This document shows, one piece after another, positions 1 to 64,000 of a stretch of DNA of 64,000 nt. The stretch covers positions 248,001-312,000 of the forward strand of contig JBCBSM010000001.1 in assembly GCA_039819165.1 (NCBI GenBank). The letters run 5' to 3'. Position 1 is the stretch's first letter, and each line of letters begins with the position of its first letter. Origin of the DNA: Planctomycetota bacterium (GTDB taxonomy: Bacteria > Planctomycetota > Phycisphaerae > Phycisphaerales > UBA1924). Made by a program: the position numbers and the translations under genes. The notes under the pieces were generated by a model. That model was not told where the DNA came from. It was given only the letters and a program-made list of their open reading frames with translations, and made no database searches.

Positions 1-482
1 ACGAGGCCGAACTTGCCGTGGTGGTCGGCCGCGACGCGAAGGACGTGGCCGCCGGCGACGCGCTCGACCACGTCCTGGGCTACTGCTGCGCCAACGACGT
101 CTCCGCCCGCTGGTGGCAGAAGCACGGCGCGGGCGGCCAGTTCGTCCGCGGCAAGAGCTTCGACACGTTCTGCCCGCTCGGCCCGCGGCTTACGCCCACG
201 GGCGACGCGCCCGATCCGCAGTCGCTTGCGATTACCTGCCGCCTCAACGGCGAGGTCATGCAGCACGCGCACACCTCGGACATGATCTTCCCGGTCGCCG
301 AGGTGATCGCGCGGCTCAGCCAGGGCGCCACGCTGCCAGCGGGCACCGTGATCCTGACCGGCACGCCCTCGGGTGTCGGCGCCGCCCGCACGCCGCCGCG
401 CTTCCTGCGGGACGGCGACGTGGTCGAAGTCGAGATCGAGGGGCTGGGCACGCTGCGAAACGGCGTGCGCGTCGAATCGTGA
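1..482 (+). CDS. Fumarylacetoacetate hydrolase family protein, C-terminal part
   Basis: The reading frame is already open at the left edge (first full codon at base 3), so the N-terminus lies outside the window; the stop is TGA at 480-482. About 160 residues are visible. They carry the hallmarks of the FAH fold: an early E-x-E-L-A-V-V-V-G stretch, a Y-x-x-x-N-D-x-S-A-R segment, a K-S-F-D-T-F-x-P-L-G-P segment, and the terminal T-G-T-P-S-G-V-G motif followed by D-G-D-x-V-x-V-E-I-E-G-L-G. The acidic ligands and the K-S-F-D lysine used by the family for divalent metal and substrate binding are present. Relatives hydrolyse or decarboxylate 2-oxo-diacids in aromatic catabolism; the exact substrate cannot be read from this part. 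It ends 18 bases before smpB. Confidence 0.9.
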   Translation, partial: EAELAVVVGRDAKDVAAGDALDHVLGYCCANDVSARWWQKHGAGGQFVRGKSFDTFCPLGPRLTPTGDAPDPQSLAITCRLNGEVMQHAHTSDMIFPVAEVIARLSQGATLPAGTVILTGTPSGVGAARTPPRFLRDGDVVEVEIEGLGTLRNGVRVES

Positions 483-500
483 CCCTCTAGAATCCCCGCT

Positions 501-995
501 ATGGCCCGCAAGAAGGGCAGCCGGCCGGTCACCATCGAGAACCGCCGCGCCCGCCACGAGTACGAGATCCTCGAGACGCTCGAGGTCGGCATCGCGCTGC
601 ACGGCAGCGAGGTCAAGAGCGTCCGCGACGGCCGGGTCAGCCTGGGCGAGGGCTTCGTGCGGGCCGAGGAGTACCCGCTGCGGCTCGAACTCTGGCAGGT
701 CAACATCGCCGAGTACCCGCCCGCCGCGGGCCGCCAGCACATCCCCACCCGCATCCGCCCGCTTCTGGCGCACAAGCGGGAGATCCGCCGGCTGCTCCGC
801 GCAACCCAGGAGAAGGGCGTGACCCTAGTGCCGCTCAAGATGTACTTCGCGGGGCCTTGGGCCAAGCTGGAGATCGGGCTCGCCAAGGGCCGCGGCCGCG
901 TCGACAAGCGGCACGCCATCGCCGAACGCGAGATGAAGCGGGACATGGACCGCGCGATGAAGAGCCGTCTGAAGGGCGGCAAGGGTGCCGTGTGA
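501..995 (+). CDS. smpB: SsrA-binding protein SmpB
   Basis: The 164-residue product matches SmpB along its whole length: an N-terminal N-R-R-A-R-H-E-Y segment, the H-G-S-E-V-K-S-V-R-x-G-R-V-S-L strand pair, and a C-terminal basic tail starting at G-R-G-R-V-D-K-R-H that enters the ribosomal decoding path. SmpB binds tmRNA and delivers it to stalled ribosomes for trans-translation. Length is normal for the family (about 150-165). The ATG start directly precedes a lysine-rich N-terminus (A-R-K-K-G), as is usual. It lies downstream of the FAH-family gene on the same strand and converges on atpC with only 15 bases between the two stops. Confidence 0.96.
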   Translation: MARKKGSRPVTIENRRARHEYEILETLEVGIALHGSEVKSVRDGRVSLGEGFVRAEEYPLRLELWQVNIAEYPPAAGRQHIPTRIRPLLAHKREIRRLLRATQEKGVTLVPLKMYFAGPWAKLEIGLAKGRGRVDKRHAIAEREMKRDMDRAMKSRLKGGKGAV

Positions 996-1010
996 CCAAG
1001 CTGCGGGCGG

Positions 1011-1427
1011 CTACTTCTCCCGCTCGCGAATCAGCTTCAGCTGCAGCTTTGCCCGCTCCATCTGCCGCGTGATCCGCTCCTGCTCGGCGACCGGATCGGG
1101 ATGGTCGGCGGGCACGCGGCGGGCCTCGGCCTCGGCCAGCTCGGCCTTGGCGTCCTGCTCGCTCAGCTCGGCCGGCGTCTTGGCGCTGCTGGCCAGCACG
1201 CGGATGGTGCCGCCCGAGACCTGCACGAAGCCGTCCTCCACCAGGTAGACCGCCCTGGACTTGTTGGGCATCTGCAGCGCCAGCAGCCCGAGCCCCAGCT
1301 TGGCGACGATCGGCGCCCGCCCCGGCAGCACGCCGAACTGGCCGTCGAAGGCCGGGATCGACGCGTAGCTCACCTCGCCGTCGGACAGCACGCCATCGGG
1401 GGTGATCAGCTTGCAGGTCAGGGTCAT
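1011..1427 (-). CDS. atpC: F-type ATP synthase epsilon subunit
   Basis: The 138-residue product has the epsilon beta-sandwich: L-x-T-C-K-L-I-T-P-D-G near the N-terminus, I-P-A-F-D-G-Q-F-G-V-L-P-G-R-A-P, then V-E-D-G-F-V-Q-V and a charged C-terminal helical hairpin rich in E, A and R. It is the central-stalk subunit that couples rotor to beta subunits and inhibits ATP hydrolysis. The ATG at 1425-1427 is preceded on the minus strand by a strong GGAGG. The long upstream extension of the open frame is not needed. Usually atpC follows atpD in one operon; here the upstream side is a plus-strand permease gene, so atpC stands alone and must have its own promoter. Confidence 0.93.
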   Translation of the reverse strand: MTLTCKLITPDGVLSDGEVSYASIPAFDGQFGVLPGRAPIVAKLGLGLLALQMPNKSRAVYLVEDGFVQVSGGTIRVLASSAKTPAELSEQDAKAELAEAEARRVPADHPDPVAEQERITRQMERAKLQLKLIREREK

Positions 1428-1509
1428 GGGGCCTCCGGTGGGGGACGCATCATCGAGGGGGAGCGATGGTAGGGGCCCTGGCTGGCGGCGGCCGGTCATA
1501 CGCTGCCCG

Positions 1510-2457
1510 ATGCGGGTTCGCGTGGCCTTGCCCATGCTGCTGGCGGTGCTGGTCGCGGCCCTCGGCCTGCGGCTGGTGGTTGCGCCGGGGGGGCTGGGGC
1601 TGCCCACATCGGGCGACGTGCTGCAGCTCCGCGTCGATCGCGCCCTGGCGGCGGTCGTCGTCGGCGCGGCGCTGGCGGGCGCGGGCGTGGCGCTGCAGGC
1701 GATGCTCCGCAACCCGCTGGCTTCGCCCGACCTGCTGGGCATGTCCGCCGGTGCGGTCCTGGCGGTCACGGTCGTGCAGGCCGTCGCGCCGGGCCAGGGC
1801 CGGGAGGCTCCCGCGGCTCTCGCCGGTGCGGTGGGGGCGCTCGGCCTCGTGCTGCTGCTCGGCCGCCGCCGCGGGGCCATCGAGCCCATCACGCTGATCC
1901 TGGTCGGCGTGGCGCTGGCCATCGGGCTGGCGTCGCTGGCCGCTGCCGTCCAGGCCATGCTGCCACCCGACGCCCGGCCCGAGGGCGCGTGGCTGTTCGG
2001 ATCGATCATCGACGATCTTGCACCCTGGCAGCGGTGGGGCGGGCTGGCCATCGCGATTGCCGGTGTCGCGTGGATCGCCGCCCGCGCCCGCGCCCTCGAT
2101 GCCGCCTCGATGGGCGAGGATGAGTCCCGGTCGGCGGGCGTGCCGCTCGAGCGGCTCCGCCTCGAGATGGTGCTGGTGGCGGGGGTGCTGACGGCCGTCG
2201 CGGTGCTGCTCGCGGGCCCGATCGCCTTCCTGGGCCTGGTTTGCCCGCATCTGGCCCGCCTCACGCTGGGCCCGAGGCACCTGCCCCTGGTGATCGGCGC
2301 CGCGGCCGCGGGGGCCACGCTCATGCTGCTGGCCGATGCGGGCTCGCGGGCGCTGCCGCTGCAGGCCGGTCGCCTGCCGACGGGCGTGGTCGTCGCCGTG
2401 CTGGCGGCGCCCGCCTTAGTGCTCATCCTGAGGGCCGAGGCGACGCGGCCCGGCTGA
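1510..2457 (+). CDS. FecCD-family ABC transporter permease
   Basis: A 315-residue, very hydrophobic protein of the FecCD/BtuC permease type. Visible signatures are R-V-D-R-A-L-A-A-V-V-V-G-A-A-L-A-G-A-G near the N-terminus, N-P-L-A-S-P-D-L-L-G-M-S-A-G-A and, later, G-P-I-A-F-L-G-L-V-C-P-H-L-A-R, which is the loop that contacts the ATPase. The family carries iron-siderophores, haem or cobalamin across the inner membrane. I chose ATG 1510 because upstream in-frame starts add about 36 polar residues and overlap atpC's leader. No ATPase, binding protein or TonB receptor lies beside it, so its substrate is unknown. Slightly short for the family (usually about 330-350). Confidence 0.88.
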   Translation: MRVRVALPMLLAVLVAALGLRLVVAPGGLGLPTSGDVLQLRVDRALAAVVVGAALAGAGVALQAMLRNPLASPDLLGMSAGAVLAVTVVQAVAPGQGREAPAALAGAVGALGLVLLLGRRRGAIEPITLILVGVALAIGLASLAAAVQAMLPPDARPEGAWLFGSIIDDLAPWQRWGGLAIAIAGVAWIAARARALDAASMGEDESRSAGVPLERLRLEMVLVAGVLTAVAVLLAGPIAFLGLVCPHLARLTLGPRHLPLVIGAAAAGATLMLLADAGSRALPLQAGRLPTGVVVAVLAAPALVLILRAEATRPG

Positions 2458-2464
2458 GGCGTCG

Positions 2465-3199
2465 CTAGGCCAGCACGTCGACGCCGCCGCTGCGGCGCAG
2501 CTCGTCGAGGCGCTCGGCCGGGCTCCGCAGGTCGGACTGCGAGGCCCAGACTTCGGCGCCCAGGTCGCCCGGCGTGAGCCCGCGCTCCACGATCGCCAGG
2601 CCCCCGTCGCCGGCGTCCGGGGCGGTGAGCGTCGCCTCGGTGCCGTCGTCGTCCGCGGCCCGAATCGAATCGGGCACGTCCCGATCGGCCTGCGCCCGGC
2701 GGCCCTCGGTAGCCTGCTCGAGCTGCTCCTGCACCATGGCCTGGCGTGCGGCGGACTCCATCCGCGCCGCCTTGGCCGCGATGGCACGATCGGTGCTCGA
2801 GGGATCGGCCGGTGCGAGCGCGGCGCGGCGGATCTGGGCGGCCTTCTGCACCGTCTCCTCGGGCGTCCGCGCGGGCGAGGTGTCGATCTTCACCGAGCCC
2901 GCAACGGCATACTTCTTGCCATCCGGCCCCGTGCGGAACTTGTAGAAGGGCCCGCCCCGGAACAACGGACCCGCCGCCGCTCGGTGCGCCTCCTCGTGCC
3001 GCCGGACCCGCTGGTCGGTGCTCTCGAGCTCGCGGACCTCGCGCTGCTGGGAGTCGTCTAGCCGCTGGCCGCCGGGCGAGCGGGCTTCGGACCCACGCTC
3101 GATCGGTGCGGCCTCCTCGGCCCGCCTCGTGGCTGCGGGCCGGCCCACCCCCGGCGCGGGTGCGGCTGCGATCGGGTTGGCCGTGGAATCGACACGCAT
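2465..3199 (-). CDS. SprA-related putative metalloprotease-like protein
   Basis: A 244-residue protein with no signal peptide. The central part contains R-x-H-E-E-A-H-x-A-A-A-G (HEEAH at about residues 68-72), a zinc-metalloprotease-like HExxH, followed by Y-K-F-x-T-G-P-D-G-K-K-Y-A-V-A-G and then K-I-D-T-S-P-A-R-T-P-E-E-T and R-R-A-A-L-A-P-A-D-P-S. This order is that of the SprA-related family, whose function is poorly known. The N-terminus (about 60 residues) and the C-terminal 60 residues are low-complexity and acidic. ATG 3197-3199 is the first methionine with a sensible N-terminus; the open frame upstream overlaps rpmE and looks non-coding. Catalytic activity is inference from the motif only. 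Confidence 0.8.
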   Translation of the reverse strand: MRVDSTANPIAAAPAPGVGRPAATRRAEEAAPIERGSEARSPGGQRLDDSQQREVRELESTDQRVRRHEEAHRAAAGPLFRGGPFYKFRTGPDGKKYAVAGSVKIDTSPARTPEETVQKAAQIRRAALAPADPSSTDRAIAAKAARMESAARQAMVQEQLEQATEGRRAQADRDVPDSIRAADDDGTEATLTAPDAGDGGLAIVERGLTPGDLGAEVWASQSDLRSPAERLDELRRSGGVDVLA

Positions 3200-3332
3200 G
3201 GCTCCACCGCATCCATCGTCGAAAGAAACAGCCCCGCACTCCAGCACTTGAGCGCAGGGCCTCGATACGGACCAAGAAATGCAGGGCCGGGCCGGTCTGG
3301 ATGGACCCGGGTGGTCCGAGAAGTGGGGGCGG

Positions 3333-3578
3333 CTAGGCCTTCTTGGACTTCTTCTTGTCCTTGCCCTTCTCGAAGTAGTTGCCGCCGAACTTCTTCTGGA
3401 ATTTCTCCACGCGGCCGGCGGCGTCCACGAACGCCTGCTTGCCCGTGAAGAAGGGGTGCGAGCCGGACCACACCTCGACGTGCATCTCGGGCACCGTGGC
3501 ACCCACGGTCATCACGACCTCGCCGTTGTGGTAGACCTTGCAGTTGGGGTAGTAAGTCGGGTGGGTGTCCTGCTTCAT
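3333..3578 (-). CDS. rpmE: 50S ribosomal protein bL31
   Basis: The 81-residue product starts M-K-Q-D-T-H-P and has the invariant S-H-P-F-F-T-G-K-Q and A-G-R-V-E-K-F-Q-K-K-F blocks of bL31, plus a lysine-rich tail. bL31 bridges the large and small subunit. The zinc ribbon of the C+ type is lost: a C-x-C pair is reduced to a single Cys (P-N-C-K-V-Y-H-N-G) and the C-x-x-C is W-S-G-S. It is therefore a zinc-independent (C-minus) form. ATG at 3576-3578 gives the canonical N-terminus; the longer open frame is rejected. Confidence 0.95.
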   Translation of the reverse strand: MKQDTHPTYYPNCKVYHNGEVVMTVGATVPEMHVEVWSGSHPFFTGKQAFVDAAGRVEKFQKKFGGNYFEKGKDKKKSKKA

Positions 3579-3702
3579 GGCACGCTCCGGCTGGGGCTCC
3601 GCTCTCGGGGACCACGATGATACCACGGCGCCACGCCGCCGGCGAGGGATCGACGGAGTCCGAATCGCGCGTAGGGCGGCCACGAGGCGGAGCTGGCTGG
3701 GC

Positions 3703-4152
3703 CTAGGCGGCCGGTGCGTCGGGCTGGGGCTCCTGCTCCACGCCCATGTCCCGCAGGCAGGCCCACAGCACGTCCCGCGTGGTCACCATGCCGATGAGCT
3801 CGTCCCGGGCATTGACCACCGGCAGGCACGAGACCTTGTGGTGCAGCATGATCAGGGCGCACTGCTCGACCCGTTCGTCCCGTCGGGCGATCCTGGGCAG
3901 CCGCGTCATGATCTGGTGGGCCTTCTTGCGGAGGCTGTTGGCGTCGGCCGTCCGCTCGTTGATGGTGCCCACGAACGGGCTGAGGTGCGCGAGCATGTCG
4001 CGGTCGGAGACGATCCCCGCCAGCGTGCCGTCGTCGTCGATGACCGGCAGGTGGCGGAAGCGATAGCGGTCGAACAGGTCGCGGGCGACGGAGAGATCGT
4101 CGTCCATCGTCAGCGTGACGACGTCGCGGGTCATGATGTCCTGCACCAGCAT
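3703..4152 (-). CDS. Two-CBS-domain protein
   Basis: The 149-residue cytoplasmic protein is essentially a CBS pair. Domain one (about 5-60) opens V-Q-D-I-M-T-R-D-V-V-T and contains R-H-L-P-V-I-D-D-D-G-T-L-A-G-I-V-S-D-R-D. Domain two (about 80-135) has Q-I-M-T-R, C-L-P-V-V-N-A-R-D-E-L-I-G-M-V-T-T-R-D-V-L. CBS pairs bind adenosine nucleotides and act as energy or ionic sensors; with no attached catalytic domain the target is unknown. ATG 4150-4152 gives a compact domain start. The gene is divergent from the HIT-family gene. Confidence 0.92.
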   Translation of the reverse strand: MLVQDIMTRDVVTLTMDDDLSVARDLFDRYRFRHLPVIDDDGTLAGIVSDRDMLAHLSPFVGTINERTADANSLRKKAHQIMTRLPRIARRDERVEQCALIMLHHKVSCLPVVNARDELIGMVTTRDVLWACLRDMGVEQEPQPDAPAA

Positions 4153-4235
4153 GCCGGCACCTCCTGGCGGCGCGTCTCGCCGCTGTGCCTATCGACATTT
4201 CTCGGGTGTCGTCCCAGCCGCCGCTAGAGTCGGCG

Positions 4236-4820
4236 ATGGACGCAACGCCGGGCCGGGGCCCCGATAACCGCCCCGCGGGTCCCGAGGGCATCCACGCGCC
4301 GTGGCGGATGCGGTACCTCGAGTCGCTCGCCGACGAGCCGCCATCGGCTACCAACGATGGCGCCACCTTCCTGTCCGCGTACTGGCGGGATCCCGACGCC
4401 GACGAGCGCAACCACGTGGTCGCCCGCACGGCCCGCGGCATGATCCTCCTCAACGCCTTTCCCTACGCCAACGGCCACCTGCTGGTAGCGCTGGGCGAGC
4501 CGCGGCCCCGGCTGGTCGAGTACGCCCCCGAGGATCGCGGCCACCTGTGGATGCTCGTGGAGCTTGCGTGCGATCTCGTCGAGCGCACGCTGCAGTGCCA
4601 GGGGCTGAACGTGGGCATCAACCAGGGCCGCGCCGCGGGTGCCGGCGTGCCGAGCCACCTGCACGCGCACGTCGTGCCACGCTGGGGGGGAGACACCAAC
4701 TTCATGACCGTGGTGGGCCAGATCCGCGTCGTGCCGCAGGCCCTGGACGACATGGCCCGCCGCTACCGCGACTGCTGGGCCCGCCTGCGCGAGGCCGATG
4801 CCGCCGGGCTTGACGCCTAG
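4236..4820 (+). CDS. HIT-family nucleotide hydrolase/transferase
   Basis: A 194-residue HIT protein. The catalytic histidine triad reads S-H-L-H-A-H-V-V-P-R-W near residue 145-155, and upstream are N-A-F-P-Y-A-N-G-H-L-L-V and L-N-V-G-I-N-Q-G-R-A-A-G-A-G-V, the usual nucleotide-binding blocks. The P-Y-x-N-G-H and N-x-G-x-x-x-G features place it near the actinobacterial/planctomycete Ap4A-phosphorylase-like HIT group, which handles dinucleoside polyphosphates or AMP conjugates. ATG 4236 removes an unsupported 17-residue extension that runs into the divergent promoter region. Substrate is not determined by sequence alone. Confidence 0.9.
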   Translation: MDATPGRGPDNRPAGPEGIHAPWRMRYLESLADEPPSATNDGATFLSAYWRDPDADERNHVVARTARGMILLNAFPYANGHLLVALGEPRPRLVEYAPEDRGHLWMLVELACDLVERTLQCQGLNVGINQGRAAGAGVPSHLHAHVVPRWGGDTNFMTVVGQIRVVPQALDDMARRYRDCWARLREADAAGLDA

Positions 4821-4827
4821 GGCGCGC

Positions 4828-5178
4828 TCAGGCTGCGATCGTCATGCGGTCGAGCGCGACGCCGATGCGCCAACCGCCGTCCATCTCGGCGCACCGCACG
4901 ACGCGGCCTCGGACGAAGCCGGTCTGCCGGCCCTCGTCGTAGAGCGTGACGCGATCGTCCGCCTCCAGCGGCCGGGCCGAGCGCAGACCCAGGCCCTCGG
5001 TGCTGGCGTCGAGCAGCTCGACGGGCAGCAGGTTGCGGCCGCCCTCGACCGCGAACACCACCGCCAGTCTGCGGCCGCTGCACTCGAGGCGTTGGCAGCG
5101 GCGGCGATCGAACTTGAACGGTCCCGGTGCGGGATTGCGGCCCACCGGCCGCGCGGGCATGCGTCGGACTGCACCCAT
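4828..5178 (-). CDS. PilZ-domain protein
   Basis: A small protein (116 residues with this start) formed by a PilZ domain. The two c-di-GMP-binding signatures are visible: an R-x-x-x-R-type pair in F-D-R-R-R-C-Q-R-L and, about 35 residues later, D-A-S-T-E-G-L-G-L (D-x-S-x-x-G). The rest alternates beta strands (D-R-V-T-L-Y-D-E, G-R-V-V-R-C). It should bind c-di-GMP and pass the signal to an unknown partner. The start is uncertain: ATG 5176-5178 is preceded by AGGAG that almost touches it, and in-frame alternatives lie at 5160 and 5223. It converges on the HIT gene with 7 bases between stops. Confidence 0.72.
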   Translation of the reverse strand: MGAVRRMPARPVGRNPAPGPFKFDRRRCQRLECSGRRLAVVFAVEGGRNLLPVELLDASTEGLGLRSARPLEADDRVTLYDEGRQTGFVRGRVVRCAEMDGGWRIGVALDRMTIAA

Positions 5179-5462
5179 CTCCTGGCCCCACGTGGTGGCT
5201 CGGCAAGAGAGGCGGCGGGCCATCCACCCATGGCCCGCGGCCGGCTCCCCTGAACTCCTCCCCAACGCGCAACGGATCGGCCCGTCTCGCGGACCGCTCC
5301 ATCCCAATCTGGGCGAAATGGGGTAGAACGGTGGATCCTGCGGTTCGTGCGCTCGGGTTTGCCGCAGGGAGGGGGCCAAACCGGCCGACCCGCTGGCGTC
5401 GCTCCCCGGTATGGTGTAGCGATTGCGCAGGTCGTGCCGTAGGCCGAGCGGGAGCGAAGACC

Positions 5463-6317
5463 ATGCCGAGAGAGAGAGCCGTTATCGCCACCATCGCCGC
5501 CGTGCTGGGGATCGCCCCGGTTGCGGTGGCCCAGGCCGTCCTCTTCGAGAACGGCCCGTTGTCGGGCATGCCCGGCGGCCACGAGACCGGGGCCGACCTG
5601 GTCTGGTCGGTGCCCGAGGGGGCCTCCGTGGGCGTCAGCGGCCGGCGGGAGGTGGGCTATAGCCTGGCCGAGCGGATCGAGATCGACGCCGCCGGCTCCA
5701 TCCGCGGCGTCACGGTGTTCGCCTACCAGCAGGGCGCCATCGCCGGCCCGACCATCGACTTCCTGGGCGTCGAGTTGTGGGATGGCCCCCCCGGTGCTCC
5801 CGGCAGCGTGCGCATCGCCGGCGACGCCGAGTCCAACGCGCTCGCCGACGCCGAGTTCGCGGGCGCCTACGCGGCGGTCTTCGGCGTGACGCACACGACC
5901 GATCGCCCGGTGTTCGCGCTCACCGCGAGCGATCTGGACTGGGACATCGACGCTGGCACCTACTGGGTCGCGTGGGAACTCGACGGCACGCTCGACGGCG
6001 GGCCGTACTCGCCCTACCTCGGATCGGCTAGCGAGCCCGTGCCCGGCGGGGCGCTCCAGCGGGTGCTGGGCGTGTGGGTGCCGGCCCGCAATGCGAGCTC
6101 CGACGGCGTGCAGGTCTCGCTGCCGATCGTGGTCTCGGGCGATTCGGCCTGCACGGGCGACTGCGACGGCGATGGGTCGCTCGCGATCTTCGACTTCCTG
6201 TGCTTCCTGAACGCCTACGAGGCCGGCGACGCGTCGGCGGATTGCACCGGCGACGGCTCGCTGACGGTCGAGGATTTCGTCTGCTTCGGTGACGCGTTCG
6301 CCGCGGGCTGCCCGTAG
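5463..6317 (+). CDS. Secreted protein with C-terminal GC-type dockerin domain
   Basis: 284 residues. An N-terminal signal peptide (R-E-R then A-V-I-A-T-I-A-A-V-L-G-I-A-P-V-A-V-A-Q-A) is followed by about 190 residues of beta-rich sequence that I do not recognise; then a C-terminal pair of dockerin-like repeats: C-D-G-D-G-S-L-A-I-F-D-F-L-C-F and C-T-G-D-G-S-L-T-V-E-D-F-V-C-F, ending A-A-G-C-P. The repeats resemble EF-hand calcium loops and are used in Phycisphaerae as an anchoring or sorting tag. This copy has extra cysteines inside each repeat, unlike the other four copies in the window. ATG 5463 gives a clean signal peptide; the open frame upstream is not convincing. Converges with the next gene. 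Confidence 0.85.
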   Translation: MPRERAVIATIAAVLGIAPVAVAQAVLFENGPLSGMPGGHETGADLVWSVPEGASVGVSGRREVGYSLAERIEIDAAGSIRGVTVFAYQQGAIAGPTIDFLGVELWDGPPGAPGSVRIAGDAESNALADAEFAGAYAAVFGVTHTTDRPVFALTASDLDWDIDAGTYWVAWELDGTLDGGPYSPYLGSASEPVPGGALQRVLGVWVPARNASSDGVQVSLPIVVSGDSACTGDCDGDGSLAIFDFLCFLNAYEAGDASADCTGDGSLTVEDFVCFGDAFAAGCP

Positions 6318-6327
6318 ATGCGGTGGC

Positions 6328-6984
6328 CTAGGACCCGCCGCCCGGCGCAATCAGGCGGTCGATGTTGAACGCCGTCGCCGATGGCCCATCGATTCCCGTG
6401 ACGACCTGCCAGAAGGGCTCGTCGAATGCGTCGGGCAGCCAGATGCGGAACTGGCCGTCCTCGTCGTCGGCGTACTGCTTGAGGGGCAGCCCGCCCACGA
6501 ACACCGCCCGCTGCAGCAGCAACAGATCGTCGCTGACATACTCGGATTCGGCGGCGACGCCGATGATCGCGTCCACGAGCTCGCTGAACAGGGTGCGGTC
6601 CTGCCTGAGCAGCACGTCGGCGTCGTCCCAGAGCAGATAGCGATACCGGCTCGCCGGGCCGCAGTGCGCGGGGTCCCGGCCGCGGAGCAGCGAAACGACC
6701 CCGCGCGGGCCGTTGACGCGTCGGGCCAGGGTGGGGCCTGGCACCCCCCGCTCGAGCTGCTCGCAGAAGCTCTCGAGGTTGGTAATGTGGCGGCCCCGGA
6801 AGCAGAATACCTCGGTGTGCCGCTGGGCCTGCAGGTACTGGCCGAGCGAGGTCGCGAAGTCGATCTGGTAGCGGGGGTGGGCCGACCAGGCCACGAGGTG
6901 AGACTCGTCGGTGAGCGCGGCAACGTCGGCCTGCCACTGCCCGCTCAGCAGCGGGTTATTGGACTGGCTGGTCAGCACGCCCAT
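6328..6984 (-). CDS. Conserved-looking protein of unknown function
   Basis: A 218-residue soluble protein that I cannot assign. Codon use and composition fit a real gene, and it fills the space between two convincing genes. Visible are a Trp/His-rich N-terminus, a V-F-C-F-R-G-R-H-I-T-N-L-E-S-F segment, a hydrophobic strand ending in acid residues (Y-L-L-W-D-D-A-D-V-L-L, reminiscent of a Walker B strand) and a C-terminal W-L-P-D-A-F-D-E-P-F-W. No P-loop is present, so ATPase activity is unlikely. The R-H-I-T-N-L-E-S-F stretch loosely recalls barstar-like folds, too weakly to call. ATG 6982-6984 was chosen as the last start before the frame becomes non-coding. A 143-base gap separates it from the mutase gene upstream on the same strand. 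Confidence 0.65.
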   Translation of the reverse strand: MGVLTSQSNNPLLSGQWQADVAALTDESHLVAWSAHPRYQIDFATSLGQYLQAQRHTEVFCFRGRHITNLESFCEQLERGVPGPTLARRVNGPRGVVSLLRGRDPAHCGPASRYRYLLWDDADVLLRQDRTLFSELVDAIIGVAAESEYVSDDLLLLQRAVFVGGLPLKQYADDEDGQFRIWLPDAFDEPFWQVVTGIDGPSATAFNIDRLIAPGGGS

Positions 6985-7127
6985 GCAGCACCTAACGGTC
7001 GAACCGCCCACGGGGTGGCCAGGGGATGGCCACCGATGGCAGTAGTGTGCGCCACATTCCCGGGCGGGCCAGCAATCGCCCGAATAGGCGGCATGACCCG
7101 CATAACCGGAGGGCCCCGCGGCCCCGA

Positions 7128-8780
7128 TTACCGGGCTTCGGGGGCCATATGGTCCGATGTGCCAGGGATGACCCGCGGGTCCGGCGGCTTCCGCGAGGCT
7201 TCTGATGAGATCTCGATCTCGACATCTGCCGGGGAATTCTGGGTCGTTCTTGCCGAGAGCCTCTTCTCGCCGGAGCCGGCCACCTCTGGCCGCGCGTGGT
7301 CGGCCGCCTGCCGGCCGTCGTCGGTGACGCGGTAGACCAGGCCGATGGTCTTCTCGGGCTTGCCCAGCAGCAGGCGATCGACTACCTCGACGCCCTGCAT
7401 CAGCGTGTGGTCGGTGTTGGCGACCTCGTACTTCCACATGCCGAAGCGGCCGCGGCTGTAGATGCCGTGCCGCTCCAGCCAGGGGATGGCGACCGAGAGC
7501 CGCTCGTCGCGGTCGACCGACGGCGTCGGGTAGCTGTACTCGACGGCGTGGTGCCAGGTCGATTCGATGTCGGCCCTCTCCCCGGGCTCGAGCAGGCCGG
7601 CGTTCTCGAGGCCCGCGATGGTCTGCTCGACGATGGTCGCCGGGTCGACGGGCTTCTCCGGGCTTGCGCTGGTCTCGCACAGCAGCGAGTAATGCGTTGC
7701 ATTCTCGCCGGTTTGGTCGGGCGTCATGTACGGCGAGTAGTTGCTCAGGTAGGTGACGCGGTAGAAGGGGCAGTTGCCCTCGGGGAAGTACATCCAGCTC
7801 TTGGTGCTGGGGCAGGGCCGCCGCAGCCCGATGCCCACCATGTGGCCCGCCGAATGCAGCAGGCCCCCCGCGGCGCTCGCAACGTCGTCCGGCACGTCCT
7901 GCACGATCCGGGCGCACAGCACGTCCAGCGGCATGGCCGAGATGAGCATGTCGTATCGCAGCTCCTCGGTTGTGCCGTCGGGGCGGCGCACACGGGCGAT
8001 CTTCTCGGCCGGGTCGATGGACACGACCTCGGTCGACAGCCGGATGTGGTCCGACAGCGCGTCGGCCATCCGCTTGTAGAACTCGCCCGTGCCGCCACGG
8101 AGCGGAAACTTGAAGCGGTTGTTGGGGCCCCAGCCGAAGTCGTCGCGCTGCTCGACGACGTTGCGGACGGCGCGCTCGACGTCGAGCACCGCGACCCGCT
8201 CGCCGATCCAGGTCTTGTTCATCCGCTCGGGCGGGTAGGCCCAGACCTTGAAGTTGTACGGCCGCATGAATAGGCGGGCGATGCCCTCGCCGAACACGGC
8301 GTCGATGAACTCGCCAAAGTTGCGCGCATCGGCGTGGCTCGGGCCCTCGGCGCCCTGGGCCTTGATGAGTCCGACGAGGCAGTCGGCGGCATCCTGGGGC
8401 GGCAGGTAGCGGATGTTGTTCTGGAAGGGGTACGGCACCCAGGTGTCGCGGAGGCGGACCCAGCTCTCGCGATCGTTGAGCGCGAAGTCGTCGCCCATGA
8501 CCTCGTCGAAGACGCGGTCGTAGTAGTCGTAGTGGCTGAACATGACGTGGCCGCCGATGTCCCAGGTGAACCCGGCGTCGTCGACGAAGGAGTGCGCCAG
8601 TCCGCCGGCGTAGGGCTTGGCCTCGAGCACCGCGAAGTTCGCGTGGCCCAGCTCGCGGAGCCGCCACGCCGCTCCCAGGCCCGTGGGCCCCGCCCCGATG
8701 ATCAGCACCCGCGGAGCGTCGGCGCGCGGTCCGAGCGGGTCGGCGGGCGATGGAGCGCGGTTGGCGGTGGATTGCGGCAC
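7128..8780 (-). CDS. Eukaryote-type UDP-galactopyranose mutase-like flavoprotein
   Basis: 550 residues. The N-terminus holds an FAD-binding Rossmann motif (I-I-G-A-G-P-T-G-L-G, about 27-36). Blocks that follow are, by my memory of the Aspergillus enzyme, nearly identical to eukaryotic UDP-galactopyranose mutase: D-I-G-G-H-V-M-F-S-H, P-Y-P-F-Q-N-N-I, L-F-M-R-P-Y-N-F-K-V-W-A, P-L-R-G-G-T-G, W-M-Y-F-P-E-G-N-C-P-F-Y-R, S-N-Y-S-P-Y, S-Y-P-T-P-S, and S-R-G-R-F-G-M-W-K-Y-E-V-A-N-T-D-H. The flexible-loop histidine, substrate arginines and tyrosines of that enzyme have counterparts. The reaction would be UDP-galactopyranose to UDP-galactofuranose with reduced FAD. The last 50 or so residues are an unaligned polar tail. 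Start is GTG with a nearby AGAAGG. Neighbouring glycosyltransferases fit a surface-glycan role. Automated pipelines may call it protoporphyrinogen oxidase. Confidence 0.82.
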   Translation of the reverse strand: MPQSTANRAPSPADPLGPRADAPRVLIIGAGPTGLGAAWRLRELGHANFAVLEAKPYAGGLAHSFVDDAGFTWDIGGHVMFSHYDYYDRVFDEVMGDDFALNDRESWVRLRDTWVPYPFQNNIRYLPPQDAADCLVGLIKAQGAEGPSHADARNFGEFIDAVFGEGIARLFMRPYNFKVWAYPPERMNKTWIGERVAVLDVERAVRNVVEQRDDFGWGPNNRFKFPLRGGTGEFYKRMADALSDHIRLSTEVVSIDPAEKIARVRRPDGTTEELRYDMLISAMPLDVLCARIVQDVPDDVASAAGGLLHSAGHMVGIGLRRPCPSTKSWMYFPEGNCPFYRVTYLSNYSPYMTPDQTGENATHYSLLCETSASPEKPVDPATIVEQTIAGLENAGLLEPGERADIESTWHHAVEYSYPTPSVDRDERLSVAIPWLERHGIYSRGRFGMWKYEVANTDHTLMQGVEVVDRLLLGKPEKTIGLVYRVTDDGRQAADHARPEVAGSGEKRLSARTTQNSPADVEIEISSEASRKPPDPRVIPGTSDHMAPEAR

Positions 8781-8952
8781 GAAACCTGCCTTCTTTCTTA
8801 CCCGCGATGCCGGTCCGGATGGCGCTGCGGCACACGGATCCGTGCGTTCGGGGCGGACGCGCCGCTCCGAGCGGCTCAGGTCCGTGGTTGGGGGTCCGGC
8901 GGGGGCGAATCAAGGCCGAACATCCGCGCGCAGCAGGCCCGAAACTTGGGGC

Positions 8953-9729
8953 ATGAAGGCGATGCATGAGGGTACACCGGCGGCGACGATCGAGGCTCGG
9001 CCCCTGGGGCTAGGCGGCGCATTTCGCGTGGCATGGGAGCTGGCGTCCATCCCGCCGGTGCCCATCGCCGCGATCGGAGACCGGATCGCGCACGCCCTGG
9101 CATCGGCGGCGAGCGGATCGGTCGCGGCGGTGCAGATCGGCACGCGGCGGGACGGGGAGTGGTCGTGCCTGAGCAGCGGCTGGGCGCGATCGGGCGGCTC
9201 GCTACAGGGTGGTGGTCCCGGCCGGCTCACGCAGCTGCCCTGGCTCCGCGGCTTCGAGGCGGTCAACGCCGGCGAGCCCTGCTTCGCCGAACCCGACGCC
9301 GGCGAGCCCGCGCTGTGGCCCGTCGCGGCGGCCATGCGCGGCGAGGAGCGGGAGATCGATCTGGCCGCCGTGGTCGCCTACGCGGACGCCCCGGCCCTGG
9401 TGCTGACCGCGCAGTTCGCCTTGGGCGCACGGGTGGTGGCGGCGTCGAGCCACGTGCCGCTGCTCCGCCAGGCGTTGCCGTGGGCGGCGCGGATCGCGGC
9501 CGAAGCCCTGGATTGGCCACGCGACCCCTGCTGGCTGAGCGCCCGGGAGGCCGAGGTGCTCGACCAACTCGTGCTGGGCCGCAGCGTCAATGACATCGCC
9601 GACCGCATCGAGCGGAGCCCGTACACCGTACACGACCACGTCAAGGCGCTGCACCGCAAGCTGGGCGTGCACTGCCGCGGTGCGCTGGTGGCCCGGGCGA
9701 TCCGCAGCGTGCCGCCGCCGGGCCTTTAG
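8953..9729 (+). CDS. LuxR-family transcriptional regulator
   Basis: 258 residues. The last 65 form a LuxR/GerE helix-turn-helix: L-S-A-R-E-A-E-V-L-D-Q-L-V-L-G-R-S, then D-I-A-D-R-I-x-R-S-P-Y-T-V-H-D-H-V-K-A-L-H-R-K-L-G-V, with the usual T-V-x-x-H-V-K-x-x-x-x-K-L-G recognition helix. The N-terminal 180 residues have no receiver Asp motif; they are hydrophobic-alternating and may be a GAF-like sensor, which is inference. ATG 8953 starts a plausible N-terminus; the frame stays open upstream but overlaps the divergent mutase leader. Target genes are unknown. It converges with the lipoprotein gene downstream. Confidence 0.85.
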   Translation: MKAMHEGTPAATIEARPLGLGGAFRVAWELASIPPVPIAAIGDRIAHALASAASGSVAAVQIGTRRDGEWSCLSSGWARSGGSLQGGGPGRLTQLPWLRGFEAVNAGEPCFAEPDAGEPALWPVAAAMRGEEREIDLAAVVAYADAPALVLTAQFALGARVVAASSHVPLLRQALPWAARIAAEALDWPRDPCWLSAREAEVLDQLVLGRSVNDIADRIERSPYTVHDHVKALHRKLGVHCRGALVARAIRSVPPPGL

Positions 9730-9758
9730 GCCGACGAGGTGCCAGCACCGCCGTGGCG

Positions 9759-10424
9759 CTACGGCGGCGGGGCGAATTCGGTCTGGCTGTCGACGAGGCG
9801 ATCGCGGATCGCTCGGGCCAGCACACGGGCCGCGCGGCCATCGAGGCTCCGCGGCGCGTCGTAGGAGGTGCCCAGGCCCCGCCGGAAGAGCTCTGAATTG
9901 GTGGACGTCGAGCTGTAGCCGATTGCGCTGGTCTCCAGGCGCCGCGTCGGCCGCACACGCCTCGAGACGAGCACCCGCACGCTGACGACCACGGGCCCCT
10001 CGGCCTCGGATGGTGAACGCCGCAGCCCGGGCCGGGCCAGGGCGTCGGCCGCGCCCTCGGGCGGAGCCGAGCGGTCCTCGGCGGGCTCGAAGCGGATCTC
10101 GGCGGTCCGCCGATGGGGGTTGATGGTGTCCTCGGCGGCGGTGCTGGCCGACGCGATCGTCCACGCGGCGAGCAAGCCCGCGCCCTCCCTGGGGGCCGTG
10201 GTGATGACGCCCGCCTGGGCGTCGACGCGGTCGGGCTCGTAGCGATGGTCGCGGAGCACGTCGCGGGCGATGGTGAACGCCTGGCGGTACTCGGCTGCGT
10301 CGATGACGAAGCTGGCGTCGCCGCGATCGGTCCGGCTGGCGCAGCCGCCGGCGAGGCACACGCCCGCAAGCACGGCGGCGAGCAGCCCCGGCATCGACCG
10401 GCGGCGTATGGGGCGAGAGTCCAT
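9759..10424 (-). CDS. Putative lipoprotein
   Basis: 221 residues. After an arginine-rich start comes a hydrophobic segment ending L-A-G-G-C (lipobox, Cys about residue 28), so signal peptidase II processing is expected. The mature part has D-A-A-E-Y-R-Q-A-F-T-I-A-R-D-V-L-R-D-H-R-Y and G-V-I-T-T-A, an alternation typical of small alpha/beta lipoproteins that keep a conserved fold facing the periplasm. I do not recognise a named family. It sits downstream of the decarboxylase gene on the same strand, 22 bases away, and may be co-transcribed. Confidence 0.75.
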   Translation of the reverse strand: MDSRPIRRRSMPGLLAAVLAGVCLAGGCASRTDRGDASFVIDAAEYRQAFTIARDVLRDHRYEPDRVDAQAGVITTAPREGAGLLAAWTIASASTAAEDTINPHRRTAEIRFEPAEDRSAPPEGAADALARPGLRRSPSEAEGPVVVSVRVLVSRRVRPTRRLETSAIGYSSTSTNSELFRRGLGTSYDAPRSLDGRAARVLARAIRDRLVDSQTEFAPPP

Positions 10425-10446
10425 CGCGGCAGCGTAGCCGGGCCGG

Positions 10447-11982
10447 CTAGCAGTCCGCCGCGAGCGTGCAGATGGCGTCCCAGGCCTCCTCGACGTGCGT
10501 GCGGCGGGTGTGCGTCGAGCCGATGGACACGCGGATGGCGTAGCGCTCGCCGCCGTCCGTCGGCAGCGTCGTGTGGGTCAGCAGCAGCCGGCCCGTGGCG
10601 TTGCACCGCTCGAGCAGCGACCGCGTCCGGGCATCGGCGTCGGCGGGAGACTCGCCATCGCGGGTGATGAGCCGGATGCACACGAGTGAGAGCGAGCGTG
10701 GCGCGGCGAGCTCGAGATCGGCGCTCGCCTCGATCTGATCCTCAAGCCAGGCCGCCCACTCGACGTGCTGGCGGATGTGGGCCCTGAGGCCGGCCAGCCC
10801 GTAGTGGCGGAGCACGAACCACAGCTTGAGCGCTCGAAATCGGCGGCCGAGGGGGATCTGCCAGTCGCGGTAATCGATGACGCCGCCGGCCTCGGTCGCG
10901 CTGTTGCGCAGATACTCCGGCGTGACGCTGAGCGCATCGGTGAGAGCGCGTCGATCGCGTGTCCAGAACAGGTCGCAGTCGAAGCTGGTCAGCAACCACT
11001 TGTGGGGGTTGAAGCAGTACGAATCGGCGTGCTCGAGGCCGCCGAGGAAGCCGCGGTGCTCGGGGCAGACGGTGGCGGCGCCGGCCCAGGCGGCGTCGAC
11101 GTGCAGCCAGGCGTGGGGCGCATGATCGTTGCGGAGGCGGGCCATGGCCGCGATGGGGTCGAAGGCGCCGCTGCTGGTCGTGCCCGAGGTGGCGCACAGG
11201 TAGAACGGCCGCAGCCCGGCGTCGACGTCGCTCCGGAGCTGGGCCTCGAGGGCGTCCGCATCGAGGGCGAACGCCTCATCGACGTCCATGCTCCGCAGGT
11301 GCTCGATGCCCGCGATGCGGGCGGCCTTGAGCACCGACGAGTGGGCCTGGTTCGAGCAATATGCGACCAGCGTGCGTGGGTCGAGGGCCGGATCGAGAAG
11401 GCGGAGCCGGTCGCGGGCGGCGACGAGGGCGACGAGCGTGGCCTCGCTGGCGGTGCCCTGGATCACGCCGCCGCCGCGGGGCTCACCCGCGTGCGGGCCG
11501 TCTGCGTAGGTCGCCGTCGAGCGGAAGGCCGCGGGCAGCCCGCAGGCGTCGGCCATCCAGTCGAGCACGCGGGTCTCGAGCTCGGTGCAGGCCGGGCCGG
11601 TCTGCCAGAGCATGCCCTGCACGCCCAGCCCGGTGCTCAGCAGGTCGCCCAGCACGGCCGGCCACGACGAGTTGCACGGGAAGTAGCCGAAGAACCGCGG
11701 CGACTGCCAGTGCATGAGCGCGGGCAGCACGAGGTTCTCGACGTCGGCGAGGGCATCGTCCCATTCGCCCTCGCCCATCGCGAAGCCGGCCTCGGGCGGC
11801 GCTTCGGGCAGGGCGGCGGCGAACTCGCCCGGTTCGACGATCGCGGCTACGGGCCGCTCGCCAACGCCCGCGTGGTAGTCGCAGATCAGGTCGACAACGC
11901 GGTGGGCGAGGGCTCGGAACTCGTGCAGGTCGACGTGGCCGGGATCGGTTCGATCGTGCTTGTCGGCGGCGGTGTCCGGCAT
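10447..11982 (-). CDS. Pyridoxal-dependent (group II) amino-acid decarboxylase
   Basis: 511 residues of the aromatic-L-amino-acid/glutamate decarboxylase fold type I family. The PLP lysine lies in F-N-P-H-K-W-L-L-T-S-F-D-C-D; upstream are H-W-Q-S-P-R-F-F-G-Y-F-P, G-V-I-Q-G-T-A-S-E-A-T-L, Y-C-S-N-Q-A-H-S-S-V-x-K-A and T-S-G-T-T-S-S-G-A-F-D-P, and H-V-D-A-A-W-A-G. These are the substrate-loop and PLP-phosphate contacts of tyrosine, tryptophan and DOPA decarboxylases, so an aromatic substrate is likely but not proven. ATG 11980-11982 lies inside the 3' end of the upstream glycosyltransferase gene, suggesting translational coupling. Full length for the family (about 480-510). Confidence 0.92.
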   Translation of the reverse strand: MPDTAADKHDRTDPGHVDLHEFRALAHRVVDLICDYHAGVGERPVAAIVEPGEFAAALPEAPPEAGFAMGEGEWDDALADVENLVLPALMHWQSPRFFGYFPCNSSWPAVLGDLLSTGLGVQGMLWQTGPACTELETRVLDWMADACGLPAAFRSTATYADGPHAGEPRGGGVIQGTASEATLVALVAARDRLRLLDPALDPRTLVAYCSNQAHSSVLKAARIAGIEHLRSMDVDEAFALDADALEAQLRSDVDAGLRPFYLCATSGTTSSGAFDPIAAMARLRNDHAPHAWLHVDAAWAGAATVCPEHRGFLGGLEHADSYCFNPHKWLLTSFDCDLFWTRDRRALTDALSVTPEYLRNSATEAGGVIDYRDWQIPLGRRFRALKLWFVLRHYGLAGLRAHIRQHVEWAAWLEDQIEASADLELAAPRSLSLVCIRLITRDGESPADADARTRSLLERCNATGRLLLTHTTLPTDGGERYAIRVSIGSTHTRRTHVEEAWDAICTLAADC

Positions 11983-14099
11983 GGACCAACGTAGCGGGCG
12001 GTGGGGCCCGCCACGCGGCCCCTGCGGAGTGCCAGCATGGCCCTCCAGCCGTCGCGCCCCGGTGCCTCGGGCGGCGGCGGCGAGCCCGCGAGTCCCGAAC
12101 GCACGCCCGAGGCGACCGCCCGCAGCGCACCGGGCCGCCCGCCCGCATGGCGGAACGCGGCGAGCACGCCCAAGGCGATGCCGGCCCATCGCGTCCAGCC
12201 TCGGCCGTGCCGGCGGGCCATCCAGATCCAGTTGCGGGTGGCCAGGCGGCACCAGCGTTCGCTCTTCCGGGAGGCGGCCGGGCTGTCGTGCCAGACCACC
12301 CAGCTCGGATCGAACCAGACGCCGCGGCCCAGGCCCGAGAGGGTCAGCGCGACGTCGGCGTCGTTGCGGTAGAGGAAGAACTCCTCGCAATAGCCGCCGG
12401 CGTTGCGCCAGTCGGTCGCCCGCACGAGGTTGCCGCAGCCCATGACGGGCCAACGCTCGCTGGCGAACGCGACGTGGCGGGCAAAGGGCCATTCGCTGGC
12501 GCCACCATCGGGATGCCGTGGATGCAGCGCGACGGCCGCGATGTCGGGGCGTTGCTCGAGCAGGCCGCTCGCCAGCGCGAGGCCATCGGGATCGGGCCAC
12601 GAGTCGTCATCGAGGATCAGCAGCAGCGGGCGCGTCGCGGCCTCGGCCCCGCGGTTGAACGCGGCGACGCCGGTGTTCTCCTCGCACCGGATGCACCGCA
12701 CCGACGGGAAGCGGTCGGCGACCATGTCCGGCGTGCCGTCCACGGAAGCGTTGTCCACGACGATGATCTCGGCGGACGCGGCGGGCTCCGCGGCAAGCAG
12801 CCGGGCGAGCGTGTGCTGTAGGGCGTCGCGGCGGTTGAACGCGACGACGACGATGCTCAGATCGGAGCCATCGGACGGATGTCGCAGTGGCGCGGGCGGC
12901 GCGTGCGCGAAGGCGCCGCTCGTGCGCGCGAGGGCGGCCGTCGACCCGAGGCCGCGGGCCAGCATCCGAAGGCCACCGACGATCTTCGAGGATCGGCTGC
13001 CCGCGAGCCGCCACGCGCCATGCTCGTCGGCCGCGACGGAGCCGATGGGGGCGAGCCAATCGGCTGGGCGACCCCGGGGCGACACGACGCGCGGGGGCGG
13101 CTCGGGCAGATCGAGCATGTCGATGCTCGGCGCGTCGGGGCGGCCGGATGGGAGGTCCACAGGCAGCGGACCCATCGTGCGGCCGGCGTCGGCGTCGGCG
13201 AGGCCGCGGAGGTGCATCTCGGCGAGCACGGGCAGCCCGGTCAGCGCCATCGTGCAGGCCCGCAGGGTTTCCCGCAGGGCCCGCGGCGCGGGATGGACGC
13301 CCGCTTCGGGCAGGGCCGCCATCGCGCTGCGAACGGCGAAGTAGCGGGCGGCCGTCCGCATGCGATCCGGGCTCGGGTGCTCGACGATCGATGCGGGGAT
13401 CGCCAGCAGCCGGCGCCGCGACGCCCGGCGGAGGCGGACGCCCCAGGCGACGTCGTCGCCGTTGAGGAACAGGTCGGGCAGCAGCCCGGCGTCGCGGACG
13501 GTGCCGGCGGCGACCAGGATGCTGCACGCCGCGAGGTAGTCGCACGCCTCGGGCGCCTCTCCCGCGGGCGGTCGCTGGACGTACTCGCCCGACGCGGCCT
13601 GGATCCGCCCGCCGCACTCGAAGGGCCGGCCCGTTGCCGGGTCGACGAGGGTGGAGCCGGCGGCGGCGACGTCGGGCAGCGCGAGCGCGTCGGCGAGGTG
13701 TACGAGCGCATCGGGGTGCGGGCGGGCGTCGGAATCGAGCAGCCACACCAGGTCGTCGTCGCCTGCGCCCGATTCCGATAACGCGTGCCGCAGCCCGGCG
13801 TTGAAGCCGCCGCTGCCGCCCGTGTTGCGAGCCTGGCGGAGCAGCCGCACGGTCCAGGGCGGCGGCAGTTCCGGGGCACCAAGCGGTGGATCCGAAGCGT
13901 TGTCGACGAGCAGCAGCGTCGGGGTGGCGGCCCTAAGAAGTCGGATGGCGCGCAAGCAGGACGCGAGGCCTTGCACGTCGGCCGGCCGGTTGAAGCAGGG
14001 GCTAACGACCCAGAGCCGCCGCGGCGGCGCACCCGGGAGCCCCGACGCCGGTTCGCTGGCATGGGAGGAACCCTCGGCATCTGGTGCAAACCGCGGCAT
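11886..14099 (-). CDS. Two-domain family-2 glycosyltransferase
   Basis: 737 residues with two GT2 units in one chain. The first (about 25-260) starts L-W-V-V-S-P-C-F-N-R-P-A-D-V and includes L-L-D-S-D-A-R-P (DxD-like metal site) and C-D-Y-L-A-A-C-S. The second (about 415-640) starts L-S-I-V-V-V-A-F-N-R-R-D-A-L, has V-V-D-N-A-S-V-D-G-T, L-L-I-L-D-D-D-S-W-P and G-G-Y-C-E-E-F-F-L-Y-R-N-D-A-D-V. Both look catalytically intact, so the enzyme may add two sugars or alternate linkages. Acts in the cytoplasm on nucleotide sugars. The 3' end overlaps the decarboxylase start by 97 bases in another frame; that tail (T-S-T-C-T-S-S-E-P) is low-complexity. ATG 14097-14099 chosen because upstream codons lie in the divergent leader. 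Confidence 0.86.
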   Translation of the reverse strand: MPRFAPDAEGSSHASEPASGLPGAPPRRLWVVSPCFNRPADVQGLASCLRAIRLLRAATPTLLLVDNASDPPLGAPELPPPWTVRLLRQARNTGGSGGFNAGLRHALSESGAGDDDLVWLLDSDARPHPDALVHLADALALPDVAAAGSTLVDPATGRPFECGGRIQAASGEYVQRPPAGEAPEACDYLAACSILVAAGTVRDAGLLPDLFLNGDDVAWGVRLRRASRRRLLAIPASIVEHPSPDRMRTAARYFAVRSAMAALPEAGVHPAPRALRETLRACTMALTGLPVLAEMHLRGLADADAGRTMGPLPVDLPSGRPDAPSIDMLDLPEPPPRVVSPRGRPADWLAPIGSVAADEHGAWRLAGSRSSKIVGGLRMLARGLGSTAALARTSGAFAHAPPAPLRHPSDGSDLSIVVVAFNRRDALQHTLARLLAAEPAASAEIIVVDNASVDGTPDMVADRFPSVRCIRCEENTGVAAFNRGAEAATRPLLLILDDDSWPDPDGLALASGLLEQRPDIAAVALHPRHPDGGASEWPFARHVAFASERWPVMGCGNLVRATDWRNAGGYCEEFFLYRNDADVALTLSGLGRGVWFDPSWVVWHDSPAASRKSERWCRLATRNWIWMARRHGRGWTRWAGIALGVLAAFRHAGGRPGALRAVASGVRSGLAGSPPPPEAPGRDGWRAMLALRRGRVAGPTARYVGPCRTPPPTSTIEPIPATSTCTSSEPSPTALST

Positions 14100-14233
14100 G
14101 GATGCAGCGTATAGCAAGCCGCGGGGCGGAGGGCCCCCCCGGACCTGCCCGGCCCTCCTATAGTGGAAACCCACCAACGAGCGGCGGCCGAGGACGCTCC
14201 CGCCGCCCCACGCACGTCCATGGAGAGGTAGCG

Positions 14234-16657
14234 ATGTCGTTTTTCCGGCGAGTCATCGGATTGCGCGAATCGAGTGGCCGAGCCCAGGGCTCGTGCGAGA
14301 TGGAGATGCTCGAGCAGCGCGTGCTGCTCGACGCGTCGTTCCCCGACCTGACCGACCTGGTCGATCTCCGCAACACGGTCGTCCGATTCGAAACGAGTCT
14401 GGGCGAGATCGACTTCGAGCTCTACGACGCCGTGGGCCCAGGCGGCGGCGCCGCCGCCCCGGTCACCGTTGAGAACTTCCTGAATTACATCCAGGACGGC
14501 GACTTCTTCAATTCGTTCTTCCATCGATCCGTGGACGTGTCCTCGCCGGGCTTCCCGGTCGACGGGACGGACTTCGTGCTGCAGGGCGGCGGGTTCATCT
14601 TCACCGACGAAGACGGCCTCAGCCGCGTGCCGACCGACGACCCGATTGCCAATGAGTTCTCGGCCGATCGATCCAACGTGGTGCGTTCGCTGGCGATGGC
14701 GCGGATCACCTCAATCGGACCCGATACCGCGACGAGCCAGTTCTTCGTCAACCTGCAGGACAACAACGGTTCGGTCACGGGCGGCATCGACCTGGACGCC
14801 CAGGAGTTCACGGTCTTCGGTCGCGTGGCGAACGACCGGTCGTGGGGCGTGGTGCAGGCGATCACGGGCTTGGACACGTTCGTGTTCGCCGACGTGTTCA
14901 CCAACGCCGACGGCGACCTGGTGACGCCCGAGGGCTTCCCGACGAGCCAGCCGTTCCTGCTGCCCGATCCGGGTGCCGACGTGGTCTCGCTGGCGCTCAC
15001 CGACGTGCCGGTGCGGGTGACGCCTCCGCCGATCACCCCGGGCGAGCTGCGGAGCACGTCGCTGGCCGAGTCGTTCCTGGTCACGGTGTCCGATGCCGAG
15101 GTGATCAAGCCGGTCGAGGCGGAGAACTACTTCACGTTCCTGGCGGCGTACCCCGAGGGCTACGCCAACGACACGAGCGTGACCTACGTGGAGGTGACCA
15201 CCAACCAGGCCGGCATGATGCCCGTGGACTACCAGGTCGTGCTGCGGTACGAGACCGGCGTGCGGGACCAGGTGATCGCCACCGGCCAGCTGCAGCCCGG
15301 GCGGATCGTCCGCGTGCCGATCAGCGACCCGAGCCTGACCGATGTGGACCAGGCGCGGAAGTTCACCCCGTTCGCCATCGAGGTGCAGGGCACCGGGGCG
15401 ATCTCGGCCTCGCTGACGCACACCGACCAGGGTGCGACGCAGAGCGAGTCGTTCATCAACGCGACCGACCTGGATGCCCGCGGCGCGGGCGCATTCCTGA
15501 ACTGGGACTTCGCCGGCCTGCGGACGACGATCGACGCCGATTCCGACGGCGTGCCCGACAACGTCGATGCCCGCGAGTCCTACATCGTGTGGCAGAACCT
15601 GACCGACGAGCCCGGCACCGTCACGCTGACGGCGGTGCTCGACGCCGCGACCCGCCGGACAATCACCTTCGACCTCGAGGGCAACCGCCGAGGCGGCGCC
15701 GAGCTGCACAGCCTGTTTGGCTTCGAGACGCTGGGCGCGCAGGCGATCCGCGTGACGTCGAGCGTCGAGATCGTAGCGGCGATGAGCAACTACGACCGCC
15801 AGGTGGATCCGGCGGACGCGACCACGTCGGTCAACGCCTACGGCGCGCTGGGCATCCCGGGCGGCGGAACCCTCGAGGGCGTCGCCGCGGGCGTGCAGTA
15901 CACCGCGGACCCCGACGACGAGGCATACGTCAGCTTCTTCTCGTTCAACCCGACGGGCGGCGCGGTTGTGCAGCTGGAGATCTCGGACAGCTCGGGCTTC
16001 GCCGCCACGACGCCGATCGTGCTGGCGCCGCGGGACGTGGGCTTCTACAACCTCAAGAACCTGCTGAGCGCCTTCGGCGGCGTGTTCACCCCCGGCGAGA
16101 TGCTGACGCTCCGGTACGAATCGTCGCGGCCGATCTCGGCCCAGCTCGTGTCGACCATCGGCAACGAGACGCTCACGACAAGCTTCCAGACGCAGCTGTC
16201 GAACCTGTACGTGTTCGCGGGCGGATTCGACGCGGGCGCCGCCGGCGGCACCGAGGTGCTCTCGCTCTACAACCCGTACTCGGCAGGCACCGATACCAAC
16301 ATCAGCATCATCGTGCAGTTCTTCTTCGTGGATCGCAACCAGACGATCAGCTTCTCGGCGTTGCCCGAGCTCGAGCCGGGCGAGCGTGTCGATCTCTCGG
16401 CCCGCGACTTCTCGGACATCGAGTCGATCATCACGCTGGGCGAGGACTACGGCCGCTACACCATCGTGGTGTCGGGCGTGGCGCTGCCGCCCGGCGCGGG
16501 CGCCCGCATCGACGAGGGCCAGTTCGCGGCCACGCTCACCCGGATCGGCCCCGATGGCACGCTGTCGGGCGACTCGGCGACGGTCTCGACCGGGTCGTAC
16601 GACGGCTTCCTCCGCGATCTCGACGACGGCCTCTTCGACGGCACCATCGGCGGCTGA
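14234..16657 (+). CDS. Cyclophilin-type peptidylprolyl isomerase with LEPR-XLL-like N-terminus
   Basis: 807 residues. Residues about 20-35 carry M-E-M-L-E-Q-R-V-L-L-D-A-S, the LEPR-XLL type signature seen at the N-terminus of large planctomycete surface proteins. Residues about 45-250 form a cyclophilin domain: V-R-F-E-T-S-L-G-E-I-D-F-E-L-Y, V-E-N-F-L-N-Y, F-F-H-R-S, D-F-V-L-Q-G-G-G, I-A-N-E-F, A-M-A-R, T-A-T-S-Q-F-F-V-N-L-Q-D-N and F-G-R-V. The R, F, M and Q residues of the active site are recognisable. The remaining 550 residues are beta-rich, Thr/Val-rich repeats (I do not recognise the domain), compatible with an extracellular or envelope location. ATG 14234 is preceded by GAGAGG. Confidence 0.86.
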   Translation: MSFFRRVIGLRESSGRAQGSCEMEMLEQRVLLDASFPDLTDLVDLRNTVVRFETSLGEIDFELYDAVGPGGGAAAPVTVENFLNYIQDGDFFNSFFHRSVDVSSPGFPVDGTDFVLQGGGFIFTDEDGLSRVPTDDPIANEFSADRSNVVRSLAMARITSIGPDTATSQFFVNLQDNNGSVTGGIDLDAQEFTVFGRVANDRSWGVVQAITGLDTFVFADVFTNADGDLVTPEGFPTSQPFLLPDPGADVVSLALTDVPVRVTPPPITPGELRSTSLAESFLVTVSDAEVIKPVEAENYFTFLAAYPEGYANDTSVTYVEVTTNQAGMMPVDYQVVLRYETGVRDQVIATGQLQPGRIVRVPISDPSLTDVDQARKFTPFAIEVQGTGAISASLTHTDQGATQSESFINATDLDARGAGAFLNWDFAGLRTTIDADSDGVPDNVDARESYIVWQNLTDEPGTVTLTAVLDAATRRTITFDLEGNRRGGAELHSLFGFETLGAQAIRVTSSVEIVAAMSNYDRQVDPADATTSVNAYGALGIPGGGTLEGVAAGVQYTADPDDEAYVSFFSFNPTGGAVVQLEISDSSGFAATTPIVLAPRDVGFYNLKNLLSAFGGVFTPGEMLTLRYESSRPISAQLVSTIGNETLTTSFQTQLSNLYVFAGGFDAGAAGGTEVLSLYNPYSAGTDTNISIIVQFFFVDRNQTISFSALPELEPGERVDLSARDFSDIESIITLGEDYGRYTIVVSGVALPPGAGARIDEGQFAATLTRIGPDGTLSGDSATVSTGSYDGFLRDLDDGLFDGTIGG

Positions 16658-16661
16658 CGCC

Positions 16662-17648
16662 TCAGCCCTCGGAGGGATGACGCAGGGCATTCGGGCCTCG
16701 CCGCGCAAGCCGTGCGGCGAGGCTCTTTGCTGCGCGGCGGACCGGAGCCGGCAGCAGGCCGAGGGCCGCGTCGGCCCGACGCGCAGCGGCGATGGCCCCC
16801 GACTCGTGGTAGGCGTCCCGGATGGCGCGAAGATACTGCAGCTCGATGGGCACGCCGGTCTCGTCGACCCAGTGGGCGTCGCCGGCCCGCAGCAAGGCGT
16901 TCGCCCGGGCGGCGACGTCCACCGCGTGCCGCTCGTACAGGGCGGAGTGATTGGCGCACAGCCGGCGGTAGAGGCCCTCGTGCCGTGCGACGGCATCGTC
17001 GATCATGGTCTGCTCGGCGTGCCGTCGCCAGTTGAAGAGCGGCTCGCGGACGCGGACGCCGCTCCAGCCCAGGGCCGCGAAGCGGAGCCACAGGTCCCAG
17101 TCCTCGTAGCCGTCGGTCATGGCCTCGTCGAAGCCGCCGGCGGCCTCGAAGCGGTCGCGGCGGACCAGCGCGGTGACGGGGTGCAGGTTGGTGACCATCA
17201 GCAGGATGGGATCCCACTCGGGCACCCGCCAGACGACGTTGTTGCCCCGCTCGGTCAGACGCTCTTGGCAGTAGGCGTGCGCGTGGTTGGCCTTCTCGTC
17301 GGCTCGCGACGCCGCGTCCAGCGCGGCGTGCAGCGTCGCGACGAAGGCCGGCTCGATCCAGTCGTCGGCGTCGAGGAAGACCAGGAACTCGCCCTGGGCG
17401 AGGGCCGCCCCGGCGTTGCGGGCGGCGGGCAGCCCGCGGTTGGCCTGGTGCACAACACGGACGCGGTCGCCGGCCAGGGCGTCGCAGGCGGTGGGGGTCG
17501 AGCCGTCGTCCGAGCCGTCGTCGATCAGGACGACGTCGACCTCCGCGTCGCGCTGGGCCAGGCAGCTCGCGACGGCCTCGCCCACGAATCGGCCGTGGTT
17601 GAAGCACGGCACGACGCAGGTGGCGGTGGGCGGGCGTGGATCGGCCAT
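16662..17648 (-). CDS. Family-2 glycosyltransferase
   Basis: 328 residues. Standard GT-A start: T-C-V-V-P-C-F-N-H-G-R-F-V-G-E-A-V, then V-D-V-V-L-I-D-D-G-S-D-D-G-S-T, V-H-Q-A-N-R-G-L-P-A-A-R-N-A-G and the DxD segment L-V-F-L-D-A-D-D-W-I. Further on are R-D-R-F-E-A-A-G-G-F-D-E and Y-E-D-W-D-L-W-L-R, the acceptor-side acidic motif. The C-terminal 120 residues are helical and basic. It is divergent from the ABC exporter gene (50 bases apart) and converges on the cyclophilin gene with 4 bases between stops. Acceptor unknown. Confidence 0.92.
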   Translation of the reverse strand: MADPRPPTATCVVPCFNHGRFVGEAVASCLAQRDAEVDVVLIDDGSDDGSTPTACDALAGDRVRVVHQANRGLPAARNAGAALAQGEFLVFLDADDWIEPAFVATLHAALDAASRADEKANHAHAYCQERLTERGNNVVWRVPEWDPILLMVTNLHPVTALVRRDRFEAAGGFDEAMTDGYEDWDLWLRFAALGWSGVRVREPLFNWRRHAEQTMIDDAVARHEGLYRRLCANHSALYERHAVDVAARANALLRAGDAHWVDETGVPIELQYLRAIRDAYHESGAIAAARRADAALGLLPAPVRRAAKSLAARLARRGPNALRHPSEG

Positions 17649-17698
17649 TGAACGCTCCGGGTGGCGGCCCCGTGGGCGGGCCTCAATACTTCTGTTCT

Positions 17699-19585
17699 AT
17701 GCCCGCGTTCTGGCGGCTCGCACGGCAGATGCTCGCGTTCCGCGGGCGAATCGCACTGGCGCTGCTCTGCGCCTTCTTCGCGGGCGGCAGCCTGGCGGTC
17801 GGGCTTCTGGGCTCGACGCCCATCATCGACGGCATCTTCAAGGAGCAGAAGCCGCTGCCAGAGGTGGCCCGGGCCATCAACGCCGAGGGCGGGCTGGCGC
17901 CCGGCGTCGAGATCCCCGCGTGGCTGATCGAGCGGCTGCCGGCGACGCCCTGGAATGGCATCGCCCTGCTGGTCAGCGTGCTGGCGATCATCGCCGTCGT
18001 GGGCGCGGTGTTCCAGTTCCTGCACATCTACCTCTCGCTCACGGTGGTGCACCAGACGGTGATGCGGGTGCGGCGGCGCGCGTTCCGCTCGCTGCTGTTC
18101 ATGCCGCTGCTCAGCGTGCAGCAGGGCGGCGTGCCCGACGGGTCGGACCGCGAGAAGCCGCTGGGCAGCGCCGATGCCGTGAGCCGCCTCATCGCCGACG
18201 CCGAGCAGCTGTCGTATGGCCTAGAGGCGCTGCTGAGCAAGGCGGTCACGCAGATCACCAAGGGCGTGGGGGCGCTGGTGTTCGCCTTCGTGGTCAACTG
18301 GTGGCTGACGCTGATCGCGCTGCTGATCGGCCCGGCCGTCTTCGGCGTGATCCGCTACTTTGCCCGCCGCATCAAGAAGGCGGCCCGCCGTGCGATGGGT
18401 CACCGCTCCGAGATGCTCTCCATCGCGACCGAGGCCGCCCAGTCGCTGCGGGTGGTCAAAGCCTACACGGGCGAGCGCCGGGCCGCGGCGCGGTTCGGCG
18501 TGGCCAACCGCCGGGCGTACCGGCAGATGCTCAAGGCGCGCACGGCGCGGGCGCTGTCCAAGCCCCTGGTCGAGGTGCTCGGCGTGTTCATGCTGGGCTT
18601 CCTGGTGCTGGTGGCGTTCAAGGCCATCGACGATGGCCACATCGAGCCGGCCGACTTCGTGAAGGTGCTCGGTGGGCTTCTCGTCGCTGGAGCGGCCCTG
18701 AAGCCTCTGACGGGGCTGATCAACGACATCCAGATCTCGGCGGGCGCGGCCGAGCGGCTCGAGGCCCTCATCGATGCCGAGGCCGAGGCGGGCCACGAAT
18801 CCGGGCTTGCACGGCTGCCCAGGCACGCGTCGTCGATCGCCTTCGAGGACGTCGCCGTGCGCTACCCGGGCGCGGCCGAGCCCGCGCTGCGGGGCGTCTC
18901 GCTCGAGATCCGCCACGGCGAGCGGGTGGCGATCGTCGGGCCCAACGGTTCGGGCAAGACCACCCTGCTCGGCCTGCTCTATCGCGTCTACGACCCGACC
19001 GACGGGACCGTCCGCATCGACGGGCACGATCTACGGGGGGTCTCGGTGCGGTCGCTGCGGCGGCAGATCGGGTTGGTCTCGCAAGAGACGGTGCTCTTCG
19101 AGGGCACCATCCGCGAGAACATCGCCTACGGCATGCCGTCGGCGGACGACGAAGAGATCGTCGACGCCCTCGAGAAGGCCCGGGCGATCGAGTTCGTCCG
19201 CGAGATGCCCGGCGGGCTGGACGCCGCGGTGGCCGAGCGGGGCGTGTCGCTCTCGGGGGGGCAGCGGCAGCGTCTGGCGATTGCGCGGGCCATCCTGCGG
19301 GATCCGAGCATCTTGATCCTCGACGAGGCCACCAGCATGGTCGATTCGGCCTCGGAGGCGGAGATCGGCCGGGCGATGGCCGGTTTTGCCCGCGGACGGA
19401 CGACGATTGCGGTGGCGCACCGTCTAAGCACGGTGCGGGATGCCGATCGCATCGTCGTCATGGAGGCCGGCGGCATCGCGGACATCGGGCCGCACGGCGA
19501 GTTGCTCGCCCGATGCGAGCTGTACGCCGAGCTGGTTCGGACGCAGCTGGCCGACGACGGCGACGGAGCGGCCCGGGCCGGTTGA
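17699..19585 (+). CDS. ABC exporter half-transporter (MsbA/lipid-A-type)
   Basis: 628 residues: membrane domain (about 1-345) and ATPase domain (about 360-610). The ATPase has Walker A G-P-N-G-S-G-K-T-T-L, Q-loop G-L-V-S-Q-E-T-V-L-F, signature [10 protein letters not shown], Walker B I-L-I-L-D-E-A-T-S-M-V-D and the H-loop V-A-H-R-L-S-T-V. The order matches exporters of the MsbA/lipid-flippase class, which work as homodimers. Two insertions relative to MsbA are visible: about 45 residues between the first two membrane helices, and a short polar insertion after the first intracellular loop. ATG 17699 avoids a 21-residue extension into the divergent promoter. The neighbouring GT2 gene suggests a glycolipid cargo, which is inference. 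Confidence 0.9.
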   Translation: MPAFWRLARQMLAFRGRIALALLCAFFAGGSLAVGLLGSTPIIDGIFKEQKPLPEVARAINAEGGLAPGVEIPAWLIERLPATPWNGIALLVSVLAIIAVVGAVFQFLHIYLSLTVVHQTVMRVRRRAFRSLLFMPLLSVQQGGVPDGSDREKPLGSADAVSRLIADAEQLSYGLEALLSKAVTQITKGVGALVFAFVVNWWLTLIALLIGPAVFGVIRYFARRIKKAARRAMGHRSEMLSIATEAAQSLRVVKAYTGERRAAARFGVANRRAYRQMLKARTARALSKPLVEVLGVFMLGFLVLVAFKAIDDGHIEPADFVKVLGGLLVAGAALKPLTGLINDIQISAGAAERLEALIDAEAEAGHESGLARLPRHASSIAFEDVAVRYPGAAEPALRGVSLEIRHGERVAIVGPNGSGKTTLLGLLYRVYDPTDGTVRIDGHDLRGVSVRSLRRQIGLVSQETVLFEGTIRENIAYGMPSADDEEIVDALEKARAIEFVREMPGGLDAAVAERGVSLSGGQRQRLAIARAILRDPSILILDEATSMVDSASEAEIGRAMAGFARGRTTIAVAHRLSTVRDADRIVVMEAGGIADIGPHGELLARCELYAELVRTQLADDGDGAARAG

Positions 19586-19609
19586 CGCCCCGCGGAGCGG
19601 AGATACCAT

Positions 19610-19650
19610 GTTGGCTCGCCGCTGGGCGGGGTTGGCTCGCCCTTGGGCGG
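19610..19650 (+). repeat. Imperfect 20-base tandem repeat
   Basis: Bases 19610-19629 and 19631-19650 are near-identical 20-mers (GTTGGCTCGCC followed by GCTGGGCGG or CTTGGGCGG; two differences). They lie just after the ABC exporter gene and before a GC-rich hairpin and the tRNA-Thr gene. Confidence 0.6.
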
Positions 19651-19655
19651 GCCCT

Positions 19656-19678
19656 GGGCCGGCCTGCTGGGCCGGCCC
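19656..19678 (+). terminator. GC-rich hairpin without a T tract
   Basis: GGGCCGGCC (19656-19664), loop TGCTG, GGCCGGCCC (19670-19678) form a perfect 9-bp stem between the ABC exporter gene and tRNA-Thr. No U run follows, so intrinsic termination is uncertain. Confidence 0.35.
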
Positions 19679-19695
19679 GGCTCGTGCCTCGTGGT

Positions 19696-19767
19696 GCCGC
19701 TGTAGCTCAGTGGTAGAGCGCACCCTTGGTAAGGGTGAGGTCACGAGTTCAAGTCTCGTCAGCGGCT
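19696..19767 (+). tRNA. tRNA-Thr (anticodon GGT)
   Basis: A 72-base cloverleaf. The acceptor stem GCCGCTG (19696-19702) pairs perfectly with CAGCGGC (19760-19766), with discriminator T. The D arm contains AGCTCAGTGGTAGAGC. The anticodon arm is CACCC-TTGGTAA-GGGTG, giving anticodon GGT (threonine, ACC/ACT codons). The T arm has GAGTTCAAGTCTC. CCA is not encoded. It precedes tuf, the same association (thrT beside an EF-Tu gene) seen in many bacteria. Confidence 0.97.
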
Positions 19768-19946
19768 TTGTGCTCCAGGTCCGTCCAGGCCGACCCGGAG
19801 CGTGGTACGGGGATGGGGACCTACGCTTCCCCTCGCCCCAGCGGGCAACCACCGGCTCCGTTTGGATGCCGGCAGGACACGGGCTCTCGAACCGGCACGG
19901 TGCCGCGGAGCGGGCCGATGCGAAGGCAATGCGGAGGTAGAAGGCG

Positions 19947-21149
<1,203 letters not shown>

Positions 21150-21171
21150 GCACCACCCGGGAGGTCCAGCG

Positions 21172-21354
21172 ATGGCCAAGAAGAAGGGCCAGGCCCGCGA
21201 GTACGTCTGGCTGCAGTGCACCGAGACGGGCGACCTGAACTATCGCACGTCGGTCAACGTCCGCGGCGGGCTGCCCGAGCGGATGAAGGACGGCATCCAG
21301 AAGTACTGCCCGCGGCTGCGCAAGCACACGACGCACAAGATCAAGCGCAAGTAG
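21172..21354 (+). CDS. rpmG: 50S ribosomal protein bL33
   Basis: 60 residues: A-K-K-K-G then V-W-L-Q-C-T-E-T-G-D-L-N-Y-R-T and K-Y-C-P-R-L-R-K-H-T-T-H-K. This is bL33, located near the ribosomal E site. The zinc-binding form has two C-x-x-C pairs (C-T-E-C and C-P-R-C); here each pair keeps only its first cysteine (C-T-E-T and C-P-R-L), so a normal zinc ribbon cannot form. RBS GGAGG lies 7 bases before the ATG. Transcribed with tuf; a terminator follows. Confidence 0.95.
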   Translation: MAKKKGQAREYVWLQCTETGDLNYRTSVNVRGGLPERMKDGIQKYCPRLRKHTTHKIKRK

Positions 21355-21393
21355 CCCGCGGACGCGTCGCCTGACGCACTAACTGCTCGTGAT

Positions 21394-21422
21394 CGCCGAG
21401 GCCGAGACGCCTCGGCGTTTTT
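21394..21422 (+). terminator. Rho-independent terminator after tuf-rpmG
   Basis: CGCCGAGG (21394-21401), 8-base loop, CCTCGGCG (21410-21417), then TTTTT and further T-rich sequence. Perfect 8-bp GC-rich stem with a U tract, 40 bases after the rpmG stop. Confidence 0.9.
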
Positions 21423-21558
21423 GTTTGGCTGTCCTTGGGCGGGGTGGGCCCTTCGCTTGCTGAGAAGGCCTTGCTCAAATGAGAATGCAGATTGAAAGCC
21501 GAATAGTGGTGCGGTAGACTCGCCGCATTCCCCGCGACCGCACCGAAGGAGCCCTTCC

Positions 21559-21756
21559 ATGAATATCTGCCCCTCCTGCGCTTCCCACGCGTCGCAGTCT
21601 CCCGTCGCCTTCTGTGCTGACTGCGTCGCTGTCCATTCCACCGGATTCGCGCTCTCGCTCCCGATGCTGCTCGCGGGGGTGGGCGTTGGCCTCATGCTCT
21701 TCGCCGCCGCGCGGTTGTGGCGTTTCCGCCGGATGCCCCGGCTCGCGACCGCCTGA
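21559..21756 (+). CDS. Tiny zinc-ribbon membrane protein
   Basis: 65 residues. The first 25 contain C-P-S-C and C-A-D-C, spaced 12 residues apart, a plausible four-cysteine zinc site. Residues about 32-52 form one membrane helix (S-L-P-M-L-L-A-G-V-G-V-G-L-M-L-F-A-A), followed by a basic end (R-L-W-R-F-R-R-M-P-R) expected in the cytoplasm. A good AAGGAG lies 8-13 bases before the ATG. I do not know a named family; the size and RBS make it a believable gene. The region in front (21425-21558) is relatively AT-rich and could hold the promoter. Confidence 0.6.
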   Translation: MNICPSCASHASQSPVAFCADCVAVHSTGFALSLPMLLAGVGVGLMLFAAARLWRFRRMPRLATA

Positions 21757-21798
21757 TCGCGGCGGCCCCCGCCGGGCCCGCGTAGCGTCCGGCTCGAC

Positions 21799-22998
21799 AT
21801 GACCGTCAGCCTCTGGAACCGATCGCCCGCACCCCCCCCGCTCGACGCCGACCTGGCGATCATCGGCGGCGGAGTGTGCGGGCTTTCTGCTGCGCTGCAC
21901 GCCCGCCGGCGGGGGCTGTCGGTGGTGGTGCTCGAGCGGCACGCGGCGGGTTCGGGGGCCAGCACCCGCAACGCGGGCTACCTGATGCGGGGCATGGCCG
22001 ACAACTACGCGGCCGCCTGCGACGTGCTGGGCGATGCCCTTGCGCAGCAGGCCTGGCGGTGGACCGAGGAGAACCTCCGCGGGCTGCAGGCCGAGGGCGT
22101 GGCGTCTCTGCCGTCCTACCGCGCGACGCCCAGCTGCCTGCTGGCGCTCGATGACGACGAGGCGGCCCAGCTCCAGCGGTCGGCCGAGCTGCTGCAGCGG
22201 GACGGCTTCGGCGCGCTGCTGGTGGAGAGCGGTCCGGATAGCGCCTGGGCGAGCGGCGTGCCGCTGCTGGGGCTGGTGAATCCCGGCGACGCCACCGTGG
22301 ACCCCGCGGAGCTGATCGCGATGCTGGCCGCGGGCCTGGGTGGCTCGGTGCTGCCGGGCCAGGAGGTCCACGAGATCGTGCCGGCTTCGCGCGGCGCCGC
22401 CGGCCGATGCATCGTGCGGACGGGCACGCTCGAGGTGCGTGCACCGCGGGTGCTGGCGTGCACGAATGCGTACGCCCGGCTGCTGCTGCCGCCGCTGGCG
22501 GGCCTGGTCGACCCCAGGCGGGGCCAGATGCTCGCGCTGGCGTGCGAGGGCGCGCGGCTGGACTACGCGTACTACGCCAACCACGGGCACGAGTACATCC
22601 GCCAGCTGCCCAGTGGCGTGATCATCGCCGGCGGATGCCGCGGCCAGTTCGCGGCCGAGGAGGTCGGCTACGAGGACGCCACGTCGCCGCGGGTGCAGGA
22701 GGCGATCGCGGCCTTCGCGCGGCTGCTGCTGGATCGCCCCATCCGGGTGCTGGCCCGCTGGGCGGGCACGATGGGCTTCTCGCCCGACGGCATGCCACTG
22801 GTGGGTCCGGTGAGCGAGGACGGCTCGGTGTGGTTCTGCGGCGGGTTCACGGGCCACGGCATGTCGCTGGGCTACCGGACCGCCGCCGGCGCGATCGCCG
22901 GCATGCTCGACGGCGAATCGGCCGACCCGCTCGCGACGGCCTTTGCGTTGCATCGCTGCCTGGCGCCGGGCGAGGCCCTGCCCGCGGCCGGTGGCTGA
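21799..22998 (+). CDS. FAD-dependent oxidoreductase (DAO family)
   Basis: 399 residues of the D-amino-acid-oxidase/glycine-oxidase fold. The N-terminal dinucleotide-binding motif is A-I-I-G-G-G-V-C-G-L-S-A-A; a glutamate (V-V-L-E-R-H) ends the second strand and G-S-G-A-S-T-R-N-A-G-Y follows, as in sarcosine and gamma-glutamylputrescine oxidases. The C-terminal FAD block is G-T-M-G-F-S-P-D-G-M-P-L-V-G-P and F-T-G-H-G-M-S-L-G. It oxidises an amine or amino acid; the substrate is not deducible. 42 bases after the small zinc protein. Confidence 0.9.
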   Translation: MTVSLWNRSPAPPPLDADLAIIGGGVCGLSAALHARRRGLSVVVLERHAAGSGASTRNAGYLMRGMADNYAAACDVLGDALAQQAWRWTEENLRGLQAEGVASLPSYRATPSCLLALDDDEAAQLQRSAELLQRDGFGALLVESGPDSAWASGVPLLGLVNPGDATVDPAELIAMLAAGLGGSVLPGQEVHEIVPASRGAAGRCIVRTGTLEVRAPRVLACTNAYARLLLPPLAGLVDPRRGQMLALACEGARLDYAYYANHGHEYIRQLPSGVIIAGGCRGQFAAEEVGYEDATSPRVQEAIAAFARLLLDRPIRVLARWAGTMGFSPDGMPLVGPVSEDGSVWFCGGFTGHGMSLGYRTAAGAIAGMLDGESADPLATAFALHRCLAPGEALPAAGG

Positions 22999-23102
22999 GC
23001 GGCAATTGCGGCATCGGAGCTGGTTTTGGGCTCGCGTGCGCGGGCGATCCGCGGTAGGCTGTGGTCATCGGTCCTGATGGTCGCAGGGGGAGGAGTCGTC
23101 GC

Positions 23103-25277
23103 ATGCGCAGCTGGTTCTCGGGCGTTGGAGTCGTCGCTCTGGTCTGCTCGCTGGCGGAGCCCGCCGCGGCCTGCCCGGCGGACCTGGACGGCGATGGCAC
23201 GCTGACCGTCTTCGACTTCCTGGCCTTCCAGAACCTCTTCGACGCGGGTGATCCGGCGGCGGACTTCGACGGCGATGGCGAGTTGACCATCTTCGACTTC
23301 CTGGCCTTCCAGAACGCCTTCGATGCCGGCTGCCCGAGCGGACCGATCGAGGCGGACCTGGTCGCCCGATCGCTGGCGGTCTTCCCGCACGCCGAGATCG
23401 TGGGCACGTTCGCGGCGGGGGACGCCGCGTTCGTCGCCGTCGATACCGACGCCTTCCCCGGCATCGCGGATCGCGACGTGGACCTGTTCGTGGTCGCGGC
23501 GCGATCGGCCGACGAATGGGCCGCCGACCCGATGCTGGCTGACGCGCGGGTGTCGGGATCGCAGGTCGTCCGCTTCCCGGGCGGCGCATTCGTGGACAAC
23601 GTGCTGGCGATCGCCGGTGCGCCGCTGCTCACGCCGCCGTCCACCGAGGCGGCCGTCGCGCTGGGGTACGACTTGGTGCTGGATGTGGACCGCGACGGGA
23701 CGCTGTCCGACGGCGATCTCGTCGACGGCGCCGGCGACGCCACGGGCTTCTGGTACGCCAAGGACCTGGTGCGGCCCGGGCCGTTCGCGACGGCGCCGGC
23801 CCTGGACTACGCGGTCAGCTGGCCCGGGCTGCCCGCGTCGCGGGTGCGGGAGCGGCTGGTGTATCCCGACGAGCCGAGCCTGACCGGCATGCCGGTGGTC
23901 ATCATCGCGCACGGCAACGGGCACGACTACCGCTGGTACGACTTCGTGCAGCAGCACCTCGCATCGCACGGCTACGTCGTGATGAGCCACCAGGACGACA
24001 CCATCCCGGGCATCGAGGCCGCCAGCGATTCCATCCTCCGGCACGCCGACGCCTTCCTGGGCGGCTACGCGGGCTTCGCGCCCGAGCTCGCCGGCCGGGT
24101 CGATACGAGCCGGGTGTTCTGGATCGGCCACAGCCGCGGGGGCGAGGGCGTCGTGCGGGCGACGAGCAAGATCGTCGACGGCGTGTACACCCCGACGAAC
24201 TACACGCTCGACGACATCCGTATTACGTGCAGCATCGCGCCGACGGTCTGGCGGGGCACGCTGAGCCAGATCCACGGGCAGAACTACCACCTGCTCTTCG
24301 GGGCGGCGGACGGCGACGTGTGCGGCTGTCCGCACCGCGATGACCGCCAGAGCTACCAGCTCTACGAGCGGGGCACGGGCACCAAGCAGGTCACCTACGT
24401 GCACGGGGCCGACCACAACGACTTCAACTGCTGCGGCTTCGACGACTTCACCGGCCCGCCGGCGACGGAGATCGGCCGGGCCGAGGCCCAGCGGATCGCC
24501 AACGCAACCTGGCTGGCGCTGGCCGAGCGGTACCTCAAGGACCAGAGCTGGGCAGACGAGTTCCTGTGGCGGAGCCAGAAGTCGCTGCAGTCGCCATCGA
24601 TCGGCCAGGCGTCGACGATCATCCGCGAGCAGGATCCCGGGCCGGCGGGCGGCGGGCTGGTCATCGACGACTACCAGAGCCAGCCGGCGACGACCGTCGC
24701 GAGCTCGGGCGCCGCCGTGAGCTTCACGGTGGCGGGTCTCACCGAGGGCCGCCTCGAGGACAACGACTCGGCGTTCACCGCCACGAGCAGCGATCCCATG
24801 AACGGCATGACGCGGGCGAGTGCGTCGGCGTCGGACGTCTCGGCGGGCGTGGTCTTCGAGTGGGACGGTGCCGACGCGGCCTACGCGTTCGCATTGCCCG
24901 CGGGCCTGCGCGACCTGTCGGACTTCGGTTCGCTGTCGATGCGGGCGGCGCAGGCGACGCGGGACCCCCTGACTACCGCGAGCCCGGCGCCCCTGTCCTT
25001 CTCGGTGACGCTCGTCGATGGCAACGGCGTCGGAAGCACCGTGTCGACGGCGGCCTATGGCAGCGCCATCCGCGATCCCTACGCCCGCACGGGCTTCGGA
25101 TCGGGCGCCGGCTGGCAGAACGAGTTCGAGACCATCCGCCTCCGGCTGGTCGATTTCACCCGCGATGGGCGGGCCATCGACCTCGCGGACGTCGCCGAGA
25201 TCCGGCTGGAGTTCGGGCCCTCGTTCGGCAGCACGGGCGGGCGGATCGGGCTCGACGACGTCCGCCTGCTGCCGTGA
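23103..25277 (+). CDS. Secreted alpha/beta hydrolase with N-terminal GC-type dockerin domain (copy 1)
   Basis: 724 residues. A signal peptide (about 1-23) leads directly into two dockerin-like repeats (about 24-80: A-C-P-A-D-L-D-G-D-G... F-D-A-G-C), so the anchoring tag is N-terminal, unlike the usual C-terminal position. An alpha/beta hydrolase core follows: V-V-I-I-A-H-G-N-G, then the nucleophile elbow I-G-H-S-R-G-G-E-G (Ser about 344) and G-A-D-H-N-D-F-N-C-C-G-F, which may supply the catalytic His. A C-terminal beta-rich module (about 510-724) ends F-E-T-I-R-L-R-L-V. RBS GGGGAGGAG precedes ATG 23103. Substrate unknown. It is a paralogue of the next gene, 149 bases downstream. Confidence 0.85.
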   Translation: MRSWFSGVGVVALVCSLAEPAAACPADLDGDGTLTVFDFLAFQNLFDAGDPAADFDGDGELTIFDFLAFQNAFDAGCPSGPIEADLVARSLAVFPHAEIVGTFAAGDAAFVAVDTDAFPGIADRDVDLFVVAARSADEWAADPMLADARVSGSQVVRFPGGAFVDNVLAIAGAPLLTPPSTEAAVALGYDLVLDVDRDGTLSDGDLVDGAGDATGFWYAKDLVRPGPFATAPALDYAVSWPGLPASRVRERLVYPDEPSLTGMPVVIIAHGNGHDYRWYDFVQQHLASHGYVVMSHQDDTIPGIEAASDSILRHADAFLGGYAGFAPELAGRVDTSRVFWIGHSRGGEGVVRATSKIVDGVYTPTNYTLDDIRITCSIAPTVWRGTLSQIHGQNYHLLFGAADGDVCGCPHRDDRQSYQLYERGTGTKQVTYVHGADHNDFNCCGFDDFTGPPATEIGRAEAQRIANATWLALAERYLKDQSWADEFLWRSQKSLQSPSIGQASTIIREQDPGPAGGGLVIDDYQSQPATTVASSGAAVSFTVAGLTEGRLEDNDSAFTATSSDPMNGMTRASASASDVSAGVVFEWDGADAAYAFALPAGLRDLSDFGSLSMRAAQATRDPLTTASPAPLSFSVTLVDGNGVGSTVSTAAYGSAIRDPYARTGFGSGAGWQNEFETIRLRLVDFTRDGRAIDLADVAEIRLEFGPSFGSTGGRIGLDDVRLLP

Positions 25278-25426
25278 GCCCGCGGGAGCGACAACGCGGC
25301 AACGCGGCGGGTGGTTCGGGCTTATGAGAAGGAGCGGGGGGCGCCGCCGCCCGTGACGGCATTCGGTATTTGTCTCCAAGTTTGGAATCTGACCGCAAGA
25401 GAGATCGAGAGACGCGAGGAGATCCC

Positions 25427-27604
25427 ATGCAACGCATCCGAGCACACACCCTGGCCGCCGCGGCCGGCCTTGTCATCGCCGCGCCCGCGCTGGCGCAGGA
25501 CTGCCCGGCCGATCTGGACGGCGACGGCGAGCTGACCGTCTTCGACTTCCTGGAGTTCCAGAACCTGTTCGGCGCGGGCGATCCCCGCGCCGACTTCGAC
25601 GGCAGCGGCGACCTGGACATCTTCGACTTCCTGGCCTTCCAGAACGCCTTCAACGACGGCTGCCCGGAGGATCCGATCGCCCTCGAGCTGGCCAGCGTCG
25701 ATCTGCCCGGCTTTCCGTTCGCGACCTTCCCGCGGACGTTCGACACCGGCGAGGCGCTCTTCGTGTCGCTCGATCCCGAAGCCGTCGACATCCCCGGCGG
25801 GTTCGTGGACGTCTACATCGTCGAAGACAAGACCGCGGCCGAATGGGCCAGCGATCCGAGCCTGGCCGACGCCCGCGGCTTCCCGCAGGCCGGCAGCTTC
25901 GGCGGCGGTGCGTCGACGGCGGACAACCAGCTCGCCCAGGGCGGCGTCGCGTTGCTCGACGCCGACGCGGGCGAGAGCATCGGCGTGCCCTACGACGTCG
26001 TGATCGACGTCGACCGCGATGGTGCGCTCGGCGACGGCGACTTCATCGACGGCCTCGACGGCGTGGGCTTCTGGCTGTTCAAGGACCTGACCACCGCCGG
26101 CCCCGTCGCGACCACCCGCGTGAACACGTACACCGCGAGCTTCCCGGGCATCCCCTCCAGCCGCGACCAGCAGCGGCTGACCTACCCGACGGACATCGCC
26201 AGCAGGGACAACGTGCCGGTGGTCATCATCAGCCACGGCAACGGTCAGCAGTACGTCTGGTACGACTACATGCACGACCACTTCGCCAGCCACGGCTGGG
26301 TGGTGATGAGCCACGAGAACGACACGGTGCCGGGCATCGAGACCGCCAGCAGCACCACGCTGCGGCACACCGACTACTTCTTCGGCAACCTGGACACCAT
26401 CGCCGGCGGCGCGCTGGATGGCCGTCTCGACCAGTCCCGCACGGTGTGGATCGGCCACAGCCGCGGCGGCGAGGGCGTGGTCCGCGCCTACGACCGCATC
26501 GTTACGGGCAGCTACAACCCGACCAACTACGACCTGGACGACATCCTCGTCGTGTCGAGCATCGCGCCCACCGATTTCGGCGTGCGGGCGCTGCCGGGCG
26601 ATGTCAACTACCACTTCATCTACGGCTCGTCGGACGGAGACGTCCGCGGCCGTCCGGGCGGCGGCAGCAAGCCCTTCGCGATCTACGAGCGGGGCACGGG
26701 CAACAAGCAGGTGACCTACATCCAGGGGGCCGACCACAACGACTTCAATTGCTGCGGCTTCAACGATTTCCAGGGTCCCCCGGCGACGCAGATCGGCCGC
26801 GCCGAGGTCCAGCAGGTCGCGAAGATCGACTGGCTGGCGACCATCCAGCACTACGTGCGGGACAACGAGCCGGCTCTGGACATCTTCGAGCGGCAGTGGG
26901 AGAGCATGGCGCTCCCGGGCGTCCGCGAGTCCACCGTCGTCGACAACGAGTACCAGCCGGTGACGGCCGCGACCCGGCTGGTGATCGACGACTTCCAGAC
27001 GCAGCCGTCGACCACGCGGGCGAGCTCCGGCGCCGACGTCAGCTTCACGGTGTCCAACCTCGTTGAGGCCCAGATGCGGGACGTCGACGGCTCGCTCACC
27101 TGGTCGCCCTCGGACCCCATGAACGGCATGACCCGCGTGCGGCCGAGCTCCCCCGATAACCCCCGGGGCGTGGTGTTTGATTGGTCGGTGGGTTCGCCGG
27201 CCAGCATCACCTACGGCCTCGTGGGCGGGCAGGTGGACGTCAGCGGCTTCGAGTCGCTGGCCTTCCGCGCCTGCCAGGGCACCCGCCATCCCGAGACCGT
27301 GGCCGAGCTGGGCGACCTGAGCTTCACCGTCACGCTCGTGGACGCCTCGGGCACCAGCAGCTCGATCGACTTCGGCGTGTACGGCGGCGGCGTCGAGGAG
27401 CCCTACCAGCGGACGGGCGAGGGCAGCGGCGCGGGCTGGGCCAACGAGTTCGAGACCATCGTGCTGCCCCTGGCCGACTTCCTCCGCGATGGATCGGGGC
27501 TGGACCTCACCGAGATCGCCACCATCCGCTTCGAGTTCGGGGCGGCCTTCGGCTCGGCGCGCGGCCGGGTGGCGATGGACGACATCGAGTTCCGGGGCAA
27601 TTAG
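25427..27604 (+). CDS. Secreted alpha/beta hydrolase with N-terminal GC-type dockerin domain (copy 2)
   Basis: 725 residues with the same plan as its upstream neighbour: signal peptide ending A-L-A-Q, two dockerin-like repeats between cysteines (about 25-82), V-V-I-I-S-H-G-N-G, nucleophile elbow I-G-H-S-R-G-G-E-G (Ser about 345), and G-A-D-H-N-D-F-N-C-C-G-F. The C-terminal beta module also matches (R-T-G-E-G-S-G-A-G-W-A-N-E-F-E-T-I). The pair clearly arose by tandem duplication and diverged well beyond recent copies. A GAGGAGA lies just before ATG 25427. Secretion and surface attachment are expected; the ester or other substrate is unknown. Confidence 0.85.
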   Translation: MQRIRAHTLAAAAGLVIAAPALAQDCPADLDGDGELTVFDFLEFQNLFGAGDPRADFDGSGDLDIFDFLAFQNAFNDGCPEDPIALELASVDLPGFPFATFPRTFDTGEALFVSLDPEAVDIPGGFVDVYIVEDKTAAEWASDPSLADARGFPQAGSFGGGASTADNQLAQGGVALLDADAGESIGVPYDVVIDVDRDGALGDGDFIDGLDGVGFWLFKDLTTAGPVATTRVNTYTASFPGIPSSRDQQRLTYPTDIASRDNVPVVIISHGNGQQYVWYDYMHDHFASHGWVVMSHENDTVPGIETASSTTLRHTDYFFGNLDTIAGGALDGRLDQSRTVWIGHSRGGEGVVRAYDRIVTGSYNPTNYDLDDILVVSSIAPTDFGVRALPGDVNYHFIYGSSDGDVRGRPGGGSKPFAIYERGTGNKQVTYIQGADHNDFNCCGFNDFQGPPATQIGRAEVQQVAKIDWLATIQHYVRDNEPALDIFERQWESMALPGVRESTVVDNEYQPVTAATRLVIDDFQTQPSTTRASSGADVSFTVSNLVEAQMRDVDGSLTWSPSDPMNGMTRVRPSSPDNPRGVVFDWSVGSPASITYGLVGGQVDVSGFESLAFRACQGTRHPETVAELGDLSFTVTLVDASGTSSSIDFGVYGGGVEEPYQRTGEGSGAGWANEFETIVLPLADFLRDGSGLDLTEIATIRFEFGAAFGSARGRVAMDDIEFRGN

Positions 27605-27658
27605 CGCCGCAGGGGCGACGGGCTCGGACACGGTGCGCGTCCGCGTATCATCGTGGCG

Positions 27659-28342
27659 ATGCCCGCGGCCCTGGCCATCCACGATCTCAGCTTCCGCTAC
27701 GACCGGTCGGCGTCCGACGCGCCGCCGGTCGTTCGCGTTGGGGCCTTCGAGCTGGCGGCGGGCGAGCACGCCCTGCTGCGGGGCGCGTCGGGGCTGGGCA
27801 AGACGACGCTGCTGCAGCTGATCGCCGGCCTGCTCGAGCCCACGCTCGGCACCGTCGAGATTGCGGGCCGGGATATCCACGGGCTGCGGGGCGCCACCCG
27901 GGACCGCTTCCGCGGCCGGCACGTCGGCATGGTGTTCCAGACCTTCAACTTGCTGCACGGCTTCACCGCGCGGGAGAACGTGCTGGCGGCGCTCATGTTC
28001 GGCGATCTGTCCGCACGCGAGCACGATGGTCGAGCCGACGAGCTCCTCGGCCGGCTGGGCATCGAGCGCGGCGACGCGCTGCCCGAGACGCTGAGTGTCG
28101 GCCAGCAGCAGCGGGTCGCGGTGGCGCGGGCGATCGCGGCCCGACCCACGCTCGTGCTGGCCGACGAGCCGACCGCGAGCCTGGACCCCGAGAACGCGGG
28201 CGTAGCCATGGAGTTGCTCCGCTCGACCTGCGAGGCTGAGGGCGCCTCGCTGCTGTGCGTCAGCCACGACCCCGAGGCCGCTCGCTGGTTCGAGCGCGTC
28301 GAGGACTTGCGGGACCTCGCCGGCCGATCGGAGGCGGCCTGA
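27659..28342 (+). CDS. ABC transporter ATPase (LolD/MacB-type)
   Basis: 227 residues with all ABC motifs: Walker A G-A-S-G-L-G-K-T-T-L, Q-loop M-V-F-Q-T-F-N-L-L, signature L-S-V-G-Q-Q-Q-R-V-A, Walker B L-V-L-A-D-E-P-T-A-S-L-D and H-loop V-S-H-D-P-E. The F-Q-T-F-N-L-L text and small size are typical of LolD/FtsE/MacB ATPases. The signature has V instead of the usual G (LSVGQ), common in this subfamily. The stop overlaps the start of the permease gene (TGATG), so the two are translationally coupled. ATG 27659 is preferred over a GTG two codons upstream. Confidence 0.93.
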   Translation: MPAALAIHDLSFRYDRSASDAPPVVRVGAFELAAGEHALLRGASGLGKTTLLQLIAGLLEPTLGTVEIAGRDIHGLRGATRDRFRGRHVGMVFQTFNLLHGFTARENVLAALMFGDLSAREHDGRADELLGRLGIERGDALPETLSVGQQQRVAVARAIAARPTLVLADEPTASLDPENAGVAMELLRSTCEAEGASLLCVSHDPEAARWFERVEDLRDLAGRSEAA

Positions 28343-29640
28343 TGCCGCTGTCCGATGGCCGCGTGGTGGCGCGGAGCCTGCTGGGCCGGCGGTTCTCGTC
28401 GATCACCACGGTGCTGACCGTCTCGATCGCGGTGGCGCTCTTGCTGACCATCCTGAGCATGCGGGATGCGGCCAAGCAGACGCTCCAGCGGGGCGCGGGC
28501 AACATGCACCTCGTCGTGTCGGCCGAGCCCTCGCCGCTGGTGTCGGTGCTCAACGGGCTGTTCCACGCCGGCACGCCGAGCCAGGTGCTGACCTGGGTGC
28601 AGGTGCAGCAGCTCCAGCGGGACCCGAGGCTGGCCTACGCCATCCCCATCCAGCAGGGCGACAGCTACGCGGACTATCCCGTCACCGCGGTGCCGGCGGA
28701 GTTCTTCGAGAAGTTCAGCCCGGATGCGGGCTTCGATCCCGATGCCCCCGATGCCGGTCGGCGGTGGGGCCTATCGCAGGGTCGTGGCATCGCGGATCGC
28801 TTCGAGGTCGTGCTGGGCGATCGGGTGGCGCGGGAGACCGGGCTGGACCTGGGCGACACCATCGTGCTGACCTGCGGCCTGGCGGGCGCGGGCTTCGTGC
28901 ACGGCGACTTCGAGTACGAGGTCGTCGGCGTGCTCGAGCCCAGCGGCACCTCGCACGACCGCGTGGTCTTCGCGGATCTCGTTTCCGGCTGGATCATCCA
29001 TGCGCACGATCGGCTGCAGCGGCAGAACCCCGGTGAGACCATCGAGCTGACCGAGGAGTCGCTCACGACGGCCGACCGCCTGGTGACGGGCGTGTACGTC
29101 CGCGGCGTGGTGCGGCCCGGCCGCCAGGCGTCGGCGGCGATCGCGGAGCTGGCGGCGGAGCTCCGCCGCAACCCGACGATCACCGTGGCGTCGCCGTCGG
29201 CTGAGATCGACGCGCTCTTTCGCATCGTCAGCCGCGTGGACCAGGTGCTGCTGGCGATGGCCGCCGCGGTACTGGTCGCCGGCGCGGTCTCGATCATGCT
29301 CGCGCTCTACTCGGCCACCGAGCAGCGACGTCGTGAGATCGCCACCTTCCGGGTGCTGGGCGCCAGCGGCGGACGGATCGTGCGATGGGTGCTGGCCGAG
29401 GCCGTGCTGCTCGGGTGCGCGGGTGTCGTGCTGGGCGTCGTGCTCAGCCTCGCGGGCGGCTGGGCGGTGGCCGCGGCGCTCAAGGCCCAGCTCGGGCTCG
29501 TGGTCGACCCCACGGTTTCCCCGGCCGCGATCGGGTGGATCGGCATCGCGGCCGTCCTGCTGGCCGCGCTCGCGGGGATCGCGCCGGCGCTGCTCGCGTA
29601 TCGGACCAGCGTGGCGATGAATCTGCGTCCGCTGGGCTAG
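28342..29640 (+). CDS. FtsX-like ABC permease
   Basis: 432 residues in MacB/LolC topology: one N-terminal membrane helix (about 22-42), a large extracytoplasmic domain (about 43-305) and three C-terminal helices (about 310-425). The C-terminal part includes E-Q-R-R-R-E-I-A-T-F-R-V-L-G-A-S, the cytoplasmic loop typical of FtsX-family permeases. With the preceding ATPase it forms a mechanotransmission-type ABC machine. It starts inside the ATPase stop. The following genes are on the same strand with short gaps. Confidence 0.9.
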   Translation: MPLSDGRVVARSLLGRRFSSITTVLTVSIAVALLLTILSMRDAAKQTLQRGAGNMHLVVSAEPSPLVSVLNGLFHAGTPSQVLTWVQVQQLQRDPRLAYAIPIQQGDSYADYPVTAVPAEFFEKFSPDAGFDPDAPDAGRRWGLSQGRGIADRFEVVLGDRVARETGLDLGDTIVLTCGLAGAGFVHGDFEYEVVGVLEPSGTSHDRVVFADLVSGWIIHAHDRLQRQNPGETIELTEESLTTADRLVTGVYVRGVVRPGRQASAAIAELAAELRRNPTITVASPSAEIDALFRIVSRVDQVLLAMAAAVLVAGAVSIMLALYSATEQRRREIATFRVLGASGGRIVRWVLAEAVLLGCAGVVLGVVLSLAGGWAVAAALKAQLGLVVDPTVSPAAIGWIGIAAVLLAALAGIAPALLAYRTSVAMNLRPLG

Positions 29641-29652
29641 CCTTGGTGCATC

Positions 29653-31128
29653 ATGGAAGGAAGCGATGGCATGCAACGCGAGGCGCGATCCCGGCTCTCG
29701 CCGGCGGTGTTGATCTCTGGTGTCCTGGGAACGTGCGTGGTCGTTGTGGCGGCGGTCGCGGTCGTCGCGGCCACGGCCGGCGGCTCGCGCAGCGACGCGG
29801 CGACGGCCGCCACCGGGGCGTCCGCGACGGCGGAGCGTCCCCGCGCGCGGCTGTCCGATCTGGAGCCCAAGCCCGAGGCGGACGCGATCCACACCCGCAT
29901 GCGGCAGATCGCGGCGCAGGCCGAATCCCCGCTCGAGGTGATGGCGCCGCTGTACGAGCCCGCCATCGTCACCGTAGAGCTGCAGCAGGCCGGCGAGGAC
30001 CACGAGCAGGCCAGCAGCGCGGTGACCGGCTTCTTCATCGGCCCGGGCAAGGTCGCCGCGCCCCGGTCGGCGGTCTTCGGCTCGAATGCCGCCACGATCG
30101 TGTACAACGGCGGCCAGCGGTTCCCCGTCAATCGCGTGATCTTCGAGGACGAGACCACCGACCTGGTGCTGCTGTCCGTGCAGGTGCCCTCCGAGCTGCT
30201 CCGCGGCTTGCGGGTCGCGCCGCTCGAGCCCTTCCCGGGCCGCAAGCTGCTCGTGCTGGGCGCCGCGGAGGATCCCGGGGCCGAGACGCCGACGCATCCC
30301 AACGCGGTGCTCGAGGTACAACGCGTCCGCGTGAACGAGAAGGGCATCGACATCGTGCCGGCCGAGCCGCTGCCCGAGTGGTCGCTGGGCGCGCCCGCGA
30401 TCGACGAAGACGGCAGGCTCGCCGGGTTCGTATCCCGCGGCGGCGACGGCTCGACACGGATCGCGGGGGCCGAGGTGCTCGTGCGGAAGGACCCGCTGCC
30501 GGGGCTGACGCTCGCGGCGTGGTCGGCGGGCACGAGCGTGGCGTCCACCAAGCCGCCGCCGGAGAGCGAGGACCTGTGGGCCGAGATCCGCAACCTGCCG
30601 CGGCCGGCGGGCTTCGGGCCGGCGCCCGAGGAGTTCGCCGGGTACCGCATCCGTCCGGCGAAGATCGATCGGACCGGCGACGGCCTGCGGATCGACGACC
30701 GATTCACCGTCACCGGCTCGGGCACCGCGGACGATCCCTACATCGTGCCGTGGGACCTCTTCGTGTCGGCCAACGAGACCTTCAACCCGTCGCGCGGCAA
30801 GCTCGTGCTGCCCGAGCGGGTCACCATGTTCGATGGCACGTGGGTGCAGTTGCAGGGCAACCTCGCGATCCCCTTCGCGGAGCGGCAGGTCACCGAGGTG
30901 CTGCTGATGCAGCATCCCTGGGACGGCTGCTGCCTGGGCGTGCCGCCCTCGCCCTACGACGCCGTCGAGGTCGCGCTGGCCGCGCCCATCCTGACCCGGC
31001 CGCAGTACGGACTGGTCACGGGTACGCTCGACGTCGACCCATTCGTGCGCGGCGAGTGGCTCTTCGGCATGTACGTGCTGGATGGGGCGAAGCTGTCGAT
31101 GCCCGTCGATGAGGAGGCCGACCGTTGA
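29653..31128 (+). CDS. Membrane-anchored pseudo-protease with DUF3299-like C-terminus
   Basis: 491 residues. One N-terminal membrane anchor (about 18-42), then a trypsin/HtrA-like fold (about 95-275): I-V-T-V-E-L, T-G-F-F-I-G-P-G-K-V-A-A-P-R-S-A-V-F, T-T-D-L-V-L-L and E-W-S-L-G-A-P-A-I-D. The Asp position is kept (D170), but the His position reads Ser (P-R-S) and the nucleophile Ser of the usual G-N-S-G-G-P is Leu, so it cannot be a serine protease. The C-terminal part (about 395-490) has D-G-C-C-L-G-V-P-P-S-P, close to the two-cysteine motif of DUF3299 proteins. Its neighbours are ABC and RND genes; DUF3299 proteins often accompany LolD/FtsX-type ABC systems. Periplasmic scaffold or adaptor is my inference. 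Confidence 0.72.
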   Translation: MEGSDGMQREARSRLSPAVLISGVLGTCVVVVAAVAVVAATAGGSRSDAATAATGASATAERPRARLSDLEPKPEADAIHTRMRQIAAQAESPLEVMAPLYEPAIVTVELQQAGEDHEQASSAVTGFFIGPGKVAAPRSAVFGSNAATIVYNGGQRFPVNRVIFEDETTDLVLLSVQVPSELLRGLRVAPLEPFPGRKLLVLGAAEDPGAETPTHPNAVLEVQRVRVNEKGIDIVPAEPLPEWSLGAPAIDEDGRLAGFVSRGGDGSTRIAGAEVLVRKDPLPGLTLAAWSAGTSVASTKPPPESEDLWAEIRNLPRPAGFGPAPEEFAGYRIRPAKIDRTGDGLRIDDRFTVTGSGTADDPYIVPWDLFVSANETFNPSRGKLVLPERVTMFDGTWVQLQGNLAIPFAERQVTEVLLMQHPWDGCCLGVPPSPYDAVEVALAAPILTRPQYGLVTGTLDVDPFVRGEWLFGMYVLDGAKLSMPVDEEADR

Positions 31129-32327
31129 GGTGCCGTGCTGCATTGCTCGCTCTCGTCGCGTTGATCGCGGCCGGCCCCGCGATTGCGCAGGGCCCGCCCG
31201 CCACGGTCCGCGTGGATCTCGCCCGGATGGAGCCGCTCGAGACCTGGCGGCAGTCGACCGGCGAGATCCGCGCCATCCGCCGCAGCGTGCTGGCTTCCGA
31301 GGAGGAGGGCCTGGTCATCGAGATCATGGTCCGCGAGGGCGACGCGGTCCGGGCGGGTGAGGTCATCGCGGCCCTGGACGACACCCGCGCGGCGCTCTCG
31401 CTCCGGCGGGCCGAGGCGGCGGTCGCCACGTCGCGGGCGGTCATCGCCGAGCGGCGGGCGCTCGTCGAGAACGCCACCCGCGATCTCGACCGCACGCGGC
31501 GGAGCTACGAGAGCGGCGGCGGCAACCTCCGCGAGATCGACAACGCCGAGACCGCGCTGGCAACCGCCAACGCTCGGCTGGCGGCGGCCGAGGCCACGCT
31601 TGCGCTCGACGAGGCCGAGGTCGCCCTGGCGGCGCAGCGGGTCTCCGACATGAAGATTGTCGCGCCCTTCGCGGGCCGGGTCGTGTCGAAGCGGGCCGAG
31701 GCGGGCCAGTGGGTCGCCCAGGGCGACGCCGTGGCCGAGATCGTCGCCCTCGACGTGGTCGAGGCCTGGATCGATGTGCCCGAGCGGCTGATCGATCGCC
31801 TGGCGGGGGAGGGCGGCCAGGTCCGCGTGCGGGTGCCCGCCCTTGATCGCGAGGTCGCGTCGCGGTCCTTTGTGATCGTCCCCGATGCAGACCCGCGGTC
31901 CCGGCTATTCCCGGTCCGCATCCGCATGGAGAACGCCGGCGAGCGGCTGCGTCCGGGCATGGGCGTCGTCGGACTCACGCCCACGGGCGTCACCGAGCCT
32001 ACGACGACGGTGCACAAGGACGCGATGCTCCGCGACGACGCGGGCGAGTTCGTGTTCTTCGCCGTGCCGGGCGAGGATGGAGGCCACATCGGCGTGCCCG
32101 CTCGCGTGACCCGCCTGTTCAGCGCGGGCGACCGAGTGGCGGTCCGCGGCGGTGCGCTCCCGCCCGGCGCGATGGTCGTCGTCGAGGGCAACGAGCGGAT
32201 GTTCCCAACCCAGCCGCTGCAGATCCTCAACCTGAGCAACCCAACGATCGGCGCGCCGCCCGAAGGTGGGGCACCCGACGGGGGCGTGGCCGACCGGGGC
32301 GAGCCCGCAGCGGCCGGGGGCGCCTAG
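31125..32327 (+). CDS. RND efflux periplasmic adaptor
   Basis: 400 residues: signal peptide (about 1-22), a barrel-sandwich hybrid half (V-L-A-S-E-E-E-G-L-V-I-E-I-M-V-R-E-G-D-A-V), a long alpha-helical hairpin (about 75-170), the returning lipoyl half (D-M-K-I-V-A-P-F-A-G-R-V), a beta-barrel and a membrane-proximal part. This is the HlyD/AcrA-type adaptor that bridges pump and outer-membrane channel. The start is TTG 31125, overlapping the upstream stop, with GAGGAGG 9 bases before. No TolC gene is adjacent; the nearest is at 48.5-50.3 kb on the other strand. Confidence 0.9.
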   Translation: MRCRAALLALVALIAAGPAIAQGPPATVRVDLARMEPLETWRQSTGEIRAIRRSVLASEEEGLVIEIMVREGDAVRAGEVIAALDDTRAALSLRRAEAAVATSRAVIAERRALVENATRDLDRTRRSYESGGGNLREIDNAETALATANARLAAAEATLALDEAEVALAAQRVSDMKIVAPFAGRVVSKRAEAGQWVAQGDAVAEIVALDVVEAWIDVPERLIDRLAGEGGQVRVRVPALDREVASRSFVIVPDADPRSRLFPVRIRMENAGERLRPGMGVVGLTPTGVTEPTTTVHKDAMLRDDAGEFVFFAVPGEDGGHIGVPARVTRLFSAGDRVAVRGGALPPGAMVVVEGNERMFPTQPLQILNLSNPTIGAPPEGGAPDGGVADRGEPAAAGGA

Positions 32328-32330
32328 TCC

Positions 32331-35300
32331 ATGGATCTCGTCCGCCTTGCCATCCAGCGTCCCGTCGGCGTCGTGGTCGGCGTCATCCTCGTGGTCATGT
32401 TCGGCCTGATCGGCGTCCGCGAGATCCCCATCCAGCTCACGCCGACGGTCGACCGGCCCGTCATCACGGTCACGACGAACTGGCCCGGCCGCAGCCCGCA
32501 GGAGATCGTTGACGAGATCACCAAGGAGCAGGAGGAGCGGCTCAAGAACGTGGCCGATCTCAAGTCGATGCGCTCGCTCAGCAGCGAGGGGTCGGCGGTC
32601 ATCACGCTGGAGTACTTCATCGGCACGGACGTCGATCGTGCGCTCCAGGAGGTGTCCGACGCGCTCCGCCAGGTGCCGGAGTACCCCGAAGAGGTCGACG
32701 AGCCCATCGTCACCGACTCCACGGGCGCCGCCGAGAACGCGATCGCCTGGATCATCCTCGACATCGATCCCGACCGGCTCGACGAGTTCGCCGACTTCGA
32801 CATCACGACGCTCTTCGACCCTGTCGACCGCGAGATCCGCCCGTTCCTGGAGCGCGTCGGCGGCGTTGCGGAGGTGAACGTCTACGGCGGCCGCGAGCGC
32901 GAGGTCCGCGTGCTGCTCGACCCCTACGCCATGGCGCAGCGGGGCGTCAACCACGTGGACGTGCTCGGCGCACTGCGGGGCGAGAACCGCAACGTGTCGG
33001 CGGGCACGATCGCCGAGGGCAAGCGGGACTACCGCGTTCGTGTCGTGGGCCAGTTCACCCAGAGCGAGCAGGTGCTCGACACCATCGTGGCCTCGCCCGA
33101 CGGCAAGCCGGTGTACGTCCGCGACATCGGTACGCTGGAGGTTGGCCACGAGAAGTCGCGCGGCTTCGTGCGGTCCCTCGGGCAGCCGTGCCTGGCGATC
33201 AACGCCCTGCGGCAGACCGGCGCCAACGTGGTGGAGGTCATGGATGGCCTGCGGGCGGAACTCGACAGCGTCCGGGCCGACGTGCTGCCCAACCTGCATC
33301 CCGAGGTCGGGCCCGCGCTGCGGCTTCGGCAGGTCTACGACGAGACGACCTACATCGATTCGGCGATCTCGCTGGTGCTGCAGAACCTGTGGATCGGCGG
33401 CATCATCGCGGGCGTCGTGCTGCTGATCTTCCTGCGATCCGTGCCCGCGACGCTCGTCATCGCGCTGGCGATCCCGATCTCGGTGATCGGCACCTTCCTG
33501 GTGCTGCTGGGGCTGGGGCGGACGCTCAACGTCGTGTCGCTGGCGGGGCTGGCTTTCGCCGTAGGCATGGTGGTCGACAACGCCATCGTCGTGCTCGAGA
33601 ACATCGACCGCCACCGCAATTCGGGCGAGCCGCCGGCGCAGGCGGCCTACAACGGCGCACGGGAGGTCTGGGGCGCCATCATCGCGTCGACGCTCACGAC
33701 CGTGGCGGTCTTCATCCCGGTGCTGACGATCCAGGAGGAGGCCGGCCAGCTGTTCCGCGACATCTCGCTGGCCATCGTGGGGGCGGTCCTGTTGTCGCTG
33801 ATCGTGTCGATCACCGTGATCCCATCGGCCTGCGCGAGCTGGCTGGGCACCCGGCGGGAGCCGACGAACCCGGCCGTCCGCGTCGCTCGGAGCCTGGGCG
33901 GCCTGGCGACGCTCGCCGGCGCCTTCGCGCAGGGCGTGGGCGTAGCGGCCCGCTGGCTCATGGGCTCGTGGCGGGGCTGGACGCTGCGGCCGCTGGTGAT
34001 CCTGCTGCTGACCGCGGCCAGCCTGCTGCTCGCCCGGAGCCTCGCGCCGCCGCTGGACTACCTGCCCGCGGGCAACCGCAACCTCGTGTTCGGCGGGCTG
34101 CTGCTGCCGCCGGGAATGTCCGTCGAGGCGCGGACGGAGCTGGCCGAGCGGATGGAGTCGGTGGTGGGGCCCTACACCACCCAAGAACTCGGCGACGTCG
34201 CGCGGGTCGCCGAACTGCCCCAGATCGATCGCGGCGGCGAGTTCGATGCCGAAACCGGCGAGTTCCGCCCGATCCCGCCGTTCGAGCCGGTGCCCGTCGA
34301 GAACTTCTTCATTGGCGCCTTCGGCGGCGGCATGTTCGCCGGCGCGACGAGCGCCGAGGAGCAGGTGGTCATCCCCGTTGGGCAGCTGCTGTCCAATTCG
34401 ATGACGGGGCTGAACTCCGACATCTTCGGCGGCGCGAGCCAGTCGAGCCTCTTCGGCCGCGGCATCGGCGGCGGCGGCACCGTCGACATCGAGATCTCGG
34501 GGCCCAACCTCGACAAGGTCAAGGGCGTCGCCTTCCAGGTGTTCATGCAGGCGGCCGGCCAGTACGGCTACGACCGCGTGCGGCCCAACCCGGCCAATTT
34601 CACGATCGAGCAGCCCGAGATCCGCGCCGAGATCAACGAGGTCGGCCGCGATCTGGGTCTGACGACCGAGGGCATCGGCACCGCCGTCCGCGGCCTGTTC
34701 GACGGCGTCTTCGTGGGCGACTACCAGCTCAACGGCGAGCCGGTGGATCTGGTGCTGCTGCCCTTCGGCGGGCGGCTGGCCTACGTCGAGCAGATGCTCA
34801 GCGTGCCCATCGCGACGCCCGCGGGTCCGGTGGTGCCCGTCGACAGCGTCGTCGACATCGTCCGCGGCACCGCGCCCCAGGAGATCAGCCGCGTCGAGGA
34901 GCTGCCCAGCGTCTCGGTGCAGGTGCGGCCGCCCGAGGACCTGCCGCTGGGCGAGCTGATCGCGGCGCTCCAGGGCGAGATCATCCAGCCGCTCCGCGAC
35001 AGCGGCCAGATCGACTCGACAATGCGCGTTCGATTGGAGGGCACGGCAGCCCAGCTCGACGAGGTGCAGGCCGCGCTCTTCGGGGCCCGCGATGAGGGCG
35101 GCGACACCAACGCGACGGTGCTCGGCGGCGGCCTGCTCGTCTGGATCGCCGGCATGGCGGCGTCGCTATGCACCGTTGTCATCTCGATGCGGCGTGGGCG
35201 GCCCTGGCTGCTCTACGGCAGCGCGGGCCTACTGGTGCTCGGCGGGCTCCTCCTCGCGATGTCCTGGGGCCTCGCCTCCCAGCCGCAGCTGCTGACCGCA

Positions 35301-35939
35301 CGCTTCGTGTGGGCCCTGGCCGTCGTGTACCTACTGATGTGCGCTCTCTTCGAGAGCTTCCTGTATCCACTGGTGATCATGTTCACCGTGCCGCTCGCGA
35401 TCGTCGGCGGCTTTGCGGCTCTCAAGCTCGTCCACGATCGAAGCGTGGCCGACCCCACGATCGCGCCCCAGAACCTCGACGTGCTGACCATCCTGGGCTT
35501 CGTGATCCTGATCGGCATCGTGGTCAACAACGCGATCCTGATCGTGCACCAGGCACTCAACTTCATGGGCAAGGCCGGCCGCAGCGGTTCGCCCGAGGAC
35601 ATCGCCCTGGCGCACGACGCCATCGCCCGCGCCACGACCAGCCGCGTGCGGCCGATCTTCATGGGCACGCTCACCAGCGTGGGTGGCATGATGCCGCTGG
35701 TGCTCTTCCCCGGAGCGGGCTCCGAGATGTACCGAGGGCTTGGCTCGGTGGTCGTCGGCGGGCTGCTGGTCTCGACGATCTTCACGCTGGTGCTCACGCC
35801 GCTGCTGTTCAGCCTCGCCCTGGACATGCAGGCGGCCGCGCGGCGGGCGTTCACTCGGCTGGACGCCGCGCCCGCCGACCGCGCCGCACGTGCTCCATCG
35901 CCCGTGGCTGCGCCAGCCACCGAGCCGCAGCCGGCGTGA
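32331..35939 (+). CDS. RND efflux pump, inner-membrane subunit (HAE-1 type)
   Basis: 1202 residues. N-terminus M-D-L-V-R-L-A-I-Q-R-P-V is typical. The porter and docking parts follow, then TM4 with G-M-V-V-D-N-A-I-V-V-L-E-N-I (one Asp of the usual pair is Asn). TM10 has G-I-V-V-N-N-A-I-L-I-V with no Lys. The protein is about 150 residues longer than AcrB-type pumps. Part of the excess is a Gly-rich stretch near residue 660-720; another part, about residues 925-980, looks like two extra membrane helices before the conserved A-L-F-E-S-F-L-Y-P-L-V helix. It lies 3 bases after the adaptor. Substrate unknown. Confidence 0.92.
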   Translation: MDLVRLAIQRPVGVVVGVILVVMFGLIGVREIPIQLTPTVDRPVITVTTNWPGRSPQEIVDEITKEQEERLKNVADLKSMRSLSSEGSAVITLEYFIGTDVDRALQEVSDALRQVPEYPEEVDEPIVTDSTGAAENAIAWIILDIDPDRLDEFADFDITTLFDPVDREIRPFLERVGGVAEVNVYGGREREVRVLLDPYAMAQRGVNHVDVLGALRGENRNVSAGTIAEGKRDYRVRVVGQFTQSEQVLDTIVASPDGKPVYVRDIGTLEVGHEKSRGFVRSLGQPCLAINALRQTGANVVEVMDGLRAELDSVRADVLPNLHPEVGPALRLRQVYDETTYIDSAISLVLQNLWIGGIIAGVVLLIFLRSVPATLVIALAIPISVIGTFLVLLGLGRTLNVVSLAGLAFAVGMVVDNAIVVLENIDRHRNSGEPPAQAAYNGAREVWGAIIASTLTTVAVFIPVLTIQEEAGQLFRDISLAIVGAVLLSLIVSITVIPSACASWLGTRREPTNPAVRVARSLGGLATLAGAFAQGVGVAARWLMGSWRGWTLRPLVILLLTAASLLLARSLAPPLDYLPAGNRNLVFGGLLLPPGMSVEARTELAERMESVVGPYTTQELGDVARVAELPQIDRGGEFDAETGEFRPIPPFEPVPVENFFIGAFGGGMFAGATSAEEQVVIPVGQLLSNSMTGLNSDIFGGASQSSLFGRGIGGGGTVDIEISGPNLDKVKGVAFQVFMQAAGQYGYDRVRPNPANFTIEQPEIRAEINEVGRDLGLTTEGIGTAVRGLFDGVFVGDYQLNGEPVDLVLLPFGGRLAYVEQMLSVPIATPAGPVVPVDSVVDIVRGTAPQEISRVEELPSVSVQVRPPEDLPLGELIAALQGEIIQPLRDSGQIDSTMRVRLEGTAAQLDEVQAALFGARDEGGDTNATVLGGGLLVWIAGMAASLCTVVISMRRGRPWLLYGSAGLLVLGGLLLAMSWGLASQPQLLTARFVWALAVVYLLMCALFESFLYPLVIMFTVPLAIVGGFAALKLVHDRSVADPTIAPQNLDVLTILGFVILIGIVVNNAILIVHQALNFMGKAGRSGSPEDIALAHDAIARATTSRVRPIFMGTLTSVGGMMPLVLFPGAGSEMYRGLGSVVVGGLLVSTIFTLVLTPLLFSLALDMQAAARRAFTRLDAAPADRAARAPSPVAAPATEPQPA

Positions 35940-35966
35940 GTGCTCGATGCGAGCCAGCAGTCCGGT

Positions 35967-36890
35967 TCAGCCCGAGCCCGGCCGCTCGGCCCATCGCATC
36001 TTGGAGATCAGCCGCTCCCAGTAGCCCATATCCGGGTTGACGACGAGCCGCAGAGGACGCCCGGCAACGCGGACGCGGACGACGTCACCCGGCTCGAGCG
36101 GCTCGACCCGCTGCCCGTCGAGCACCGCCGACGTCCCGAGGCCGTCGTTCTCGTTGATGCGCTCGGCGCCGATGCTGATCGTGCTGGCCGCGGGCACCAC
36201 GATGGGCCGGAAGCTCAGCGAGTGGGCCGCGATGGGCGTCATGACCATCGCCGGCAGCGTGGGTTCGAGGATCGGCCCGCCCGCAGCGGCGTTGTAGGCG
36301 GTGCTGCCCGTGGGCGTGGACACGATCAGGCCGTCGCCCGCCACGCGTGGGCCGGGCTGCCCGTCGATCTCGACCCGCAGGTCGATCATGCGGAAGGGCG
36401 CCCCGTTGCAGATCGCCACGTCATTCAGCACCGTGGCCCGCAGGGCGGCCTCGCCGTTGCGGACGATCTCGACCTCGAGTGCGGCCACATCGCGGAGCGG
36501 CATCGTCTCGCTGAGCACCCGCGGCGCATGGCGGAGGAACCCATCCAGGTCGAACTCTGCAAGAAAGCCGAGCTTGCCGAAGTTCACGCCGAGCAGGGCC
36601 GCGCCCGTCTCGACCGCCCGCGATCCCAGCCCGAGCAGCGTGCCGTCGCCGCCGAGCACGATGGCCAGGTCGGCACGCGGCGCACCACCGACGCCACCGA
36701 GCGACGCGCCGTCATCGAGCGTGTCGTAGCGGCCTAGCAGCTCGGCGTGGGATTCGATGGCCTCCCGCACGACCGGGGCGGCATCCACCGCGTCGGGCTT
36801 GCCGGCGTTGACCACCAACGCCACGCGGAGGCGACGTCCGTCGAGGCGCTCCGCGTCGGTATCGGCGGGCTGGGTGGTCTGCGGGGCCAT
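35967..36890 (-). CDS. nadK: NAD kinase
   Basis: 307 residues. Catalytic core: I-V-L-G-G-D-G-T-L-L (GGDGT, about 85-95), N-F-G-K-L-G-F-L-A-E, L-N-D-V-A-I, D-G-L-I-V-S-T-P-T-G-S-T-A-Y and G-G-P-I-L-E-P. It phosphorylates NAD to NADP in the cytoplasm. ATG 36888-36890 gives a short N-terminal extension; the upstream open frame overlaps the divergent gene and looks non-coding. Divergent to the Cys-rich small protein with 31 bases between starts. Confidence 0.95.
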   Translation of the reverse strand: MAPQTTQPADTDAERLDGRRLRVALVVNAGKPDAVDAAPVVREAIESHAELLGRYDTLDDGASLGGVGGAPRADLAIVLGGDGTLLGLGSRAVETGAALLGVNFGKLGFLAEFDLDGFLRHAPRVLSETMPLRDVAALEVEIVRNGEAALRATVLNDVAICNGAPFRMIDLRVEIDGQPGPRVAGDGLIVSTPTGSTAYNAAAGGPILEPTLPAMVMTPIAAHSLSFRPIVVPAASTISIGAERINENDGLGTSAVLDGQRVEPLEPGDVVRVRVAGRPLRLVVNPDMGYWERLISKMRWAERPGSG

Positions 36891-36921
36891 CGTCCATGGT
36901 ATCGGCCGGTACCATCGGGCC

Positions 36922-37290
36922 ATGCACCGACCGGGCAGCAACCCGCTGGACATGCAGCCGCAGGACTTCGTGTGCGACTTTACGGGCCGCACCTGGGACG
37001 GCACGTTCCCGCTGGTCGAGGGGCACCAGGGCAGCCTGATCTGCGGCGACGCACTCGCGGTGGCGTATACCGAGGTGGTGCTGCACGGCCAGTCGAGCAT
37101 GCCCCAGGGTGCGACCTGCACGATGTGCCTAGAGGTCCGCGAGGAGCCGGGCTGGCAGAGCCCGGTGCCCGTAGGCGACCGCGACACGGGGGCGGTGATC
37201 TGCCGTCGCTGCATCCGCCAGAGCGCCACGCGGCTGCACAAGGACGCGGACTGGACCTGGACGAAGCCCGAATCCGCCGGGAAAAGTTGA
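36922..37290 (+). CDS. Small cysteine-rich protein, unknown
   Basis: 122 residues, soluble. Cysteines occur in order as F-V-C-D-F-T-G, L-I-C-G-D, C-T-M-C and C-R-R-C, six in all, the last four forming two C-x-x-C pairs about 30 residues apart, so one zinc site is very likely. The rest is polar with several Trp near the end (D-W-T-W-T-K). No named family recognised. ATG 36922 is the first start after the divergent nadK leader. It could be a nucleic-acid or protein-binding zinc ribbon. Confidence 0.65.
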   Translation: MHRPGSNPLDMQPQDFVCDFTGRTWDGTFPLVEGHQGSLICGDALAVAYTEVVLHGQSSMPQGATCTMCLEVREEPGWQSPVPVGDRDTGAVICRRCIRQSATRLHKDADWTWTKPESAGKS

Positions 37291-37360
37291 CGCGAACAAT
37301 ACCCTATTCTAGTGGGGCACGGGCGGACGCATCTTTCCTAGCTTGAACTGTGTATTGTCC

Positions 37361-37366
37361 TATAAT
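37361..37366 (+). promoter_or_regulatory. TATAAT box in an AT-rich patch
   Basis: A perfect TATAAT at 37361-37366 lies in an unusually AT-rich stretch for this genome, 143 bases before the PEP-CTERM gene. TTGAAC at 37343 is only 12 bases upstream, too close for a normal -35. An inverted repeat CGCGCC-TATTGA-GGCGCG (37456-37473) lies in the putative leader. Confidence 0.35.
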
Positions 37367-37508
37367 AACCAATCTGACAGGCTCTCATAGATTCTCTCGC
37401 CATTTGGCAGGTACACGCTTGCCCTAATGTCGGCTGGCGGTATTCTTCGCCCACTCGCGCCTATTGAGGCGCGGCTTGCGTTCTCGGAGCAGAGAGAGGA
37501 AATCAAAG

Positions 37509-38291
37509 ATGAAGACGCGCCTCATTGCCGTGGCGGTGCTTGCCGCAGCGGGCACCGCGGTCGCCCAGCCGAAGGAGTACACCTTCAACTGGAACTTCGG
37601 CGACACCAGCCATAACGACCGCGGCGGCCGCATCGACTCGATCACCAGCACCTACAACGAGAAGACCGAGCGGTTCACGTGGGACGTGACGTTCAGCGAC
37701 CAGATCACCGACGGCTACACGCTCGTCGTGAGCCCGGGCGACAACCCCAAGGGCATCACGGGCGAGCTGGCGATGATCTACCTCGACGCGTCCGAGTTCG
37801 TCGACGGCGGCTCGGGTGACATCGTCACCAGCGTCTACGGCTACAACGGCCAGAACGGGGCCACAAGCCACATCGACGGCGACGCCTCCACTCCCGGCAC
37901 GCAGACTCCCGGCCGCATCCAGACGTCGATCTACGACAGCTTCGTCAACGGCGTCTCGGTCGTCGACAACGTCGACGGCAGCCGCACCTTCTCGCTGGAT
38001 ATTGACGCGAGCGTCATCCAGGACGCGTTCCCGCCGCCCCCCGGTGGCGACTGGACGGGCGTGGCCTTCGGTGAGGAGATCGGCGTCTGGTTCCACCCGT
38101 TCAAGAACCTGGACACGACCTACTTCGGCGCGGGTGATGCCGGCGACGGCTTCCTGAACACTTGGTCGGGCAGGGACGGCTGGCTGGACCTGCGCGATCA
38201 GGGCACGTCCTTTGTCATCGTGCCGCTGCCGACCTCCGCGGCCCTCGCCGCCGTCGGCCTCGGCATCGTGGGCCTGCGTCGCCGCCGCTAG
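37509..38291 (+). CDS. Secreted protein with PEP-CTERM-like sorting signal
   Basis: 260 residues. Signal peptide K-T-R-L-I-A-V-A-V-L-A-A-A-G-T-A-V-A-Q, then about 210 residues of Thr/Asp/Gly-rich beta sequence I do not recognise (several D-x-D-G turns), then a C-terminal tripartite tag: V-P-L-P-T-S, one hydrophobic helix (A-A-L-A-A-V-G-L-G-I-V-G-L) and R-R-R-R. This is the PEP-CTERM/exosortase-type layout with the planctomycete P-L-P-T variant. It is expected to be exported, processed and held at the envelope. GAGAGGAAATCAAAG precedes the ATG. A strong terminator follows. Confidence 0.8.
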   Translation: MKTRLIAVAVLAAAGTAVAQPKEYTFNWNFGDTSHNDRGGRIDSITSTYNEKTERFTWDVTFSDQITDGYTLVVSPGDNPKGITGELAMIYLDASEFVDGGSGDIVTSVYGYNGQNGATSHIDGDASTPGTQTPGRIQTSIYDSFVNGVSVVDNVDGSRTFSLDIDASVIQDAFPPPPGGDWTGVAFGEEIGVWFHPFKNLDTTYFGAGDAGDGFLNTWSGRDGWLDLRDQGTSFVIVPLPTSAALAAVGLGIVGLRRRR

Positions 38292-38325
38292 TCACCAGAT
38301 CTTCCGTTCCGGCGAACGCAACGAA

Positions 38326-38353
38326 CGCCCCCGCCAGCTGGTGGGGGCGTTTT
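38326..38353 (+). terminator. Rho-independent terminator after the PEP-CTERM gene
   Basis: CGCCCCCGCC (38326-38335), loop AGCT, GGTGGGGGCG (38340-38349), then TTTT. Ten base pairs with one G-T. It also sits just past the 3' end of rdgB on the other strand and may work both ways. Confidence 0.88.
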
Positions 38354-38388
38354 GCGTAGTGCGCTCTCGGGCCGCCCGGCGATGCGAG

Positions 38389-39057
38389 CTACCGAGCAAT
38401 CCTCGGCTGGAGCTCGCGAACAAGATTCCCTGCTGCCGCGGCGCGATGGCTGATGCGGTTCTTCTCGGCGACGCCGAGTTGTGCGCTGGTGGCGTTGAAC
38501 GCCGGCGCGACCAAGAACAACGGGTCGTAGCCGAAGCCACCGTCCCCGGCGGGCACCGCGGGCGGCACGCCGATGCGTCCCTCGAACGTGCCCTCGGCGG
38601 TCGCCAACAGGCCGCCCGCTGCGTCGACGAGCACCATCGCGCACACGAACCTGGCGGACCGCGCGTCGGCGGGCACGCCCTCGAGTTCCCGCAGCAGCCG
38701 GGCGTTGTTGGCCGCGTCCCGCTCGCCGCGGCTCGCGCCGGTCTCGCGGCCGTCGGTCGCGAAGTGGCTCGAGATGACGCCGGGCCGGCCGCCCAGTGCA
38801 TCGACGATGAGGCCCGAATCGTCGGCGAGGCACGGCCTGCCGACCTGCACTGCGTAGCCGCGCGCCTTGATGGTCGCATTCTCCAGGAAGGTGGTTCCGT
38901 CCTCCGCGGGCTCGGTGGTCGGGGTTGCGACCTCGCCCAGCCCGATGACGCGGAGGCCGAGCGCCGCGAAGATGGGCCGCAGCTCCGCGACCTTGCCCGG
39001 GTTGTTCGTCGCGAGCACGACGTCGATGGCGGGATCGAGGGATGCCGGGCGGGCCAT
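38389..39057 (-). CDS. rdgB: Non-canonical purine NTP pyrophosphatase (RdgB/HAM1)
   Basis: 222 residues. Family blocks: L-A-T-N-N-P-G-K-V-A-E-L (about 14-25), T-F-L-E-N-A-T-I-K-A-R, L-A-D-D-S-G-L-I-V-D-A-L-G-G-R-P-G-V, G-x-F-G-Y-D-P-L-F and K-N-R-I-S-H-R-A-A-A. The enzyme hydrolyses ITP, XTP and their deoxy forms to monophosphates, cleaning the nucleotide pool. ATG 39055-39057 gives the standard N-terminus; the 25-residue extension is rejected. Divergent from the aldehyde dehydrogenase gene. Confidence 0.95.
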   Translation of the reverse strand: MARPASLDPAIDVVLATNNPGKVAELRPIFAALGLRVIGLGEVATPTTEPAEDGTTFLENATIKARGYAVQVGRPCLADDSGLIVDALGGRPGVISSHFATDGRETGASRGERDAANNARLLRELEGVPADARSARFVCAMVLVDAAGGLLATAEGTFEGRIGVPPAVPAGDGGFGYDPLFLVAPAFNATSAQLGVAEKNRISHRAAAAGNLVRELQPRIAR

Positions 39058-39131
39058 TGGATCCAGCGTAGCCGGCGACGCGAGCACGTCCGGCCGGCGG
39101 CGCGTCGTTCGGGTCGGCCTACACTCGCGCA

Positions 39132-40676
39132 ATGCCCACGCTGACCGAGCCCGATCTGTTCGACGAGCTGCGCCTCGCGGACGATCCTCGCGTCCTCGTG
39201 GACGCCTCGGCGTCCGCCGATGCCATCCAGAGCACGAACCCCACCACGGGCGCCCCGCTCGCGGGCGTGCGCAGCAACACGAGCAGCGATCTCGAGGACG
39301 CCATCGAGCGCAGCCGCGAGGCCTTCCGCCGTTGGCGGGAGGTCCCGGCGCCGAAGCGGGGCGAGGTCGTGCGCGCCATCGGCGACGAGCTGCGCGCTCA
39401 TCGGACCGCGCTGGGACGCCTCGTGAGCCTGGAGGTCGGCAAGATCGCCAGCGAGGGCGTCGGCGAGGTGCAGGAGACCATCGACATCGCCGACTACGCG
39501 GTCGGGCTGTCCCGCATGCTCGGCGGCCGCACGATCCCCAGCGAGCGCGAGGGCCACCGGCTCATGGAGCAATGGCACCCGCTCGGTCCCGTCGGCGTCA
39601 TTACGGCGTTCAACTTCCCCAACGCGGTGTGGGGGTGGAACGCGATGATCGCGGCGGTGTGCGGCGACACGGTGCTGTGGAAGCCCAGCCTGCTGGCGCC
39701 GCTCACGGCCATCGCCACCAACGCCATCGCCGATCGTGTCGCGCGGGACATGGGCCACGACGGCGTGTTCCAGCTGATCATCGGGACCGACGACGAGATC
39801 GGCGAGCCGATGGTCGGCGATCGTCGGCTGCCCTTGATCAGCGCGACGGGCTCGTGCCGGATGGGACGCCACGTCGGCGCGCGGGTCGCCGAACGGCTCG
39901 GCCGCTGCCTGCTGGAACTCGGGGGCAACAACGCGGCGATCGTCGAGCCCGACGCCGACCTGGATCTCGCCGTCCCGACCCTGCTGTTCGGCGCCGTGGG
40001 CACCGCCGGCCAGCGCTGCACGACGACCCGCCGGCTGCTCGTGCACGAGAGCATCGCCGACGAGCTGCTGCCCAGGCTGGTGGAGGGCTACGAGCATGCG
40101 GCCATCGGCGATCCGCTGGCCGAGGGCACGCTCGTCGGGCCGCTCATCCACGCCGAAGCGGGCGATGCATTCGACCGGGCGATCGAGGTGGCGCGGGCGC
40201 AGGGGGGCGAGGTGCTCGCCGGCGGCCGCCGCGCCCAGCCCGTGGGTGGCGATGGCACGCCGCTGGGCGGCTGCTTCGTCGAGCCGACGATCATCCGCGC
40301 GCCCGCCGGCGGCGCCCTGCCGATCGCCGACGAGGAGACCTTCGCGCCGATCCTGTACGTGTTCACGTACCGCGATCTCGACGAGGCCATCGCCATGCAG
40401 AACGCCGTGGACCAGGGGCTGAGCTCGGCCATCCTGACGTCGTCCATCGCGGCGGGCGAGCGATTCCTCTCGCACGCGGGCAGCGACTGCGGCATCGCCA
40501 ACGTCAACGTGGGCACGAGCGGGGCCGAGATCGGCGGGGCCTTCGGCGGCGAGAAGGACACCGGCGGCGGACGCGAAGCCGGCTCGGATTCGTGGAAGGC
40601 CTACATGCGTCGGCAGACGTGCACGATCAACTACGGCGGTCGGCTGCGGCTGGCCCAGGGGGTGCGCTTTGGCTGA
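39132..40676 (+). CDS. Aldehyde dehydrogenase, ALDH7 (antiquitin/AmaB) type
   Basis: 514 residues. Sequence blocks F-N-F-P-N-A-V-W-G-W-N, L-E-L-G-G-N-N-A-A-I, G-T-A-G-Q-R-C-T-T-T-R-R-L (catalytic Cys in Q-R-C), F-A-P-I-L-Y-V, and near the end N-V-N-V-G-T-S-G-A-E-I-G-G-A-F-G-G-E-K with G-G-G-R-E-A-G-S-D-S-W-K. The last blocks are diagnostic for ALDH7, which oxidises alpha-aminoadipate semialdehyde (piperideine-6-carboxylate) with NAD in lysine breakdown; some members act on other aldehydes. Its 3' end overlaps rpiA by 8 bases. Confidence 0.93.
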   Translation: MPTLTEPDLFDELRLADDPRVLVDASASADAIQSTNPTTGAPLAGVRSNTSSDLEDAIERSREAFRRWREVPAPKRGEVVRAIGDELRAHRTALGRLVSLEVGKIASEGVGEVQETIDIADYAVGLSRMLGGRTIPSEREGHRLMEQWHPLGPVGVITAFNFPNAVWGWNAMIAAVCGDTVLWKPSLLAPLTAIATNAIADRVARDMGHDGVFQLIIGTDDEIGEPMVGDRRLPLISATGSCRMGRHVGARVAERLGRCLLELGGNNAAIVEPDADLDLAVPTLLFGAVGTAGQRCTTTRRLLVHESIADELLPRLVEGYEHAAIGDPLAEGTLVGPLIHAEAGDAFDRAIEVARAQGGEVLAGGRRAQPVGGDGTPLGGCFVEPTIIRAPAGGALPIADEETFAPILYVFTYRDLDEAIAMQNAVDQGLSSAILTSSIAAGERFLSHAGSDCGIANVNVGTSGAEIGGAFGGEKDTGGGREAGSDSWKAYMRRQTCTINYGGRLRLAQGVRFG

Positions 40677-41382
40677 CTCCGGGCAGCAGACCGATCCGAC
40701 CGCCGACGCGTTGGCCTGGGCGGCCGTTGCCGACGTGCAATCCGGGCAGGTCGTGGGATTGGGATCCGGACGCACTGCGCGGCGGGGCATCCAGGCGCTG
40801 GCGCACCGCATCCACCACGAGGGGCTCGACATCGCGTGCGTGTCGACCAGCGAGGCGAGCACCGTCTACGCCCACGAGCTGGACATCACCATCAGCGAAT
40901 TCGCGACCATCGAACGGGTCGACTACCTCTTCGACGGCGCCGACGAGGTCGACGACGAGCTGCGGATGCTCAAGGGCGCGGGCGGCTCGGTCACGCGCGA
41001 GCGGCTGGTGGCGCGAGCCGCCGAACGCCGCGTCTACCTGGTCGAGGAGGTCAAGCTCGTTGAGGCCCTGGGCGAGCGTACGCCGCTGGCCGTTGCGATC
41101 ATGGCCTTCGGCCTCGCGTCCATCCGGGCGGCGCTGCGAGACCTCGGGTTGTCGGGGGTCATCCGCCGCTCGATGGACGGCTCGCTCTACCTGACCGACA
41201 ACGGCAATTTAATCCTCGACGTCGATCTCAAGAACGGCGGGCACGACCACGAGCGACTCGCCCGGGCCCTGACGTGCACGCCGGGCGTCATCGACCACGG
41301 CATGTTCCTCCACGAGGCTTCAGAGGTGCTCGTGCAGCGCGAGGACGGCTCGATTGAGCGGCTCATGCGGCCGCTCGGCTAG
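40669..41382 (+). CDS. rpiA: Ribose-5-phosphate isomerase A
   Basis: 237 residues. Blocks V-V-G-L-G-S-G-R-T-A-R-R, S-T-S-E-A-S, F-D-G-A-D-E-V-D-D-E-L, M-L-K-G-A-G-G-S-V-T-R-E-R-L-V and L-T-D-N-G-N-L-I-L-D. The catalytic Asp pair, Lys and Glu of RpiA are all in place. It interconverts ribose-5-phosphate and ribulose-5-phosphate. The start is TTG 40669, overlapping the dehydrogenase stop, with GGGGG 6-10 bases before; translation is probably coupled. The TAG stop shares a CTAG palindrome with the stop of the converging peroxidase gene. Confidence 0.93.
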   Translation: MADSGQQTDPTADALAWAAVADVQSGQVVGLGSGRTARRGIQALAHRIHHEGLDIACVSTSEASTVYAHELDITISEFATIERVDYLFDGADEVDDELRMLKGAGGSVTRERLVARAAERRVYLVEEVKLVEALGERTPLAVAIMAFGLASIRAALRDLGLSGVIRRSMDGSLYLTDNGNLILDVDLKNGGHDHERLARALTCTPGVIDHGMFLHEASEVLVQREDGSIERLMRPLG

Positions 41383-43283
41383 CAGCCCGCGTCGAAAGCC
41401 GTCTGGAACGCCAGGAAGTCGAAGATCGTCAGCACGCCGTCGGCGTCGAAGTCGGCCCGCGGGTCACCCGCGTCGAACAGGGTGCTGAAGGCCAGGAAAT
41501 CGAAGAGCGTCAGCTTGCCGTCGCCGTCGAGGTCGGCGTCGCACGCGCGCACCATGAAGGGCGTGTGGCCGATCTCATCGTCCAGCCCGGTGTTCCGCCG
41601 CAGGATGGTCGCGAGCGTCTGCCGCTCGACCAGCCGCACCATGTCGCTGGGCAGATACGCCTCGTACCAGAAGCGATCGCCGTCGCGCAGCCGGGCGAAC
41701 TGGTCGGCCAGCACCCGCCGAAGCGTCTTGCCCGCCATCGCGCCGGGCTCGTGGGGCTCGGCGAGCATCCCGATCCACGGATCGATGTGGTCGACCTTGT
41801 CATAGGCGACGGCCAGCCGGGCCCACACGGCGGGGTCCGGGTTGATCTGGTCGAATTGGCCGACGGACGGGTAGCCGCACTCGACGCGGACGTCGTTGTA
41901 GCCGGGAAGGCCGTGGTCGCGGCCCCGCTGCAGGTTGAGGGCCGCCAGATCGAATCCGCCCGCGCCCGGCGGGCCGAACAGGAAGTTGCGGACCTCGTCG
42001 ACGACCATGGTGTCGATCTCCTGGGCGCGCTGCATCGCCAGGCCGCGGAGCACCGAGTCCACGCCGTGGTCGACGATCTCGGCGGGGTTGAAGAATGCGC
42101 CCGCCAGCGAGATGTCGCCCTCGGCCGCGGGCTCGCCCGAGCGGTCCCGTCGCAGCAGCACGCCCGAGAGCATGCTGTGCCCGAAGCGGTACGCCGCCGC
42201 GGCGAACACGTTGGTGATGCTCGGATCGACGTCCGGGTCGTAGCCCGCGTAGGGCGGGATGGCGTCGGGCCCCAGCAGTAGCGGCAGGAACTCGTTGTAG
42301 GTGATCGCCTGCATTTCGGCGGCCACGATCGCCCGCGCCCGCTCGTAGATCTCGTCGCCAGACAGCGTCGGGTCGGCCGCACGGATCTCGATCGCCCAGT
42401 GGTTGTGCTCCCGCACGAAGAGCGTGTGCATCGCGATCAACCCGATCTGCTCGTTCGCGCGGACGTCGCCGCCCAGGAAGAGCGTCGGGTCGTCGGCGGT
42501 GGGGGCGTTGGGGAAGCCGTTGACGTTGAACGGCATGAGATCGCCGTCGCTGGTCTTGAGCATGCCGGTGCCGTCGAGGGTGCGCAGCTCGGCGGCGCGG
42601 GCGGCATCCGAGCCATACACGTTCGAGGCATCGATGAACGCCGTGATGTGGTTGACCTGCTCGCGGCGACCTTCGACCACCTCGTAGCCCGAGCGATCGA
42701 GCGGAATGCGGACCGCGCCGGTGCCCATCGGATCGAACCATGGGTCGCCGCTGGGCACCACGACGTCGAACGCCTCGATCGGGTCGGCGATGGGCGTCTC
42801 GGTGATGTCGTGGTCCAGGAACTGGCCCCACTGCCACAGGTAGTCCGAGACGCCGCGCAGGTTGGGCACATCGCCGGTGTCGAGCGCCGCGGCGTTGCTC
42901 ACGCGGCGGGGGCTCGGGCCGTCCAGGCGGGCGGGCACGTCGCCGGCCGCATCGCCGTAGGCGGGGGCCATCTGCCGCAGGAAGGGCGTGCCCGCCGACC
43001 CCAGCAGCGGCCTTGTGGGGTTGTTGAAGGTGCCGTCGATGGTGCGGAACTCGTCGGGGAAGACGGCGGGGCCGCCGGGCGGGGCGTCGATGCCGATCCG
43101 CGGCGCGAGCAGCGACCGATCGTCGCTCCGCGTGAGGTACGGCCGCTGCACCAGCGAACTGCGGCGCGGCGCGAGGTCCGTGTGATCGGCTGGGTCGCCG
43201 CCCGCGGTCTGGGCCACGCCCGGCGAGGACAGCAGGAGGATCGGACAGGCGAGTCCAGCGAGCGCGCAGCGAGCATTGATCAT
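41379..43283 (-). CDS. Animal-type haem peroxidase with C-terminal GC-type dockerin domain
   Basis: 634 residues. Signal peptide (about 1-25), then an animal-haem-peroxidase domain (about 75-560): F-R-T-I-D-G-T-F-N-N, W-G-Q-F-L-D-H-D-I-T (distal His about 158), calcium-loop-like F-I-D-A-S-N-V-Y-G-S, L-F-V-R-E-H-N-H-W-A (catalytic Arg about 291), Y-R-F-G-H-S-M-L (proximal His about 369) and L-N-L-Q-R-G-R-D-H-G-L-P-G-Y. Key haem residues are all present, so activity is likely (halide, phenol or lipid oxidation). The last 55 residues are two dockerin-like repeats between cysteines (A-C-D-A-D-L-D-G-D-G ... D-A-G-C). RBS GGAGGAGAACAG precedes ATG 43281-43283. Confidence 0.92.
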   Translation of the reverse strand: MINARCALAGLACPILLLSSPGVAQTAGGDPADHTDLAPRRSSLVQRPYLTRSDDRSLLAPRIGIDAPPGGPAVFPDEFRTIDGTFNNPTRPLLGSAGTPFLRQMAPAYGDAAGDVPARLDGPSPRRVSNAAALDTGDVPNLRGVSDYLWQWGQFLDHDITETPIADPIEAFDVVVPSGDPWFDPMGTGAVRIPLDRSGYEVVEGRREQVNHITAFIDASNVYGSDAARAAELRTLDGTGMLKTSDGDLMPFNVNGFPNAPTADDPTLFLGGDVRANEQIGLIAMHTLFVREHNHWAIEIRAADPTLSGDEIYERARAIVAAEMQAITYNEFLPLLLGPDAIPPYAGYDPDVDPSITNVFAAAAYRFGHSMLSGVLLRRDRSGEPAAEGDISLAGAFFNPAEIVDHGVDSVLRGLAMQRAQEIDTMVVDEVRNFLFGPPGAGGFDLAALNLQRGRDHGLPGYNDVRVECGYPSVGQFDQINPDPAVWARLAVAYDKVDHIDPWIGMLAEPHEPGAMAGKTLRRVLADQFARLRDGDRFWYEAYLPSDMVRLVERQTLATILRRNTGLDDEIGHTPFMVRACDADLDGDGKLTLFDFLAFSTLFDAGDPRADFDADGVLTIFDFLAFQTAFDAGC

Positions 43284-43520
43284 CTCTGTTCTCCTCCATC
43301 CCCCGTCGCGTCGCCGAGTTGAAGTATGCCCCAGGCCGCCGCAAGGGGTCGCAATCGCGGAACCCGGAGTTGGCGTTTGTCGGGCATATCCGGCCGCTCG
43401 CGGGGTTATCGGGGTCGGCGTCCTCCGCACCCGGTCCGCGTTGCGGCGGATCGGGATTCTCTGAATTGTACTCGGGAAAACGCCAATCTCGGCGCGCGAT
43501 TGTGGTTCGCCCGCCGCCGG

Positions 43521-44759
43521 CTAGCAGGCCGTCAGGGCGGAGGATGGGGCGGCGCTCGTCCCGGCGGCCGCGTCGAGGGCCTGGCTCAGGTCGGCGAGGA
43601 TCGCCTCGGGCGGCTCTAGCCCTACCGACAGCCGCAGCAGGCCCTCCGAGATGCCGCACGCCAGCCGCTGCTCGGGTGGCACGTCGGCGTGGGTCATGCT
43701 GGCCGAATGGGTCACGAGCGTCTCGACCGACCCGACGTGCTCGACGAGCGTGCACAGCTCCAGCCGCTCGGCAACCCGCCGCGCTGACTCGAGGCCGCCG
43801 GCGACCTCGAAGGAGACGACGCCGCCGTGCGCCCCGGCGTGCTGGGTTTCCGCCAGAGTGCGCTGCTGGCCCTCCGCGAGCGACGGGTGCCGCACCCGTT
43901 CGACGGCGTCGTGCTGCGCGAGCCACTCGGCGATCCGCTGCGCGCTCGCCGACTGCCGCTCGAGCCGGAGGGGCAGCGTCTTGAGTCCGTTGATGGTCAG
44001 CCACGCGTTGAAGGGCGTCTGGATCGCGCCGGTGCACTTGCGGATGAAGCGGATGCGCTCCAGCAGGTCCGTGTCGCGGCTCACGAGCGCGCCGCCGAGC
44101 GCCACCGAGTGGCCGTCGACGAACTTCGTCGTCGAATAAACCGAGACGTCGGCGCCGAGATCGAGCGGCTGCTGCAGTGCGGCGGTGAGGAACGTGTTGT
44201 CGACGGCGAGCAACGCGCCCGCCTGCCGCGCGATCGAGGCCACGCCGGCGATGTCGGTGATCTCCAGCGTCGGGTTCGAGGGCGTCTCGACGAAGACCAG
44301 CCGCGTGTTCGGCCGGACGGCCGTGCGCACGGCGTCGAGGTCGGTCGTGTCTACGAAGGTCGTCTCGACGCCGAGCTCGGGCAGGACCTGCTGCAGCAGC
44401 CGGACGGTCCCGCCGTAGACCGATCGCCCGCAGATCGCGTGGTCGTGGGCCCGCAGAACGGCGAGGAAGAGCGCGGTTTCGGCGGCCAGGCCCGTCGTGA
44501 AGCACGCGGCGGGCGGCGCGTGCTCGAGGCGGCCGAGTGCTTGCTCCAGCGTCGCGACGGTCGGGTTGGACACCCTCGAGTACTGGTGCTCGGGGTCGGT
44601 GCCCACGCGGCTGCGGCCGTAGGTGGTGCTCTGCACGAGCGGGGCCACCAGCGGATCGCCGTCGGCGGGTCCGTGGCCGACGCCGGGGCACAGCGCGGCA
44701 GCCCGCTCGTGCGGATCGTGACTTAGATCAAATGGCTCGAATGCGATGGATCGTCCCAT
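43521..44759 (-). CDS. PLP trans-sulfuration enzyme (cystathionine gamma-synthase / homoserine sulfhydrylase type)
   Basis: 412 residues of the Cys/Met-metabolism PLP family: P-L-V-Q-S-T-T-Y, Y-S-R-V-S-N-P-T, F-T-T-G-L-A-A-E-T, G-R-S-V-Y-G-G-T, V-E-T-P-S-N-P-T-L, A-V-D-N-T-F-L and the PLP-lysine block Y-S-T-T-K-F-V-D-G-H, then S-V-G-L-E end signature. The family includes MetB, MetZ, MetC and methionine gamma-lyase. A SAM riboswitch immediately upstream shows that it belongs to methionine synthesis, so MetB- or MetZ-like activity is favoured over lyases; sequence alone does not decide. The SD (GAGGAG) lies in a small hairpin loop 8-13 bases before the ATG. Confidence 0.93.
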   Translation of the reverse strand: MGRSIAFEPFDLSHDPHERAAALCPGVGHGPADGDPLVAPLVQSTTYGRSRVGTDPEHQYSRVSNPTVATLEQALGRLEHAPPAACFTTGLAAETALFLAVLRAHDHAICGRSVYGGTVRLLQQVLPELGVETTFVDTTDLDAVRTAVRPNTRLVFVETPSNPTLEITDIAGVASIARQAGALLAVDNTFLTAALQQPLDLGADVSVYSTTKFVDGHSVALGGALVSRDTDLLERIRFIRKCTGAIQTPFNAWLTINGLKTLPLRLERQSASAQRIAEWLAQHDAVERVRHPSLAEGQQRTLAETQHAGAHGGVVSFEVAGGLESARRVAERLELCTLVEHVGSVETLVTHSASMTHADVPPEQRLACGISEGLLRLSVGLEPPEAILADLSQALDAAAGTSAAPSSALTAC

Positions 44760-44856
44760 GCCGTGAACTCCTCACAGCATCGAAAGCGTCCAGTGCTGGC
44801 GTGGAACGCGGCGACATCGCCGCTGCTGTTTTGGCGTCGGCTGCACGCCGCTCGCC

Positions 44857-44960
44857 CGCATCGCTCCCCACGCCGGGGCTGGCCTCGGCACCGCGACTCG
44901 CGTGAGCGAGCTCGGTTGCCGCCCGGAACCTGTCGGAGGCATTCCGGGACTCTTGATGCG
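44857..44960 (-). promoter_or_regulatory. SAM-I riboswitch aptamer
   Basis: Read on the minus strand, every SAM-I element is present in order: P1 CGCATC (44955-44960) pairing with GATGCG (44857-44862); the core AUCAAGAG; P2 CCCGGAA/UUCCGGG; GGCAACC; P3 hairpin CUCGC-UCAC-GCGAG; GGUGCC; P4 CCCC-GGCGU-GGGG. The P2 loop GCCUC (44936-44940) can pair with GAGGC (44882-44886), the expected kink-turn-supported pseudoknot. It precedes the trans-sulfuration gene by about 97 bases. SAM binding should switch expression off. Confidence 0.93.
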
Positions 44961-44965
44961 CCGCA

Positions 44966-44995
44966 AATGTAGACCGGCGGCTCGCCGAGCGTCAA
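44966..44995 (-). promoter_or_regulatory. Promoter of the SAM riboswitch transcript
   Basis: On the minus strand TTGACG (44990-44995), 18-base spacer, TACATT (44966-44971): five of six and four of six matches to consensus. The predicted start falls a few bases before the aptamer P1, which fits a riboswitch leader. Confidence 0.65.
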
Positions 44996-45028
44996 GCAAC
45001 CCCTTGCGGTCGAGTGGCCGGCGTCGCG

Positions 45029-46402
45029 TTACGCGCGGCCGATGACGACCGCGCCGCACTGGCCGCCCAGCCCGTGCGTGCACACGAGCACACGTCCGAG
45101 CTCGGCATCGCGCGCGGGGGCCGCCGCGGCGTTCAGGCCGTCGGCGGGAGAGCCCGTCTGGACGCGGGCGGGCAGCCGCTGGTGTTGCACGGAGAGTGCG
45201 GCGGCGGCCGCCTGCAGCGCGCCGGTGGCGGCCATGCACTCGCCAACGCACGGCGTGATCCACGCCAGCTCGACCGTCTCGGCGTGTTCGCCCAGGGCCA
45301 GCCGCAGGCCGTGCATCTCCGCCTCGTCCATCGCGGGCTCGCAGGCGGCGTGGCAGAAGACCGCGTCGATGCTGCCGGCGCTCACGCCCGCGTCGTCGAG
45401 GGCGCCGGTGATCGCGCGGGCGAGGCCCTCGTCCAGCCCGTCGGGCCGGCCCCCTGCGCGGCGACCGAGGCCGGCGATCGGCGGCGAGCCCGCGTCGCCC
45501 CAGCCCTCGGGCACCGCCTGGGCCGATCCGAAGCCCAGGATCATCGCCCGCGGCGTGGCGCCCGCACGCGCGGCCTGCGGCGTGCCGGGCCGCTCGAGCA
45601 CCAGGATCGCCGCCCCCTCGCCCGGCACGGCGCCCGCCGCGCTCGGGTCGAAGGGCCGCATCCAGGCGTCCACCGGCCGGTCGTCGCCCCGCGTGTCGGC
45701 GTAGCGGCCCGCCAGAAAGACCCGTTGGGATGCGACCGGGTTGACGCGGGAATCGCCGCTGCCGGCGAAGCATGCGTCGGCCATGCCCCGCTCGATGATC
45801 CGCACCGACTCGCCCAGGCTCAGCAGGCCGCTGGCCTCGGCGCACAGCAGGGTGTTGCTGGGGCCCTTGGCCTGGTGCAGGATCGAGATGTGGCACGCGA
45901 GCATGTTGGGCAGGTACTTGAGCATCCACAGCGGGCTGAGGGCATCCATGCCGCCCTGCCCCCACGCGGCCATGTCCCAGTTGCCGTCGGCGTCCGCGGA
46001 GCCGGCCATCGCCCGCGCCAGCTCCCCGGGGTCGGTCGCGATCAGGCCCGCTCCCACGTGCGTGCCCAGCCGGTGCGACGCGTAGGTCGGGTCGGCGGCC
46101 TCGCCCTCGCTCGCGGGCGTGACGAGCGCCGCGTCGTGGACGGCGTTGGCCGCCGCGGCCACCGCAAGCCCAACGTCCCGCACCATCACCTTCGCGGCCT
46201 TGCGGTAGTGCTTGGGCAGGTGGTCGCGGATGGCGAAGCCGGGCGTCTCGGCCGCCAGCGTGCAGTGCATCTTCGACGCGTCGAACAGCGTCGGTGGGGC
46301 AATGGGCACGCGGCCCTCGCACAGGCCCGTCCAGAACGCGTCGGCTCCGATGCCCAGGGCGCTCGCCACGCCGATGCCGGTAATCGCGATGGGTTCCGCC
46401 AC
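45029..46402 (-). CDS. Beta-ketoacyl-ACP synthase-like protein with altered active site
   Basis: 457 residues of the thiolase-fold ketosynthase family: I-A-I-T-G-I-G-V-A-S-A-L-G at the N-terminus, active-site Cys about 187 in N-T-L-L-C-A-E-A-S, R-P-F-D-like M-R-P-F-D-P-S-A-A-G-A-V-P-G-E-G-A. The first His is kept (F-C-H-A-A-C-E in place of A-H-G-T-x-T). The second His region reads I-T-P-C-V-G-E-C-M instead of T-K-S-x-x-G-H, so Lys and His are Thr and Glu; the closing G-F-G-G-T-N is G-L-G-G-Q-C. It may be a chain-length-factor-like or specialised condensing protein. Start GTG 46400-46402 chosen from the family N-terminus. Confidence 0.83.
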   Translation of the reverse strand: MAEPIAITGIGVASALGIGADAFWTGLCEGRVPIAPPTLFDASKMHCTLAAETPGFAIRDHLPKHYRKAAKVMVRDVGLAVAAAANAVHDAALVTPASEGEAADPTYASHRLGTHVGAGLIATDPGELARAMAGSADADGNWDMAAWGQGGMDALSPLWMLKYLPNMLACHISILHQAKGPSNTLLCAEASGLLSLGESVRIIERGMADACFAGSGDSRVNPVASQRVFLAGRYADTRGDDRPVDAWMRPFDPSAAGAVPGEGAAILVLERPGTPQAARAGATPRAMILGFGSAQAVPEGWGDAGSPPIAGLGRRAGGRPDGLDEGLARAITGALDDAGVSAGSIDAVFCHAACEPAMDEAEMHGLRLALGEHAETVELAWITPCVGECMAATGALQAAAAALSVQHQRLPARVQTGSPADGLNAAAAPARDAELGRVLVCTHGLGGQCGAVVIGRA

Positions 46403-46472
46403 GGCCCAGTGTACCGCGGCTGCTCGCGGGCGGGCACGCCGCCCGCGCGGCGGCGGGTCATCCGCCGAGGGC

Positions 46473-47009
46473 ATGCCTGCCGATATCCAACCCGGTGGCG
46501 GGCGCCTCGGCGGCGCTCCTCGGGGTGATCGCATGGGCCGATCGGGGCGTGGCATCGATGCGGGGTGGCCGCTGCTGGTCGCCGGGCTTGCGCTCGTGGC
46601 GGCGGTGGTGCTTGTGCCCGCGCACGAATCGCTCCGCCAGACGCGGTTCGAGCGGGACAAGCTGCTGGCGATGGACGCCCAGGGCCGCGAGCGGGTCCGC
46701 CGGCTGGCCCGCTACCTCGCCGCCCTCGAGCGGGGTGAGCCCGGCCTGGTCCGGTCGCTGGCCTTCGACCAGATGCGGCTGATCCCCGAGGGCCGCACGC
46801 CGCTGCTACCCCCGGCTCCGCTCGGCCCGGTGGACGTGTTCGACGCGCTCGACCCGCCGCCGGTGACGGTGCCCGCCGTCCAGCCGATCGACTCGATGCT
46901 CGGCCGGTGGGCGCTTGACCGCGGGCTGCGGCCCTGGCTGCTGGCCGCGGGGGCCATGATGGCCTTCGTGGGCGTGCTGCCGCAGAGCCGTCCTAGGGCC
47001 GGCCGCTGA
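46473..47009 (+). CDS. Small membrane protein, unknown
   Basis: 178 residues. After 30 polar residues comes a membrane helix (W-P-L-L-V-A-G-L-A-L-V-A-A-V-V-L-V), a charged helical stretch (R-F-E-R-D-K-L-L-A-M-D-A-Q-G-R-E-R-V-R-R-L-A-R-Y) that could form a short coiled coil, a Pro-rich part and a second hydrophobic segment near the end (L-L-A-A-G-A-M-M-A-F-V-G-V-L). The layout recalls FtsB/FtsL-like septal proteins, but no diagnostic motif is seen. Lies 18 bases upstream of rnpA and may be co-transcribed. Start ATG 46473 is the first after the divergent ketosynthase gene. Confidence 0.62.
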   Translation: MPADIQPGGGRLGGAPRGDRMGRSGRGIDAGWPLLVAGLALVAAVVLVPAHESLRQTRFERDKLLAMDAQGRERVRRLARYLAALERGEPGLVRSLAFDQMRLIPEGRTPLLPPAPLGPVDVFDALDPPPVTVPAVQPIDSMLGRWALDRGLRPWLLAAGAMMAFVGVLPQSRPRAGR

Positions 47010-47027
47010 CCGCTTACCATTACCCCG

Positions 47028-47474
47028 GTGACGCAAGCCAGCGAGACATCGAGGGTCGAGGGGCCGCGATTCGCCTTCCGGCGGCGGCACCGGCTGAGCG
47101 GATCCAGGGCGTTCCAGGCCGTCTACGCCGGCAAGGTTCGCAAGGCCTCGGGCCCGCTGGTCGTCTTCCTGACGCCCAACGAGATCGGCCAGCCGAGGCT
47201 GGGGCTCTCGGTGGGCCGCCGGGTGGGCCGGGCGCACGCCCGCGTCGCGATCAAGCGCCGCCTCCGCGAGGCCTTCCGCACGGCCCAGCACGACCTGCCC
47301 GGCTGGACGGACGCGGGGCGGCCGTGCAGCTACGACGTCATCATCCAGGTACGGCCGCACGAGCCGCTCGGCACCGGCGAATACGCCGCGCTGCTCGGCC
47401 GCCTCGCCGCGCAGGGCCACGAGGTCTGGGAGCGTCGGCGGGCTAGGCATTCGCCCGGCAAGGACCGATCGTGA
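47028..47474 (+). CDS. rnpA: Ribonuclease P protein component
   Basis: 148 residues with the RnpA core: F-R-R-R-H-R-L-S-G-S-R-A-F and the RNA-binding R-V-G-R-A-H-A-R-V-A-I-K-R-R-L-R-E-A-F-R. It helps the catalytic RNA bind pre-tRNA. Start is GTG 47028. In most bacteria rnpA follows rpmH; here the gene before it is an unknown membrane protein. The stop overlaps the yidD start. Confidence 0.93.
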   Translation: MTQASETSRVEGPRFAFRRRHRLSGSRAFQAVYAGKVRKASGPLVVFLTPNEIGQPRLGLSVGRRVGRAHARVAIKRRLREAFRTAQHDLPGWTDAGRPCSYDVIIQVRPHEPLGTGEYAALLGRLAAQGHEVWERRRARHSPGKDRS

Positions 47475-47740
47475 GCGGCGGCCGCCGCATCCCGCCGGCG
47501 TCGCTGCCATTCGTGGTGCTCATCCGGGCGTACCAGGCGATCCTCTCGCCCTTCCTGGGCGGGCAATGCCGCTTCTATCCCACCTGCAGCGAGTACGCCA
47601 TCGAGGCCTACGTGCGGCGCGGGCCCGTCGTCGGCACTCTGCTGACGGTGCGGCGGCTGCTGCGGTGCCAGCCGTGCTGCCGCGGCGGCTACGACCCGGT
47701 GCCCTATCCGCCAAGTTACCGGTCCCGTAGCGGGGGCTAA
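47471..47740 (+). CDS. yidD: Membrane protein insertion efficiency factor YidD
   Basis: 89 residues. Core blocks L-I-R-A-Y-Q-A-I-L-S-P-F-L-G-G-Q-C-R-F-Y-P-T-C-S-E-Y-A and R-L-L-R-C-Q-P-C-C-R-G-G-Y-D-P-V-P match the YidD (UPF0161) family, including the conserved cysteines and amphipathic N-terminal helix. Starts with GTG inside the rnpA stop. No yidC follows; the next gene is a TetR regulator. Confidence 0.95.
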   Translation: MSGGRRIPPASLPFVVLIRAYQAILSPFLGGQCRFYPTCSEYAIEAYVRRGPVVGTLLTVRRLLRCQPCCRGGYDPVPYPPSYRSRSGG

Positions 47741-47832
47741 CATCCCCCACGCGAAGCGATCTCGTGCGGTGCGGCGCCGGCTCCGGGGGAGATGAGCGGG
47801 CGGCGTGGCGCGAGCCCGATCGGAGGCCGGCC

Positions 47833-48465
47833 TTGCCCAGGTTGCCCGCAGCCCAGCGTCGGGCGCAGCTGCTGGATACCGCCGCCGAGCTATTCGCGAC
47901 CCGGGGCTACGCGAAGGCGACCACCTCCGAGCTCGCGCGCGCCGCGGGCGTCACCGAGCCGATCATCTATCGCCACTTCGGCTCCAAGCGGGAGCTCTTC
48001 GTCGCGCTCATCCAGCGGACGAGCGAGGAGACCATCGCGTTCTGGGAGCAGCAGCTGGCGTCGACCGACACGCCCGCGGAGCGCCTGGCGACGCTCGTCG
48101 ACGGCAATCCGATGGTGCACGAGCGATTCCAGGATGCCTACCGCGTCATCCTGCAGGCTATCACCGAGGTCGACGACGAGGGCATCCAGCGGGCGCTCCA
48201 GGAGCACATGGCCGCGGTGCACGCCTTCCTCGCCCGCGAGATCGAGGCCGCCCAGGACGCCCACCAGGTCACCAAGAAGTACAGCCCCGAGATCATCGGC
48301 TGGCTGCTGATCGATCTCGGCCTGGGCTTCGGCGTGCTCTCGGCGTGGGGCGTGGAGGGCCACGGCCGCGACGTGCGGGGCCGCCACGTCTCGGACGCCA
48401 TCAAGCGAATGCTGGTGGGCAAGGAAGCGCCGGTCGCCCGCGGCAGCAGCAAGAAGCCGGCCTAG
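47833..48465 (+). CDS. TetR-family transcriptional regulator
   Basis: 210 residues. The N-terminal HTH reads Q-L-L-D-T-A-A-E-L-F-A-T-R-G-Y, then T-T-S-E-L-A-R-A-A-G-V-T-E-P-I-I-Y-R-H-F-G-S-K-R-E-L-F, the classic TetR helix-turn-helix. The C-terminal ligand domain is helical and family-specific. I chose TTG 47833 because GGAGG lies 6 bases before it and the HTH then begins close to the N-terminus; longer versions lack an RBS. It converges on the TolC-type gene of the MacAB-like operon, which is a likely but unproven target. Confidence 0.9.
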   Translation: MPRLPAAQRRAQLLDTAAELFATRGYAKATTSELARAAGVTEPIIYRHFGSKRELFVALIQRTSEETIAFWEQQLASTDTPAERLATLVDGNPMVHERFQDAYRVILQAITEVDDEGIQRALQEHMAAVHAFLAREIEAAQDAHQVTKKYSPEIIGWLLIDLGLGFGVLSAWGVEGHGRDVRGRHVSDAIKRMLVGKEAPVARGSSKKPA

Positions 48466-48490
48466 CCGGAAGCCGTCGTGTGCCGCCCGG

Positions 48491-50293
48491 TCAGTGGCCC
48501 ACCGGCCGCGTCTGCCGTCCGCGCTCGCCGGCCAGTTCCTCGGCGGGCGTCGGCGGGCGGCTGAGCCGGGCGCCCTCCACGGGCTCGCTGGCCGGCCCGG
48601 TGGCCCGAGGCGTGTACCGCGAGCCGTCGAGCGTCGGCCGCGGTGCGAACTCCAGGCCGACGCGGGCCTGTCCCAGCAGCGTGCCCGTGGCCGACGCGAG
48701 ATCGACCTGCGCGATCTGGTAATCCACCAGAGCGGACAGCTCGCTGAGCTGCGCGTCGGCCAGCCGCGTGGAGGCGTCGAGCACGTCGGTCGACGTCGAG
48801 CGGCCCACGGCGAATTGCCTTTCCTCGGCTCGCAGCGTCCGGGTGCTCAGGGCGACCCGCTCGCGGGCGGCGAGGATCCGTTGCCAGCTGGTCGTCAGGT
48901 TGTCGATGGCGTCGAGCACCTCCTGGCGGATGGTCTGCTCGCGGCCCGCGGTGGTGGCCAGTCGTTGCAGCCGGCTGAGCACCGCGCGGCGGAGGTTGGA
49001 CAGCGCCGCCTCGTTGCCGATGGGCACCACCGCGGTGACGCCGACCCGCCAGTCCTCGAAGCGGTTGGCTGCGGCCTCCTCGACGGCCTCGCCGAAGGTG
49101 CCGCCCAGCCCGTTGATGCGGTAGAGCGCATCGAGGTTGAGCTGCGGCAGCGACTGGTTCTCGGCCAGGTCGATGCGGACGAGGTCCTGCGAGAGCTGCA
49201 GTTCGGCCTCGAGCAGTTCCATCCGGGTGGCCATCGCGGTGGTGAGCATGGCGTCGGGGTCGAAGTCGTAGAGCGCCGGATCGGGCGTGCTCTCGAGGGC
49301 GACGGCCGTCTCGGACTCAACGTCCAGCCCGGGGATGTTCAGCAGCCGCTTGAGCTCTCGCTCGCGGGTGGCGGCGGTGTTCTCGGCGCGGATGATGGCC
49401 TCGGCTTGGTCGGCGACGCCCGACTCGGCCCGCAGCACCTCGATCTCCGAGACCGAGCCGGCGTTGAGCAGCCGCTCGGCCCGCTCGAGCTGGAGGATCG
49501 CCAGGTCCCGCTGGCGGACGCGGACCTCGATCTCCTGCCGCGCGGCGTACAGCCGCCAGTAGGCGCGGTCCACCGCCGACAGCTGGGTGATCACGTCGAG
49601 CTTCGTGCGGGCCTCGGCGATCTGCTGGTCGTACGCGGCGATGCGCAGCGCGGCGGTGGTGGACCGCCGGCCGGCGCCGCGGAGCAGCGGCTGGCTGAGC
49701 GAGAACTCCAGGTCCTGCGTGAACGATGGGTTGAGCGTCGCGAACACGTTGCTCGTGCTGTTGCGGGTGAAGGGCGCCGTGACCGCGACGTTGCCGCCCA
49801 GCCGCGTCGGGAGCGTCAGCGAGGGATTGAGCGAGCGGAAGGTCTGTTGCGCGTCGGCGAGCGTCGTGGAGGTGGGCGTGTCGGTGTCCTGGGCGACGCC
49901 GGTGACGCGGAAGACCGCCTCGAAGGCCGCCTCCTCGCGCGAGACCTGCTCGGCGGCGATCGATGGCGAGATGAGCGCGACGCGGACGGCCAGGTTGTTC
50001 TCCAGCGCGGCGGCGCGGGCGGCCTCGATGCTGATGGGCACGCTCGGCTCGCTCGCATCGATGACGACGGCCCGTGGCAGCTCGGGTGGCGGCTCCGCGG
50101 CGACCGCGGCGTCGCCGAGCTGCTCGACCTCTCGCAGTGGCAGCGTGCGGATGGTCTGCAGCTCGGCCCGCGGCGCGAGCAGGCCCAGGTCGCTCTGCGA
50201 GGTCTCGAAGACGCTGGTGCAGCCAACGCCGCACGCAAGCAGGAGCACGAGGGCCGGCCGCGCCGGTGTGCGAATGAAGATGGCGATGGCCAT
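48491..50293 (-). CDS. TolC-family outer-membrane efflux protein
   Basis: 600 residues. Lipoprotein-like N-terminus (L-V-L-L-L-A-C-G-V-G-C), then two repeats of long helical hairpins (A-A-L-E-N-N-L-A-V-R-V-A with the usual A-x-x-N-N, and L-D-V-I-T-Q-L-S-A-V-D-R-A-Y-W-R-L-Y-A-A-R-Q-E-I-E-V) typical of outer-membrane factors. The second repeat includes E-D-W-R-V-G-V-T-A-V-V-P-I-G-N. About 100 residues precede the first repeat. As the last gene of the minus-strand MacA/MacB run it should form the exit duct. GGAG lies before ATG 50291-50293. Confidence 0.9.
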   Translation of the reverse strand: MAIAIFIRTPARPALVLLLACGVGCTSVFETSQSDLGLLAPRAELQTIRTLPLREVEQLGDAAVAAEPPPELPRAVVIDASEPSVPISIEAARAAALENNLAVRVALISPSIAAEQVSREEAAFEAVFRVTGVAQDTDTPTSTTLADAQQTFRSLNPSLTLPTRLGGNVAVTAPFTRNSTSNVFATLNPSFTQDLEFSLSQPLLRGAGRRSTTAALRIAAYDQQIAEARTKLDVITQLSAVDRAYWRLYAARQEIEVRVRQRDLAILQLERAERLLNAGSVSEIEVLRAESGVADQAEAIIRAENTAATRERELKRLLNIPGLDVESETAVALESTPDPALYDFDPDAMLTTAMATRMELLEAELQLSQDLVRIDLAENQSLPQLNLDALYRINGLGGTFGEAVEEAAANRFEDWRVGVTAVVPIGNEAALSNLRRAVLSRLQRLATTAGREQTIRQEVLDAIDNLTTSWQRILAARERVALSTRTLRAEERQFAVGRSTSTDVLDASTRLADAQLSELSALVDYQIAQVDLASATGTLLGQARVGLEFAPRPTLDGSRYTPRATGPASEPVEGARLSRPPTPAEELAGERGRQTRPVGH

Positions 50294-50331
50294 GCGTCGT
50301 AGCTCCTGGAGGACCGTGCCCGCGGGGCGTG

Positions 50332-51573
50332 CTAGTCGTGCCGCAGCGCGACGATGGGGTCGAGCCGCGCGGCCTTGAGCGCGGGGAACACGCCGAAGAC
50401 GATGCCCGTGACGGCGCAGAAGCCGACCGCGAGTCCGATGGCCCAGACCGGCACGTTGGCCTCGTCGAGCGGCGCATCGGGGATCTGCTTGAGCGCCAGG
50501 ATGATGCCCTGCCCGATGATGATGCCGACGGCGCCGCCCATCATGCACAGCACCACGGCCTCGGTGAGGAACTGCGTCAGGATGACGGCGGGCCGTGCGC
50601 CGACGGCCTTGCGGAGCCCGATCTCGCGGGTGCGCTCCGAGACCGACACGAGCATGATGTTCATGATGCCGATGCCGCCCACCAGCAGGCTGATGCCCAC
50701 GATGCCCGCGGCGCCGGCGACGAGCCCGGCCGATAGCGTCCGGAATTGCTCGATGTACTCCTGGGGGATCTCCACGTCGAAGGTCGACTCGTCCTCGGGC
50801 GAGATGTTGCGGATGCTGCGGAGCACGAAGGTGATCTCGGCCCGCGTGTCCTCGGCCCGCTCCGGGTCGTGCATCAGGCCGACGGCGTAGTTGATCCACC
50901 CGTTGGGGTTGAGGATCATCGCGGTGCTCATGGGCACGTAGAACTCGGCCCGGCTGTCCCCGCCGCCGAACATGCCGCTGAGCTCGATGGTCTCGACCAC
51001 CCCGACGACGCGGAACCGGCGGCCGGCGAAGAGCAGGTCCTCGCCGATGGGGTTGGTCGGCATGTTCAGCTCTTCGATCGCCTGCTCGTTGATGAGGCAG
51101 ACGTACCGCCGCTGGTCGAGGTCGATCGAGTTGAACGGCCGTCCCTGGATGACCTGGCGGTTCTCGACCTCGTGCCATACCGGCCGGATGCCGACGACGC
51201 GGGCCGATTCGATGGTCGAATTCTCGTAGTCCACGCGGGGCGACGTGAACCAGAGGGGGCTCATCGCCTTGATCGATGGGGCGTGCTCCTCGATCGCGTC
51301 GATCTCCTCGGGCTTGAGCTGGACCTCGCGCCAGCCGATGCGGCCCCGCCAGCTCTGCGGGCGGTCGCCGTCGACGTAGACCTTGGCGGCGCCGAAGGTC
51401 TCGAACTCGGTGAGCACGAAGCCGCGGAGGCCCTCGATCGCCGCCACGGTGGCGACCACCGCCGCGACGCCGATGACGATGCCCAGCGTCGTCAACAGCG
51501 AGCGCATCTTGTTGGCCCAGATCTGGCCGATGGCCAGCACGACCGTCTGCGACAGCAGCCGCACCAGGATCAT
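50332..51573 (-). CDS. MacB-type ABC permease
   Basis: 413 residues: an N-terminal helix ([18 protein letters not shown]), periplasmic MacB core domain (about 50-280) and three C-terminal helices with the loop [16 protein letters not shown], the FtsX-family signature. Works with the ATPase gene that overlaps its start by 4 bases. Substrates of such pumps include peptides, macrolides and lipoproteins; none is indicated here. Confidence 0.93.
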
Positions 51574-52391
51574 GATGCGGCCTCCTGCGGTTCGGGTGCC
51601 GCCGATTGCTTCGCCCGCCGGGCGGCGGTCTGGGCGATGGAATTGAGGAAGGCCAGGTGCATCGGGTCGTCGCCCGTGGGCATGTCCGAGTCCACGCGGC
51701 CGTCGCGGAGCCGGACGATTCGCTCGGCGTGGCCGGCGACCTCTTCTTCGTGCGTCACGATGACGATGGTCTGGCCCTCGCGATGGAGTTCTTCGAAGAG
51801 CTTGATGATCTCGGCGGTCGTGGCCGAATCCAGGTTCCCCGTGGGCTCGTCGGCCAGCAGGATGGCCGGGTCGTTGACCAGCGCGCGAGCCACGGCGACG
51901 CGCTGCCGCTGGCCGCCCGAGAGCTGGTTGGGCCGGTGCCGCATGCGATCGCCCAGGCCCACGCGCCGCAGCGCCGCCTTCGCGCGCGCTCGGGCGGTGA
52001 ACAGGTGCCGGGGCGAGTAGATCATCGGCAGCATGACGTTGGCGATGGCCGACGCGCGGGGCAGCAGCTCGAAGGTCTGGAAGATGAACCCGATCTGCTC
52101 GTTGCGGACCCGTGCGAGCGCCGAGGCCGACATCTTGCGGGTGCGCCGGCCGGCGAGTTCGTACTCGCCGGTGGTGGGGCGGTCGAGGCATCCCAGCACG
52201 TTCATCAGCGTGCTCTTGCCCGAGCCCGAGGCGCCCATGATCGCGACGAACTCGCCCCGCTTGACCACGAGGTCGACGCCGGCGAGGGCGTGGACGCGCT
52301 CGACGCCCATCTTGTAGATCTTCTCGATGCCGCGGATCCGGATGGCCGGAGCATCGGCGTCGGGCTTCTTACCCCGCTTCAGACCCAGCAT
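51570..52391 (-). CDS. MacB-type ABC ATPase
   Basis: 273 residues: [12 protein letters not shown], Walker [21 protein letters not shown], signature L-S-G-G-Q-R-Q-R-V, Walker [14 protein letters not shown]-loop V-T-H-E-E-E. Textbook MacB/LolD ATPase with about 45 extra C-terminal residues. Overlaps the adaptor gene (23 bases) upstream and the permease gene (4 bases) downstream, indicating one transcript with coupled translation. Confidence 0.95.
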
Positions 52392-53700
52392 CGCCGCCGC
52401 CCTCCGCGAGTTCGTCCGCCTGCTCGTCCTCGTTCGCCGCGTCGTCCGACTCCCCGGCTTCTTGCGAGCCTTCCTCGACGACCTGCTGGCCGTCGTCCAT
52501 GTCCTGCAGGGCGCGGAATGGCCCGGTGATGACCCGCTCGCCCTCGCTCAGCCCCGACAGGATCACCGTGCTCGAGAGGTCGCTCACGCCCGCCCGCACC
52601 GGCCGAACGCGGACGCGGCCGTCCTCGACGACGTAGACCACGGTGGCGAACGTCCGGGTGCGATCGACCTCCTCGGCCCCGCGGACGGCGGGCGGCAGGC
52701 TCTCGGTGCGGCGGTCGAGCACCGCCTGGCTCGGCACGCGGATGGCGTCCCGCACGGTCTCGACCTGGATGTCGGCGTTGGCGGTCAGCCCGGTGCGGAG
52801 CAGGTCGCCCTCGGCCTGGCGGACGAGCACCTCGGCCTCGACGTAGCTCGTGCCATCGGTGTACACGCGGCGCTGCAGCCCGACGCGCTCGACGACGCCG
52901 TCGAACACGCGGTCGGCGTAGGCCAGCAGCCTCACCTGGGCCGCCTGCCCCTCGCGGACGAGCGAGACGCTGGTCTCGTCGACGCGGGCCCGCATGACCA
53001 TGGTGCCCAGGTCGGCGATCTCCATGATCAGCGAGCCCTGGTTGTTGAAGGTGCCCAGCACGGTTTCGCCGACCTCGACGGGCAGCGCAACGATGTGGCC
53101 GTCGATGGGGCTCGAGATGACGGCGTTGTCCAGATCCCGCTGCGCGGCGCGAACGTCGGCCTGGGCCGCCTCGATGCCCGCCTCGATCACCGCCAGGCTG
53201 CTCTCGGCCTGCAGCTTGCGGGCGGTCGTGGCGTCGTACTCGGTCTTGGGGATGTCGCGGGTGTCGTAGAGTTCCTGCACCCGTCCCATCTCCAGCAGCG
53301 ACAGCTCGAGTTCGGCCTCGGCGCCGCGGAGCTGGGCCTGCTGGGATCGCAGCCTCGACTGCGCGGCGTCGAGCCTCGCCTGCAGGTCCTCGGCGTCCAG
53401 CCGGCAGACGATGTCGCCCGCGCGCACGGTCTGGCCCTCCTCGAAGGGCAGCGCGACGATCCGGGCGCTCACCTCGGCGCTGATCTGCACCCGGCTGCTG
53501 GGCTCGACCGAGCCCGGCGCGTTGACGGTCCGCAGCAGATCGCCCCGCGAGACCGTCTCGATGATCACCTCGGTGGCGTTGTCGGTGGGCTGGAATCGGG
53601 CCTGGATCGCGCCCGGTCCGCCGAGCTGCCCGATCGCGAGCACGCCCACGCCGCCGAGCAGGAGGAGGACCACGACAACCGCTATGAGCCACTTGACCAC
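52369..53700 (-). CDS. MacA-type periplasmic adaptor
   Basis: 443 residues: a membrane helix at the N-terminus (W-L-I-A-V-V-V-V-L-L-L-L-G-G-V), lipoyl half-motif, long helical hairpin (about 95-175), D-N-A-V-I-S-S-P-I-D-G-H-I-V returning lipoyl half, beta-barrel and C-terminal domain; the last 45 residues are very acidic. It matches MacA/HlyD adaptors that link MacB to TolC. The start is GTG 53698-53700 with GGAGGAG upstream. First gene of the adaptor-ATPase-permease-TolC run. Confidence 0.92.
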   Translation of the reverse strand: MVKWLIAVVVVLLLLGGVGVLAIGQLGGPGAIQARFQPTDNATEVIIETVSRGDLLRTVNAPGSVEPSSRVQISAEVSARIVALPFEEGQTVRAGDIVCRLDAEDLQARLDAAQSRLRSQQAQLRGAEAELELSLLEMGRVQELYDTRDIPKTEYDATTARKLQAESSLAVIEAGIEAAQADVRAAQRDLDNAVISSPIDGHIVALPVEVGETVLGTFNNQGSLIMEIADLGTMVMRARVDETSVSLVREGQAAQVRLLAYADRVFDGVVERVGLQRRVYTDGTSYVEAEVLVRQAEGDLLRTGLTANADIQVETVRDAIRVPSQAVLDRRTESLPPAVRGAEEVDRTRTFATVVYVVEDGRVRVRPVRAGVSDLSSTVILSGLSEGERVITGPFRALQDMDDGQQVVEEGSQEAGESDDAANEDEQADELAEGGGDAGSEAG

Positions 53701-53923
53701 GATGCTCCTCCGCGGGTGACACGTCCCCGGTTGGTTCCCGGGCATTGTTGGGCGTCGGCGGCGCTGATTGCGGATGGGCCCCGGTCGGTCCGAGAATGAC
53801 CGGTGCCGACGGGTTTTTCGGCTATGCTCTCCGAAGAGGCGGAGCTTGGGTCCGCCCGGCACGGATTTCCGCGGCGATCGGGCATTCCGCCGGCCGCAAG
53901 CATCACCAGCAAGGGGGTACCCG

Positions 53924-54649
53924 ATGACCTGCAAGACGACCGCGGCACTCGCCGGCGTGGCGCTCGCCGCGACGGCCGCCCAGGCCCAGTTCGATGCCTT
54001 CGACGACCGGGTGGCGTGGGAAGACGCCGCCGGCGGCGTGGTCGAACTCGAGGACTTCGACTCGTTCGACATCGGCAGCCTGCAGCCCTCCCTGGGAGAC
54101 ATCCCGTTCGAGGGCGGCGTGCTGCGGGTCGAGGGCGTGGATTCCACCACGGGCGGACCGGCGATCGACGGCGGCGAGTTCCAGGGTTCCATCTTCCCGG
54201 CGACGGGCCACACCGCTTACGTGTTCACCTTCGACACGCCCATCAAGGCGTTCGGCTGGGACACCTTCGGCGCGGCAACGGGCATCGGCATCGCCATCGA
54301 GACCGACGCCGGGGTCGTGGACATCTTCGACTTCTTCACCGGCACGGGCGACTCGTTCCTGGGATTCGTCGCCACGAGTCCGGTGACCGAGGTCCGCATC
54401 GTCGAGTCACCCAGCTTTGGCGGCACGGCCGTCGGAGAGATCTTCGAGGCGGACAATCTCGTCTTCGTGAGCGGCGAGCCGTGCATCCCCGACTTCGATC
54501 TGGACGGCGAGCTGACCATCTTCGACTTCCTGGCCTTCCAGAACGCCTTCGACGCCGGTGATCTGATCGCCGACCTCGACGGCGACGGCGAGCTGACGAT
54601 CTTCGACTTCCTCGAGTTCCAGAACCTCTTCGACGTCGGCTGCGAGTAA
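53924..54649 (+). CDS. Secreted protein with C-terminal GC-type dockerin domain
   Basis: 241 residues. Signal peptide (T-A-A-L-A-G-V-A-L-A-A-T-A-A-Q-A-Q), a 150-residue beta-rich domain (T-A-Y-V-F-T-F-D-T-P-I-K-A-F-G-W-D-T-F-G resembles lectin-like domains that planctomycetes carry, only loosely), and two C-terminal dockerin-like repeats (P-D-F-D-L-D-G-E-L-T-I-F-D-F-L and A-D-L-D-G-D-G-E-L-T-I-F-D-F-L) bounded by Cys and ending V-G-C-E. An AAGGGGG precedes ATG 53924. Divergent from the MacA-like gene; terminator downstream. Confidence 0.85.
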   Translation: MTCKTTAALAGVALAATAAQAQFDAFDDRVAWEDAAGGVVELEDFDSFDIGSLQPSLGDIPFEGGVLRVEGVDSTTGGPAIDGGEFQGSIFPATGHTAYVFTFDTPIKAFGWDTFGAATGIGIAIETDAGVVDIFDFFTGTGDSFLGFVATSPVTEVRIVESPSFGGTAVGEIFEADNLVFVSGEPCIPDFDLDGELTIFDFLAFQNAFDAGDLIADLDGDGELTIFDFLEFQNLFDVGCE

Positions 54650-54677
54650 CCCGCGGCCAAGCCAGGGAAGCCTCAGG

Positions 54678-54702
54678 CGACGCCCCCGCGGGCGTCGTTT
54701 TC
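54678..54702 (+). terminator. Rho-independent terminator
   Basis: CGACGCCC (54678-54685), loop CCGC, GGGCGTCG (54690-54697), then TTTTC. Perfect 8-bp stem between the dockerin protein gene and the superoxide dismutase gene. Confidence 0.9.
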
Positions 54703-54788
54703 GTTGAGGCGCGGTATCATGCCAACCGGGGCGGCCTGCCAAGATCGTCCCGATTCGCCGCTCGCGCTTCCGCCGGAAGGAGACCACG

Positions 54789-55400
<612 letters not shown>

Positions 55401-55590
55401 CCGCGGCCCCCGGCGTCGCCGGGGGTGGAGGCCCGGTCCGGCGCTCGCGGGCGAGCTCCGAGGCGTAGGCGTCCGCCAGCAGCCACACGATCAGGGCCAG
55501 GACCGCCACGGGCGAGAAGATTACGGCCGCGAGCAGCAGCTTTTTGTGCACGCCGTGGAGCCGTCGGGGTGGGCCGGATCGCTTCGCCAT

Positions 55591-56218
55591 TCGGTCGGAT
55601 CATTGGTCCCATGAGGCGGCCACCGGGGTGTCGCCTGGCTGTCGCTAATGGGAATCGGTTGAGATTTTCTGGATTCGTGGGGTGGATTCCATTAGGATCT
55701 CGGCTGGCGCTCGGGGCGGTCGTCGCAGGGATGGCGATACCACGTCCCTCCGAGCATGGCTGGATCGACACGCCAGATGGCGGATGTATAGGTAGTTTCC
55801 CGCTCGTTGTGCGGATCCTCGGCGGATCGGCGTGAGTTGGGAAACTTCGAAAACGTGGGGCTCGTACTACATCCGTGCGTTCCGGAGGCCGGCAGGCCCG
55901 TTCCATTATTGGTTGCCGTCCTGAGAGGGCTTCGCCGATCGCAATCGGCACCCTCCAACCCCGGAAACGCAAACAGGTCGGTGCATGCCCGAATCACCCC
56001 GGGGTGGGTGGAGTAGGCCCAGAGGCCGTTGTTGTGGCGGTCGGGGCACCGGGCGAGCGCTTGGTGGTTAGTGCGGTGGACTCTCGGACACGGATGGGCT
56101 CTGCCGCCGCGGCGGCAACCGTTCGGCGTCCTGCGAGGTGTGTGGCATGGGATGGTCGCTCGCGGCCGCCACACGTAGAGGCCGGCGGCCCTCGCCGGCC
56201 ATCGAAGGGAAGTACTCG
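55591..56218. other. Long intergenic region / sigma-factor leader
   Basis: About 630 bases with no convincing gene. 55640-55860 is AT-richer than the surroundings and may hold promoters. Nearer the sigma gene are inverted repeats: TGCCGCC-GC-GGCGGCA (56102-56117), GTGTGGC (56140-56146) with GCCACAC (56168-56174), and GGCCGGCG-GCCCT-CGCCGGCC (56180-56200), the last ending 3 bases before the ribosome-binding site GAAGGGA. A structured leader is plausible. Confidence 0.5.
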
Positions 56219-57295
56219 ATGAGGCAAAAGCGAAGCCAGGGACCGACTCCGCTGGAGCAGGCTCGCCGCCGGCAGCACGCCGGCGCGTCCAGCCCGGGTG
56301 TCGTCGCGCGCGGAGCGCGGCGTCGGCTGAGCCCTGAGGACGAGCGGCTGCTCGACCAGATCATGGCCCAGGAGATGGACTACATCGACAGCCCGGCCTT
56401 CTACGAGGAGAAGGCCGAGGACCAGATCTACGACGAGGCGCCCGACATCCAGAAGCCCGACACCGCGTGGTACCACCCGGTGATGGACGACCTGTCGGCC
56501 ACGCGGACCCGCACGGTGAAGAGCAGCCAGCAGGTCATCCTGACGGCGGCGGAGGAGAAGGTCCTCTTCCACCAGTTCAACTACGCGCGGCACCGCGTGT
56601 GGATGCTGCAGGAAGAGGTCTGGAAGAATCCGAACCGCAAGCCGACGCCCGAGCAGGCCGAGGCGATCCTGTACTGGTATCGCAGGGCCGATCGCATCCG
56701 CGAGCAGATTGCCGAGACGAACCTCGCGCTGGTGCTGGCGATGGCCAAACGCACCCGCATGAGCGAGGTGGACTTCGCCGACCTGGTCAGCGAGGGCAAC
56801 ATGGCGCTGCTGCGTGCCGTGGACAAGTTCGACGCGGGCCGGGGCTACAAGTTCTCGACCTATGCGTGCCGAGCGATCCTCAAGGCCTTCAGCCGCCAGG
56901 GCATGAAGCTGAGCAAGTACCGCCAGCGCTTCCCGACGGACTTCGACCCCAAGCTCGAGAAGTCCAACTTCCTCGAGACCAAGCGGGCCGACTTCGAGCG
57001 GGATGCCGCCGAGGAGGTCAAGCGGATCGTGATGGATAACCGCGCCGACCTCACCGATGTCGAGCGGACCGTGATCGAGCACCGCTTCGGGCTCGAGAGC
57101 GGCGAGGAGAAGCCCATGACCCTCGAGCAGGTCGGCCAGATCATTGGCGTGACCAAGGAGCGGGTGCGGCAGATCCAGAACAAGGCCATGGAGAAGCTCC
57201 GCGTGGAGCTGGAGGCCAACTTCCTGGGCGTCAATCCCGAGCCCGAAGCCGAGGAGCAGGATGCCGAGGCCGGCGAGGTCGCCCCGGTGGCCTAG
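56219..57295 (+). CDS. Divergent sigma-70-family RNA polymerase sigma factor
   Basis: 358 residues. Region 2 (about 165-225) has E-T-N-L-A-L-V-L-A-M-A-K-R, D-F-A-D-L-V-S-E-G-N-M-A-L-L-R-A-V-D-K-F-D and G-Y-K-F-S-T-Y-A; region 4 (about 280-330) has T-L-E-Q-V-G-Q-I-I-G-V-T-K-E-R-V-R-Q-I-Q-N-K-A-M-E-K-L-R. The Trp-Trp pair of housekeeping factors (T-W-W-I after S-T-Y-A) is C-R-A-I here, and no normal region 3 separates regions 2 and 4. It should still bind core polymerase and a -35-like element. Long acidic N- and C-terminal parts flank. ATG 56219 follows GAAGGGA. Regulon unknown. Confidence 0.88.
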   Translation: MRQKRSQGPTPLEQARRRQHAGASSPGVVARGARRRLSPEDERLLDQIMAQEMDYIDSPAFYEEKAEDQIYDEAPDIQKPDTAWYHPVMDDLSATRTRTVKSSQQVILTAAEEKVLFHQFNYARHRVWMLQEEVWKNPNRKPTPEQAEAILYWYRRADRIREQIAETNLALVLAMAKRTRMSEVDFADLVSEGNMALLRAVDKFDAGRGYKFSTYACRAILKAFSRQGMKLSKYRQRFPTDFDPKLEKSNFLETKRADFERDAAEEVKRIVMDNRADLTDVERTVIEHRFGLESGEEKPMTLEQVGQIIGVTKERVRQIQNKAMEKLRVELEANFLGVNPEPEAEEQDAEAGEVAPVA

Positions 57296-57310
57296 CCCGA
57301 CCGCGATCCA

Positions 57311-57334
57311 CGGGGCCCGAACGGGCCCCGTTTT
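57311..57334 (+). terminator. Rho-independent terminator after the sigma gene
   Basis: CGGGGCCC (57311-57318), loop GAAC, GGGCCCCG (57323-57330), then TTTT. Perfect 8-bp stem, 16 bases after the stop. Confidence 0.92.
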
Positions 57335-57605
57335 CGTGCGCTCGCGGGATCTCGGCCGGCGGCCCATTCTTTGCCCGCCGAGGGCGGTGCCGCCCGGGTC
57401 CGAGCGGGAACTCCGGCCTCGGCCGGGTCGAACAGTCTGGGGGTTGCGGCTCGCGGCCGAATGGCCGCGAAGCGATCGATGCACGGAACGCGTAAACGGT
57501 CCGGCGAGGCTACATTTGCCGCCAGCGCGGCGGGGTGACGCGTCGGCTTCTCGAACCCGGCCCAGCCGGACGTATGCGGCCGCGTGGCGGTGGGAGCAAA
57601 GCGGC
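57335..57605. other. Intergenic region before the PilT-like gene
   Basis: 270 bases without a gene. One inverted repeat, CGCGGCC-GAAT-GGCCGCG (57452-57469), is visible. No clear -35/-10 pair was found; the promoter of the following three-gene run must lie here if the upstream terminator is efficient. Confidence 0.4.
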
Positions 57606-58793
57606 ATGAGCGGTACAGAAACGTCAGTCAACGGCAGGACCGAGGTTGAGGAGCACGTGTCGCCCGTGCCGGGCCTCGACGGCAAGGACCACGATCCGCA
57701 CGCGACGCGCTTCGGCGAATTCCTGAAGGCGTGCGTGAAGTTTGCCGCCTCGGACCTGATCATCAAGACCGATCAGCCGCCCAAGCTGCGGATGCGTGGT
57801 GCGCTCAAGCCCCTGGACACCGCGCCGGTGACCATGGACGAGTGGCACCAGGTTATCGAGCACATCCTCGACGACGAGCAGAAGAAGGACCTGCAGCACT
57901 ACGGCCACGTCGATTTCGCGTACGACTACAGCGACGACGCCCGCTTCCGCGTCAACCTGTTCCAGGCCCGCGGTCGCATCTCGGTGGCGGCCCGGCTGAT
58001 CACCAGCAACATCCTGCCCTTCGAGAAGCTGCACCTGCCCGACTCGATGGCCAAGATCGCCATGCAGCCGCAGGGCCTGGTGCTGCTCTCGGGCGTGACC
58101 GGCTCGGGCAAGAGCACGACGATCGCGTCAATGATCCAGTACGTGAACGAGCGCAAGCCCGTGCACATCCTCACGATCGAGGATCCGATCGAGTACATCT
58201 TCAATGATGACAAGGCGACCATCAACCAGCGCGAGATCGGCATCGACGTGCTGGACTTCAAGATCGCGCTGAAGGCCCTCGTCCGCGAGAATCCCGACGT
58301 CGTGCTCATCGGCGAGATGCGCGACAAGGACACCTTCGAGGCGGCCCTCAACGCCGCCGAGACCGGCCACCTCGTGTACGGCACCATCCACGCGTCGAGC
58401 ACCACGCAGACCTTCAGCCGCATCTACGGCCTCTTCGAGACCGAGGAGGTCGAGCAGATCCGCCGGATGCTGGCCTACCAGATGCGTGCGTTCGTCTACC
58501 AGAAGCTGCTGCCGACGCTGCACGAGAACATCCCGCGGATTCCGGGCATCGAGATCCTCATCAACGATGCCGTGGTGCAGAAGCACATCCTCGAGGAGCG
58601 CGAGGGCGAGCTGCGCGAGTACCTGAATTCCATCGAGGCGCAGCAGCAGGGCATGGTGGACTTCAACGCGTGGCTGGTGAAGCTGATCGAGGAGGAGTAC
58701 ATCCACCAGCGGATCGCGATGGAGGCGAGCCCCAACAAGGACGACCTGTCGATGCGGCTCAAGAAGTTCGGCGGGGCGTCGTCGAAGCGATGA
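57606..58793 (+). CDS. PilT/PilU-family hexameric ATPase
   Basis: 395 residues of the type IV pilus retraction ATPase family. Walker A is G-V-T-G-S-G-K-S-T (about 163-171); the Asp box is L-T-I-E-D-P-I-E-Y; Walker B is N-P-D-V-V-L-I-G-E-M-R-D (about 229-240); the His box is T-G-H-L-V-Y-G-T-I-H-A-S. All catalytic residues are present. In PilT families this motor depolymerises pilin or drives gliding. The two following genes are a degenerate relative and a membrane protein. No pilin, PilC or PilQ gene is in the window. Start ATG 57606 is chosen because earlier codons lie in a non-coding leader. Confidence 0.93.
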   Translation: MSGTETSVNGRTEVEEHVSPVPGLDGKDHDPHATRFGEFLKACVKFAASDLIIKTDQPPKLRMRGALKPLDTAPVTMDEWHQVIEHILDDEQKKDLQHYGHVDFAYDYSDDARFRVNLFQARGRISVAARLITSNILPFEKLHLPDSMAKIAMQPQGLVLLSGVTGSGKSTTIASMIQYVNERKPVHILTIEDPIEYIFNDDKATINQREIGIDVLDFKIALKALVRENPDVVLIGEMRDKDTFEAALNAAETGHLVYGTIHASSTTQTFSRIYGLFETEEVEQIRRMLAYQMRAFVYQKLLPTLHENIPRIPGIEILINDAVVQKHILEEREGELREYLNSIEAQQQGMVDFNAWLVKLIEEEYIHQRIAMEASPNKDDLSMRLKKFGGASSKR

Positions 58794-58853
58794 CCGGTGG
58801 CCGGGCGATCGACCGGCCGACCGCCTTCGGTGCGTGAATAAGGAACGCAGCTC

Positions 58854-60578
58854 GTGGATGCAACAAGCCTGCTCAACGCGGCCGCGCCGGCCGTCCTCCT
58901 CGCCGAGACCACGCCGTTCGTGCTGGTGTCCTGGTGGAAGGCGCTGCTCGTCGTGGCGACCTTTGCCGGGTGGGCGTGGTTCATCTCGACGGTCGCCGAC
59001 AAGCACGCCGCTCGCTTCTACCTCCCACGGGAGCAGTGGAACCTGGCGTACATGGTCACGGGCCTGCTCGCGATCGCGGTGATCCTGGCCAACCCGGTGC
59101 ACTCGATCTGGGGCTTCTTCGTGGCCTGGCCGGTCGCCGTGCTGCTGCTGGCGGTGCCGCCACTGGTCTACGTGCAGAAGGCCAACTCCGACGAGCGTGT
59201 GCCCGAGGAGCATCGCATCACGCTGAACATCAGCCAGTGGGCCGCCGAGCGCAAGGTCGCCAAGGAGGCCCGCAAGGCCGGCCGAGTGGAGCTGGCGATC
59301 GTCAAGCCCGACGGCGTCACTCTGCAGCCGCCCGAGCAGGAAACGCCCGAGTTCGTCGTCCGCACGACGGCCGAGAAGGTGTACATCGATGGCGTGTCGG
59401 CCCGGGCGCAGAAGATCGAACTGCTGCCGGCGGGCGACAAGGGCTACGCGGTCGCACACACCGTGGACGGCGTGCGGACCGTGGTGGGCGAGCCGATGGC
59501 GCCCGCCGAGGCGATGCGGGTCATCGCGTTCTGGCAGACGGCGTCGGGGCTGGAGGCGGGCGAGCGGCGGCGCCAGGTCGGCGAGCCCGACGTCTCGCGG
59601 GACGGCGACCGGCACCACCTGCGGGTGATTACGAGCGGCGGGCAGCAGGGCCTGAAGATGACCATCGTGGTGGACCCCGCCAAGTCGGTCCGCCGCACGC
59701 CGGAGAATCTGGGCTTGCTGCCCATGCAGATGCAGCTCATGGAGGAGCTCGCCGGGGAGGGCTCGGGCGTGGTGCTGCTGGCGGCGCCGCGGGGCATGGG
59801 CCGCACGACCCAGCTCTACACGGCCCTCAAGCTGCACGACGCGTACACCTCCAACATCCAGACGCTTGAGCTGGAGCCGCAGGACACACTGGAGGGCATC
59901 CGCCAGAACGTCTGGAGCCCGACCGCCGACGCGGCCGACCACGGCACGATGCTGCGGTCGATCATCCGCCGCGACCCGGATGTGGTCGGCGTCGCGGAGC
60001 TGCTCGACGAGGGCACCGCCAACGAGATCGCCCGCGGCGACACGCAGACCACCCGCGTCTATGCGAGCCTTGCCGCGGATTCCGCGGTGGTGGCGGTGGC
60101 CAAGTACGTGCAGGTCGTCGGCGACCCGGCGGCGGCCGCCGCCTCGCTCAAGGGCGTCCTGGCGGGCAAGCTCGTCCGCCGGCTGGCCGAAACCAGCCGC
60201 GAAGCTTACGTCCCAAGCCCCGACATGCTTAAGAAGCTGGGGCTCTCGGCGGATAAGGTCGGCACGCTCTACCGCCATCGCGAGATGGTCGAGGTCAACA
60301 AGAAGGTGGTGCCCTGCCCCGAGAGCGGCGGCACGGGGTACGTCGGACAGATCGGCGTCTTCGAGGTGTTCCGCATCGGCGATGAGGAGCGGGGGCTGAT
60401 CGAACGCAACGAGCTGCAGCAGCTGGGGGCGGCCTTCCGCAAGCAGGGGCTGCCGACCATCCAGCAGGCCGCCATCGCCCGGCTGGTGGAGGGCGTGACC
60501 GACGTGGACGAGGTGGTTCGCGTGACGGTTCCGGCCAAGAAGCCGCAAGCGGCGAAACCGGCGCCGGCCCCCGCCTGA
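58854..60578 (+). CDS. Membrane-anchored degenerate GspE/PilB-like protein
   Basis: 574 residues. Two or three N-terminal membrane helices (about 22-45, 63-80, 85-107) precede a GspE/PilB-type N-domain and ATPase fold. Features of the family remain: P-E-N-L-G-L-L (PxxLGL), L-L-A-A-P-R-G-M-G-R-T-T-Q at the Walker A position (about 308-320, the essential Lys being Arg), R-R-D-P-D-V-V-G-V-A-E-L at Walker B (R-x-D-P-D kept), and I-G-V-F-E-V-F-R (C-terminal motif). The tetracysteine zinc site of GspE/PilB is absent. ATP hydrolysis is doubtful; a structural or regulatory partner of the PilT-like ATPase is likely. Start GTG 58854 with AAGGA upstream. The tail is Lys/Pro/Ala-rich. Confidence 0.85.
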   Translation: MDATSLLNAAAPAVLLAETTPFVLVSWWKALLVVATFAGWAWFISTVADKHAARFYLPREQWNLAYMVTGLLAIAVILANPVHSIWGFFVAWPVAVLLLAVPPLVYVQKANSDERVPEEHRITLNISQWAAERKVAKEARKAGRVELAIVKPDGVTLQPPEQETPEFVVRTTAEKVYIDGVSARAQKIELLPAGDKGYAVAHTVDGVRTVVGEPMAPAEAMRVIAFWQTASGLEAGERRRQVGEPDVSRDGDRHHLRVITSGGQQGLKMTIVVDPAKSVRRTPENLGLLPMQMQLMEELAGEGSGVVLLAAPRGMGRTTQLYTALKLHDAYTSNIQTLELEPQDTLEGIRQNVWSPTADAADHGTMLRSIIRRDPDVVGVAELLDEGTANEIARGDTQTTRVYASLAADSAVVAVAKYVQVVGDPAAAAASLKGVLAGKLVRRLAETSREAYVPSPDMLKKLGLSADKVGTLYRHREMVEVNKKVVPCPESGGTGYVGQIGVFEVFRIGDEERGLIERNELQQLGAAFRKQGLPTIQQAAIARLVEGVTDVDEVVRVTVPAKKPQAAKPAPAPA

Positions 60579-60655
60579 ACAAGTATCACGAGACGGGACG
60601 TGCGTCGATCGCCCGTCCTGGTGCCCCCAGGACCCCTCCGCGGAGGATTCGAGCC

Positions 60656-62476
60656 ATGTTGGGAACCGCAATCGCACTCGTAGGCGTGCTGATCTTCACC
60701 TGGGTATGGGTCATCCGCGGCTTCTTTAGTGCGTTCCTGCACCTGCTGTGCGTGCTGGCAGCCGGTGCGGTTGCGTTCGCGGTGTACGAGCCCCTGACGG
60801 TGCTGCTGCTGACGCAGGCCCCCGAGCGTGGCATCGGGACCATCCTCCGCGATACCGCCCACGGCATCTCGCTGGGCGTCAGCTTCGCGGCGTCGCTCGC
60901 GGTGCTGCGGGCCCTCGTGGACAAGGCGGTGCCCGCCAACCTCAAGTTCAACGACACCGTGGAGTACGTCGGTGCGGGCGTGTGCGGCCTGGCGACCGCG
61001 ATCGTCACGATGGGCATCCTGACGCTGTCGCTGGGCATGATGCGATTCGGCCCCGGCACGCCGACGCAGACGCTGGTGTACACCGAGGAGGGCAGTGGCG
61101 CCCGCGGCAGCCTGGTCCGCAACACCTCGCCCATCCGCCCCTACGTCGACGAGTGGACGGCCTCCCTATACGAGTGGGCCTCGCGTGGGTCGCTGGCGAC
61201 CTCCCAGCCGCTGGCCCGCTGGCACCCCGACTTCCACGAACTCGGGTCGGCGATGCGGATCACCTACGACGGCAAGAGCCGCAACGCCTCGAGGCCCGAC
61301 GAGTTCGAGGTCGTCCGCTGGTACTCGCTCGGCAATGCCGAAACGGGTGGGCCCATTACGCAGCTCATGACCGATCGCTGGCGGGATACCCAGCAGCGGG
61401 TCATCGGGCTCGACGGCCGCGAAATCTCGCGGGGCTACCTCGCCGGCGTAGTGCTGAAGATGGATCCTTCGGCCCGCGAGATCAGCGCGGGCGCCAAGGT
61501 CGTCGTGGGCAACTCACAGGTGCGGCTGGTCACCGAGAACAAGGCGACCGGTGCGACCCGGGCGTACCACCCCTCGGCCGTCATCTCACAGGCCGAGGGC
61601 GACGATCCGTCGCTGGTGCGCTTCCGATACGACAGTGACGAGCTGTTCATTGCCTCGGTGGGCGGCAGCGGCGAGCCCGTCATGGTGTTCGAGTTCGCCG
61701 TCGAGCCGGGCTTCCACCCCATCGCGATCTACTTCCGCGGTGCGCGGCAGCAGCTCTCCGGGGAGCCCGGGGCCGAGTACGACAGCCCGGTGCAGCGCGA
61801 CAATGCGGTCGGCACGCTGGGCCTCGCGGCGATCAACCTGGCCGAGCTGGATGATTCCTACTCGGTCGAGCTGGCGACCACGCGGGGCCGGCAGGTCCTC
61901 CAGCCGGCCGACTACCACGTGTACTTGCAGAACGCCTTCGCGGGCCGCCGCACGACGCTCAAGAAGGGCCAGGAGCAGGGCCTCGAGGTCGAGCAGCTCG
62001 ATTCCCGGCGCGGCGGCTACGTGGTCGTGGGCGGCGTATCGCAGTTCCTAACGTCCTCGCTGCAGTCGGCTTTCGTCGAGCCCAATCTCCGCGTCGTCGG
62101 CTTCGCCGAACCCACCGACATCCGCACGGTGCAGGTCGACGTCGGCCGCGATTCGCCGCTCGCGCTCAACGGCCGGGTCTTCCAGGAGGTCTCGGGTGAT
62201 GCCGCCCCGGTGCTGGTCGACGACCGGGGCCAGGTCTATCCGCCCGTGGGCTATACCTGCCAGGAGGACCAGTACACCTACATCGGCTTCACGCCAGGCC
62301 AGCCGATCGCCCGGCTAGGGGCGCTGCCCTTCAACGTGAGCACGAGCAAGGCGACGCAGGACGTCCGCCTGGTCTATCGCGTGAGCACCCGGGTCAACGT
62401 GGTGGCGATGGTGGCGGGCGATAAGCTCGTGGCCACCTGGGAGCCGGGCATCGAGATCACCAGCCGGCGGCGCTAG
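60656..62476 (+). CDS. CvpA-like membrane protein with large extracytoplasmic part
   Basis: 606 residues. The first 130 form four membrane helices in the CvpA layout (L-I-F-T-W-V-W-V-I-R-G-F-F-S-A-F, T-V-L-L-L-T, I-S-L-G-V-S-F-A-A-S-L-A-V, G-A-G-V-C-G-L-A-T-A-I-V). The remaining 470 are soluble and beta-rich with no recognised domain; R-F-G-P-G-T-P-T-Q marks the junction. It would face the periplasm or outside. It follows the degenerate GspE-like gene by 77 bases and probably shares its transcript. Function unknown. Confidence 0.72.
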   Translation: MLGTAIALVGVLIFTWVWVIRGFFSAFLHLLCVLAAGAVAFAVYEPLTVLLLTQAPERGIGTILRDTAHGISLGVSFAASLAVLRALVDKAVPANLKFNDTVEYVGAGVCGLATAIVTMGILTLSLGMMRFGPGTPTQTLVYTEEGSGARGSLVRNTSPIRPYVDEWTASLYEWASRGSLATSQPLARWHPDFHELGSAMRITYDGKSRNASRPDEFEVVRWYSLGNAETGGPITQLMTDRWRDTQQRVIGLDGREISRGYLAGVVLKMDPSAREISAGAKVVVGNSQVRLVTENKATGATRAYHPSAVISQAEGDDPSLVRFRYDSDELFIASVGGSGEPVMVFEFAVEPGFHPIAIYFRGARQQLSGEPGAEYDSPVQRDNAVGTLGLAAINLAELDDSYSVELATTRGRQVLQPADYHVYLQNAFAGRRTTLKKGQEQGLEVEQLDSRRGGYVVVGGVSQFLTSSLQSAFVEPNLRVVGFAEPTDIRTVQVDVGRDSPLALNGRVFQEVSGDAAPVLVDDRGQVYPPVGYTCQEDQYTYIGFTPGQPIARLGALPFNVSTSKATQDVRLVYRVSTRVNVVAMVAGDKLVATWEPGIEITSRRR

Positions 62477-62493
62477 GCGACGACCAACGAAAC

Positions 62494-62527
62494 GCGTGTC
62501 CACCGGCTGTCTTGCTGGTGGACACGC
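62494..62527 (-). terminator. Hairpin between converging genes
   Basis: GCGTGTCCACC (62494-62504), 12-base loop, GGTGGACACGC (62517-62527): perfect 11-bp stem between the CvpA-like gene and rplI. On the minus strand it is followed by GTTTCGTT, so it probably ends the rplI transcript and may act in both directions. Confidence 0.75.
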
Positions 62528-62573
62528 ATCCTTGAGTCAACGGTCGTCTGAATGGGCTGGGCGTTCGCTGGCC

Positions 62574-63173
62574 TTACTTGGCCGCGGGCGTAGGCGTTTC
62601 GCCCGCCGCCTGCCCTTCGGCAGCCGCGGCGGGCGGCTCGGGCTTGGCTTCGGTCTTCTCGATGAGGTTGCCCTCGTTGTCGAACTCCATCTCCTCGCGC
62701 TCGTCGTCGTCGATGGTGCGATCGGGCTCGACGAACACGCGGATATGGCTCTCCAGGTCGCTGGCGAACTTGAGCAGCACGTCGTAGTTGTCGATCCGCT
62801 TCATCGCGAAGGGCAGCCGCACCTCGCGGGGCTTCACGTCGAACCCGAGGGTCTGGAGGGCGCTGGCGATGTCCTGCTGCGTGACCGCGCCATAGAGCAC
62901 GCCCTGGTCGTTGCAGGCGCGGACCATCGTGATCTCCTGGCCGTCCAGCTTGCCGGCCATCTCCTCACGCTGCGATCGGAGCTGGGCGACCTCCTTCTCG
63001 GCCACCTTCCGCTTCTCGGCCAGGTCGGCGATGAGCTTCTCGTCCGGCTCGGTGGCCAGCCCGCGGGGCAGCAGGAAGTTGCGGGCGTAGCCCGCCCGCA
63101 CCTTGACCACGTCCCCGACGATGCCGAGGTTGTCGACGTTCTCGACCAGCAGCAGATTGAGATCGCGTGCCAT
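62574..63173 (-). CDS. rplI: 50S ribosomal protein bL9
   Basis: 199 residues. N-terminal domain: L-L-L-V-E-N-V-D-N-L-G-I-V-G-D-V-V-K-V-R-A-G-Y-A-R-N-F-L-L-P-R-G-L-A matches the RNA-binding bL9 domain closely. A charged helix and a C-terminal domain follow, then an unusual 50-residue tail rich in E, P and A, making it longer than the usual 150. GGAAGGACAG precedes ATG 63171-63173; the long upstream extension is rejected. Binds 23S rRNA at the L1 side. Confidence 0.95.
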   Translation of the reverse strand: MARDLNLLLVENVDNLGIVGDVVKVRAGYARNFLLPRGLATEPDEKLIADLAEKRKVAEKEVAQLRSQREEMAGKLDGQEITMVRACNDQGVLYGAVTQQDIASALQTLGFDVKPREVRLPFAMKRIDNYDVLLKFASDLESHIRVFVEPDRTIDDDEREEMEFDNEGNLIEKTEAKPEPPAAAAEGQAAGETPTPAAK

Positions 63174-63461
63174 GTCGCTGTCCTTCCTGGCCCTACTTCG
63201 GGGCCAACTGGCCCCTGGCGAGGAGCCGAAGTTGAGGAGCCCCGGACAAGACCGGGACCCCAGCGTCTGGGTTCGGATGTGAGCCGGAAGGATAGGCGGC
63301 AGATGGCCACTAGATCCAGGGGTGCCATGGCGGCCGATGTCTGACATCGCATGAAGTAACAACGAGAGTTTCCAGTATCGCACTGTCAGCGACAATCGCT
63401 ACCGTCGACTCATGTTAGACTGGAGCTAGATTAGGTCGGTCCTTGTGGGAGGTAGGCGGGT

Positions 63462-64000
63462 ATGTCGCGGAGGTCTTCATCAAGTGTTGCGTGCGGGTGG
63501 GTCGCCCTGCTGGCGATTGGGGTCGTGGTGTCCGGTTGTGGTCCGGCACGCAGATCGCTCGGGTTCATCCCCGTAATGGGGGCCTTTGGTCCGGCGGCCA
63601 TCGGCAAGCAGGGTGAGCCTCTCGATCCGGATCTGTTCATCGTTTTGGACTCGGGCGGCACTGGCAACGAACAAGGCGGTTCCGAAGAGCAGCAACCGGG
63701 TGCCGACGAGCCGCAAACCGACGCCGGCGGAACGCAAGAGCCCGCCGACCGGCGGCAAGACGGGGCGGACGACCGAAGAGGCCAGCGGAGCCCGCTGGTT
63801 CGCATCGGCTACCGGGAGGCCGGCGTTCGCGGTGCGCTGACGGAGGACTTCCTCAATGAACGCGACGAGGGTGGCGACTGGTCGAAGCGTGAAGTCTACA
63901 TGGTCATCGATGTATACAACCTGTTGCGGTATCCGAGCCTCGGCGTGCGGTCCGACGCACCACCCGATGACCAGACACGCGACTTCCGGAGGAAGCTCCG
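63462..64000 (+). CDS. Putative lipoprotein, N-terminal part
   Basis: The frame from ATG 63462 is open through the right edge (179 codons seen). The N-terminus is basic (S-R-R-S-S-S-S) then hydrophobic (V-A-L-L-A-I-G-V-V-V-S-G-C), a lipobox with Cys about residue 26. Next is a low-complexity, Glu/Gln/Asp-rich stretch (about 75-115), then a folded part with V-Y-M-V-I-D-V-Y-N. I do not recognise the family. GGGAGG lies 11-16 bases before the start. Composition is less GC-rich than neighbours. Confidence 0.7.
   Translation, partial: MSRRSSSSVACGWVALLAIGVVVSGCGPARRSLGFIPVMGAFGPAAIGKQGEPLDPDLFIVLDSGGTGNEQGGSEEQQPGADEPQTDAGGTQEPADRRQDGADDRRGQRSPLVRIGYREAGVRGALTEDFLNERDEGGDWSKREVYMVIDVYNLLRYPSLGVRSDAPPDDQTRDFRRKL

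Follow-up and report, generated by a model that had tools for sequence, protein, structure and literature searches.

Closest described enzymes and identity of the gene

UDP-galactopyranose mutases (UGMs) are split into a prokaryotic and a eukaryotic group, which share 14–18% sequence identity, and the eukaryotic group has been treated as a feature of eukaryotic pathogens (PMC3624792). The catalytic and substrate-binding residues of the T. cruzi enzyme are known from mutagenesis and QM/MM calculations (PMC4192007). According to a review, a histidine loop with two glycines (G-G-H) is unique to eukaryotic UGMs, Gln107 of the A. fumigatus enzyme (AfUGM) binds uracil and has no counterpart in bacterial UGMs, and the 200s flap is among the special features of the eukaryotic enzymes (PMC3624792). 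No report of bacterial members of the eukaryotic class was found in the literature searched; prior reports may exist. The window, i.e. the whole stretch of 64,000 nucleotides of planctomycete DNA that was analysed, contains a candidate for such a member:

7128–8780, minus strand: putative eukaryote-type UGM of 550 aa, GTG start at 8780, core at about residues 22–480
7128–7352, minus strand: C-terminal tail of the mutase, residues about 476–550, delimited by alignment and pLDDT

The frame running from 8780 to 7128 on the minus strand is open over 550 codons, and its GC contents of 0.67/0.47/0.92 at the three codon positions indicate a strong coding composition. In five other genomes drawn from the same genus the gene is intact and conserved (5/5, 80–82% identity). 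The identity of the product was assessed by a sequence search of the PDB, residue mapping, an AF2 model, and a Foldseek comparison to the T. cruzi structure 4dsg. The best solved match in the PDB sequence search was T. cruzi UGM, which aligned to residues 22–485 with E 5.6e-122 and a score of 411 bits. Residues 24–492 were matched by A. fumigatus UGM (E 3.1e-109), and only eukaryotic UGMs were among the high-scoring matches. These near full-length matches lie far outside what chance would produce and bear out the first-pass annotation, which had described long blocks resembling fungal and protist UGMs; protoporphyrinogen oxidases, named there as the best matches that would speak against it, did not take this place. 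Over 449 aligned positions the mutase is 46.5% identical to T. cruzi UGM, and in the same alignment it shares 42% identity with A. fumigatus UGM, while the two eukaryotic enzymes share 48%, i.e., the bacterial protein is about as near to either of them as they are to each other.

The bacterial Glf enzymes (PF03275; E. coli, K. pneumoniae, M. tuberculosis) presumably catalyze the same reaction by the same flavin chemistry, but the planctomycete mutase had no Pfam match to PF03275 (GLF) at E 0.01, and the first Glf-type match in the PDB, M. tuberculosis 1v0j, was obtained with E 0.026 and 16 bits; an assignment as Glf was rejected. Pfam returned general flavoprotein domains only, namely Amino_oxidase as the top domain and NAD_binding_8. 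In NCBIfam nothing scored above a curated cut-off, the nearest models being those of PRK07208 “hypothetical protein”, which belong to the same superfamily (176 bits, as compared to cut-offs of 380–587 bits). The earlier claim of a eukaryote-type UGM far removed from bacterial Glf is confirmed by sequence comparison, and we regard 7128–8780 as encoding a UGM of the eukaryote type and not a Glf.

Active site, predicted fold and C-terminal tail

The Rossmann FAD motif GxGxxG is present as GAGPTG at residues 29–34. The double-glycine histidine loop reads GGHV (residues 76–79), and the uracil-binding glutamine corresponding to AfUGM Gln107 is Q120, located within a WVPYPFQNN block. Residues H62, R176, N201, Y317, R327, Y395, R423, Y429 and N433 of T. 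cruzi UGM map to H78, R195, N220, Y331, R341, Y417, R445, Y451 and N455 of the mutase, respectively. All three features tied to eukaryotic UGMs, namely the double-glycine histidine loop, the uracil-binding glutamine and the 200s-flap asparagine, are present, and they are shared with A. fumigatus UGM (UgmA; 3ute/3ukl and others), which differs in carrying an insert after the SNYSPY block that the planctomycete mutase lacks.

From the work on the T. cruzi and A. fumigatus enzymes (PMC4192007, PMC3624792) we set a signature of 13 positions, comprising GGHV, the glutamine, R176, N201, Y317, R327, Y395, R423, Y429 and N433. In the alignment, all 13 are identical in the mutase and in the T. cruzi and A. 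fumigatus UGMs, so that the comparison to the Aspergillus enzyme suggested in the first-pass annotation revealed agreement at every position looked at. Of the 61 rows that make up the wider clade, 55 carry the complete 13-letter signature. Among the exceptions, four from Planctomycetota family f68 show V63→I and Y395→F, L094 is altered at V63 only, and L098 has N201→D.

The AF2 model of the mutase (mean pLDDT 80.8) matched 4dsg in Foldseek with E 1.3e-53 and a TM score of 0.88–0.91, normalised to the target, whereas the next fold other than UGM, of the protoporphyrinogen oxidase type, was found at about 1e-24. The predicted fold of the planctomycete mutase is that of a UGM. Fold, FAD site, the 13 active-site positions and core length are thus shared with T. 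cruzi UGM (4dsg/4dsh), from which the planctomycete protein differs in being bacterial, in forming a clade of its own (see below), and in possessing a C-terminal tail of ~60–70 residues with a motif specific to Phycisphaerae. In the alignment, this motif, TIGxxYxxTxDGRxAAxHxRxxxAGSGEKRL, makes up the first ~33 residues of the tail and occurs in Phycisphaerae only, while the AF2 pLDDT is below 50 at residues 483–531, i.e., the tail is modelled as disordered. Since it is conserved though modelled as disordered, the motif may bind something.

Neighbouring genes

According to the first-pass annotation, the locus lies near two GT2 genes and an ABC exporter. The following genes are found upstream of the mutase gene:

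8900–9729, plus strand: LuxR-type HTH protein (Pfam GerE), HTH at the C-terminus, exact start not set
9759–10424, minus strand: putative lipoprotein, 221 aa
10447–11982, minus strand: PLP-dependent decarboxylase (Pfam Pyridoxal_deC), upstream start approximate
11886–12998, minus strand: GT2 glycosyltransferase a (GT2a), start approximate
16662–17648, minus strand: GT2 glycosyltransferase b (GT2b)
17636–19585, plus strand: MsbA-like ABC exporter

The glycosyltransferase and exporter genes are indeed nearby, at distances of 3–11 kb from the mutase gene and on mixed strands, but the idea of one transcription unit did not hold. The PLP decarboxylase, the lipoprotein, the oppositely oriented LuxR-type gene, which reads away from the mutase gene, and a cyclophilin gene lie in between. 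A LuxR/GerE-type HTH match in the same orientation occurs in 41 Phycisphaerae loci, the lipoprotein gene, whose product had no family match in Pfam or NCBIfam, is near the mutase gene in 23, and the decarboxylase gene, the product of which scored below the cut-off of the NCBIfam DABA decarboxylase-like model, in 26. Among the Phycisphaerae loci, GT2a is kept beside the decarboxylase gene only within the genus, and an operon uniting the mutase gene with those for the GT2 proteins and the exporter was rejected; GT2b and the ABC exporter were beyond the reach of most locus stretches compared. Searches of solved structures and NCBIfam models revealed no Galf-transferase match for either GT2a or GT2b. 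Both gave generic GT2 matches only, and their assignment as Galf-transferases was discarded. On the other side of the mutase gene, positions 5127–6317 of the plus strand encode a protein with a GC-type dockerin domain (NCBIfam NF041540) at its C-terminus.

Proposed function

Drawing on homology, active site, predicted fold, distribution and phylogeny, we consider it very probable that the gene codes for a working UGM which makes UDP-galactofuranose, and that it is of non-eukaryotic source. The Phycisphaerae would have retained the gene by vertical descent over a long time, and it would belong to a UGM class scattered over many bacterial phyla. The chemistry is inferred from the enzymology of the T. 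cruzi and A. fumigatus UGMs. UDP-galactopyranose would be provided by GalE (a galE gene scoring above the curated cut-off is present in the source genome), and N5 of the reduced FAD would attack its anomeric carbon; the sugar would open as a flavin iminium and reclose as a five-membered ring, and re-attachment of UDP would yield UDP-galactofuranose, to be used by a glycosyltransferase for building the surface glycan. By analogy to the characterized enzymes, UDP-galactofuranose synthesis would be the natural function of the mutase. Since the GT2 proteins lack a Galf-transferase match and are not encoded in the transcription unit of the mutase, we infer the use of galactofuranose from the enzyme alone; as the end product, surface galactofuranose is plausible.

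Bacterial Glf-type enzymes have relatives that act on other UDP- or dTDP-sugars, and for this reason we leave the exact substrate wider than UDP-galactopyranose. A mutase of the same class whose main substrate is a different nucleotide sugar (UDP-GalNAc or a deoxy-sugar, for instance) and which forms another furanose would be compatible with the identities of only 42–47% to characterized enzymes and with the failure to identify a Galf-transferase near the gene. Moreover, a distant sister group mostly alters R176 and N433, which suggests at least one substrate shift in the wider family. However, all substrate-contacting positions checked in the planctomycete mutase, including R176, N201 and N433, are identical to those of the T. 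cruzi and A. fumigatus enzymes that act on UDP-galactopyranose, rendering another main substrate improbable. A redox flavoenzyme of the amine oxidase/protoporphyrinogen oxidase superfamily that merely resembles UGM would agree with Amino_oxidase being the top Pfam domain and with PRK07208 being the nearest, sub-threshold NCBIfam entry, but it is highly unlikely in view of the complete UGM active site, the full-length match to UGM with 411 bits as compared to 26 bits for protoporphyrinogen oxidase (the competing identity named in the first-pass annotation) in the PDB search, and the TIGR00562 score of 17.8 bits, far below the cut-off of 97.85. The reading as a UDP-galactofuranose-forming UGM is therefore preferred.

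As for the remote rows themselves (L089, L090, L115–L119, L128 and L129), which share 28–34% identity with the query, they keep Y317, R327, Y395, R423, Y429 and N201, and most of them show TGH in the histidine loop, R176→F/S and N433→S/T. They are possibly sugar-nucleotide mutases with another substrate. Distant rows of the tree, which may be members of PRK07208, mostly lack the GGH/R176/N433 part of the signature.

Distribution among bacteria

The mutase gene is present in a single copy in the source genome, in which classical Glf (PF03275) was not found. Each of the six genomes looked at in the genus has it, as do 29 of the 61 in the source organism's family; its absence from about half of the family implies that the product is dispensable. 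In a sample of the class Phycisphaerae it was detected in 23 of 298 genomes, and in a sample of the phylum Planctomycetota in 14 of 294, five of which belong to the source organism's own genus. Classical Glf was found in 17 of 296 genomes of the class, all outside the source organism's family; one genome of the class sample (G139) carries both Glf and the eukaryote-type UGM. Close relatives are present across Phycisphaerae and are distributed patchily over other Planctomycetota, Thermodesulfobacteriota, Myxococcota, Actinomycetota and Sumerlaeota. Copies with 43–55% identity occur in the phyla of Geothermobacter, Archangium and Acidimicrobiales and in one Sumerlaeota genome, well apart from a remote bacterial group at 28–38% identity. 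Here the eukaryote-type UGM is a normal bacterial gene, and the label “eukaryotic” is misleading.

A decayed copy with five in-frame stops (L099, C10:45328–46239) was observed in genome G553 of Planctomycetota family f68, relatives of which possess intact copies. Typical Phycisphaerae mutases were encountered on contigs labelled Leptolyngbya sp. PLA1 (L030, 68% identity) and Fimbriimonadaceae (L060, 63% identity); the labels or bins of both are probably wrong. Viral copies were confined to one IMG/VR contig, which encodes a eukaryote-type UGM of 50% identity at positions 103–1452 (L130).

Phylogeny and origin

A tree of 56 rows and 448 columns was calculated with IQ-TREE (LG+C20+F+G4, longest branches removed); it includes only two eukaryotic rows (T. 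cruzi and A. fumigatus), was sampled by similarity to the query, and is rooted on the remote group. The query and the eukaryotic UGMs fall into one ingroup apart from the distant sister family (support 100/100). Within it, the Phycisphaerae mutases form a clade of their own (100/100), while the two eukaryotic UGMs form a pair (97/90) nested in a mixed bacterial group, where rows from the myxobacterial phylum are their nearest neighbours (95/96). Forcing Phycisphaerae and eukaryotes into one clade lowers the log-likelihood by 58 units and was rejected (AU p 0.004). A split between all bacteria and the eukaryotes costs 29 units (AU p 0.012) and was likewise rejected, a result which, with two eukaryotic rows, is not final. 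Uniting the Planctomycetota copies in one clade costs 188 units (p 0.00016), so that several separate gene lineages exist in the phylum.

The clustering with eukaryotic mutases considered in the first-pass annotation was recovered in the form of the common ingroup; a sister relation of planctomycetes and eukaryotes was not. Because the eukaryotic enzymes are nested elsewhere and the forced joins were rejected, there is no special planctomycete–eukaryote link; the unusual evolutionary link that had been claimed gives way to a family spread across many phyla. Transfer of the gene from a eukaryote to the Phycisphaerae, for which nothing speaks beyond the similarity first noticed, is highly unlikely given the separate Phycisphaerae clade, the cost of joining it to the eukaryotes, and the many bacterial branches in between. 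Judged from the sequences, the UGM family rather looks bacterial and repeatedly transferred, with the eukaryotes drawing from it.

An AAA+/ORC-like protein encoded downstream

Immediately downstream of the mutase gene lies another gene:

6328–6984, minus strand: AAA+/ORC-like protein, 218 aa, without a Walker A motif (from model, synteny and profile scans)

No family or sequence match was found for its product. The structural model (pLDDT 88.8) shows an AAA+/ORC-type domain (Foldseek E 8.8e-4), and its best structural match is human ORC5 (Z 13.3, rmsd 3.3 over 160 residues). The Walker A motif GxxxxGK[ST] was found in none of 30 members of the family. The gene is located just downstream of the mutase gene in about half of the Phycisphaerae loci; 36 loci keep it near the mutase gene. 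Within the source organism's family it is present in 29 of 29 mutase-bearing genomes as compared to 14 of 32 others (Fisher p 4e-7, ignoring the kinship of the genomes), and among the 29 it is on the same contig and strand as the mutase gene within 8.4 kb in 21 and within about 3.1 kb in 20.

This linkage is most simply explained by a position inherited from a common ancestor, and a functional partnership of the two proteins is possible. A more far-reaching reading, in which the Phycisphaerae mutase and its AAA+/ORC-like neighbour form a module, perhaps via the tail, and the class is bacterial with the eukaryotes' copy stemming from near Myxococcota, appears rather unlikely as a whole; if true, the mutase would be regulated or scaffolded in a way for which no described UGM provides a precedent.

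Significance

The mutase is ordinary for its class in bacteria, and the interest of the locus lies in the corrected “eukaryotic” label and in the unexplained AAA+/ORC-like neighbour. The “eukaryotic” UGM group is widespread, though patchy, in environmental bacteria, and it encloses both of the eukaryotic enzymes tested. Where galactofuranose synthesis in eukaryotes came from thereby becomes a testable question, and many bacterial homologues are supplied for structural and enzymatic work. Galactofuranose is predicted in bacteria for which the papers searched contain no report of it.

Follow-up and report, generated by a model that had tools for sequence, protein, structure and literature searches.

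The locus carries three adjacent genes, here called A, B and C, on the forward strand of a 64,000-nucleotide stretch of planctomycete DNA (the window; G000:C1:248001-312000), which belongs to a 3.14-Mb assembly of 35 contigs. A sequence-only reading had described them as an intact PilT-type motor, a membrane-anchored homologue without the Walker A lysine, and a CvpA-like protein with 470 extracytoplasmic residues of no recognized fold. The ATG of A, the GTG of B and all three stop codons were confirmed exactly, and their positions are listed with the other features in Table 1. Directly 5' of A, a sigma-70 type factor (regions 2 and 4) is encoded on the same strand at window positions 56222-57295, and a protein ending in two dockerin-like repeats (DLDGELTIFDFLAFQN ... 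DLDGDGELTIFDFLEFQN), judged by eye, is encoded at 53768-54649.

Table 1. Genes and features of the A-B-C cassette, in window positions
Feature	Position	Strand	Evidence
Gene A, PilT-family ATPase, 395 aa, motifs all intact	57606..58793	+	TIGR01420, own clade, dN/dS
Walker A of A, intact, GVTGSGKST	58092..58118	+	Translation
Gene B, membrane-anchored GspE/PilB-like pseudo-ATPase by motif, 574 aa, GTG start	58854..60578	+	PF00437, TIGR02533, monophyly, dN/dS
Three hydrophobic stretches of B, predicted to be membrane segments, residues 30-107	58941..59174	+	Hydropathy
Walker A of B, degenerate, APRGMGRTT, Lys replaced by Arg at residue 317	59784..59810	+	Translation
Gene C, CvpA-like membrane protein, 606 aa, C-terminal region long	60656..62476	+	Adjacency to B, PF02674 in homologues, dN/dS
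Four-helix CvpA-like membrane part of C, residues 2-126	60659..61033	+	Hydropathy; PF02674 at residues 7-129
Residues 135-606 of C, the C-terminal region, predicted beta-rich and extracytoplasmic	61058..62473	+	Positive-inside pattern; low-confidence model

The three proteins and their genomic setting

Gene A encodes a member of the PilT family and, judged by its motifs, an intact motor. It scored 372.7 bits against TIGR01420 (PilT/PilU), for which the curated cut-off is 319.1, and this score, together with the Walker A motif, bore out the earlier description. The Walker A lysine was kept in all 60 A proteins compared, and Walker A, the Asp box, Walker B and the His box were intact in 59-60 of them. 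In the tree, A formed a clade of its own, separate from the canonical PilTs of the same genome and from the other canonical PilTs sampled.

Gene B aligned with the whole of PF00437 (T2SSE) over residues 166-556, with a score of 107.9 bits (cut-off, 24.9). It fell far below the equivalog cut-offs of TIGR02533 (GspE; 152.1 of 630 bits) and TIGR02538 (PilB; 130.1 of 675 bits), and it scored 30 bits against TIGR01420. Hydropathy placed its three hydrophobic stretches all before residue 110. The domain match, the hydropathy and the degenerate P-loop agree with the view of B as a membrane-anchored homologue that lacks the Walker A lysine. Judged by profile and motif, B belongs by descent to the GspE/PilB superfamily and fails the defining catalytic features of that superfamily.

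We tabulated the catalytic and structural positions of 60 B proteins from the class Phycisphaerae (class B). The Walker A lysine was kept in none of them, the replacements being R (19), V (18), L (15), I (4), T (2), M (1) and one other. Also largely lost were the Asp and Pro of the Asp box and both histidines of the His box (the first catalytic His was retained in 3 of the 60). The same holds for the RxR arginines and for the greater part of the Walker B signature. Positions of the fold were retained, with the last P-loop Gly and the Asp-box Glu present in all 60 proteins and the DG pair in 59, and each of the four zinc-site cysteines was found in 52-59 of the 60; in the window's own genus, three of these four cysteines of B are gone. 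Median dN/dS values in a genus-level set were ~0.12 for A, ~0.18 for B and ~0.23 for C, indicating that none of the three genes is decaying. The retained fold residues and the dN/dS of B suggest that it is a maintained pseudo-ATPase: class B is inactive by motif and under purifying selection. It might be argued that ATP use by B persists in an atypical form in which arginine, the commonest replacement, stands in for the lysine. We consider this very improbable, because V, L, I, T or M account for most of the other replacements and because the Asp-box Asp, both histidines and the RxR arginines are mostly lost as well.

The match of the window's C to PF02674 (Colicin_V) was weak, at 16.2 bits against a cut-off of 29.3, and C was the sole Colicin_V match in its genome. 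Among its class homologues, 41 of 44 matched PF02674 at E-values up to 0.1, the best being 1e-9. These matches and the four hydrophobic N-terminal segments support a CvpA-like membrane part. The ~470 residues that follow are predicted, solely from hydropathy and charge, to lie outside the cytoplasm, and this part of the earlier description accordingly keeps the standing of a prediction; the C proteins of the class extend some 230-650 residues beyond the membrane part. Searches of the C-terminal region found no Pfam, PDB-sequence or fold match, in line with the earlier statement that its fold is not a recognized one, and no protease family was found in the 44 C members or in C-terminal pieces of C. 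Structure prediction gave poor models of both B and C (mean pLDDT of 41.7 and 41.2, respectively), because only four close sequences were used for each. The secondary structure of the low-confidence C model predicted a beta-rich C-terminal region. A Foldseek search with that model returned nothing (best E, 0.05; probability, 0.08), and for these reasons no fold is claimed for the region. A two-repeat beta-domain in C was considered and set aside as too weak (internal HHalign E of 1e-4, but a probability of 27%).

The sequence-only reading had also held that platform protein and secretin genes were missing nearby and had called for a search for distant PilC genes. A profile search of the window found neither a PF00482 platform protein nor a PF00263 secretin, and, judged by platform protein and secretin, the locus belongs neither to a pilus nor to a type II system. 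The nearest PF00482 protein is encoded at C1:406 kb, ~94 kb downstream of the window. Ordinary gene clusters for pili or type II secretion, with PilB, PilT and PilC, are present elsewhere in the same genome, in which 13 T2SSE matches lay above the cut-off.

Conservation of the cassette in Phycisphaerae

Searches with B gave matches in all 198 class genomes sampled, and searches with C gave matches of low similarity in 148 of the same genomes. Since the best match in a genome was possibly not B itself, 63 loci from ~25 families of the class, stretches of at most 19 kb surrounding B or C, were taken for a comparison of neighborhoods. C was present in all 63 loci, and B lay directly before C in 62 of them, more often than chance would allow. 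In 44 of these 62 loci A was found immediately 5' of B, and two more (L093 and L130) showed the order A-X-B-C, where X is an ATPase fused to an FHA domain. None of the other protein clusters occurred in more than 13 of the 63 loci, so the conserved unit is the A-B-C cassette only; no pilin was conspicuous among the conserved neighbors of these loci. The gaps between genes on the same strand were short, with a median of 40 bp between B and C. Between A and B the median was 54 bp, from 44 measured pairs that include two X-B pairs. At loci L011-L013, B and C were 60-71% identical to those of the window. In the exceptional locus (L113:8079-9872, genome G095), C was found without an adjoining B and the upstream ORF encoded an unrelated membrane protein; the B-C pair appears to be split in this genome. 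The three genes are thus kept together in relatives throughout the class, which is the co-occurrence on which the sequence-only reading had staked its proposal.

B-C is the tightest pair; A accompanies it as a rule, though not obligatorily. In family f7 and in genomes G029, G166, G065 and G031, A was found away from B, elsewhere in the genome. Family f10 keeps B-C, but a search of five of its genomes yielded no gene of the A clade; the best candidates either grouped with canonical PilTs or were too divergent for placement. In many other planctomycete families, A-like ATPases are also encoded in the absence of B and C.

X consists of an FHA domain and an intact PilB/GspE-like ATPase. In the window's genome it is encoded outside the window, at G000:C1:210973-212679 (L164:7974-9680, minus strand). 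In several f7 genomes X adjoins A, and in two f7 loci it lies between A and B. Matches covering the FHA domain were found in only about one-fifth of 101 class genomes, which ruled out X as an obligate fourth component.

This distribution bears on an alternative explanation, namely that B and C alone constitute the functional unit and are served by any PilT/PilB-like ATPase, X for example, and that A is merely co-expressed with them and has an older job of its own. The explanation accords with B-C as the sole invariant pair, with the f10 genomes, with the solitary A-like genes of many families and with the insertion of X, a sister family of B, between A and B in f7. It accounts poorly for the placement of A directly 5' of B, which was seen in 44 of 62 loci spanning the majority of families in the class and, outside the class, in f55, f69, f89, f98 and some of f48; the patchy occurrence of X also speaks against it. 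We regard it as unlikely, yet it carries more weight than any of the other alternatives considered here.

Relatives of B outside the class and the fate of its ATP site

Genome searches covered Planctomycetota, and the start codons of distant homologues were set mechanically. Full-length membrane-anchored relatives of B outside the class were found in only five sampled families, f48 (12 of 12 genomes), f55, f69, f98 and f89 (B profile). As leads, we take f98 to be perhaps Thermogutta, and f48 and f89 to be probably Planctomycetia. The order A-B-C was found in f55, f69 and f98, and f89 contained A-B followed by a small C-like membrane protein. In f48 either B-C or A-B was found; some f48 genomes had A distant from B-C, and two had A-B but no detected C. 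The C proteins outside the class were only 185-250 aa in length and were without the long C-terminal domain, which is confined to the class.

The B proteins of f48, f55 and f69 had intact motifs (13 of 13 at nearly every site), including the Walker A lysine in all 13, and those of f98 and f89 were inactive by motif, like class B. The earlier claim of an inactive B holds among close homologues, with a qualification: no class B has a working P-loop, but the full motif set is present in the distant f48, f55 and f69. That the long domain of C is tied to the loss of B activity was rejected, because f98 and f89 pair an inactive B with a short C.

The B family was monophyletic (76 of 76; support, 0.98), and its closest relatives in the tree were the FHA-fused ATPases. 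On the evidence of motifs and gene order, B descends from an active membrane-anchored ATPase of the same cassette. The RpoB tree grouped f48, f98 and f89 in one clade (100) and the class in another (99), and these groupings, combined with the active B of f48, imply at least two losses of the ATP site. The B gene tree united all inactive forms (0.99), which probably reflects long-branch attraction. A single loss of the P-loop was set aside, since the RpoB tree places f89 and f98 with f48 and an AU test on B (p 0.41) gave no grounds to reject such a grouping. We prefer at least two losses, with the inactive state of B as the derived one.

The intact B proteins also weigh on the possibility that B, being an inactive homologue, regulates ordinary type IV pili by capturing or poisoning PilT/PilB rings at the membrane. 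The genome does contain several pilus or type II clusters with these motor genes, and lost catalysis would suit a dominant-negative role. B is active by motif in the f48, f55 and f69 cassettes, however, so that inhibition is unlikely to have been the ancestral role, and its invariant neighbor is a CvpA-like protein and no pilus gene. We give this possibility little credence.

Two further arrangements were observed in these searches. In f72 (L245 and L246), an A-like PilT has as its neighbor an active ATPase whose N-terminus is signal-like, and a CvpA-like gene was undetected; this is possibly a third form of the cassette. In L246, A shows up as two ORFs. In f48, FHA-like proteins, recognized by eye, are encoded on the opposite strand just upstream of A (L204:5642-6562 and L206:5915-6616, both on the minus strand), which hints at a link to phospho-threonine signaling.

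A candidate envelope machine

We compared the cassette with known systems that share parts of it. MarP-type proteins join a CvpA-like membrane part to a periplasmic protease; C has the same order, a membrane part and then a large predicted periplasmic part, but it lacks a protease family match and has ATPases as neighbors. In SpoIIIAA-type systems, a PilT/VirB11-like ATPase is used in a non-pilus membrane complex. The likeness lies in the idea that an ATPase of the motor fold can power a membrane complex that has no pilins; the partner proteins of the cassette are different. With GspE and PilB of type II secretion and type IV pili, B shares its alignment over the whole T2SSE domain and, in most of its homologues, the four-cysteine zinc site; it differs in the anchor ahead of the ATPase domain, in the lost catalytic residues and in a score of 152 of 630 bits.

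The PilT/PilU pair resembles the cassette in that A is a full PilT-family member and the genes for two related proteins of the motor fold are neighbors. PilU is functional only together with PilT (PMC6821130, PMC6762196) and is an active PilT-like ATPase in which the Walker A lysine is present (PMC6821130). B, in contrast, is GspE/PilB-like, membrane-anchored and inactive by motif, and platform and secretin genes are absent nearby. Full-text literature on planctomycete PilT, CvpA, GspE, FHA and pilus contained no description of the cassette that we could find; an essential-gene study of Planctopirus limnophila mentions a type II secretion operon, Plim_0401-0410 (PMC10632474).

C is like CvpA (PF02674) in its four-helix membrane part, and most C homologues match the family; it is unlike CvpA in that the window's C scores below the cut-off, the C proteins of the class are longer by 230-650 residues and ATPase genes adjoin C. 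CvpA is poorly understood, but deoxycholate resistance in enteric bacteria requires it, and it has been likened to small-solute exporters (PMC6705877). One could accordingly suppose that C is a CvpA-like export channel gated or powered by A-B, and that the cassette is a small exporter, for which the adjacency of ATPase genes to a four-helix membrane protein would speak. Transport by CvpA is unproven in that same paper, the long C-terminal region of class C would be left unexplained and no further transport gene is conserved with the cassette, and we find such an exporter rather improbable.

The interpretation that we favor, with confidence somewhat short of probable, is that the products of the cassette form an envelope complex that uses the PilT/GspE motor fold but has no pilus parts, and in which A docks on B and drives B-C. 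B, with a motor fold and an anchor but no ATP site, would act as a fixed receptor ring or scaffold at the cytoplasmic face of the inner membrane. Active A, or in some lineages perhaps another motor, would dock on B, and its ATP-driven shape changes would travel along the membrane helices of B and C and act outside the cytoplasm, where in Phycisphaerae the long domain of C would receive them. The sequence-only reading had suggested a hetero-complex of the motor and its tethered homologue that relays cytoplasmic force or ATP state across the membrane; we likewise infer the contact between A and B and the transmission of force or state, together with the ring form and any role in the envelope. 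B-C without A in f10, together with A-like genes without B and C, suggests that B-C may be the real core of this complex and A its usual motor. By analogy, a B that was once an ATPase, and that is still active by motif in f48, f55 and f69, fits a two-motor arrangement like that of PilT-PilU (PMC6821130), one motor of which later turned into a scaffold. It is possible, and again not quite probable, that the cassette represents a class-wide non-pilus machine with a PilT-type motor, a pseudo-ATPase receptor and a CvpA-like output, whose receptor lost its ATPase in parallel at least twice with the cassette kept.

The cassettes outside the class, in f48, f55 and f69, with their intact B and short C, are new, as are the at least two losses of the ATP site that they point to. 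To our knowledge, filaments and secretion are almost the only processes known to be driven by PilT/GspE-superfamily motor ATPases, and the cassette suggests a previously undescribed, ATP-driven, non-pilus machine of the cell envelope. The active and inactive versions of the same receptor in related cassettes make the change from enzyme to scaffold directly testable, and the poorly understood CvpA family gains a defined partner. Since the cassette occurs in nearly every sampled family of the class, it probably has an important role in the planctomycete envelope.
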